Shown here in pieces: positions 1 to 33,973 of a stretch of DNA of 33,973 bases (its first letter is position 1; every line of letters begins with the position of its first letter). The translations under genes were made by a program, and so were the position numbers. Source of the DNA: Bacteroidota bacterium (lineage in GTDB: Bacteria; Bacteroidota; Bacteroidia; UBA7662; JAIXUI01); contig JAIXUI010000119.1 of the NCBI GenBank assembly GCA_027484125.1, forward strand, positions 1-33,973. The letters are read 5' to 3'. The notes below the pieces were generated by a model, which did not search any database, had not been told where the DNA came from, and was given only the letters and a program-made list of their open reading frames with translations.

Positions 1-237
1 ACCCCGAATGGGGTTGAACATGAATAACCATGGGTAAAACTCATGGAAAAATGCAACCCACCCGTAACCAACCCCGAAGGGGTTGAACATCAATAACCAT
101 GGGTGAAACTCATGGACCACAAATGCAACATACCCGCAACCAACCCCGAATGGGGTTGAACATGAATAACCATGGGTAAAACTCATGGAAAAATGCAACC
201 CACCCGTAACCAACCCCGGAGGGGTTGAACATCAATA
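1..237. repeat. REP-like tandem repeat array with alternating A and B units
   Basis: Four head-to-tail units of about 70 bp: A at 1-70, B at 71-142, A at 143-212, and a truncated B at 213-237. The two A units are identical over 70 bp and the B units differ from them at scattered positions, so the true period is a 142-bp A-B dimer. Each full unit has two dyads: AACCCC-GGGGTT with a short GAAT-type loop, and CCATGGGT/ACTCATGG around a 3-nt loop with one G-T pair. This two-hairpin layout resembles REP sequences mobilised by REP-associated (RAYT/IS200-like) transposases, but no such gene is visible here. The array probably continues past the left edge. The repeat structure is certain; the REP label is an inference. 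Confidence 0.85.
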
Positions 238-240
238 TGC

Positions 241-393
241 TTAGTCCTGAAATCGCTTTACTCTTTCTGTTCATTTTACACTTTTTTAGTGTAAACCTAT
301 TTTAGGACGAGACATAGCCAATGCAGGAGCCATTTTTAAGTGGCTTCGTAGAAGCGAGACAGGGCTATAGGTGACGTTCCTGAGGAGCTGTCC
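241..393. other. Hairpin-rich intergenic stretch without an ORF; possible IS remnant or structured RNA
   Basis: No gene is visible between the repeats and the end of yhhQ. There is a perfect dyad TTTACACT/AGTGTAAA (275-282 and 288-295, loop TTTTT). Beyond it lie nested pairings: AGGAC 304-308 with GTCCT 390-394, ATAGCC 314-319 with GGCTAT 363-368, GCTTC 343-347 with GAAGC 351-355, and a 5-bp hairpin at 376-388 around a TGA loop. Together they give a branched fold closing just at the yhhQ stop. It could be the end of a degraded insertion sequence, a 3' untranslated structure or a small RNA. I have no match to a named family. Confidence 0.35.
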
Positions 394-1176
394 TTACTCA
401 TTAATCGCTTCTTGCCTCATTTCAGTGGCGAGAGATTGGCCAAGGTATTTTTCAATAAGGTAATGAACGAGGTAGATGACCGGAGTCATGAGTAGAGCCA
501 TTACAAATTTGTAGAGGTAGTTGACGAGGGCAATGGCGAGTACTTGCTTGAAAGACCAGCCTGCCCCGAGATAAAAGGCAATGAAGAGCACAACGAAGCT
601 GTCAATCAGCTGAGAAACAACAGTTGAGCCTGTACTTCTCAACCAGATGTATTTTTCACCTGTCCAAGCTTTCACTTTATGGAAGACAAGCACATCTACC
701 AACTGGCCAATGAGAAAAGCTACTAAGCTGCCGATGATGATCCACAAACCCTGTCCAAAGATTTGGCTATAGGCCAATTGCATATCCAAGTTGCCGGAAT
801 CAGTACTTTTTGATTTCCAGAACTCTGCCGGTGTGGTATGAATGGCAGCTAGCACCATAATAAAGGCATAACTAATCAGAATAACTGCCAGCCAAGAGAA
901 GAACTTAACCCCTTTTTCTCCGAAGTATTCGTTGATTAAGTCGGTCATGACAAACACAAATGGCCAGAGTAAAACCCCAGCAGTCATATTAAACGACAAT
1001 TCGGTGATGCCAAAGAATGCGAGACGAAAAGGCTCTAATCCCAAGGTTGATTCTGCTGAGAAAATTTTGACTCCGATAAACTCGGCCACAAGTGCATTCG
1101 CAACAAAGAATGCACCTAGAACAAGAAAAAGCCTGACCTTTTTAGGGTGCCAGGCTTTTAATTCACTTGGTTTCAT
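394..1176 (-). CDS. yhhQ: Queuosine precursor transporter, YhhQ family (DUF165)
   Basis: A 260-residue inner-membrane protein with about six hydrophobic helices. The family imports queuosine precursors (preQ0/preQ1), used to make the wobble-modified base of tRNAs with GUN anticodons. Family hallmarks are visible: MTDLINEYFGEK after the third helix (about residues 77-88) and RSTGSTVVSQLIDS (about 180-193), the conserved TGS...Q..D segment. Length is normal. It starts 8 nt after the dnaJ stop on the same strand and has no promoter of its own that I can see, so it is probably the last gene of the grpE-dnaJ-yhhQ transcript. No preQ1 riboswitch-like structure precedes it. The family call is firm; the exact precursor carried is not decidable from sequence. 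Confidence 0.93.
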   Translation of the reverse strand: MKPSELKAWHPKKVRLFLVLGAFFVANALVAEFIGVKIFSAESTLGLEPFRLAFFGITELSFNMTAGVLLWPFVFVMTDLINEYFGEKGVKFFSWLAVILISYAFIMVLAAIHTTPAEFWKSKSTDSGNLDMQLAYSQIFGQGLWIIIGSLVAFLIGQLVDVLVFHKVKAWTGEKYIWLRSTGSTVVSQLIDSFVVLFIAFYLGAGWSFKQVLAIALVNYLYKFVMALLMTPVIYLVHYLIEKYLGQSLATEMRQEAINE

Positions 1177-1184
1177 GTTGCAAT

Positions 1185-2342
1185 TTAAGAACCATGAAAC
1201 ATGTCTTTCATTCTTTCAAAGAAACCCTTGCCTTTCTGGTCATGCCCGGGTTTGAAACCTGGCAGGTCTTTCATTTTATCGATGAGGCTTTGTTCTTCTT
1301 TGCTTATTTTTTCCGGAACGAAAATGTTGACATGGATAATCAAGTCGCCTTTTCCGTAGCTATTGATAGAGGGCAGCCCTTTTCCTTTGAGGCGTAGGAG
1401 TTTACCCGGTTGAGTTCCCGGGTCAATTTTGATGCGAGCTTTGCCGTCGATGGTGGGAACTTCTACTGAATTACCTTCTACCGCTTCGGGGTAGGAGATG
1501 AGCAAGTCGTAAATCAGGTTTTGCCCGTCACGTTTAAGGTCCTCGTGTTCTTCTTCATCAATTTGAACAATTAAGTCTCCATTGATTCCGCCTCGTGGTG
1601 CAGCATGACCTTTACCGGAAACGCTGAGTTGCATATCATGGGAAACCCCAGCCGGAATATTGAGAGAAATGGTTTCTTCTCCATTCACTCTTCCTTCGCC
1701 TACGCAACTGTCGCAACGGTTGGTAATGGTTCTTCCTTCACCTTGACAAGTTGGGCAAGTAGAAGTGGTGGCCATCTGGCCTAAAATGGTTTGTTGCACT
1801 CTTCTTACAGCACCGGCGCCGTTACAGGTTTTACAAGTACTGAATGAACTGCTGTCTTTAGCACCTGAGCCATTGCATCGGTCGCAGGCTACGTACTTTT
1901 TTACCTTGATTTTCTTTTCAACGCCTTTGGCGATGTCTTCGAGGTTGAGTTTTACTTTAACGCGGATGTTGGCACCTTTTTGAACGGCCCTTCTTCCGCC
2001 ACCACCACGTTGACCACCACCGAAGAAGTCACCGAACGGACTACCGTCGCCAAAGATATCGCCAAACTGGCTGAAGATATCGTCCATGCTGAAGCCACCA
2101 CCACCGCCAAAACCTCCTGGAGCATTGTGGCCAAAACGATCGTATTGAGCTCGTTTATCTGAATTGCTTAGTACTTCATAAGCCTCAGCAGCTTCTTTGA
2201 ATTTTTCTTCGGCTTCTTTATCTCCCGGGTTTTTATCTGGGTGATACTTGATGGCCATCTTACGATAAGCCTTCTTGATTTCTTCCTCAGAGGCGCCTTT
2301 GGCTACACCAAGGACTTCGTAATAATCTCGTTTTTGGCTCAT
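1185..2342 (-). CDS. dnaJ: Molecular chaperone DnaJ (Hsp40)
   Basis: A full-length type I DnaJ of 385 residues that delivers unfolded proteins to DnaK and stimulates its ATPase. Domains in order: J domain (1-70) with HPD at 34-36; Gly/Phe-rich linker (75-117); zinc-binding domain with four CxxCxGxG repeats starting at Cys 153, 170, 196 and 210; and the C-terminal substrate-binding and dimerisation domains. I chose the ATG at 2342 because the conserved [12 protein letters not shown] begins there. A start 18 nt upstream would overlap grpE. The grpE stop lies 4 nt before this ATG, so the two are almost certainly co-translated. dnaK is not in the window. Confidence 0.98.
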
Positions 2343-2346
2343 GGTT

Positions 2347-2952
2347 TTAAACTCCCACAATCACTTTGGAGAAGCGAATGACATTTTCTTTGAGTTTGTA
2401 GCCTTTTTCCACTTCAAACATCACCTTGTTTTTTTGGTCATCAGAAGGCGCAGGCATTTTACTTACAGCTTCATGCAAGTCGAGGTCAAAGTTTTCTCCA
2501 ACGGAAGAGATTGCTTCGAGCCCTTGTTTAGATAGAATACCTAGGAACTTATTATGAACCAGCTTAATGCCTTCAGCGAATGCATCAAGTTCCGGTTTAT
2601 CCTGGGCAGAGGTTAAGGCGCGTTCTAAGTCGTCGATTACGGGAAGCAGTTCGAGAATGATGTTTTTGGAAGCGCTGTTGATGAGTTCAAGGCGCTCGCG
2701 AGCCATTCTTCTCTTCGAGTTTTCAAACTCCGAGAAAGTTCTCAACAGTTTATCGTTGAGTTCTGCGACCTCTGCACGTAATTGTTCGGTTTCTGATAAT
2801 TCGGTATCTGTGGAAGAGGTGGCAGAATTATCGGACATATTGTCTTCTGCTTGTAAATTGACTTCTTCCTGCTCTTGATTTTTAGTCGAGTTTTCTTCCT
2901 GTGATTGCATGTTATCGCGCTTTCTGTTCCAGAATTTCAAGTTTCCTGCCAT
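2347..2952 (-). CDS. grpE: Nucleotide exchange factor GrpE
   Basis: GrpE releases ADP from DnaK and so resets the chaperone cycle. The protein has an acidic, Gln/Glu-rich disordered N-terminus, then a long coiled coil (about residues 50-110, with [15 protein letters not shown] typical of the family). A C-terminal beta domain ends in [16 protein letters not shown], which matches the usual GrpE ending in R.A.V.V. The start is uncertain. The ATG at 2952 gives 201 residues and sits 5 nt behind a -7-like box. An internal ATG at 2910 gives 187 residues and a more GrpE-like beginning. The gene follows the tRNA-Ala terminator, so it should have its own promoter. I saw no CIRCE-type operator. Confidence 0.96.
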
Positions 2953-2957
2953 TGATG

Positions 2958-2965
2958 CAAAGGTG
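2958..2965 (-). promoter_or_regulatory. Candidate -7 promoter box for grpE-dnaJ-yhhQ
   Basis: On the minus strand this reads CACCTTTG, seven of eight matches to the Bacteroidota -7 consensus TAnnTTTG. It lies in the 48 nt between the tRNA terminator and grpE. No good -33 TTTG is seen at the right distance. It is only 5 nt from the first grpE ATG, so either the mRNA is nearly leaderless or translation begins at 2910. Confidence 0.35.
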
Positions 2966-3000
2966 ACAATTCGTCAGCCAATGCGGTTGTTATTGCCCAT

Positions 3001-3024
3001 AAAAAAAGCCGCTAAAAGCGGCTT
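3001..3024 (-). terminator. Intrinsic terminator after tRNA-Ala
   Basis: Read leftward, AAGCCGC-TTTTA-GCGGCTT forms a 7-bp GC-rich stem immediately after the encoded CCA of tRNA-Ala, and a run of seven T residues follows. This is a textbook rho-independent terminator and separates the tRNA from grpE. Confidence 0.85.
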
Positions 3025-3102
<78 letters not shown>

Positions 3103-3111
3103 TTGCGGCTG

Positions 3112-3143
3112 CAAATATGGACTTCGTCGGTTAAACATACAAG
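3112..3143 (-). promoter_or_regulatory. Candidate promoter of tRNA-Ala
   Basis: On the minus strand there is CTTG (3140-3143), a 20-nt spacer, then CATATTTG (3112-3119). This fits the Bacteroidota sigma pattern TTTG-N19-TAnnTTTG with one mismatch in each box. The -7 box ends 10 nt before the first tRNA base, a sensible distance for a stable RNA. Confidence 0.45.
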
Positions 3144-3193
3144 CGACTTCCCGATTTTTTCTTAGTAATATTCATGATTGCAGCATTTTCAAT

Positions 3194-3220
3194 AAAAAAG
3201 GGGCCTTATGGCCCCTTTTT
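3194..3220 (-). terminator. Intrinsic terminator after gltA (bidirectional sequence)
   Basis: GGGGCC (3200-3205), loop TTAT, GGCCCC (3210-3215), flanked by six A on one side and five T on the other, so the stem can extend with A-T pairs. It lies 13 nt beyond the gltA stop. The symmetry would let it work from either side. Confidence 0.88.
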
Positions 3221-3233
3221 GATGTTAAATGAA

Positions 3234-4520
3234 TTAACGCTTAGCGATTGAAACGTAATCTCTGAGGGGTTCACCCACATAAAGCTGACGAGGGCGACCG
3301 ATTGGTTCATTGGATTCACGCATTTCTTTCCACTGTGCAATCCAACCTGGAAGGCGTCCCAAGGCAAACATTACAGTGAACATATTGGTAGGGATTCCAA
3401 TAGCACGGTAGATGATTCCGGAGTAGAAGTCAACGTTTGGATAAAGTTTACGCTCGATGAAGTATGGATCATTCAAGGCGGCTTCTTCCAATTCTTTAGC
3501 GATGTCTAATACTTCATCGTGGATGCCGAGCTTGTTCAATACAGAATCACAAGCGGTTTTAATGATTTTAGCGCGAGGGTCAAAGTTTTTGTAAACGCGG
3601 TGACCGAAGCCCATTAATCGGAAGTTGTCGTTTTTATCTTTTGCCTTCTCAATATACTTCTTAGTATTTCCACCATCTGCCTTAATTAACTCAAGCATTT
3701 CGATAACTTCTTGGTTAGCACCTCCGTGGAGAGGTCCCCAAAGAGCTGCAATACCGGAAGCAACTGCTGAGTAGATGTTGGCTTTTGAAGAACCCACGAT
3801 ACGAACCGTTGATGCTGAGCAGTTTTGCTCATGGTCAGCGTGGAGAATGAGCAACTTATTGAGTGCATCTACCACTACTGGATCAGTTTGATAATCCTCA
3901 GTACGCATACCAAACATCATGTTGAGAAAGTTGGAAACATAATCCAACTTATTGTTCGGATACATATAAGGATGCCCCATCGACTTTTTGTAAGTCCAAG
4001 CTGCAATGGTGGCGGTTTTAGCGATGAGGCGATGAATGGTTCTATCTACTTCTTCCGGCTTTCTGTTCGGATTGAGGGAATTGGGATAGAAAGAGGAAAG
4101 AGAAGATACCACTGCTAGCAATACGCCCATCGGATGAACATCAGAAGGATAAGCATCAAGAAACTTCTTGATGTTCTCATGTACCAAGGTTCTGCGGGTG
4201 ATGGAGTTGGTAAATGCCTCTAACTGGGACTCAGTGGGAAGTTCTCCATAAATCAAGAGATAGCTAACCTCCATAAAGTTGGAGTGTTCAGCTAACTGCT
4301 CAATGGGATAACCTCTGTATCGGAGGATTCCGGTTTCACCATCAATAAAAGTAATAGCGCTTTTTGTGGCTCCGGTATTTTTATAACCGATATCCAGCGT
4401 GATTAGACCAGTGTCGTCACGAAGTTTGGAAATGTCGAGCGCTACCTCGTTTTCCGAGCCAACCAGAACAGGGAGCTGGTAGATTTTGTCGCCGTATTTG
4501 AGTTCCGCGAATTGGGACAT
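3234..4520 (-). CDS. gltA: Citrate synthase
   Basis: Condenses acetyl-CoA with oxaloacetate to citrate, the entry step of the TCA cycle, in the cytoplasm. The 428-residue length and the beta-rich N-terminal 50 residues fit the hexameric type II enzymes of Gram-negative bacteria. The catalytic triad is present: His265 in GPLHGGA, His307 in GFGHRVYKNFDPRA, and Asp364 in PNVDFYSG. These positions are almost the same as in E. coli GltA (264, 305, 362). The gene stands alone: divergent from the dehydratase gene at 4655 and followed by a strong terminator. I could not identify a convincing promoter in the 134-nt upstream gap, although a weak TTG/TTCTTTAC pair is present. Confidence 0.98.
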   Translation of the reverse strand: MSQFAELKYGDKIYQLPVLVGSENEVALDISKLRDDTGLITLDIGYKNTGATKSAITFIDGETGILRYRGYPIEQLAEHSNFMEVSYLLIYGELPTESQLEAFTNSITRRTLVHENIKKFLDAYPSDVHPMGVLLAVVSSLSSFYPNSLNPNRKPEEVDRTIHRLIAKTATIAAWTYKKSMGHPYMYPNNKLDYVSNFLNMMFGMRTEDYQTDPVVVDALNKLLILHADHEQNCSASTVRIVGSSKANIYSAVASGIAALWGPLHGGANQEVIEMLELIKADGGNTKKYIEKAKDKNDNFRLMGFGHRVYKNFDPRAKIIKTACDSVLNKLGIHDEVLDIAKELEEAALNDPYFIERKLYPNVDFYSGIIYRAIGIPTNMFTVMFALGRLPGWIAQWKEMRESNEPIGRPRQLYVGEPLRDYVSIAKR

Positions 4521-4591
4521 ATTGTGGGGGTTAAATCAACTTGTAAAGAATCGTTACTTTAGATTAACAACATTATCTTTCTAAAGTTCTA

Positions 4592-4623
4592 TTTGCAAGG
4601 CCACACAAAGTTGATGATTTTTG
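4592..4623 (+). promoter_or_regulatory. Candidate promoter of the dehydratase gene
   Basis: TTTG at 4592-4595, a 20-nt spacer, then GATTTTTG at 4616-4623 (seven of eight to TAnnTTTG). This is the best two-box match to the Bacteroidota promoter pattern in the window. The start codon at 4655 would have a leader of about 27 nt. Confidence 0.45.
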
Positions 4624-4654
4624 CCAAACCCCCCATAATTTAGGACCTCATAAG

Positions 4655-4951
4655 ATGGAAAATATTTCTAAAGAAAACATAATTAGTAAACTGACCTCTT
4701 TACCCGGCTGGAAGTTGGATGGTGAAGAGCTGTGTTATGAGTTTGTTGGTAGGAATTTTATTGAAGCATGGGTGTTTATGTCTCAAGTTGCCTTTAAAGC
4801 GGAAGAGATGAATCACCATCCTGATTGGAGAAATGTTTATAATAAATTGACTATCAGGCTTTGCACGCACGAAACCGGAGGTATAACTCAACTTGACCTT
4901 GATTTAGCCCGATTCATTTGTGATAAAGTCAAGGATTTGTTTAACCGCTAA
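4655..4951 (+). CDS. 4a-hydroxytetrahydrobiopterin dehydratase (pterin-4a-carbinolamine dehydratase, PCD/DCoH family)
   Basis: A 98-residue protein of the PCD family, which dehydrates 4a-hydroxy-tetrahydropterin formed by aromatic amino acid hydroxylases. The active-site signature EMNHHPDWRNVYNKLTI is intact. His54, His55 and His72 have the same spacing as the catalytic histidines of the mammalian enzyme, and Pro56 and Trp58 are present. Length is standard. No phenylalanine hydroxylase is in the window, and in many bacteria without one this family is proposed to serve molybdopterin or other pterin metabolism, so the physiological substrate is open. It is followed after 6 nt by a small membrane-anchored protein, likely in the same transcript. 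Confidence 0.93.
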   Translation: MENISKENIISKLTSLPGWKLDGEELCYEFVGRNFIEAWVFMSQVAFKAEEMNHHPDWRNVYNKLTIRLCTHETGGITQLDLDLARFICDKVKDLFNR

Positions 4952-4957
4952 ACTCGA

Positions 4958-5446
4958 ATGAGCAAGGTAGGATGGCCCATGGTGCTCAGAATCTTCCTGA
5001 TGTTTTCAGGCTCGATTTGGTTGATTGGGTTGTTTCTTCCATCTAATGATCACAACTCAGTAGCCTTCAACAGTGGACTAACTGCAGAAAAGATTTACAC
5101 AGCGCTGACAGACACTGGTACATTGGCTAACTTATTTATCGGTGATTTTAAACAAGGAAAGGCTTCTGAAGGGCAGTCAGATTCTGTTTTTCACTTCAAC
5201 ATCACGAAGGCCTATCCATTTCAATACATTGCTTTTCAGTTTCAGCCTCATAACTTATCAATAGAAAACCTTGAGTGTGAGATACAGCTTTCTCCCGATG
5301 AATCTGGAAATAAAGTTGAATTGAGATGCAGAATTACCATCGGAAATCATCCGGTTGACAAATGGAAGTATTGGATGAATCAATTAAATTTCGATGGTTG
5401 GCTCAAGCAAAAAAAGGATGAGTTGATACAAATGTTAAAAGCATAA
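4958..5446 (+). CDS. Small membrane-anchored protein, possibly SRPBCC/START-like
   Basis: 162 residues. An N-terminal hydrophobic segment (about 8-28) looks like a signal anchor or uncleaved signal. The remaining domain has the pattern of a helix-grip fold: an early SGLTAEKIYTALTD helix, several beta strands, and a long C-terminal helix with WLKQKKDELIQMLKA. That pattern resembles SRPBCC polyketide-cyclase proteins, but there is no diagnostic motif, so the fold assignment is an inference. It starts 6 nt after the dehydratase stop and ends 5 nt before the stop of the facing OstA-like gene. No function can be assigned. Confidence 0.75.
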   Translation: MSKVGWPMVLRIFLMFSGSIWLIGLFLPSNDHNSVAFNSGLTAEKIYTALTDTGTLANLFIGDFKQGKASEGQSDSVFHFNITKAYPFQYIAFQFQPHNLSIENLECEIQLSPDESGNKVELRCRITIGNHPVDKWKYWMNQLNFDGWLKQKKDELIQMLKA

Positions 5447-5451
5447 TCAGT

Positions 5452-7059
5452 TCACCTCTTTTTCTTTTTGGAAGTTGGTTTATTGGGTTTTACAGGCTTA
5501 ACAGGCGTTAATTCATTCTTTTTCTCTATCAGCACAGGTTTTTTTAGCCAATCTCCCACATGACTAAACTGTTTAAGCGCTAACGTTTTTCGATTACTTT
5601 CTGCCTTCATTCCTTTGAGCTTCAAAGATTCAGGGTCAGTCTTTTTAAAAGGGATGAGCTTACCATCGGGTTTCTTGAAAAAATGGAGTTGATCGGCTTG
5701 CCCTTCCTTCATCTCCACTAATATTTCTGCGCATTGAAGGGTGTTGGCTCCAATGTATTTTTTCTGTTCATCCTTCAGCCAATAGATGCTTTCCGCATTG
5801 CCTTCCATCAAGATGTTTTTCATTTTCTTGTTTTCAATTCTGGCAGTGGCTTCTCGTCCTTTCACCTGACTATACCGTAGACTGTCTTCTGTTTTCAGCA
5901 TAAAGGCTTCTTCATGAACAAGCAATTTGTCGAGTTCTTTATTTCGTGTAAAAAGCTCCATGAATTTGCCGGTAATCTGATACTCATCTGAGAAAATGAT
6001 GGGTTCTGTGTAAAACTTGAAAACAGAATCTTTCTCTACATAAGTCAAAGAATCACAAGAGAAAATCAGTTTTTCTTGGAAGCCGTTCACCTTGTTCCAA
6101 GCTCTCAGAACGGTACTACTGTCTTTGGGGTTTTGTTCGCGCCAGAGGGTGTCGGCTTGGAGCCAAAGGGTATCTTCTTCTCCAGGAAATGCCATATAAG
6201 GCGACTGGCTCGCTAAAATTCTACCTGATTTTCGATTAAATCGGATGTCATCAGCCCAAACGGCCAATTTTTGGACGCTGTCGAATACATGTACGAAGCA
6301 TTTTCCATATCCGCGATCGGTTTCTTTTTGGTAGAAAAGGGTGTCTGCTCGGATAAACTGGGTGCTATCAAATAAGACCTCCGGATTTTGGTAGAGGTAC
6401 ATGTCCTTAGACTTGGTGTTATACCAACCTCGTTCGGTTTTTATTCTACTATCCGGCGTTACAATGGTGGTGAAACTGAGCAAGTCTGCTCTTTTTGTAT
6501 CGGTTTGATAATTCAGACTATCGCTTCTGAGGGCTAACTCTGCATTATCGATGGTTACCTTTTCCCTAAAGAAGAATGTTTTTAGAGGGCTGTTATAGGT
6601 GCCTCTTTTGCTGGTCAGCGTTCCATCGGGACGTTTGATTACCGCTCCGGAGTTGTAGTAACCAATTTTAGTCGCGGTATTGTATTCTAACCGATTGGTA
6701 GTGAGGGTAGTTTCTCCATCCACTAAATTGACGTTAGAATCCATGATGGCTTGCCGACTGTTTCCATCATAGGAGAGAAAACCGCAAGTGCCACTGAACT
6801 TTTCGCCTTGGGTAATTCTCACGAAACCATAGCATTCAGCCCGATTGGTTTCTTCAAATAACCATGCTGAATCACAATAAAGCAACACATCTTTCTGAGC
6901 TAGAATAACGTTTCCGATCAGCCTTCTTGCCGGAATTCCACTAAGTTTATCGTAAGTAAGCTCGGCAGCCTGCTTGATTTCTACCTTATCCTGGGCTGTT
7001 ACCAGTTGGATTTCGGCCAGCAGGAAATAAAAAAATAGGCAGAGAAGAGAACGTTTCAT
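5452..7059 (-). CDS. OstA/LptA-like protein, LPS transport
   Basis: 535 residues. A signal peptide (MKRSLLCLFF... ending near TAQ) is followed by long runs of short beta strands built from repeats of the type Y...T..A.Y.NSGAVIKRPDG.L.S, typical of the OstA (beta-jellyroll) domain used to carry lipopolysaccharide across the periplasm. The C-terminus is Lys/Pro-rich and ends in SKKKKR. In Bacteroidota such proteins are longer than enterobacterial LptA (about 185 residues) and carry several OstA-like segments, as here. I took the ATG at 7059 because an earlier in-frame start would run into the divergent glycosyltransferase and lacks a signal peptide. A perfect -7 box lies 11 nt upstream. The assignment to LPS transport rests on family knowledge. 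Confidence 0.88.
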   Translation of the reverse strand: MKRSLLCLFFYFLLAEIQLVTAQDKVEIKQAAELTYDKLSGIPARRLIGNVILAQKDVLLYCDSAWLFEETNRAECYGFVRITQGEKFSGTCGFLSYDGNSRQAIMDSNVNLVDGETTLTTNRLEYNTATKIGYYNSGAVIKRPDGTLTSKRGTYNSPLKTFFFREKVTIDNAELALRSDSLNYQTDTKRADLLSFTTIVTPDSRIKTERGWYNTKSKDMYLYQNPEVLFDSTQFIRADTLFYQKETDRGYGKCFVHVFDSVQKLAVWADDIRFNRKSGRILASQSPYMAFPGEEDTLWLQADTLWREQNPKDSSTVLRAWNKVNGFQEKLIFSCDSLTYVEKDSVFKFYTEPIIFSDEYQITGKFMELFTRNKELDKLLVHEEAFMLKTEDSLRYSQVKGREATARIENKKMKNILMEGNAESIYWLKDEQKKYIGANTLQCAEILVEMKEGQADQLHFFKKPDGKLIPFKKTDPESLKLKGMKAESNRKTLALKQFSHVGDWLKKPVLIEKKNELTPVKPVKPNKPTSKKKKR

Positions 7060-7070
7060 GCAGAGAAGGC

Positions 7071-7078
7071 CAAAATTA
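7071..7078 (-). promoter_or_regulatory. Candidate -7 box for the OstA-like gene
   Basis: Minus-strand TAATTTTG, a perfect match to TAnnTTTG, 11 nt before the ATG at 7059. It is separated by only 2 bp from the opposing -7 box of the glycosyltransferase operon. No -33 box is obvious. Confidence 0.5.
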
Positions 7079-7080
7079 GG

Positions 7081-7088
7081 CAGATTTG
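7081..7088 (+). promoter_or_regulatory. Candidate -7 box for the glycosyltransferase-flippase-asnB operon
   Basis: CAGATTTG, seven of eight to TAnnTTTG, followed by CATCAA and the GTG start at 7095. The same TTTGCATC string follows the boxes of grpE and the DUF4294 gene. A TTG start at 7086 would lie inside the box, which favours GTG. Confidence 0.4.
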
Positions 7089-7094
7089 CATCAA

Positions 7095-8285
7095 GTGAGT
7101 GCTGCAAATTCTTCCTCTTATGTTTTGTTTTTGTCGGCGTGGTATCCCCATCCCGACGATTTCACCTTTGGCATCTTTGTACAACGTCATGCTCGTGACC
7201 TTTCCCGACAAGGCAAAAAAGTAGTTGTGGCTTGGGTGTTTAATGGGGTTGAAGGAGTCAATAAAACGCAATATCAAGTCAGGCAAGAAGGGTTGTTGCA
7301 TGAACACTTGGTGTTTTATCCAAAGAATTCGCAACCAAGCCTGCTAGGACAAGCACTTCGAACTTTTGATTATTTGCATCATTATAGTTCGCTCATTCAA
7401 CAAGTTATTCAGGTGCATGGAAAGCCGGAACATGTGATGGTGAATGTAGCCATGCGTGCCGGATTGTTGGCTTTATGGCTGAAATACACCCGAGGAATCC
7501 CATTTTCACTGATTGAACATTGGTCTGGTTATTTACCGGAAGATGGTCGTTATCAAGGAAAATGGATGAAGAAGGCTACTGAAAGAATTTTTCGAGAGGC
7601 GGAATCTGTTATCACTATTTCTCAGCAAATGCGCGATAACATGGTGAATCGACATGGGCTAGAAATGAAAAGGCACTTCATTTTACCCAATTCAGTGGAC
7701 GATACAATTTTTTCATATAAGCCTGAATATCAGAATTATAGTGATTTATACTTCTATCATATTTCTAACTTTGTTAGGGAAAAGCAAGTGCCTGAATTGG
7801 TGGCGGTCTTTGAACAATGTTGGTCCGAAGGACTAGCACACCGATTGATATTAAGTGGCGACGGCCCGGAGGCGGAACTAGTGAGAAAGAAGTTTGCACA
7901 CCGTATTGAATCTGGTCAATTGGTGTTTACCGGAAGGTTAACACCTGAGCAAGTGGCCGAATACATGCAAAAGGCTGTTGCTTTGGTACTATTTAGCTTG
8001 TTTGAAGGGCTTCCTTGTGTCATGTTAGAAGCTTGGTGCACCGGATTGCCGGTAATTGCCACTGCAGTTGGCGGAATTCCAGAGGTTTTGTCCCCGGAAC
8101 TAGGCGTTTTGCTGTCTTCCGGAGATGCTCAAGGTTTGTATGAGGTGATACAAAAAATCAGCAAACAAGCAATTAGCTTCAACCGTCTGCTGATTCATGA
8201 ATTAGCAGTTGGCCAATACGCTTCGTCTGCTGTTGGGCAACAATTAGTTCGTATCCTTGAATCAATCAATGCCCCGCATCCTTAG
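7095..8285 (+). CDS. Glycosyltransferase family 4 (GT-B fold)
   Basis: About 396 residues. The N-terminal half is a Rossmann-like acceptor domain starting FLSAWYPHPDDFTFGIFVQRHARDL, typical of GT4 enzymes. The C-terminal donor-binding domain has LSGDGPEAELV, then the E-x7-E element in FEGLPCVMLEAWCTGLPVIAT and AVGGIPEVL. It would transfer a sugar from a nucleotide-sugar donor to a lipid-linked or surface glycan on the cytoplasmic face of the inner membrane. There is no ATG before the conserved region. TTG at 7086 or GTG at 7095 must be used; I prefer GTG because TTG falls in the promoter box. It overlaps the flippase gene by 17 nt. Sugar specificity cannot be read. Confidence 0.92.
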   Translation: MSAANSSSYVLFLSAWYPHPDDFTFGIFVQRHARDLSRQGKKVVVAWVFNGVEGVNKTQYQVRQEGLLHEHLVFYPKNSQPSLLGQALRTFDYLHHYSSLIQQVIQVHGKPEHVMVNVAMRAGLLALWLKYTRGIPFSLIEHWSGYLPEDGRYQGKWMKKATERIFREAESVITISQQMRDNMVNRHGLEMKRHFILPNSVDDTIFSYKPEYQNYSDLYFYHISNFVREKQVPELVAVFEQCWSEGLAHRLILSGDGPEAELVRKKFAHRIESGQLVFTGRLTPEQVAEYMQKAVALVLFSLFEGLPCVMLEAWCTGLPVIATAVGGIPEVLSPELGVLLSSGDAQGLYEVIQKISKQAISFNRLLIHELAVGQYASSAVGQQLVRILESINAPHP

Positions 8286-9516
8286 TATTTTACTTAGCCG
8301 GTTTGGCCTATTTGCCTCCAACGGCTTGATGATTTTGCTTACAGCTCGTTGGCTTGGCGCTAGCGGAAGGGGAGAGGTCAGTCTTTTTCTTGCAACAGTT
8401 TCTATCAGCGGACTTATAGCCCAGGTTTCGTCTGGTATCGCTTTGGTGTATTGGATGCCGAAGTATGGGCATCATCGGGTGTTTAAGCTTGGACTAGGCG
8501 TTCAATTAGCCACTTCGTTGTTGTTAGGGCTGATAATGGGTCCTTGGTATGGCGCATTAGGTTTACTTCATCACCTCACGCACTTGTTTCGGTATTTTTT
8601 GTTGGCTTTCAACCGAATGGAGGAAGATGCAGCCGTCAACGTTTTGCAAGGAATCAGTCAACTTTTGCTGTTTGCTGCCATTTATTTGTACTCAAACTTA
8701 ACCGGATGGCTTCATTTTGCTTTGTCGTTTGGTATTTCTTATTGCTTGAGCCTAACGCTTAGTGTGATTCTTTATATAAAAGCAGTAAAAAGTCGAGATC
8801 GAGCGCTACCCGAAATGGACTGGAAATCCATCCGGAAATATTTAGGACATGGAATGGAAGTTCAAGGTGGAAATTTGCTTTATCTAAGCATGACTCGCTG
8901 GTTGTTTTTCAGGTTGGAACAAGTGGGCAATCTGGCTACCACCGGGGTGTTTTCTGTAGCCATTGCAGCAGTTGAAGCCTTGTTACTCGCTGCTTCTTCT
9001 TTGGCTGCTGTACTTATGAATCAAGTGGCGCATCATAATCAGGAACATCAGATGAAGGAACAAACCACTTTTATAGCTAAAATATCGCTGTTGATTACAT
9101 CGATGGCTTTGTTGTTGGTGGTGCTGGTACCCGGAGACTGGTGGGCTCAAGTGTTAGGGGAAGCCTATCGGCCATTAGGTGGTTTGCTCAGGATTTTGAG
9201 TCCGGGAATTGCACTGATGTCATTGGCCACCGTTATACTTCACGCTTATTCAGGAATGGGAAGATATCGGGTGAACTTAACAGTAGTATTGGTAGCTTTA
9301 GTTGTGAGTTTAATGCTTAGTTCGTGGCTCATGGACAAGCAGAGTGGTTTGGTAGGTGCCGCTTTGGTAGCCTCTTTCGCTTATTCAATTCTTTCTATCC
9401 TTACCATTGCTTGGTTCAATAGGCAATATCGGATGTCGTGGAGAGTTTGGATTCCTAACTCCCAAACGTTTTTAACCTTGCTACAATATGTGCGGAATAG
9501 GCGGCTTTTTTCTTAA
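8269..9516 (+). CDS. Wzx/MATE-like polysaccharide flippase (lipopolysaccharide biosynthesis protein)
   Basis: 415 residues, nearly all hydrophobic, with about 12 membrane helices. It begins MPRILSILLSRFGLFASNGL and includes RWLGASGRGEVSLFLATVS near residue 28. This LG..G.G.... segment is typical of Wzx-type proteins of the MOP superfamily, which move undecaprenyl-linked oligosaccharides across the inner membrane. I chose the ATG at 8269; an upstream TTG is unlikely. The start overlaps the glycosyltransferase end by 17 nt and its end overlaps asnB by 29 nt, so the three genes form a translationally coupled cassette. No polymerase (Wzy) or initiating transferase is in the window, so the pathway must be completed elsewhere. 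Confidence 0.88.
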   Translation: MPRILSILLSRFGLFASNGLMILLTARWLGASGRGEVSLFLATVSISGLIAQVSSGIALVYWMPKYGHHRVFKLGLGVQLATSLLLGLIMGPWYGALGLLHHLTHLFRYFLLAFNRMEEDAAVNVLQGISQLLLFAAIYLYSNLTGWLHFALSFGISYCLSLTLSVILYIKAVKSRDRALPEMDWKSIRKYLGHGMEVQGGNLLYLSMTRWLFFRLEQVGNLATTGVFSVAIAAVEALLLAASSLAAVLMNQVAHHNQEHQMKEQTTFIAKISLLITSMALLLVVLVPGDWWAQVLGEAYRPLGGLLRILSPGIALMSLATVILHAYSGMGRYRVNLTVVLVALVVSLMLSSWLMDKQSGLVGAALVASFAYSILSILTIAWFNRQYRMSWRVWIPNSQTFLTLLQYVRNRRLFS

Positions 9517-11326
9517 AAACACCCCATCACGGCCTGTTCCGGAGGTGTTGCAAACATTCAGTCAGGCGATGAAGCACCGAGGCCCTGATGATGAGGGTTT
9601 CGTACTTTACAATGCAGACTATGAACCTCGCCAATTTGGAAGTTTGGACACTCACCCAGACTGGTTTGAACTATCCGCACAGCATCGCCCAATTTCAGAA
9701 GCACTGATGAGTTCATGGATTGGAGGTCTGGTTCACAGAAGGCTTTCCATTATGGATTTGTCGGTATTGGCTCATCAGCCTTATCCAAGTAGTCGTCATT
9801 CCTGGCTAACTTTCAATGGAGAAATTTACAACTACCCATCGTTGCTTCCGGATTTTCATCCCAACTCAGATTCAGATACTGCAGTATTGGTAGAGTTTCT
9901 TGAGAGGGGTGGATTGCAGAAGCTTTCCAAACTCGATGGAATGTTTGCATTGGCTTGGCTTTCGCCTACTTCTATGCAACTTACCTTAGTGAGAGATAGG
10001 ATGGGAGTGAAGCCGCTGTATTATTTAGACACCCCTGATTTTTTTGCATTTGCTTCAGAACCCACGACTCTTCATTGTTTGCTTCAACAAAATCCTAATC
10101 CTAATCTATCACTCCTTGCAGAATATTTAACCCGCGGAATTGTAGCGTATGAAGGCCCCGGTTTCTGGGAGCCAGTTAAAGAATTACTGCCGGGTTATCA
10201 GCTGTGTTACAGCCTAAAGGATGGATATTTTGAGTTGAAAAAATGGTTCAACGCATCACTTCTGGAAGTTTTTCCACCGGTAGAAGCCAGGAGAAGGTTA
10301 AAAGATACCCTCAACCAAAGTGTAAGTTTGAGGCTTAGAAGTGATGTGCCGGTTGGATGCAGTTTGTCGGGAGGATTAGATTCTGGTTTGGTTACAGCCT
10401 TGGCTAAAAAACATTTGCCCAACCAAAACATATTGGCATTTACAGCTACATGGCCAGGCCAACCGGAAAATGAAGCCAGATTGGCGAAAATAGCCGCTGA
10501 TTTTATTGGTGTGAAATGGGTTGAAGTGCCCTTAGAGACTCAAAAGCTGGAAGAATATTGGTCTGAAGTAACTCGTTTTCAGGGATTTCCATTAATTCAC
10601 ACCAGCACAATAGCGCAAGGAAAGGTCATGGAAACAGCTTCTGCTTATGGGATAAAAGTTATGCTGGATGGTCAAGGAGGAGATGAGTTGTTTGCGGGCT
10701 ATTCCCATCATGCTAAAGTTTATAATCAATCTTTTAAGTATTTGATTATGAGTTTATTAGAAGATTTTATTCTTCAATTAAGTTCATCTTATCGCTTTTA
10801 TCGACATCCTTTGAGTCAATGTTGGAAAGGTAATTTGCCTCCAGGACTCCCCATTTCCACGTACCGGCATGAGCGTTCATTGAAGGAGCTGTTACAACAT
10901 GAGGCTTATGGACAGTCTTTGAAAAACCTGTTTCGTTGGGCTGACCGCAGTGGAATGGCCTATGGCATAGAGAGTAGGTTTCCACTAGCCGATAGTATTC
11001 AATTGCAGGAAGTGGCATTTAGTCTGGCTGCCAGTGATTTAATTGACCATGGATGGTCGAAGTTGGCATTAAGGAGAATGGCACAAGGAGTATTACCGGA
11101 TGAGGTGGTTTGGAATCAAGCAAAGTCGGCTTATGGAAGTCCACAGCACCATTGGGTGAAAAACAATTATCCGCAATGGCTGAGCGAATTACATCCTCAA
11201 ATGTCTGACATACTGGATGTTGCTAAATTAAAAATACTTGCTTCCAAGATGATTTCTTCCGGAAAATCAGATGGACTGTTTAGAGTGAAAGCGCTCTCTG
11301 AATGGATGAAACAGTTTGTTTCCTGA
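9488..11326 (+). CDS. asnB: Asparagine synthase (glutamine-hydrolysing), AsnB type
   Basis: 612 residues with both AsnB domains. The class II glutaminase domain starts MCGIGGF, so Cys2 becomes the N-terminal nucleophile after Met removal, and has KHRGPDDEG and FNGEIYNY. The synthetase domain has the ATP-pyrophosphatase loop SGGLDSG at about 294-300, and GQGGDELFAGY. Classical AsnB makes asparagine from aspartate. Homologues in polysaccharide loci amidate sugar carboxylates such as uronic acids. Because this gene overlaps a flippase and sits behind a glycosyltransferase, the second role is plausible but is an inference. All key motifs are present, so it should be active. Confidence 0.93.
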   Translation: MCGIGGFFLKNTPSRPVPEVLQTFSQAMKHRGPDDEGFVLYNADYEPRQFGSLDTHPDWFELSAQHRPISEALMSSWIGGLVHRRLSIMDLSVLAHQPYPSSRHSWLTFNGEIYNYPSLLPDFHPNSDSDTAVLVEFLERGGLQKLSKLDGMFALAWLSPTSMQLTLVRDRMGVKPLYYLDTPDFFAFASEPTTLHCLLQQNPNPNLSLLAEYLTRGIVAYEGPGFWEPVKELLPGYQLCYSLKDGYFELKKWFNASLLEVFPPVEARRRLKDTLNQSVSLRLRSDVPVGCSLSGGLDSGLVTALAKKHLPNQNILAFTATWPGQPENEARLAKIAADFIGVKWVEVPLETQKLEEYWSEVTRFQGFPLIHTSTIAQGKVMETASAYGIKVMLDGQGGDELFAGYSHHAKVYNQSFKYLIMSLLEDFILQLSSSYRFYRHPLSQCWKGNLPPGLPISTYRHERSLKELLQHEAYGQSLKNLFRWADRSGMAYGIESRFPLADSIQLQEVAFSLAASDLIDHGWSKLALRRMAQGVLPDEVVWNQAKSAYGSPQHHWVKNNYPQWLSELHPQMSDILDVAKLKILASKMISSGKSDGLFRVKALSEWMKQFVS

Positions 11327-11386
11327 GGTGACTAAATTTTATCTCTTGGGAAACCTATAAAAATAAGAATAGCTCATGATAACCTA

Positions 11387-11394
11387 TTAATTTG
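11387..11394 (+). promoter_or_regulatory. Candidate -7 box for siaB-siaC
   Basis: TTAATTTG, seven of eight to TAnnTTTG, in the 88-nt gap after asnB and 20 nt before the siaB ATG. No -33 box is visible. It would let siaBC be transcribed independently of the polysaccharide cassette. Confidence 0.3.
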
Positions 11395-11414
11395 CGAATG
11401 TAAGGCCATTGACC

Positions 11415-11966
11415 ATGAAGATAAAAGCCTATGATTTATATGCTTTGATGGAAGGACACGATGTGTTGTTATCCTTCAAAGGCGAAATCACCTCTGAGCT
11501 GATGACTTCTATCTTTCAGATAGTAGAAAACAAGCTCAATGAGATTGATGAAGACCCAAAGATTAAGAAGAAGGTTTATAACATCATGGTAGAGTGCCTT
11601 CAAAACTTGTATCATCACATGGCCGATGCAGATCCTGACCAAACATTAGTAAAGCTAAACAAAGGCCAGGCTCTGTTTCTCATTGCAAAGCAAGGCGAGC
11701 ATTTCTTTATTTCTACAGGGAATTACATTAGAAATGAGGATGTTACCACCCTTAATGAGAAATTGGAGCGTATCAAAAGCATGAGCAAAGAGGAATTGAG
11801 GGAATATTACCGCGAAATCCTCCACAATGAGGAGCTCTCTGCCAAAGGCGGAGGAGGACTCGGAATTATTGACATTGCCAGAAAGTCTGAGCAAAAAATT
11901 AATTACGATTTCAAGGAAATAGATAATAATTTCTCCTTTTTTAGCCTCGAAGTTACCATTGGCTAA
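11415..11966 (+). CDS. siaB: SiaB-family protein kinase (DUF6272)
   Basis: 183 residues with a GHKL/HATPase-like layout: an N-box helix NIMVECLQN (Glu60 and Asn64) and a glycine-rich G-box KGGGGLGIIDIAR (about 144-156). This is the SiaB family, whose Pseudomonas member phosphorylates the partner protein SiaC. The ATG at 11415 is chosen over a TTG two codons upstream. The next gene, siaC, follows after 12 nt, so kinase and substrate are a pair. The opposing phosphatase (SiaA role) is probably the SpoIIE protein at 16283-18664. The family call is strong; kinase activity towards the neighbour is inferred from the family. Confidence 0.87.
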   Translation: MKIKAYDLYALMEGHDVLLSFKGEITSELMTSIFQIVENKLNEIDEDPKIKKKVYNIMVECLQNLYHHMADADPDQTLVKLNKGQALFLIAKQGEHFFISTGNYIRNEDVTTLNEKLERIKSMSKEELREYYREILHNEELSAKGGGGLGIIDIARKSEQKINYDFKEIDNNFSFFSLEVTIG

Positions 11967-11978
11967 TCTTTAAAATTC

Positions 11979-12356
11979 ATGAACACCTTTCTTCTCGAAG
12001 CCACCGCCAAAACACCCTTGGTCTCCTTGGATGCAGCCTCCGGAATTCTCAGGCTTGAAGGCAAGTCGATACCTGAAAACTCTGTAGAATTTTATAGACC
12101 CATCTTGGAATGGTTGGATCAATATGCCGGCAGTCCGGCCTCAGAAACCATTCTTGAACTAAGCTTAGAATATTTTAATACATCCAGCTCTAAATGCTTG
12201 CTGGACGTTTTCAGGAAATTAGAAATGCTTAACTCGTCGGGCAATGTTGCTATCCGTTGGTATTATGACGAAGAAGACGAGGATATGAAAGAAGTGGGCG
12301 AAGATTATCAAGCCCTCCTTAAGGTGCCTATTTCATTAATTGCATTGGAAAACTAA
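11979..12356 (+). CDS. siaC: SiaC-family regulatory phosphoprotein (DUF1987)
   Basis: 125 residues, cytoplasmic. Family hallmarks are the N-terminal TP.V.LD...G.L...G.S.PEN...FY.PI..WL pattern and the phospho-site loop LEYFNTSSSKCLLD, where Thr68 aligns with the threonine phosphorylated by SiaB in Pseudomonas. In that organism unphosphorylated SiaC binds and activates the diguanylate cyclase SiaD. No SiaD-like gene is in this window, so the target here is unknown. The acidic tail segment DEEDEDMKEVGED is unremarkable for the family. It lies 12 nt after siaB and ends 10 nt before the stop of the facing ABC transporter. Confidence 0.88.
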   Translation: MNTFLLEATAKTPLVSLDAASGILRLEGKSIPENSVEFYRPILEWLDQYAGSPASETILELSLEYFNTSSSKCLLDVFRKLEMLNSSGNVAIRWYYDEEDEDMKEVGEDYQALLKVPISLIALEN

Positions 12357-12366
12357 TCTGTTTGAG

Positions 12367-15342
12367 TTAGTTCTTCTTCTTGCTTAAAACGTGTCCTAAA
12401 CGGGCTGGTAAATCCAGCAATAGCGACAAGAATAGCAAGGTGCTCATCAGCCAAATGATTAATAAGTTGAAAGCATAAGTGCTGAATATCGCCGAACCGA
12501 TTCGTTTATCTACCACCAAAAAAGAAGCATTCAAAGCGTTTTGTTGAAAAGGATCGATGTAAGCACGGTCCTTCAACCTTATTAATTCACCTTCTTCAAA
12601 GATCAGAGGCGTTAAAGAGAATGTCATCATTTCTTGAAGTTTTTGATTGACTTGCTCTTTTCGTAATTGCCCCAATGCTTCTGAACCGCCTAACTTAACC
12701 GATAAAGTGTTGATTTTTTCGTCTTTTAACTTTAATTGTTGTTGGTAGAGTTTCCGGTATTTTGTTCCTACTTGATCCAAAATGGCGGTCCTATAAGTGG
12801 GTTGATTCTTCAGTTTTTCCGTATCAATTGGTAATCCTAAAGCCAAAGCTTCTTGCGTTAAGGTGCGAATAGCCAAAAGTTGTTCTTCGGGATTTTTACT
12901 ATTCGCTAATTCTTCCACTTTAGGCAGCCAAGCGCTCTTTTTATAACCAGCTTCCGCAAGCAATCTTTGGATAGGAAAAAGCGATTGCTCATAGTCATTT
13001 TCCCTGAATTGATGCGTTATCAAGGCTTCGAATGACCATCTGCTAACCATCATATCTCCTACAACAGGAACGGCTGACTTGCCTGAAAACGAGGGGTTTA
13101 ACTCATCGAAGCGAATAATTGCACCACTCAGTATCATTTGCGGAATGATGAGGAATGGAATCATTATATAAACGGTAACTGCAGACTTCAACCCTGCTGA
13201 CAGATTGAGTCCGATTAAGTTGGCAACTACTGCCGTGCTGAACATGACCCACCAGCTGCTGAGGTAACTTCCTGGAATTTCAAGGATAGCATGTGAGATC
13301 AATACAAAGAGCCCTGTTTGAAAGGCTGATATACCTGCTAAAATGCCTAGTTTGGAAAAGAGGTAAGCAGGTTGGCTTAAATGCAGGAACCGTTCACGCT
13401 TCAGGATTTTACGGTCTTTTAGAATTTCTTCAGCGCTCACCATCAGCCCCATGAAAAACGCCACTAAAACACTTACGAAGAAGAATGCGGGAATATTGGT
13501 GTTAGTACCAAAATGATAGTCTTCTCCGGAAGGCTGATAACGAAACAATCCTGCAAGAAGGAGGGCTAACAATGGTGCTTCGAGTACGTTCAGCCAGATA
13601 TAAGGCTTGTTTTGCCATTTTGAATATACATCTCTAAGGCTAAAAACGGACCACTGACCAAACCAGTTCGGAGCATGAAATTGATTTTTCCAGTTATGGT
13701 TTAGCTGTTGTGTTTTTAATGTTTCTTGCTTTTGTTGATCCTGAAAGAAATCATGCCATTCGGCCGGTGAGATACGTCTTGTGGGGGTTTCTCTTCCATA
13801 TTCATCGACCACTTTGTTTTCAATGATGTTGAAAATCTGTTCCGGATTGACATGCCCACAGTGCAGACAAGCACTTTCAGTGGCATTTACATGGTTAACA
13901 ATCGTTTTAAAATAAACCAATGCATCAACCGGATTGCCGTCATAAATGAGGAAGCCTCCTTGGTCGAGAATGAGGAGTCTGTCGAAGAGTTTGAAGATTT
14001 CTGATGAAGGCTGATGAATGACCACAAAGACGAGCTTACCACGAAGAGCCACTTCCTTCAACAAATCCATAATCATCTCAGAATCTCTGGAGGAAAGTCC
14101 GGAAGTGGGTTCATCAACAAATAGAACAGGAGGTTCGCGCAGCAATTCCAAGCCAATGTTGAGACGTTTACGTTGGCCTCCACTCAAGGTTTTATCTAGT
14201 GGATTTCCTACTTTCAGTTTGCGTACTTCCCAGAGTCCAATGGCTTGAAGAAGTTCTTCTATGCGTGTTTTCAGCTCTTGCTCGGTAAGTTGGCTCAAGC
14301 ACAACTTACCGTTGTAATAAAGATTGTCGAAGACGCTGAGGTCTTCTAACAGCAAATCGTCTTGAGATACATAGCCAATGACCCCTTTCATGGCTGGATT
14401 ATCAGCATGAAGGTTGATGCCGTTAATCAAAACTTGACCATTATCAGGTTTTTGGGTGCCATTAAGGATGCTAAGCAGGGTTGATTTTCCGGCCCCACTT
14501 CCCCCCATAATGGCCACCATTCTGCCTGATTCTTCCGCAAAGGAGAGCGGATGTATGGCTTGTTTGCCTCCAGGAAAAACAAGGGATAAATCGTTGACTT
14601 CGAATTGAAGTTTAGACGAATCCTCGTTAGCTAAGAAGGTGGATTGAAGATCCGAGAAATACAAGGTGCCAATTCGCGGACCTCTCAAAGCTGCTCCGGA
14701 ACTAAGAAAATAAACTTTAGATCTGGAGGTTAATTGACCATTGAGGAAGATTTCACTTCCGCACTGGTGTCGCATCAAAAGCACACCATGCGCTTTTTGC
14801 CAGCAGAAGTGGAGTTCACCATCCACAGGAATTGGAAGAATTTTGGCTTCCTTGAATTCCGGTGGTGGTGAAGAAGTAACCAGAAGTAAGCGAGGGGAGT
14901 CTTTTACTGCCTTAAACTCTGAGGTAACAAAATGAAAGAGCTCGTCGAAATCGTCTTGGCTAAAGTTGAAGGTGTCGCCAACCGTTTTTACAAAGTCTAA
15001 TTCTTCATGGAGTATCTCAAAGTCAGAATGAATAAACTCCAGCAGCCGAACCAATACCACAAGCTTTTGGCTTTGATTGAGTTCGGCATTGATTTGGGTG
15101 CAGATGCGAAGGATTTTGACTGAGCTAACAGAAAGCCTTTTTTCTGATCTGGAAGATTTAGCGGAACTGAGAATTTCCTCGAGATACTGATCGAAAAGCC
15201 GGAGGTAACTAACCACCTGCTCTTGGTTGAGCTGTAACCGAAGGAAACTGCGCACTATATCACGCCCGGACGCAGAAATGCCCTGAACGCTAGCTACTAT
15301 AGCAAATAGCTGCATCAGGGCACGTAGTATGCTTTCGCTCAC
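12367..15342 (-). CDS. ABC transporter, fused ATPase and permease (ABCG/ABC-2-like), with N-terminal helical domain
   Basis: 991 residues. An N-terminal helical region (1-150) looks like a TerB-type domain. A beta-rich linker (about 155-240) follows, then the ATPase: Walker A GGSGAGKSTLL (280-290), Q-loop YVSQDD (324-329), signature LSGGQRKR (386-393), Walker B VLFVDEPTSG (406-415) and H-loop (443). A CLHCGH pair (492-497) sits between ATPase and membrane part. The ABC-2 membrane domain covers about 575-770, and a last helix lies near the C-terminus, after a long soluble insert with coiled-coil character. ABCG-like half-transporters normally dimerise and export lipids or hydrophobic compounds; the substrate is unknown. 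The start is GTG at 15342; an ATG at 15315 is possible. It follows the lipoprotein gene by 34 nt. Confidence 0.88.
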   Translation of the reverse strand: MSESILRALMQLFAIVASVQGISASGRDIVRSFLRLQLNQEQVVSYLRLFDQYLEEILSSAKSSRSEKRLSVSSVKILRICTQINAELNQSQKLVVLVRLLEFIHSDFEILHEELDFVKTVGDTFNFSQDDFDELFHFVTSEFKAVKDSPRLLLVTSSPPPEFKEAKILPIPVDGELHFCWQKAHGVLLMRHQCGSEIFLNGQLTSRSKVYFLSSGAALRGPRIGTLYFSDLQSTFLANEDSSKLQFEVNDLSLVFPGGKQAIHPLSFAEESGRMVAIMGGSGAGKSTLLSILNGTQKPDNGQVLINGINLHADNPAMKGVIGYVSQDDLLLEDLSVFDNLYYNGKLCLSQLTEQELKTRIEELLQAIGLWEVRKLKVGNPLDKTLSGGQRKRLNIGLELLREPPVLFVDEPTSGLSSRDSEMIMDLLKEVALRGKLVFVVIHQPSSEIFKLFDRLLILDQGGFLIYDGNPVDALVYFKTIVNHVNATESACLHCGHVNPEQIFNIIENKVVDEYGRETPTRRISPAEWHDFFQDQQKQETLKTQQLNHNWKNQFHAPNWFGQWSVFSLRDVYSKWQNKPYIWLNVLEAPLLALLLAGLFRYQPSGEDYHFGTNTNIPAFFFVSVLVAFFMGLMVSAEEILKDRKILKRERFLHLSQPAYLFSKLGILAGISAFQTGLFVLISHAILEIPGSYLSSWWVMFSTAVVANLIGLNLSAGLKSAVTVYIMIPFLIIPQMILSGAIIRFDELNPSFSGKSAVPVVGDMMVSRWSFEALITHQFRENDYEQSLFPIQRLLAEAGYKKSAWLPKVEELANSKNPEEQLLAIRTLTQEALALGLPIDTEKLKNQPTYRTAILDQVGTKYRKLYQQQLKLKDEKINTLSVKLGGSEALGQLRKEQVNQKLQEMMTFSLTPLIFEEGELIRLKDRAYIDPFQQNALNASFLVVDKRIGSAIFSTYAFNLLIIWLMSTLLFLSLLLDLPARLGHVLSKKKN

Positions 15343-15376
15343 GTTTCCGTAGAGTTAGGCGAGATTGAGTGGTAAA

Positions 15377-16207
15377 TTATTTCACAACTACCTTCCGAGC
15401 GCTCTCAAGAACACTTGCAAGGTTTGCTAATGCTTTGTTATCCAGCATGGTACTGTCTTTTACCTCAGCCATTGCAGCGTTAATGTCTTGCAGGGCTTTG
15501 GTTACTTCAGCAAACTCTGGCTTGTCTTTCATGCCTTCGAGCAGCTTGAGGATGTTTTCAAGTTCTAGGCGAGACTCGTATATCTTATTAAACAGGAAGT
15601 CTGTTTTGGCGTTACGAGGCAGGTTTTTTAGAGTTTGAGTAGCCAGGTATTGGCTTTCTACATAAGTACCTATTGCAACGAAAGTTGCGGTTTCGAGTCT
15701 AGAGTTGTTGGTCAAATACTTAGAAGTTTCTGTAAAAATCTCATTAGTAATATGACGCATAGAATCTTTATTGTCTATCACCGAATTGATGTACTCAGCA
15801 GTAAATTTTTCGAAACCTTGAGCAGCATCCAGTTCGGTGGCCAATTGGCGAACAGCTTCCATGTAAGGGCCTGCTTCTGCACCTTTTTCGAAGGCAGAGA
15901 GGGCGATTAAATCGAATCCATAGACTCCAAAATTCAATCCTTTTTGAGCACTTGTGGTATAATTGGCTGCGTTTGCTGGATTGTTTAGCATGTTTTTGTC
16001 CAGCTTGATACCTGCTTCTTTCATGGCATCTACCAGCGCGTAGGGTGCCGGAATGTCTGCTAAAATTTTCCAGAAGCGATAATCATCAACCTCGTTAATG
16101 GTGTCTGCAGCGGCTGCTGCATCGGTGGTGCTTTTCTCATTGTTACCGCAAGAGAAAAGTCCGAATGCCATGACCAGAAGCACTGGCACAAAAGAGAGTT
16201 TTTTCAT
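15377..16207 (-). CDS. Predicted lipoprotein of unknown function
   Basis: 276 residues. A lipoprotein signal peptide (MKKLSFVPVLLVMAFGLFSC) has its lipobox cysteine at 20, followed by GNN and an alanine-rich linker. The mature part is almost entirely helical and contains three to four long amphipathic helices, with no catalytic motif I recognise. Its N-terminal segment DIPAPYALVDAMKEAGIKLD and the following NYTTSAQKGLNFGVYGFDL suggest a conserved Bacteroidota family. The ATG at 16207 is used; an upstream TTG adds seven residues before the signal. It lies between the SpoIIE phosphatase and the ABC transporter, all on the minus strand, so it may be exported by, or work with, either. No function assigned. 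Confidence 0.85.
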   Translation of the reverse strand: MKKLSFVPVLLVMAFGLFSCGNNEKSTTDAAAAADTINEVDDYRFWKILADIPAPYALVDAMKEAGIKLDKNMLNNPANAANYTTSAQKGLNFGVYGFDLIALSAFEKGAEAGPYMEAVRQLATELDAAQGFEKFTAEYINSVIDNKDSMRHITNEIFTETSKYLTNNSRLETATFVAIGTYVESQYLATQTLKNLPRNAKTDFLFNKIYESRLELENILKLLEGMKDKPEFAEVTKALQDINAAMAEVKDSTMLDNKALANLASVLESARKVVVK

Positions 16208-16235
16208 ATTGTGGACGATTTTTTTCAATTAGTTA

Positions 16236-16243
16236 CAAAGATG
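16236..16243 (-). promoter_or_regulatory. Candidate -7 box for lipoprotein-ABC transporter
   Basis: Minus-strand CATCTTTG, seven of eight to TAnnTTTG, 28 nt before the lipoprotein ATG. The -33 region is not convincing. Confidence 0.3.
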
Positions 16244-16282
16244 TAAGAGTTGTTTAAATTCTCACTACTACTTTAAAATCTC

Positions 16283-18664
16283 TCAAGGAATTCTTAGTCC
16301 CATTACGCATACATCATCAATTTGCTCATGGTTTCCTCTCCATTCTTCAAATCTTTCTTCTAAAAGCAATATTTGCTTATCCATCGGCAGTTGTGCCATG
16401 CCAAGGAGCATGTTTTTAAAATTCTTTAGCATCAGTTTTTTTCCCATGCTTCCGCCAAATTGATCTGCATAACCATCTGAAAATAAGTAAATAACATCTC
16501 CCTGATTCAGTGTTAAGGTTACTTCAGAAAAGTGGATTTTTCTGTCTAGATGATCACCTCCAATTGATTTTTTGGTTCCCTTAATTTCATTTAATTCGGC
16601 CTCTTGCTGAATATTTTGAATGAGGTAAAGGGGGCGCATGGCTCCTGCATAGGTCAAAGTTCTTGATTGTGGTTCAAATACGGCAATTGCAGCATCCATA
16701 CCATCTTGAGTGCCTAAACCATGAAGGTTCTGTTTTAAGGTTTCATGAATCCACCGATTCATTTCAGCGAGAATTTCAGCAGGTGAATTGATTTCTCTTT
16801 CTACTACAATCTGATTGAGCATCATGGAGCCAATCATGCTCATCAATGCGCCAGGAACGCCATGTCCGGTACAATCGATAACGGCAAACAGCACTTTGTC
16901 TTCAAACTGGTGTACGAAGTAGAAATCGCCACTCACTACCTCTTTAGGTTTCAGCAAACAGTCGCAATCGGGAATGGTTAACCTCAGCTTTTCTAATGAT
17001 GGCAATATGGCCGATTGAATTCTGCTGGCGTATTGCAAACTTTCTTTAACCTCCTGATTCTTAATAGATATAATTCTGTTTTGTTCAACTACTTCTGCGG
17101 TTCGATGAGCAACTTGCGTCTCTAATTCAGACTTTTGGTCTGCTAAAATTTGTTGCTTCTCTTGTTCTTTTTCAAGGTTCTGCCTTGAAAGCTCTTTCAC
17201 ATTTTCTATCTGTTTGATTAAACCTTGGTTGGTTTTCGAGAAATCATAAGCCAAATAGATTGTCACCGAAAGCGGAAGGCTCATAATGGCCAAAGCAATA
17301 AAAGTGAAAAAGCCGATAAGCAAGATCACCACTCCAGCTTCTTCAGCACTGCTACTTGCCCAAAATGCCCCGAAGACTAACCATATAAATCCAAGGAAAA
17401 AGAAAACAGTTGAACCCAGCACTCCGGCACCTACGTATCGTGCACCTTCTTGTTTTCTATTTAATGCTTTAAGCGACAATCGGAAGGAGTCTATGTAAAC
17501 CAGTAAGGCAAGTATTCCTGTTAGGCTACTCTGATAGTCATTTTCAAATATGATCAGCAGCGTAACTAGGATTGAGATAAGCACTTGAAATAGATAAAAC
17601 TTGCTTTTCATGTCTTTAAAAAGCACATACAGCAAGGAGATTAGTGTGATTAAATAAACTGGAAGAATGAAGTCTGAATAAAAGTGGATTTTATCGGATA
17701 TATCGGGATTGTGAATGTTGAAATAAACAACAGGTAAAAGAAAGATTAAGGCCATGGAGCCCACAAAAAAGCTGTAGAATAAATTGAAGGTCTTAGATCT
17801 TTCAAACAGATAAATAAGCAAGTGAACGAGAAACAAAGCAGCGAAGAAACCAAACAAGGCTACCGGAAACCCCATTACAAATTTTGTATAGGTGGTATAA
17901 CTTGCCACTGATTCGTTCATTTCATCTATGCTGATTTTGAATCCTTCTTGAATGGTACTATGATCAGAGTACCTGATGGATAACACATGAAGCCCGGTAT
18001 CCATCAAGCTAAATGGAACCGGTAACTCATGAGGGTTATGCCTAATTTCTTCGGAAGCCTTGCTGCTTACTTTTCCATACTCAACAATTTTTTTACCGTC
18101 CAGATAAATTTCACTTGCTCCGCTTTGCCGAACTTCAAGTGCAAGTGGTTTTCCAATGAGTGCTTCCGGGATTTTGATATGAGTCCTAAACCAGCCTATT
18201 GGATTTTTTGCATATATCTCTTTAAAGTATCCTTGTCTGAAAAGCCATTTTTTCTCAAATGCAATCAACTGAGGATCCTTTTTTCGTTTTCTTTTGGGTT
18301 TGCTATCCTCTTCTTCATCATTAATCTCTGAATCATTGGAGTTGATGGGTTTAGCTACCGGGATATTTTGGGCTGCAAATTCTGCGAATGTGCTCCAATG
18401 TTGATCCGAATAAGCGCTATTCTTCCATTGAATGCTATCTCCAGGTTTAAATCTCCAAAACTTGTTGATGGAAACGGAAGTGCTGCTTAACGAGAATTTG
18501 ATGCCAAAATCAGTTGATTTCTTTTTAGAAACTTTGTCAATAACCAGGTCATGCAGACTATGATAAACAATGGTGTCCGGACTTAACTGGGTAGTTGCCT
18601 TGGCGATGAATACGAAAAAGCACAACAGTAGGGTAAAAAGAAGCCGATAAGAGTGATTAGGCAT
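16283..18664 (-). CDS. Membrane sensor PP2C phosphatase: DISM extracellular domain, 7TM region and SpoIIE domain (SiaA-like role)
   Basis: 793 residues. Parts in order: signal peptide (1-25); periplasmic jelly-roll-type sensor domain (26-255); seven or so membrane helices (260-485) of the 7TMR-DISM type; coiled coil (490-560) with QEKQQILADQKSELETQ; and a SpoIIE/PP2C serine-threonine phosphatase domain (565-793). Metal-binding aspartates are all in place: Asp580 (GDFY), Asp597 (DCTGHG), Asp730 (FSDGY) and Asp783/784. It should dephosphorylate a regulatory protein in response to an envelope signal. The nearest candidate is SiaC at 11979. A 25-residue acidic-then-basic insert (107-131) interrupts the sensor domain. 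The phosphatase call is firm; the partner is inferred. Confidence 0.9.
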   Translation of the reverse strand: MPNHSYRLLFTLLLCFFVFIAKATTQLSPDTIVYHSLHDLVIDKVSKKKSTDFGIKFSLSSTSVSINKFWRFKPGDSIQWKNSAYSDQHWSTFAEFAAQNIPVAKPINSNDSEINDEEEDSKPKRKRKKDPQLIAFEKKWLFRQGYFKEIYAKNPIGWFRTHIKIPEALIGKPLALEVRQSGASEIYLDGKKIVEYGKVSSKASEEIRHNPHELPVPFSLMDTGLHVLSIRYSDHSTIQEGFKISIDEMNESVASYTTYTKFVMGFPVALFGFFAALFLVHLLIYLFERSKTFNLFYSFFVGSMALIFLLPVVYFNIHNPDISDKIHFYSDFILPVYLITLISLLYVLFKDMKSKFYLFQVLISILVTLLIIFENDYQSSLTGILALLVYIDSFRLSLKALNRKQEGARYVGAGVLGSTVFFFLGFIWLVFGAFWASSSAEEAGVVILLIGFFTFIALAIMSLPLSVTIYLAYDFSKTNQGLIKQIENVKELSRQNLEKEQEKQQILADQKSELETQVAHRTAEVVEQNRIISIKNQEVKESLQYASRIQSAILPSLEKLRLTIPDCDCLLKPKEVVSGDFYFVHQFEDKVLFAVIDCTGHGVPGALMSMIGSMMLNQIVVEREINSPAEILAEMNRWIHETLKQNLHGLGTQDGMDAAIAVFEPQSRTLTYAGAMRPLYLIQNIQQEAELNEIKGTKKSIGGDHLDRKIHFSEVTLTLNQGDVIYLFSDGYADQFGGSMGKKLMLKNFKNMLLGMAQLPMDKQILLLEERFEEWRGNHEQIDDVCVMGLRIP

Positions 18665-18731
18665 ACTGCTAATCTAACCATTACTCACTTGCTCGAAACC
18701 TGTGCTTGAGAATTTGGGGACGAATTTTTTT

Positions 18732-19421
18732 TTATTTGAGGTAGAAGTTTTGGCTTAAGTGCTGATATTGAGCTGATCTGGATTGATCCGGTTCATAAAG
18801 TGTAAGTATATCCGTTTCCTTTTCAAGTGGAGCGTGTTCCATACCATATGTGCCAAACATTCGAATGGTTGGAGAGTTAGGAAACGACCGAATGAAGGTT
18901 TGTTTGATCAGTTTCATTGCTGGATTGACCGGGAGGTTTGGCGCGATAATCGAAAGTCTTCCGCTTTCTGTTAACAACAATGGTGCTTTGTTCAAGAGAT
19001 GTTCTGCACTTAAATGAGTGGTTTGCCGTGCTATTTGTCGCTTTTTATCTGGCGTTTGCTGGTTCGGTAAAAAGTAAGGCGGATTGCTAATGATCAAATC
19101 AAACGGTTCTATTGATTGAAACTCCAGAAAATCAGCTTGAAGGGCAGTAAGCCTAGAGGCAAAAGGGGAATCGGCGAAATTTTCTCCCGCAAGGTCAGCG
19201 GCTTCCTTTTGCAAGTCAATGGCAACAATTGAAATATCAGGAAATCGATTCGCTAATAACAAGCTAATCAGTCCTGTACCAGTGCCAACTTCGAGTATTC
19301 GTTGATTACTTTCACATTCAGCAAGCAATCCAGCAATCACCCCATCAGTTCCGATTTTAAAAACACCCGGGCGCTGTTTTACCTTAAAATCCTTAAAATA
19401 GAAATAAGAATCTTTTGACAT
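18732..19421 (-). CDS. trmN6: tRNA1(Val) A37 N6-methyltransferase family (TrmN6/YfiC)
   Basis: 229 residues. A class I SAM-dependent methyltransferase with motif I ILEVGTGTG (42-50), an acidic residue at the end of strand 2 (AIDLQ), and the catalytic NPPY motif at 113-116, which marks N6-adenine methylation. The opening F.F..F.V.Q....FKIGTDGV is the signature of the TrmN6/YfiC subgroup, which methylates A37 of tRNA-Val. I chose the ATG at 19421 because an upstream start would overlap pdxH and add residues not typical of the family. It follows pdxH by 20 nt. The subfamily is likely; the substrate tRNA is by homology only. Confidence 0.88.
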   Translation of the reverse strand: MSKDSYFYFKDFKVKQRPGVFKIGTDGVIAGLLAECESNQRILEVGTGTGLISLLLANRFPDISIVAIDLQKEAADLAGENFADSPFASRLTALQADFLEFQSIEPFDLIISNPPYFLPNQQTPDKKRQIARQTTHLSAEHLLNKAPLLLTESGRLSIIAPNLPVNPAMKLIKQTFIRSFPNSPTIRMFGTYGMEHAPLEKETDILTLYEPDQSRSAQYQHLSQNFYLK

Positions 19422-19441
19422 GTTCAGGAAGTTTAACGCAT

Positions 19442-20098
19442 TTATGGCGCTAAACGAGACAACTTCCAAGCACCATCTTGCTGAAGGGTATATCGAAGTC
19501 GATCATGTAACCTGCTAGGTCTTCCTTGCCAAAACTCAATAGAATCAGGGATTAAGCGGAATCCACCCCAATTTTCGGGTCTTGGAATTGGGTTATCGTG
19601 GCCAAACTTGGCTTCAAATACCTGAAGTATGCGCTCTAAAGCTTGGCGGTTTTCAATTTCTTCACTTTGTGGCGAAGCCCATGCACCTAAACGATTGCCG
19701 CGTGGACGAGAGTGAAAGTATTCATCACTTTCATGAGGGGTGGTTTGTTCCACTTTGCCTTCAATTCGAATCTGACGTTCCAATTCAGCCCAAAAAAAGG
19801 TGAGTCCGGCAAAAGGGTTTTCGGATAATTCGCGCCCTTTTCTGCTGTTGTAATTGGTGAAAAAACGCAGTCCATTTTCATCCAAACCTCTTAAGAGCAC
19901 TATTCTACCTGAGGGTCTTCCTTCAGCACTTACGGTGCTTAAATGCATCGCATTAGGTTCGGCAACTTGAGATTGAAGTGCTTCATGCAGCCACTTCTCT
20001 AAAAGCTCTAATGGGTTTGCAGTTGCATGAGATTCGTCAAGGGCTGCCTGGCTGTATTCTTGGCGGATGGCGTGTAAATGCTGTTGTATATTCGACAT
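19442..20098 (-). CDS. pdxH: Pyridoxamine 5'-phosphate oxidase
   Basis: Oxidises pyridoxamine or pyridoxine 5'-phosphate to pyridoxal 5'-phosphate with FMN and oxygen. 218 residues, the normal length. Conserved parts: GRPSGRIVLLRGLDENG with FFTNYNSRKGREL (FMN and phosphate binding), AFFW-type motif TFFWAELERQIRIEG, SRPRGNRLGAWAS, and the C-terminal IEFWQGRPSRLHDR.R motif that closes the family profile. The ATG at 20098 is preferred to a TTG eight codons upstream. A perfect -7 box lies 21 nt upstream. It is probably co-transcribed with trmN6. Confidence 0.97.
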   Translation of the reverse strand: MSNIQQHLHAIRQEYSQAALDESHATANPLELLEKWLHEALQSQVAEPNAMHLSTVSAEGRPSGRIVLLRGLDENGLRFFTNYNSRKGRELSENPFAGLTFFWAELERQIRIEGKVEQTTPHESDEYFHSRPRGNRLGAWASPQSEEIENRQALERILQVFEAKFGHDNPIPRPENWGGFRLIPDSIEFWQGRPSRLHDRLRYTLQQDGAWKLSRLAP

Positions 20099-20119
20099 GG
20101 ATTGATTGAAATGAGTAAA

Positions 20120-20127
20120 CAAATTTA
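20120..20127 (-). promoter_or_regulatory. Candidate -7 box for pdxH-trmN6
   Basis: Minus-strand TAAATTTG, a perfect TAnnTTTG match, 21 nt before the pdxH ATG. No clear -33 box. Confidence 0.45.
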
Positions 20128-20161
20128 CTTAAAATTAATTAAGGATATAGTTGTCGGATAT

Positions 20162-20169
20162 TATCTTTA
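20162..20169 (+). promoter_or_regulatory. Candidate -7 box for yqgE
   Basis: TATCTTTA, seven of eight to TAnnTTTG, 21 nt before the ATG at 20191, in the short divergent region shared with pdxH. The -33 region is poor. Confidence 0.3.
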
Positions 20170-20190
20170 AACTTTATAAACGCCTTCAGT

Positions 20191-20772
20191 ATGGAACAAG
20201 GTAATCAATTTCCATTTCATCCTTCCGCTATTCAACCGGGTACTCTGCTCTTGAGCGAACCCTTTATGAAGGACATTAATTTCATGAGAAAGGTGGTTTT
20301 GATGGTTCGTCATGATGAAGAAGGCAGCATCGGATTTATGCTTAACCAATTAACAGATTGGCTGGTGAACGAGCTAGTAGAAGGATTTCCAGTGAGCTCA
20401 TATCCCGTTTATGTGGGTGGGCCGGTGTCTCAAAACACCTTGCATTATATGCATCAGATATCCGCTTTAAAGGATAGTTCAATGCCCATCACCCAAGATT
20501 TGTATTGGGGAGGCGATTTCGATCATTTGAAAGATTTGGTTGAGGCGGGTGAAGTTGCTCAATCTCAAATTAGGTTTTTCATTGGCTACTCAGGCTGGAC
20601 AGAGCGTCAGTTGGACGAGGAAATAAAAGAACAAAGTTGGTTGATAAGCAACCGAAACCCGGTGAATGTGATGCGCTATGAAGAACATCTCATGTGGAAA
20701 GCGCTTGTTACCGAGCTAGGTAGCCCATTCAAATTCTTGGCTAGTGCGCCAATAGATCCAGCTTTAAACTGA
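20191..20772 (+). CDS. yqgE: YqgE/AlgH family protein (UPF0301)
   Basis: 193 residues, cytoplasmic. Family features are the opening PGTLLLSEPFM.D.NF.R.V, the G-rich IGFMLNQ (about 48-54), VYVGGPVSQNTLHY, and the late FIGYSGWTERQLDEEI. AlgH was described in Pseudomonas as an alginate regulator, but the biochemical role of the family remains unsettled. It is a single gene: divergent from pdxH and convergent with ppx, with only 2 nt between the stop codons. Nothing unusual in length or motifs. Confidence 0.94.
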   Translation: MEQGNQFPFHPSAIQPGTLLLSEPFMKDINFMRKVVLMVRHDEEGSIGFMLNQLTDWLVNELVEGFPVSSYPVYVGGPVSQNTLHYMHQISALKDSSMPITQDLYWGGDFDHLKDLVEAGEVAQSQIRFFIGYSGWTERQLDEEIKEQSWLISNRNPVNVMRYEEHLMWKALVTELGSPFKFLASAPIDPALN

Positions 20773-20774
20773 TT

Positions 20775-21695
20775 TTAAATGATCGAGAATCTGGCTGATG
20801 AATCAAAGCCAACCGGCCTAGTTTGTGTAAGCTGATAAAAAAGGTCAAAAACAATACCTTCCTTTAATCCCATACCAGTAACGGCAATCTTTCTGATTTC
20901 GGTTACTTCCATGACATGCAGGTATATTTCTAATGCAGGAATGATTACATCAGCGCGGTCTGGATTTAGTCCGAGAACCTGTACTCTTTCCTTTAAACTA
21001 TATCGTTGAAGGTAATTGTAAAGCTCTTTCAGATTTTTGTATGAGGCTGTTTTACCGTTTTTGATTTTTAGTAGGTCAAATGCTTTATTGATGTTACCGC
21101 CCGAACCTAAAATGAGGCTGGGAATGCGTGGTTTGATGGTTGTTTTAAGCCAATGGGTAAGCTCTTTCCAAACGCCATCATCATCTTGATTGTCTAAAAT
21201 TCTAACTGTTCCTAAGTTAAAAGAGCGGGAGGCGATTTTTTCTTTACCGCTCAGTAAACTAATTTCTGTACTTCCGCCACCCACATCTACAAACAAGCTG
21301 TTTTGGTGCATATCTAAGAGATTCATCTGTGCCCGCCAAATGAGATCGGCTTCTTCCTGACCTGAGATAATTTCAATACTTATTCCTGTTTCTTTTTCTA
21401 TGGCCTTGACTATTTCTGGACCATTTTCAGCTTCTCTGAGGGCTGAAGTTGCACAAGCTCTGAATTTTTCAGTACGAAACAATTTCATGAGTAAGGCGAA
21501 AGACTTCATCATATCCATGAGGTCAGAAGCTTTTTTCTCAGGAATTGACTTATTGATAAATACATAGTCACCCAATCGCAAGGGGACTCGGATAAATTCA
21601 ATCACTTTATGTTTAGGAAATCCTTGCTCCATGTGCATGCTACAGATGTAAAGCCTGGCAGCATTGGAGCCTATATCAATGGCAGCTAGTATCAT
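20775..21695 (-). CDS. ppx: Ppx/GppA-family exopolyphosphatase
   Basis: 306 residues with an ASKHA (actin-like ATPase) fold. Motifs in order: AIDIGSNAARL (5-15), ATSALREA, ISGQEEADLI, FVDVGGGSTEISLL (the phosphate-binding glycine loop), SGGN, and DRADVI with a late MGLKEG. The family removes terminal phosphates from polyphosphate or hydrolyses pppGpp. This is the short form without a C-terminal HD domain. Its ATG overlaps the ppk1 stop by 4 nt (ATGA), so it is translationally coupled to the synthase. That pairing supports polyphosphate as substrate. Confidence 0.92.
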   Translation of the reverse strand: MILAAIDIGSNAARLYICSMHMEQGFPKHKVIEFIRVPLRLGDYVFINKSIPEKKASDLMDMMKSFALLMKLFRTEKFRACATSALREAENGPEIVKAIEKETGISIEIISGQEEADLIWRAQMNLLDMHQNSLFVDVGGGSTEISLLSGKEKIASRSFNLGTVRILDNQDDDGVWKELTHWLKTTIKPRIPSLILGSGGNINKAFDLLKIKNGKTASYKNLKELYNYLQRYSLKERVQVLGLNPDRADVIIPALEIYLHVMEVTEIRKIAVTGMGLKEGIVFDLFYQLTQTRPVGFDSSARFSII

Positions 21696-23848
21696 GATTC
21701 TTGGATTTCCTGCTTTTTAATGGCTTTTTTCTTCACCTTTATAGAAGGTTGGCTGACATTTAGCAAGTCGCTTATTTGCCACTGTGACCGAACTACCATG
21801 TTGTGTTCTTCTGGCAATACTCTTTCGTTTTTGAGTGTAGCATCAATAATTCGTGCCCTACAGTTATCCGACCATTGAAGGTCAAAAATTTGGATCAAGT
21901 TTTTTCGAATGTTTTTATCGTAGATTGGGAAAGCGATTTCAACTCGGTTTGAGAGGTTTCGATTCATCCAATCTGCCGAGGAAAGAAACACTTTTTCACG
22001 TCCATTTTCTCCATTAGCGAATATGTATAACCTACCATGTTCCAGAAAACGGTCGATGATGGAGATTACACGGATATTTTCGGACATCTGCTTAACTCCC
22101 GGAACCAAACTGCACATACCTCGTACAATAAGTTCAATTTTGACCCCTGCACGACTGGCTTCATAAAGCAGTTCTATCATGCCTTCATCCACCAAGCTAT
22201 TCATTTTCAGTTTCATCCATGCAGACTTACCTGCTTTAGCATTGGCTATTTCTTTTTGAATAAGTTGAACAAAACCTTCTCTTAAGTGGTTGGGAGCAAC
22301 CAACAAATGTTCATACTCATAGTTGCGGGCGCTGTTTTCAAGCCATCTGAAAAGCTTATCGGCGTCCTTAATCAGGCGATTATCATGGGTAAACAAACCA
22401 AAATCAGAATAAATACGCGCTGATTGGCCATTGTAATTGCCAGTTGAGAAATGGGCATATTGAACTATTCTTCCTTTTTCATTGCGGCTTATCAAACACA
22501 TTTTGCAATGCACTTTCAGGTTGTGGAATCCATAAATGACTTTCACCCCTGCTTCGTCCAGTTTTTCTGCCCAATACATATTGGTCTCTTCATCGAATCG
22601 CGCTTTCAACTCAATGATAGCAGTAACTTTTTTGCCATTCATAGCAGCAGTTACTAGGCTATTGGCTACTTGAGAGAGCCTCGCAATGCGGTACAAAGTG
22701 ATTTTTATCTCTGTAACTGTTGGGTCAATAGCGGCTTCTCTAAGAAATCGGAGCACATAATCGAAGCTTTGATAGGGATGATGCACCATTACATCCTGGG
22801 TTCGAATAGCATCGAACATGCTTACGTAATGATCGAGCAGCTGGTGCGGAAGCTGTTCTAAACCAGGATATTTTAACTCGGAATTTCCCGTATCCGGGAA
22901 GTTCATGAAATCCGAAAAGTTATGATATCGGCCTCCCGGAATGATGTTGGCTTTTTCTAATTTAAACTTGCGGATGATAAGATTCAACAAGTCAGTCGGA
23001 ATGCGAGCATCGTGTATAAATCGAACAGGTTCCCCTTTTTTTCTGGCTTTCAAGCTTTTATTTAGCTTATCCAGTACCGACTCGTAAATATCATTGTCCA
23101 CATCGAGTTCTTGATTTCTAGTAAGTTTGATGGTAAATGATTCGAGCGTATCGTAGCTAAAGACTCCGAAAAGGTAGTTGAGGTTGAACCGAACTACATC
23201 GTCTAAAAGGATGATGTCATGGGTGTTTCCCGATTGGGTGTTTAATTGAAAAAAGCGAGGGATAAATTTGGTCGGTAATTCTACTAAGCCATAACCCGCT
23301 TCTTTCCCTTTCGAATGATTATACATTTTCACCGCCAGATAGATGTACCGGTCTTTCAAGTGAGGCGTCACAGAAGTTCCGGTCAGCATAATAGGGGTGG
23401 TGTATGGAAGAATTTGCTGCTTGAAAATGAGCCTTACTTCTTCTTGCTGGGCAGTACTCAGTTCTTTTTCATTGACTAACCTGATGCCGTTTTCGCTTAA
23501 AGCAGGAAGAATGGCTTGTTCAAAGAGCCTTTCAAATCTGTTTTGCTGCCTAATTACAACATCCTGAATAAGTTGAAGAATAAGCTCAGGATTAAAGTTG
23601 AGTTTTTCCCGGTCCACCTTCGATAAAGAATTAAGCTTTCGAAGAGAAGGAACACGAATTCTGAAGAACTCGTCGAGGTTGGAGGAAAAGATAGCTAGGA
23701 ATTTAATGCGTTCTAATAAAGGAACGTCATCAGCGGCCGCTTCCTGAAGGACACGGTCATTGAAAGCGAGCCAGCTAATTTCGCGGTTGAGGAGCTCGAA
23801 TTTTTCTCCTTTCCGTTTGGTTTTGAAAATATAATCGCCTGAAGGCAT
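21692..23848 (-). CDS. ppk1: Polyphosphate kinase 1
   Basis: 718 residues, full length. PPK1 reversibly builds polyphosphate chains from ATP. It shows the N-terminal helical domain (LLNREISWLAFNDRVLQEA), the head domain, and two phospholipase-D-like catalytic halves. The first has the histidine in YAHFSTGNYN (about residue 465, the autophosphorylated one). The second has FLEHGRLYIFANG (about 604) and SSADWMNRNLSNRVE. It sits between sixA (9-nt gap upstream) and ppx (4-nt overlap downstream), forming a sixA-ppk1-ppx operon. The C-terminal tail is lysine-rich. Confidence 0.98.
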   Translation of the reverse strand: MPSGDYIFKTKRKGEKFELLNREISWLAFNDRVLQEAAADDVPLLERIKFLAIFSSNLDEFFRIRVPSLRKLNSLSKVDREKLNFNPELILQLIQDVVIRQQNRFERLFEQAILPALSENGIRLVNEKELSTAQQEEVRLIFKQQILPYTTPIMLTGTSVTPHLKDRYIYLAVKMYNHSKGKEAGYGLVELPTKFIPRFFQLNTQSGNTHDIILLDDVVRFNLNYLFGVFSYDTLESFTIKLTRNQELDVDNDIYESVLDKLNKSLKARKKGEPVRFIHDARIPTDLLNLIIRKFKLEKANIIPGGRYHNFSDFMNFPDTGNSELKYPGLEQLPHQLLDHYVSMFDAIRTQDVMVHHPYQSFDYVLRFLREAAIDPTVTEIKITLYRIARLSQVANSLVTAAMNGKKVTAIIELKARFDEETNMYWAEKLDEAGVKVIYGFHNLKVHCKMCLISRNEKGRIVQYAHFSTGNYNGQSARIYSDFGLFTHDNRLIKDADKLFRWLENSARNYEYEHLLVAPNHLREGFVQLIQKEIANAKAGKSAWMKLKMNSLVDEGMIELLYEASRAGVKIELIVRGMCSLVPGVKQMSENIRVISIIDRFLEHGRLYIFANGENGREKVFLSSADWMNRNLSNRVEIAFPIYDKNIRKNLIQIFDLQWSDNCRARIIDATLKNERVLPEEHNMVVRSQWQISDLLNVSQPSIKVKKKAIKKQEIQES

Positions 23849-23857
23849 GCTATTGAT

Positions 23858-24364
23858 TTAGAGAAAAGAGTTCTCCACTTTGGGGAAGTCATGCCAGATC
23901 AACTCCGCATTTGAACTTGATATTTCTTCCCATTTTGTAACGTCGAATCCAATTTCCATTAGGCCACAAGTAGGTAAATTATCTAGTTGCAAGGCTTCAA
24001 TGAGGAAATTAACTACCTGAGTCATGGTTGGATTATGGCCAATGATGAGCAAGCTGTCCAGTTCGTCATTGGTGGCTTTGATGTTTTGAATGATGGTGCG
24101 ATAGTCGGCTTGGTAAATCCAGCTGGCTTCTTCTGCTAATTCAATGGAAATTCCGGCTGTCGCAAACAAAAAGAAACAGGTTTGCTGTGTTCTAAGAGCG
24201 TGTGAAACCCATGCAACATCTAAATGGATGTTCCGTCCTTTTAGTTTAAATCCTAACTTTTGAGCTTGTTGTTTTCCGGCCTCGGTGAGCGGCCGGTCCA
24301 CATCTTCTCCGGTAGCCGATTCAAAGGCAGCTTTGGCATGGCGGAGAATCAATAGCTTCTTCAT
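23858..24364 (-). CDS. sixA: Phosphohistidine phosphatase SixA-like (histidine phosphatase superfamily)
   Basis: 168 residues. Starts MKKLLILRHAKA with the catalytic LRHA motif (His9), followed by DRPLTEAGKQQAQKLG, and has the second active-site histidine in LLIIGHNPTMTQ. These are the marks of the SixA branch, short enzymes that remove phosphate from phosphohistidine on signalling or PTS proteins. The start is certain from the conserved N-terminus. It is the first gene of the polyphosphate operon and has a perfect -7 box 8 nt upstream. PPK1 works through a phosphohistidine, so a functional link is possible but unproven. Confidence 0.92.
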   Translation of the reverse strand: MKKLLILRHAKAAFESATGEDVDRPLTEAGKQQAQKLGFKLKGRNIHLDVAWVSHALRTQQTCFFLFATAGISIELAEEASWIYQADYRTIIQNIKATNDELDSLLIIGHNPTMTQVVNFLIEALQLDNLPTCGLMEIGFDVTKWEEISSSNAELIWHDFPKVENSFL

Positions 24365-24372
24365 GGATTACA

Positions 24373-24380
24373 CAAAAATA
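24373..24380 (-). promoter_or_regulatory. Candidate -7 box for sixA-ppk1-ppx
   Basis: Minus-strand TATTTTTG, a perfect TAnnTTTG match, only 8 nt before the sixA ATG at 24364. The predicted leader would be about 5 nt. Confidence 0.45.
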
Positions 24381-24440
24381 AAAGAGTGTTTCAGTAATGT
24401 TGTTAATAAATAGTTGTGTATTTCCACACTTTTCAACAAC

Positions 24441-24448
24441 TAACTTCG
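24441..24448 (+). promoter_or_regulatory. Candidate -7 box for the 24453 operon
   Basis: TAACTTCG, seven of eight to TAnnTTTG, only 4 nt before the ATG at 24453. Transcription from it would give an essentially leaderless mRNA, unless the Met three codons later is used. Confidence 0.3.
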
Positions 24449-24452
24449 CAAC

Positions 24453-25445
24453 ATGAATAGAATGCTCGGGATTATCTGGGTTTTGTTGATGGGTGTGACT
24501 AGCGTTTGTGCCCAACAACAGGATACCCTTAGGTTTGCTCATTTTAACACAGAAAATCTCTTCGATACAGAAGACGACCCTGCCATTGATGATGCAGAAT
24601 TTTTACCTTCTTCTAAGCTAGAATGGACGCCCGAACGTTATAGTATAAAGTTAGGTAAAATAGAAGAAGTGTTTGAGGCTCTGGGTTTTCCGGATGTCAT
24701 TAGCTTATGTGAAGTTGAAAATATGCGGGTGCTGGAAGACTTACTTAAGCAGCCCAAACTTGCGAAATTAGATTATCAAATTGTGCATAGAAACAGCCCG
24801 GATGGTCGCGGTATTGATGTGGCTTTTTTGGTGAGAAAGCAATTTGGAAAGCCGGTAAATGTGGTGGGAAAAGGGGTCGATCTAGGTCCGAACAGCTTCC
24901 CAACTCGTGATATTTTGGTACTTCAAGTTAAATCCGGTAAGCATGATTTCTTTTTCACTGCCAACCATTGGCCTAGCAGAAGAGGGGGAGAAAGCTCTTC
25001 AGCGAAGCGTATGGCTGCGGCGCGCGCTGCTTTGAGTATTGTGGATTCTTTAGGAAAGAAGTTTCCACAAGCCCCATTGGTGATGATGGGCGACTTCAAC
25101 GACACTCCCCAGGATACCTCCATTCGATTGGTCCTCTTAGAAGGCAAAGAAAAAAGTTGGGGCTTTAACTCCTTCTTTTCTTTGGCAGAACAAGGCGAAG
25201 GAACTCATTTTTATCGTGGCGAATACAGCATGCTGGACCAAATTATATGCTCCAAGCAACTTGAAAATGGCAAGCATTTCTCCTTTGTGCCAGGCTCAGC
25301 CAGGGTTCATCGATTTAGTTTTATGACCGAACAAGATGGAAAATACAAAGGGGCTCCCAAGAGAACCTATGTGGGAAATAAGTACATGGGCGGTTATTCA
25401 GATCATTTCCCCGTAAGTATTCAAGTTTTAAGGAAAAAGCCATGA
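24453..25445 (+). CDS. Secreted endonuclease/exonuclease/phosphatase family protein
   Basis: 330 residues. A signal peptide (about 1-20, ending in VCAQQQ) puts it in the periplasm or outside. The EEP fold motifs are clear: FAHFNTENLFDTEDDP (metal-binding Asn and Glu), ISLCEVEN, TANHWPSRRGGESS, MMGDFNDTPQD and the terminal YSDHFPVSI with the catalytic Asp-His pair. Members cleave nucleic acids or phosphoesters; the exact substrate is not readable. Its stop overlaps the ATG of the next gene by 4 nt, so it heads an operon with a methyltransferase, a PAP2 phosphatase and a ZIP transporter. Confidence 0.92.
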   Translation: MNRMLGIIWVLLMGVTSVCAQQQDTLRFAHFNTENLFDTEDDPAIDDAEFLPSSKLEWTPERYSIKLGKIEEVFEALGFPDVISLCEVENMRVLEDLLKQPKLAKLDYQIVHRNSPDGRGIDVAFLVRKQFGKPVNVVGKGVDLGPNSFPTRDILVLQVKSGKHDFFFTANHWPSRRGGESSSAKRMAAARAALSIVDSLGKKFPQAPLVMMGDFNDTPQDTSIRLVLLEGKEKSWGFNSFFSLAEQGEGTHFYRGEYSMLDQIICSKQLENGKHFSFVPGSARVHRFSFMTEQDGKYKGAPKRTYVGNKYMGGYSDHFPVSIQVLRKKP

Positions 25446-26176
25446 CCGAAAAGTCTTGGTTTGCCAGTTGGTTCGATACGCCTTGGTATCATTTACTTTA
25501 TCAAAACAGGTCCTATGAGGAAGCCGCTAGGTTTATTCACGCGCTTATCCAAGAGCTAAAACCTCATGCCGGTGCCTCAGCTCTTGACTTGGCTTGTGGG
25601 AAAGGCCGGCATTCTATTACGTTGCATCAAGCTGGTTTGCTTGTAACAGGTGTCGATTTGTCACCGTCATCGATTGCTGAAGCTTCTTTATCTGCAACCC
25701 ATGGATTGCAATTCATGGTTCATGATATGCGTCAACCTCTTAATAGTAAGTTCGATTACATTTTTAACCTCTTTACAAGCCTAGGTTATTTTGATACCAT
25801 CGATGAGGATTTGCAAGTCATGAAATCTATGGCTCAAATGCTTGAATCATCCGGTACAGCGGTAATTGATTTTATGAATGCAGAAAGGACAATTCAACAG
25901 CTAGTAGCAGAAGAAGAGCAGATTAGAGGTGACATTAGCTTTAGCATTCAACGCGCTGTGACTGAAGATCAAGTAATTGTGAAATCTATTGCGGTTCATA
26001 CTCCAACTGGTGTTTATGATTTCGAGGAACGTGTTCGAGCTTATCGCTTAGCCGACTTCGAACGAATGTTTCAAGCAAGTGGACTAACGTTGGTTCAAAT
26101 ATTTGGAGACTATACCCTGGCACCTTTCCAGCCTTCTACTAGTAACCGCTTAATTATGATTTTGAAACATGCTTGA
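25442..26176 (+). CDS. Class I SAM-dependent methyltransferase
   Basis: 244 residues, cytoplasmic. Motif I is ALDLACGKGRHSI (about 46-58), then TGVDLSPSSI (motif II) and the following strands FDYIFNLFTSLGYF and GTAVIDFMNA. The lead-in WFASWFDTPWYHLLYQNR is characteristic of a methyltransferase type 11/25 subgroup common in Bacteroidota. No substrate-specific motif can be named. It overlaps the upstream nuclease gene by 4 nt and the downstream PAP2 gene by 8 nt, so it is an internal member of a tightly packed operon. Confidence 0.9.
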   Translation: MTEKSWFASWFDTPWYHLLYQNRSYEEAARFIHALIQELKPHAGASALDLACGKGRHSITLHQAGLLVTGVDLSPSSIAEASLSATHGLQFMVHDMRQPLNSKFDYIFNLFTSLGYFDTIDEDLQVMKSMAQMLESSGTAVIDFMNAERTIQQLVAEEEQIRGDISFSIQRAVTEDQVIVKSIAVHTPTGVYDFEERVRAYRLADFERMFQASGLTLVQIFGDYTLAPFQPSTSNRLIMILKHA

Positions 26177-26735
26177 TAAATTATTGAGCTGGGACGAAGA
26201 AACCTTTTTAGTTATTAATCGAGATTGGGTTTCACCTTTTCTAGACTGGCTACTTGTTCCTGCCAGGAATCCTCTTACATGGATTCCGGTTTATGCTTTT
26301 TTACTTCTTTTTTTAGTTATAAATTTTAAAAAACAAGGTTGGATAACCATTGGTATGGTGGTATTGTGCTTCATCGTAACCGACCAGCTAAGTGGGCATG
26401 TGATCAAGCCTTGGTTGGAAAGAGTACGGCCATGCAATGATTCCTATTTAGCCGAATATGTCCGACAATTAGTACCATGCGGAAGTGGCTATAGTTTTAC
26501 TTCGAATCACGCAAGCAACCACTTTGGCATCAGTGTAATGTTGATGCTGCTAATTGGTAGGCTTGCATGGTGGGTGAAACCACTCTTGCTTTTATGGGCA
26601 ATTGTAGTAGCCTATGCTCAAGTTTACGTAGGGTTGCATTATCCTATTGATGTGATCGGTGGAGCATTACTCGGAACCCTTACAGCTTTAGCTTTGTACC
26701 ATCTAATACATAAGAAAATTGCTTTTATCTCTTAG
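26169..26735 (+). CDS. PAP2-family phosphatase, membrane-bound
   Basis: 188 residues with about five membrane helices. The three-part PAP2 phosphatase signature is present: K80-x6-RP (K..LERVRP, 80-88), a divergent second motif SFTSNHA (His114 as acid/base), and a third motif ending in H157-x3-D161 within QVYVGLHYPIDV. The third motif usually reads SR-x5-H, but here Gln151 takes the Arg place. Family members remove phosphate from lipid substrates such as undecaprenyl diphosphate or lipid A at the outer face of the inner membrane. The substrate is unknown. It overlaps the upstream methyltransferase by 8 nt and ends 3 nt before the ZIP gene. Confidence 0.9.
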   Translation: MLDKLLSWDEETFLVINRDWVSPFLDWLLVPARNPLTWIPVYAFLLLFLVINFKKQGWITIGMVVLCFIVTDQLSGHVIKPWLERVRPCNDSYLAEYVRQLVPCGSGYSFTSNHASNHFGISVMLMLLIGRLAWWVKPLLLLWAIVVAYAQVYVGLHYPIDVIGGALLGTLTALALYHLIHKKIAFIS

Positions 26736-26738
26736 AAT

Positions 26739-27500
26739 ATGACCTTAATCGAGTATTTGTTGTTGTTTTTAAGCCCAGTTTTAGGTGGAATACTAGCCTT
26801 TTCCCTAGGGAAAAAGTATAATAACCTTATGAAGATTGGGCTGGTTTTCGGTGGGGGCTTTCTATTCGTGACCTGTATCCTCCATCTCATTCCGGAGAAT
26901 CTTCATCATGAACATTCACCTATGAAGTTGTTCATTGTGTTGGGCTTTTTTCTACAGATTGTGTTAGAAAAATTTTCAGAGGGAATCGAGCACGGACATT
27001 TGCACCTCGATGCACCCCATGGCCACGATCATCATCATGATCACAGCCATTATCATGGTAAAACGTGGACTTTATCTTTGGGCATGTTGGCCAGTTTATC
27101 AATCCATAGTTTGATGGAAGGGGTACCGCTGGGTGGGCACTTCGAGTTTAACAATCATGGACACAATCCGTTATTAGCTGGTGTGCTGATGCACAAACTG
27201 CCTTCTGCTTTTGCACTGGTGACAGTGTTGCATCAAACTGGTATGAAAAAAGGGATGCTATGGGCTCTTTTGTTGTTTTTTGCCTGCATGAACCCGCTTG
27301 GAGCGCTCTTAGGTTCATGGTTGCAAGAGGGACAAACCGACAGCAGTTTGCATCATGTTTTTGATATTCTGACTGCCTTAGCTACCGGTTCATTTTTACA
27401 CATTTCAACCACCATCCTTTACGAAAACAACGACCACCACAAGCTATCACCAGCGCATCTGGTGGCCGCTGCCGGAGGTGGGTTAATCGCGATTTGGTAG
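26739..27500 (+). CDS. ZIP-family metal transporter
   Basis: 253 residues with about eight membrane helices. The cytoplasmic loop between helices 3 and 4 is histidine-rich (residues 85-106, with HDHHHDHSHYH), typical of zinc-handling ZIP proteins. Helix 4 has HSLMEGVPLGG (His123, Glu127) and helix 5 has HKLPSAFALV (His152), the metal-binding HxxxE and H[KN]xP motifs. It should import Zn2+ or a similar divalent cation across the inner membrane. It is the last gene of the 24453 operon and convergent with the photolyase, with 12 nt between the stops. No Zur-like operator was found. Confidence 0.93.
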   Translation: MTLIEYLLLFLSPVLGGILAFSLGKKYNNLMKIGLVFGGGFLFVTCILHLIPENLHHEHSPMKLFIVLGFFLQIVLEKFSEGIEHGHLHLDAPHGHDHHHDHSHYHGKTWTLSLGMLASLSIHSLMEGVPLGGHFEFNNHGHNPLLAGVLMHKLPSAFALVTVLHQTGMKKGMLWALLLFFACMNPLGALLGSWLQEGQTDSSLHHVFDILTALATGSFLHISTTILYENNDHHKLSPAHLVAAAGGGLIAIW

Positions 27501-27512
27501 CGCTGTTGAAGC

Positions 27513-28808
27513 CTAACTATTCCATAGTTTTCTGTATCGTCCGTCTTGGTCGTACATGTTCGACTGTCGGATTGGATCGAAAACTCGATCGCCTCTTGGA
27601 TCTTGACCAATTCCCGCAACATATTGCCAATTGCACCAATTTGAAGCCGGGTCGAAATCGATAAGGCAGTGTTCAAACCACCATGCTCCCCATCGCCAAT
27701 CTAACTTAAGATGGTGAACCAGGTAAGAAGCCACATTCTGACGGCCTCTATTGCTAAGCCAACCGGTGAGTTTCAACTCCTTCATACAAGCATCAATGAA
27801 TGGTTGCCCCGTTTGGCCTTCGCACCAATTTAAAAACGCATGGGTATTGCCTTTCAACCCGGGATTTTTAGATTGCATCCCTCGATAGAGAAAAACATGT
27901 TTCCCATGTTTTCTTGCAATCACCCTGAAATACTCTCTCCAAAGAAGTTCAAAGTAAATCCAATAGGTAGATTCATTCGCTTCAAATTCGGATTCAAAGT
28001 AATGCAATTGCTCCATGATGCGCCTAGGCGACAAAGTTCCCAATGCCAGAAAAGGGGAGAAACGCGTGGAATAATCGGTTCCGACTAAACCATTTCTTGT
28101 TTCTTTATACTGAAGTGCAAGTTGTTTTCCTTCTAAATAATAATTCAATCGTTTTAAGGCGCTTTTCTCCCCACCTGAAATGGTTTTTCCTCCTCTTGAA
28201 TCCGGTTCCATCATGTGTTCTGGCAGGAAATCAGGAAAATCCTGAATGTTCCATAAGTTTTCTGGAAGCGATAGTGGTCTTGGAGGTAATCGTAAGGGCT
28301 CGTCTTCCGGCATTGCCGGCTTAAACCGCGCTTCTACCGCTTTGCGAAATTGAGTAAACATTTCCGGACAATCTGCTGGATTCAACACCCCTGAACGCGC
28401 TTTGAATAAGCTTCCAATGTCGGAGGTTTTTACTCGCTCTTTTCCAAAGGATTTAGTCAACGATTCAATCGCTTTTTGTTCGTCGTATGCCGGTTCATCC
28501 GGAAGAAAAGCCACCGCATTTGGAATGCTAAGCAGGAGCTCACTCATGACTTCAACCGTGTTACCCTTTGCCAACCAAAGTTGCTGGTTAAATGGTTTGA
28601 GGCGCATATTGAAGTCGGTGATGGCTTCCTTGATTTTTCTAATTCGGAAGGGGCCGATACGTTTGATAGAAAGAGGAAAAAAAGGAATTTCCTCATTTTC
28701 AAAGGGGTAAACCAACAGCAACTCATCGAAATTGGCTGCAGCTTTCAATAGCGGTTGGTCGTCTAATCGCCAATGTTGTTGGAGGCAGATAATAGCTGTT
28801 TTTCGCAC
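27513..28808 (-). CDS. DASH-type cryptochrome/photolyase
   Basis: 431 residues. The N-terminal alpha/beta photolyase domain (1-130) is followed by the FAD-binding helical domain. Diagnostic stretches are TDYSTRFSPFLALGTLSPR, ELLWREYFRV, then TGWLSNRGRQNVASYLVHHL (DASH form of the FAD region), DWRWGAWWFE, and DFDPASNWCNWQYVAGIGQDPR. DASH proteins repair cyclobutane pyrimidine dimers with light, mainly in single-stranded DNA, using FAD and a folate antenna. The reading frame has no ATG near the start; a GTG at 28808 fits the conserved N-terminus. It is the last gene of the purB operon. An out-of-frame short ORF overlaps its start. Confidence 0.93.
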   Translation of the reverse strand: MRKTAIICLQQHWRLDDQPLLKAAANFDELLLVYPFENEEIPFFPLSIKRIGPFRIRKIKEAITDFNMRLKPFNQQLWLAKGNTVEVMSELLLSIPNAVAFLPDEPAYDEQKAIESLTKSFGKERVKTSDIGSLFKARSGVLNPADCPEMFTQFRKAVEARFKPAMPEDEPLRLPPRPLSLPENLWNIQDFPDFLPEHMMEPDSRGGKTISGGEKSALKRLNYYLEGKQLALQYKETRNGLVGTDYSTRFSPFLALGTLSPRRIMEQLHYFESEFEANESTYWIYFELLWREYFRVIARKHGKHVFLYRGMQSKNPGLKGNTHAFLNWCEGQTGQPFIDACMKELKLTGWLSNRGRQNVASYLVHHLKLDWRWGAWWFEHCLIDFDPASNWCNWQYVAGIGQDPRGDRVFDPIRQSNMYDQDGRYRKLWNS

Positions 28809-28825
28809 GTTAATACGAACAGCAT
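28763..28825 (-). CDS. Putative 20-codon upstream ORF overlapping the photolyase start
   Basis: ATG at 28825 is preceded, with 6-nt spacing, by AAGGAGG (28832-28838 on the minus strand), the strongest Shine-Dalgarno sequence I saw in the window. It encodes MLFVLTCEKQLLSASNNIGD and a stop. The photolyase GTG at 28808 lies inside it in another frame. It could be a regulatory leader peptide, a translation-coupling device, or the true photolyase start separated by a sequence error. No sequence similarity supports the peptide itself. Confidence 0.3.
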   Translation of the reverse strand: MLFVLTCEKQLLSASNNIGD

Positions 28826-28840
28826 GATAAGCCTCCTTGT

Positions 28841-29869
28841 TTAAACAGAAGGCGCTATTCGTTCTCCATCTTCGTTCATACTTACCGGATTACCCTCTTC
28901 GTCGTCAAGAAAAGTAAGTACAATACCTGCTTCATTTTTCAATTCACTGGCAGGAATGCCATATTTGCTTACGTAGGAAGCTAAAACGGAGAGATACTGC
29001 TCTGAATCCCAATCACGGAAGATGGGAAGGTCTTTGTGGCGCTCATCAATGCGGCATGAGATCAATAAAGAGTCATTTTCCTCATCTGGTAAAGCAACTC
29101 CGTACTCAAATACATGGTTCATTAACCATGATTTGTAGCTCAACTTGGCATATAATTCATCGAACTGAATAGGGTGGAGTTGTTGACCATCAAATCGTTC
29201 GAAGTAAGATTTGAAATGATGCATTTGAACACCATGGTCGAGTAAACAGGCCATAATGCCCAATTCTCCGGTTCTCAGTTGAATGGTCATGGCATTGATG
29301 CTCACCTTAAAATCGAACGCTTGCGGGCCTTCATAAGCGTGACATTCCAAGATGAATACCGAACCAGGATCGAAGTTTTCGAACTCTACTTTTTTGACGA
29401 TTCCTTGCAGGAGATAATGAAGCAAATGATAGCGTACAAGCTTATCCTTTTGGTTTAAAAAAGCATTGTTTCCCTCCTCATTGGCTTGAGCTTCACGAAT
29501 TTCCTGATACAAAACGCCAAACCACAGAAGCAGTAACCATTGATAGAGTTTTTCTGGCTTAATCCATTTAACGCCTTGCAGTCCGGCAGGTATTAAATCA
29601 GAAGCTTGACGAAGCAGGTAGTCTAATCCGTATTGTCTGGCAAGTGGACTTGCTGGGAGCGTAAGGTCTGAATAAGGAATTTTCTTACCTGAAAGCAATT
29701 GAATGGATTTGTTCTGCAATCCAAAGCTTTCAATTAACCAATCTGGAAAAAGCCTAACGAAATCCTGTCCTTGTTGAACCGGTATTCCGGTAAAGAAACA
29801 ATGTTCGAAATTAAAGTGATTGAAAGTGAAAGGATTATAGAGCGGTAATTCCGGATTTGATTCACTCAT
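28841..29869 (-). CDS. Conserved protein of unknown function
   Basis: 342 residues, cytoplasmic, no signal or membrane helix. It is rich in aromatic residues. The C-terminus is acidic with DDEEGNPVSMNEDGERIAPSV, and a hydrophobic LYQWLLLLWFGVLYQEI helix lies near 110-126. Later segments such as GSVFILECHAYEGPQAFDF and MIQLRTGELGIMACLLDHG-type strands suggest a compact alpha/beta domain. I recognise no family and no catalytic motif. It lies 5 nt after the DUF5522 gene and 32 nt before the photolyase, on the same strand, so it probably belongs to the purB transcript. The reading frame and start (ATG at 29869) look sound. Confidence 0.8.
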   Translation of the reverse strand: MSESNPELPLYNPFTFNHFNFEHCFFTGIPVQQGQDFVRLFPDWLIESFGLQNKSIQLLSGKKIPYSDLTLPASPLARQYGLDYLLRQASDLIPAGLQGVKWIKPEKLYQWLLLLWFGVLYQEIREAQANEEGNNAFLNQKDKLVRYHLLHYLLQGIVKKVEFENFDPGSVFILECHAYEGPQAFDFKVSINAMTIQLRTGELGIMACLLDHGVQMHHFKSYFERFDGQQLHPIQFDELYAKLSYKSWLMNHVFEYGVALPDEENDSLLISCRIDERHKDLPIFRDWDSEQYLSVLASYVSKYGIPASELKNEAGIVLTFLDDEEGNPVSMNEDGERIAPSV

Positions 29870-29874
29870 GTTGG

Positions 29875-30081
29875 TCAGGTCTGTTCTTGGTTGGTGTCGG
29901 TGGTGGAAGTTGATGAGTTTTCATCGTTTCTAACCACATTGGAAATTTTTATGGATTTTTTAAATCCAAATGGGCAGTGCAAACAACCCGTTTTACAGCA
30001 ATAACCACGTTTAAGGAGGTAGGACTCAGTGAAAATGTAGAGTCCTTTATCATTGATATAATAGTCAACCCCCTCTTTCAT
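29875..30081 (-). CDS. DUF5522 protein with a cysteine cluster
   Basis: 68 residues. It opens EGVDYYINDKGLYIFTESYLLKRGYCC and carries four cysteines in CCxxxCxxC spacing (Cys28, 29, 33, 36) followed by PFGF. This is the DUF5522 signature, probably a zinc or other metal site. The tail is Ser/Thr-rich and likely disordered. Function is unknown. The ATG at 30081 lies 2 nt after the purB stop, so translation is almost certainly coupled to purB, and the unknown protein at 28841 follows after 5 nt. Confidence 0.85.
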   Translation of the reverse strand: MKEGVDYYINDKGLYIFTESYLLKRGYCCKTGCLHCPFGFKKSIKISNVVRNDENSSTSTTDTNQEQT

Positions 30082-30083
30082 GG

Positions 30084-31424
30084 TTAAATTCCCGTGTAAT
30101 TGAAGGGAGTGATTTTGAGCAGTTCTTGCTGAATCTCTTTTGAAACGGGGAGTTCCTGAATAAATGTGTCGAATTCTTCTTTTCCCGGGTTGGTATGATT
30201 GCGAGAAAATGCTTTTAACAATTCATAAGCCCCATGAACCCCTTCTCGCCGTAAAACGGTTTGAATTGCTTCTGCAATCACCAGGTAATGGCGGTTCAAA
30301 TCATTTTCGATAGCAGATTCATTAACAAGTAATTTTCCAATGCCTTTTTCGATGGCTTTTAAGGCAATAAGTTGATGTGCGAATGCGAGACCGAAGTTTC
30401 GGGAAACAGTAGAATCGGTAAGGTCTCTTTGTAGTCTGCTAATGGGTAGTTTCTCGGAGAAGAAAGCAAACAAAGCATTGCTAAGCAGGAGGTTGCCTTC
30501 GGCGTTTTCAAAATCAATAGGATTGACTTTGTGTGGCATGGCAGAGGAACCTACTTCATTGCTTTTGATTTTTTGCTTGAAATAGTCCATAGAGACGTAA
30601 GACCAGATGTCTTTGCAAAAATCGATGAGGATGACATTCAGTCGCTTGAGATTATCGAACAAAGCCGCCAGGTAGTCGTAATGTTCTATTTGCGTGGTGG
30701 TTTGATAGCGGATTAGGCCAAGATCCATTGCAAGAGAATCCCCAAATTCAGCCCAATTGATATTGGGAAAGGCAACATGATGGGCGTTGAAGTTGCCTGT
30801 GGCCCCGCCGAATTTGCATGCAATTGGAATTTGTTTGAGCGATGCGAGTTGGAGCGAAAGTCTTTCAGCAAAAACAGCCATTTCTTTACCAAGCCGAGTG
30901 GGCGAAGCCGCTTGACCATGTGTTCTGGCAAGCATTGGGATGTTATTCCAATTTTCGGCCTTTTCATGGATTAAAGCTTGAATGTTTTCAAGCTGTGGAT
31001 ACATCACCCGTTGCAAACATTCCTTAATGGAAAGAGGAACCGCAGTGTTATTGATGTCCTGACTGGTGAGGCCGAAGTGAATCCATTCAGACCATTTTTC
31101 AAGACCCATTGCAGCCATTTTTTCCTTGAGAAAGTACTCTACAGCTTTTACGTCGTGGTTGGTTACCGATTCAATTTCTTTGATTCTTTGGGCATCTTCA
31201 ATGGAAAAATCAGTGGCAATTTGCCTGATTTTTTCCTGAGGAAAGTGATTAGAAAAAGGAAATTGAGGAAGATTTAATTTGAACAAATGGAGAAAATACT
31301 CTATTTCAATAATCAGGCGGAATCTAATCAGGGCAAATTCAGAAAAGAATTGCCGGAGCTCACTGCAGGTATTCACGTATCTTCCGTCCGCAGGAGCCAC
31401 CGCCAACAGGGGGTCTGACAACAT
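30084..31424 (-). CDS. purB: Adenylosuccinate lyase
   Basis: 446 residues. Catalyses two beta-eliminations in purine synthesis: SAICAR to AICAR and adenylosuccinate to AMP, both releasing fumarate. Family landmarks are AVAPADGRY at the start, HFGLTSQDINNTA, ARTHGQAASPTRLGKE (catalytic His), and the signature loop GSSAMPHKVNPIDFENAEGN with the catalytic Ser. This matches the E. coli-type PurB. The ATG at 31424 is certain from the conserved N-terminus. A perfect -7 box lies 7 nt upstream, in a tight divergent region with the DUF4294 gene. It heads the purB-DUF5522-unknown-photolyase run. Confidence 0.98.
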   Translation of the reverse strand: MLSDPLLAVAPADGRYVNTCSELRQFFSEFALIRFRLIIEIEYFLHLFKLNLPQFPFSNHFPQEKIRQIATDFSIEDAQRIKEIESVTNHDVKAVEYFLKEKMAAMGLEKWSEWIHFGLTSQDINNTAVPLSIKECLQRVMYPQLENIQALIHEKAENWNNIPMLARTHGQAASPTRLGKEMAVFAERLSLQLASLKQIPIACKFGGATGNFNAHHVAFPNINWAEFGDSLAMDLGLIRYQTTTQIEHYDYLAALFDNLKRLNVILIDFCKDIWSYVSMDYFKQKIKSNEVGSSAMPHKVNPIDFENAEGNLLLSNALFAFFSEKLPISRLQRDLTDSTVSRNFGLAFAHQLIALKAIEKGIGKLLVNESAIENDLNRHYLVIAEAIQTVLRREGVHGAYELLKAFSRNHTNPGKEEFDTFIQELPVSKEIQQELLKITPFNYTGI

Positions 31425-31431
31425 TAGTGCT

Positions 31432-31439
31432 CAAAATTA
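31432..31439 (-). promoter_or_regulatory. Candidate -7 box for purB
   Basis: Minus-strand TAATTTTG, a perfect TAnnTTTG match, 7 nt before the purB ATG. Expected leader about 5 nt. No -33 box is clear. Confidence 0.5.
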
Positions 31440-31454
31440 GTTATTGCTACGGGT

Positions 31455-31462
31455 TATCTTTG
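31455..31462 (+). promoter_or_regulatory. Candidate -7 box for DUF4294-bshB1
   Basis: TATCTTTG, a perfect TAnnTTTG match, 6 nt before the ATG at 31469 and 15 bp from the opposing purB box. The following CATCGA resembles the sequences after the grpE and glycosyltransferase boxes. Confidence 0.5.
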
Positions 31463-31468
31463 CATCGA

Positions 31469-32080
31469 ATGAGGAATCTCTGCTTTTTTTATTCTTTCTC
31501 CAAACTGCTTTTTACAGTGGTTTTTATGAAATGCCTGATTCTCAGTGCATCTGCACAGGACGGCGGGGGGCAATTGTTGCCTGCGCGAATCGAGAATGGA
31601 GATACTATCCCCATTGTTTACTTGGCTCCAATTTGGGTGATAGAAAAAGGTGACTGGAAACAAGTGCAACAAAAACGACAGTACACCAGGCTTTTTTATC
31701 ATGTTTTAAAGGTTTACCCTATCGCCAAAGAGGCCAATAAAAGGCTGGCGTTTGTGGAAGGTGAGTTGAAGAAAATCCAAGATCCGGAGGTGAAGGATTA
31801 TTACACCAAGATGTATGAACAGCATCTTAAAAAAGAGTTTACACCTGTATTAAAAAAGTTAACCTACACCCAAGGGAAAATCCTAATCAAACTAATCGAC
31901 CGTGAAACAAATGAGACTTCTTATCAGTTAGTTAAGCGGTTTAGAGGTAGTTTTCAGGCATTTTTGTGGCAAAGTTTTGCTTCATTGTTTGGCGCAGACC
32001 TCAAATCTGAGTACGACCCTGAACGGGATGATGCCCAGATTGAAGAAATTATCAAAATCATAGAATCGGGAAAGTACTAA
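31469..32080 (+). CDS. DUF4294-family secreted protein
   Basis: 203 residues. N-terminal signal peptide (MRNLCFFYSFSKLLF... ending near SASAQ), then a short linker with NGDTIPIVYLAPIWV, and a helical part with TRLFYHVLKVYPIAKEANKRL and KKEFTPVLKKLTYTQGKILIKLIDRETN. This is the DUF4294 pattern of Bacteroidota, function unknown, expected in the periplasm. The ATG at 31469 gives a proper signal peptide. A GTG at 31427 would start before the -7 box, and an ATG at 31526 would leave too short a signal. The next gene, bshB1, begins immediately after the stop codon, so they are co-transcribed. Confidence 0.85.
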   Translation: MRNLCFFYSFSKLLFTVVFMKCLILSASAQDGGGQLLPARIENGDTIPIVYLAPIWVIEKGDWKQVQQKRQYTRLFYHVLKVYPIAKEANKRLAFVEGELKKIQDPEVKDYYTKMYEQHLKKEFTPVLKKLTYTQGKILIKLIDRETNETSYQLVKRFRGSFQAFLWQSFASLFGADLKSEYDPERDDAQIEEIIKIIESGKY

Positions 32081-32797
32081 ATGAAAGTTCAGATTTTAGC
32101 CTTTGGCGCACACCCTGACGATGTTGAATTGTCATGTTCGGGAACACTTTTGAAACACCGTGCTATGGGATATACCATTGGTATTGTGGATCTTACAGAA
32201 GGTGAATTAGGCACAAGAGGAACACCTGAGCTCCGAAAAGCGGAAGCTGAACGTGCAAGTAAAATATTGGGTCTTAGCGCTCGCTGGAACCTTGGACTAC
32301 CCGATGGTTTTTTTCAAAACGATAGAGAAAGCCAATTAAAACTGATAGAAGCTATTCGTTTTTTTCAACCAGATGTTGTGCTCGCCAATGCGCCTAGCGA
32401 CCGTCATCCTGACCATGGAAGAGCCGCGCAACTGGTGAAAGACGCTTGCTTTTATTCCGGACTTAGCAAAATTGTAACCCATCATCAAGGTGAATTGCAA
32501 ACCCCTTGGAGACCCTTACACGTTTTCCATTACATCCAAGACCGACATCTGACACCTGATTTTATAGTAGATGTTACGGAATTTCATGATCAAAAATTAG
32601 CATCCATTAAGGCATTTTCAAGTCAGTTTTACGATCCTGAAAGTGAAGAACCTGAAACCCCTATTTCTTCAAAGGATTTTCTTTTACATAAGATTTCAAG
32701 AGATCGAGACTTCGGACGTATCATTCAAGTGCCAGTCGGCGAAGGTTTTATCTTCACTAGACAGCCCGGTATTAAAAATTTCTATGATTTATGTTAG
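32081..32797 (+). CDS. bshB1: Bacillithiol biosynthesis deacetylase BshB1
   Basis: 238 residues, PIG-L/LmbE zinc-deacetylase family. It removes acetate from GlcNAc-malate to give GlcN-malate, the second step in making bacillithiol, a low-molecular-weight thiol. Zinc-site motifs are AHPDD (10-14) and the later HPDH (109-112). DLTEGELGTRGTPE and NLGLPDGFF are BshB1-specific. Length is typical. The start ATG abuts the DUF4294 stop codon with no gap. The other pathway enzymes (BshA, BshC) are not in this window. Confidence 0.95.
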   Translation: MKVQILAFGAHPDDVELSCSGTLLKHRAMGYTIGIVDLTEGELGTRGTPELRKAEAERASKILGLSARWNLGLPDGFFQNDRESQLKLIEAIRFFQPDVVLANAPSDRHPDHGRAAQLVKDACFYSGLSKIVTHHQGELQTPWRPLHVFHYIQDRHLTPDFIVDVTEFHDQKLASIKAFSSQFYDPESEEPETPISSKDFLLHKISRDRDFGRIIQVPVGEGFIFTRQPGIKNFYDLC

Positions 32798-32836
32798 AAA
32801 TTCATAAATGGCATTCCAACGGGTATTGCTAAACTC

Positions 32837-32844
32837 TATATTTG
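32837..32844 (+). promoter_or_regulatory. Candidate -7 box for the DUF3127 gene
   Basis: TATATTTG, a perfect TAnnTTTG match, 12 nt before the ATG at 32857. A weak TTCC lies 19 nt upstream at the -33 position. Confidence 0.45.
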
Positions 32845-32856
32845 AACACAATTAAT

Positions 32857-33132
32857 ATGGACTTTACAGTAAGAATAAAGGAAATACTGTCGCCTGTATC
32901 TGGTGAAAATGAGAAGGGAAGTTGGCACAAGCAAATTGTATTGGTAGAGACCCTTGAAAGAATCCCAAGGATTGTTGCAGTTTCCTTTTGGGGAGATCGT
33001 ATGGAGACAATCAAGTCGTTTCAAATCGGAGATTTAGTCAAAATATTCATCAATCTTGAAAGCAGACTTTATAATGAGCGCTGGTACACAGAAGTGAAAG
33101 CGTGGAAAATTGAACGGGTTGGCGCCAGCTAA
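32857..33132 (+). CDS. DUF3127 small OB-fold-like protein
   Basis: 91 residues, cytoplasmic. The pattern KEILSPVSGENEKGSWHKQIVLVET, then AVSFWGDRMETIKSFQIGDLVKIFINLESR and EVKAWKIERV, is that of DUF3127, a Bacteroidota family with an oligonucleotide-binding-type beta barrel. A nucleic-acid-binding role is plausible but unproven. ATG at 32857 is chosen; a TTG five codons earlier overlaps the -7 box. Its TAA stop overlaps the TAG of the facing metallophosphoesterase gene (33129-33132). Confidence 0.85.
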   Translation: MDFTVRIKEILSPVSGENEKGSWHKQIVLVETLERIPRIVAVSFWGDRMETIKSFQIGDLVKIFINLESRLYNERWYTEVKAWKIERVGAS

Positions 33133-33973
33133 ACCTTGCTTTTAAATTCCAATACCGTTATCTCCGGTAGAATTCCAACCCTGCCAGGATATCCTATGAA
33201 TCCAAATCCCCTATTTACATAGAGATATTGCTTGTCCTCTTGGTACAAGCCTGCCCATTGCTTATATACCCATTTTACAGGACTCCATTTGATCCATCCC
33301 GGAATTTCTACCCCAAACTGCATTCCGTGGGTGTGTCCTGAAAGGGTAAGTTGTATATTCTTGTATTTTTTCCTGATTTCTCCATCCCAATGAGAAGGAT
33401 CATGAGAAAGTAAGATATTAAAGTCATTAGAAACGCCTTTCATCGCCTGATCTAATTGGCCATAACGAGCAAAACCTCTTTTCCCCCAATTTTCCACCCC
33501 AATAAGATTGAATTTCGCCTCCTTGTAGGATATAGATTCATGTTCGTTTAATAAAAGACGCCACCCCATTTTTCGATGTGCTTCGTACATTAAGTCCATA
33601 TTAGCCTGCTTATCTTCTACAGTATCCCAACGGTGATAGTCGCCGTAGTCGTGGTTTCCTAAAATGGAATAAACCCCCAATGGCGCTTTTAATCGACTAA
33701 AGCTGCTGATCCAAGGCAGAACTTCTTTCGATTGATTGTTGACCAAATCGCCGGTAAATACAATTAAATCAGGCTTTTCTGCTAACACTAAATCGATTCC
33801 ACGATTGACAGCCTCTTTGTTTTGAAAACTGCCTGTATGTATGTCTGAAAGTTGAATAATTTTCAGTCCTTCTAATGCTTGGGGTATAGCCTCATGCTGA
33901 ATCAGTACCCTTCTGATGGTGTAGCGATAGGCTCCCCAAATGATACCTCCAACCAGGCTCAATGCAGGGATTG
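33129..33973 (-). CDS. Metallophosphoesterase, membrane-anchored (5' end outside window)
   Basis: At least 277 residues are visible and the reading frame stays open to the right edge, so the N-terminus is missing. A hydrophobic stretch (ALSLVGGIIWGAYRY) at the visible start suggests a membrane anchor. The calcineurin-like phosphoesterase motifs are complete: LSDIHTG, FTGDLVNN, LGNHDYGDY, LLSHDPSHWD and LSGHTHGMQFG, which bind two metal ions. The family (YkuE/YpbG-like) includes UDP-diacylglucosamine and other phosphodiester hydrolases; the substrate is unknown. Likely outside the cytoplasm, based on the anchor. It ends overlapping the DUF3127 stop. Confidence 0.92.
   Translation of the reverse strand, partial: IPALSLVGGIIWGAYRYTIRRVLIQHEAIPQALEGLKIIQLSDIHTGSFQNKEAVNRGIDLVLAEKPDLIVFTGDLVNNQSKEVLPWISSFSRLKAPLGVYSILGNHDYGDYHRWDTVEDKQANMDLMYEAHRKMGWRLLLNEHESISYKEAKFNLIGVENWGKRGFARYGQLDQAMKGVSNDFNILLSHDPSHWDGEIRKKYKNIQLTLSGHTHGMQFGVEIPGWIKWSPVKWVYKQWAGLYQEDKQYLYVNRGFGFIGYPGRVGILPEITVLEFKSKV

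Follow-up and report, generated by a model that had tools for sequence, protein, structure and literature searches.

The SiaA-SiaB-SiaC switch of Pseudomonas aeruginosa turns on the diguanylate cyclase SiaD (PMC7647112, PMC8457831). The locus described here raises the question of what such a switch controls where SiaD is missing. It lies in the window, a stretch of 33,973 nucleotides that forms a complete contig of a 3.33 Mb Bacteroidota genome (99.69% complete; 167 contigs). A sequence-only reading of the locus had proposed that SiaC may act on a target other than SiaD, one tied to surface export. The genes concerned are the following.

7086..11326, plus strand: glycosyltransferase, putative flippase, and asparagine synthase genes, outside the conserved unit
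11415..11966, plus strand: siaB, SiaB-family serine/threonine kinase by family match, with the predicted catalytic Glu and GxGLG motif kept
11979..12356, plus strand: siaC, SiaC-family phosphoprotein with Thr68, by family match and PDB alignment
12367..15342, minus strand: ABCG-like exporter whose cytoplasmic N-terminus comprises a TerB-like domain (residues 1-141) and, by prediction, an FHA-like fold (residues ~147-240)
15377..16207, minus strand: lipoprotein (lipobox LFSC), conserved neighbor of the exporter, predicted to be all-helical
16283..18664, minus strand: SiaA-type SpoIIE/PP2C phosphatase, preceded in the chain by an extracytoplasmic domain and a membrane part resembling 7TM-DISM

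siaB and siaC are plus-strand neighbors. On the minus strand, the SpoIIE gene comes first and is followed in the same direction by the lipoprotein and exporter genes, with gaps of ~75 and 34 nt. This run converges on siaBC, leaving the exporter stop 10 nt from the siaC stop, and the two groups in the window are hence not one transcript. Promoter and terminator scans of the siaBC/exporter region scored no better than shuffles. Elsewhere in the window (20775-24364), three consecutive minus-strand proteins read, from their translations, as exopolyphosphatase-like, polyphosphate kinase, and SixA-like phosphatase.

The siaB product matches PF19788 (E 7e-44) and the NCBIfam family SiaB_fam_kinase (NF038262; 171.6 bits against a cut-off of 85), and its alignment to 6kko_A places the catalytic Glu and GxG motif of SiaB kinases. 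The siaC product matches PF09345 (E 1e-40) and the PDB SiaC entries 6kko/6k4f (E 7e-18); its FNTSS threonine is residue 68, in register with P. aeruginosa SiaC. These matches bear out the siaB-siaC pair with Thr68 that had been recognized from the letters of the DNA.

The SpoIIE protein matches PF07228 (E 8e-22), its sole PDB match is the SiaA PP2C domain 6k4e (E 2e-40), and the metal-site aspartate motifs SGDF, IDCTGHG, SDG, and DD are all kept. Residues 508-792 match NCBIfam SiaA (E 1.6e-62, 212 bits); the equivalog cut-off of 700 bits is set for the whole protein, and the window protein falls under it because the match spans the catalytic half only. The membrane half gives a weak, sub-threshold match to 7TMR-DISM_7TM (25.7 bits versus a cut-off of 29). 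The earlier description as a DISM-SpoIIE phosphatase is thus sound for SpoIIE, with a SiaA-type catalytic half, and weak for its DISM part. Judged by sequence, the window genes fit a SiaABC partner switch with a SiaA-type PP2C phosphatase, a SiaB kinase, and SiaC Thr68, and as in P. aeruginosa SiaABCD (PMC7647112, PMC8457831) the catalytic residues are retained along with the N67-T68-S69 patch; the phosphatase has a different sensor half. In the window's organism, SiaB would phosphorylate SiaC and the SpoIIE protein would dephosphorylate it.

The SiaD output of SiaABCD appears absent from this genome. A search for GGDEF gave 0 matches in the 99.7% complete genome, window included, while 8/14 control genomes matched. 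The reported lack of a GGDEF gene therefore extends to the whole 3.33 Mb, with no SiaD-like GGDEF cyclase elsewhere, and a GGDEF enzyme is excluded as the SiaC target in this genome; what SiaC acts on must differ from a SiaD-type enzyme, as had been proposed. The genome encodes a single copy each of SiaB, SiaC, the TerB-ABCG exporter, and the SiaA-type phosphatase, all within 7.3 kb. It has three SpoIIE proteins, and only the window copy matches SiaA in NCBIfam; the other two, considered as better phosphatase partners, were set aside for want of that match.

The exporter carries PF00005 and then PF01061 (ABC_tran and ABC2_membrane) in one chain, a TerB domain at the N-terminus by family search, and PDB matches to ABCG1 and ABCG2, confirming the ABCG-like exporter of the sequence-only reading. 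The adjoining lipoprotein was also correctly read in that its lipobox is present; it has no family match, and a search for its function by fold gave no match above common background. It accompanies the exporter in most regions fetched by exporter, and may be its direct partner. In relatives, a protein of ~140 residues usually lies between the two, and it is missing in the window.

The first 250 residues of the exporter were modeled from 16 relatives (pLDDT 85). In the model, residues 1-141 match TerB-like structures (2h5n, Z 9.6; 2ou3, Z 7.9), and FHA domains make up most of the fold matches for residues ~147-240 (VIA, Z 6-7; Foldseek, E 0.02 or weaker), values that are middling by the tool's scale. 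By sequence, PF00498 was listed for 0/16 exporter members at E up to 1, a profile search of PDB sequences came back empty, and FHA-family matches were absent from ten genomes. The exporter alignment likewise contains no GR...SxxH signature. Because there is neither an FHA sequence match nor this signature, residues ~147-240 are predicted from the model to be an FHA-like fold at most, with putative phosphothreonine binding.

A conserved neighborhood of siaC and this ABC gene in relatives, the check set beforehand for the export proposal, was found in many families. siaB-siaC converges on the exporter in ~59/80 SiaC loci fetched by sequence (mostly Bacteroidales, Marinilabiliaceae). Of 39 regions fetched by exporter, with most families represented once, 14 have siaC no more than 2 kb from the exporter and 25 do not. 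The linkage occurs in three orders: convergent, which is commonest; co-directional, as SpoIIE-siaB-siaC-ABC in one direction in loci L129, L131, L132, L219, and L240; and siaC-lipoprotein-ABC, in L207. Several related loci hold apparent gene fusions: 290-354-residue proteins adjoining siaC match both SiaC and SiaB (L040, L049, L052, L094, L100; probable SiaB-SiaC fusions), and single open frames at L121:7719-9440 and L133:10162-12039 match a SiaA-type phosphatase plus SiaB (probable phosphatase-kinase fusions).

This neighborhood could be ancestral synteny, in which siaBC and the exporter have been neighbors since the class ancestor and SiaC acts elsewhere, for instance on an unlinked histidine kinase or transcription regulator. 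On a quick tree of 58 exporters, where the window exporter is a long branch of unsure placement, the convergent label needs 9 changes; this commonest order is scattered over the tree, the pattern expected of an ancestral state that was lost repeatedly, and SiaC is multi-copy in many relatives. The co-directional label needs 3 changes, at least 2 of them forced by supported branches, and against mere inheritance the linkage survives rearrangement of gene order and strand at two or more points of the tree (f9/f81 and f62). The genes on the other side of siaB have also turned over: the gene upstream of siaB belongs to at least five unrelated homology groups by lineage, whereas the exporter side is constant. 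The glycosyltransferase-flippase-AsnB cassette, which had been tied to the switch, is not conserved beside siaBC and was rejected as part of the unit, with an AsnB homolog nearby in one related locus only (L062). Of its proposed identities, the glycosyltransferase and AsnB hold and the flippase is without a Pfam match.

Co-occurrence also bears on this alternative. Among 396 genomes of the window organism's class, with the exporter N-terminus scored at E up to 1e-6, the exporter is present in 190 and SiaC in 193; 179 have both, 11 the exporter alone, 14 SiaC alone, and 192 neither (odds ratio 223, without phylogenetic correction). By family, among the genomes listed, 42 have both, 2 only the exporter, and 4 only SiaC; the 15 genomes listed from the window organism's order have neither SiaC nor the exporter. 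The presence and absence of SiaC and the exporter thus go together even when their genes are not adjacent, which argues against inherited synteny as the explanation and leaves it rather unlikely. In many genomes of the class, SiaC is present several times (up to 10 matches) alongside 1-3 exporters, and a part of these copies may therefore act on something else. The family is greatly expanded in G394, G433, G486, G555, G580, G606, and G655, class genomes that each have ten SiaC matches.

The surface of SiaC that meets SiaD is altered in this group. In 7E6G, the SiaC residues that touch SiaD include D29, Y31, D79, R103, L107, and D114 (PMC8457831). These are replaced in exporter-linked SiaC, some with charge reversed: these copies mostly have R at 29, I at 31, K at 79, D at 103, and I at 114, and window SiaC has K at 29, I at 31, R at 79, D at 103, and L at 114. 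Y65, N67, and T68 are kept among exporter-linked copies, and S69 is mostly kept. The same pattern is found in copies not beside an exporter and in two genomes in which no exporter was detected, and the altered surface was therefore rejected as a marker of exporter-linked copies only. At the level of sequence, the changed periphery speaks against SiaD-like binding; it is not specific support for the exporter because the pattern is class-wide.

The gene that follows siaC varies in other families of the phylum. There, SpoIIE-siaB-siaC can be followed by GGDEF in the same slot (L114), and GGDEF adjoins siaC in genomes G125, G268, and G307. These cases (L114:5590-11023, G125, G268, G307) represent a run resembling SiaABCD, with the order SpoIIE-siaB-siaC-GGDEF, from beyond the Proteobacteria, in a different class of the window organism's phylum. 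Elsewhere SpoIIE-siaB-siaC leads into a histidine kinase (L142:9565-10608) or, with a small gene between, an AAA protein (L121:10087-13869), and a histidine kinase also comes after siaC at L115:2022-3065. It has been suggested that modulation of neighboring proteins is a general role of the SiaC family (PMC8457831).

In one relative from another family, SpoIIE-siaB-siaC is followed by a class III nucleotide cyclase (L143:10294-11364), as would suit a SiaC that acts through a nucleotide second messenger from a non-GGDEF enzyme, with the exporter as a bystander. The surroundings of siaBC in the window yielded no cyclase and the linked gene in the class is the exporter, making this reading very improbable. 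The direction of control could also be the reverse, the activity or cargo of the exporter being the signal for the SpoIIE phosphatase and SiaC, so that the switch reports on export and does not control it. The co-directional SpoIIE, lipoprotein, and exporter genes with short gaps in the window would suit this arrangement, as would the extracytoplasmic part of the SpoIIE protein. However, the slot is taken in other families by output enzymes (GGDEF or class III cyclase), and the exporter has a cytoplasmic module of its own; a purely reporting switch is accordingly improbable.

The locus is probably a SiaABC partner switch that has an ABC exporter as its output in place of the diguanylate cyclase SiaD, with the phosphorylation state of SiaC gating the exporter. 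For this reading speak the gene content, the genome singletons, the catalytic and phospho-site residues, the absence of GGDEF, the co-occurrence, and the conserved linkage; against it, the convergent order may simply have been inherited from long ago and lost many times (9 changes on the 58-exporter tree). Also weighing against it are the 25/39 exporter-fetched regions with siaC more than 2 kb away, the class-wide spread of the altered SiaC surface, and the multiple SiaC copies of many class genomes. In the proposed mechanism, an extracytoplasmic signal would set the SiaA-type SpoIIE phosphatase, which would oppose SiaB kinase at SiaC Thr68. One form of SiaC, the unphosphorylated one by analogy with SiaD, would dock on the TerB/FHA-like module at the cytoplasmic N-terminus of the exporter and switch the export activity of this ABCG-type protein, with the lipoprotein as its presumed envelope partner. 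We infer from linkage and co-occurrence that SiaC acts on the exporter; the direct contact between the two, the sign of its effect, and the cargo belong to the proposal. A tentative stronger form, with a somewhat less than even chance, is that the threonine-phosphorylation switch gates the ABCG-type exporter directly through SiaC bound to its TerB/FHA-like module, and that the SiaC family supplies interchangeable adaptors, with a cyclase, a kinase, or a transporter as the possible output.

By functional analogy, the closest counterpart is Rv1747-PknF of Mycobacterium tuberculosis, where one operon encodes an ABC exporter bearing FHA domains and the cognate Ser/Thr kinase by which it is modulated (PMC3908365, PMC5549992). 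Both loci encode an ABC exporter with a cytoplasmic FHA or predicted FHA-like module together with a Ser/Thr kinase. Unlike Rv1747, which has two recognized FHA domains, the window exporter has an FHA-like part seen by fold comparison only, after a TerB-like domain, and its kinase is SiaB, with a phosphoprotein in between. In HsbA-HsbD and BgrV-BgrR, as cited in PMC8457831, a STAS-like partner-switch protein also acts on a partner enzyme, but the output there is a diguanylate cyclase. Compared with P. aeruginosa SiaABCD, the window lacks SiaD, the linked gene is an ABC exporter with a lipoprotein, and the SiaD-contact periphery of SiaC is changed. In the open-licence literature, no published link between SiaABC and an exporter was found, the only SiaC (DUF1987) target found is the SiaD diguanylate cyclase, and no description of the exporter or its cargo in the phylum Bacteroidota was found. 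A SiaABC partner switch with an exporter in place of SiaD would, by that literature, be a previously undescribed variant.

SiaC (DUF1987) proteins are widespread. GGDEF occurs in 8/396 genomes of the class, and nearly all of its SiaC-bearing genomes are without diguanylate cyclases; SiaC must therefore have another role there. The linked exporter offers a concrete, testable target for SiaC, and if the proposal is true, threonine-phosphorylation signaling would be joined to transporter control in this phylum. That the switch travels with a membrane exporter and no c-di-GMP enzyme in a large group of Bacteroidota suggests that it controls what the cell exports.
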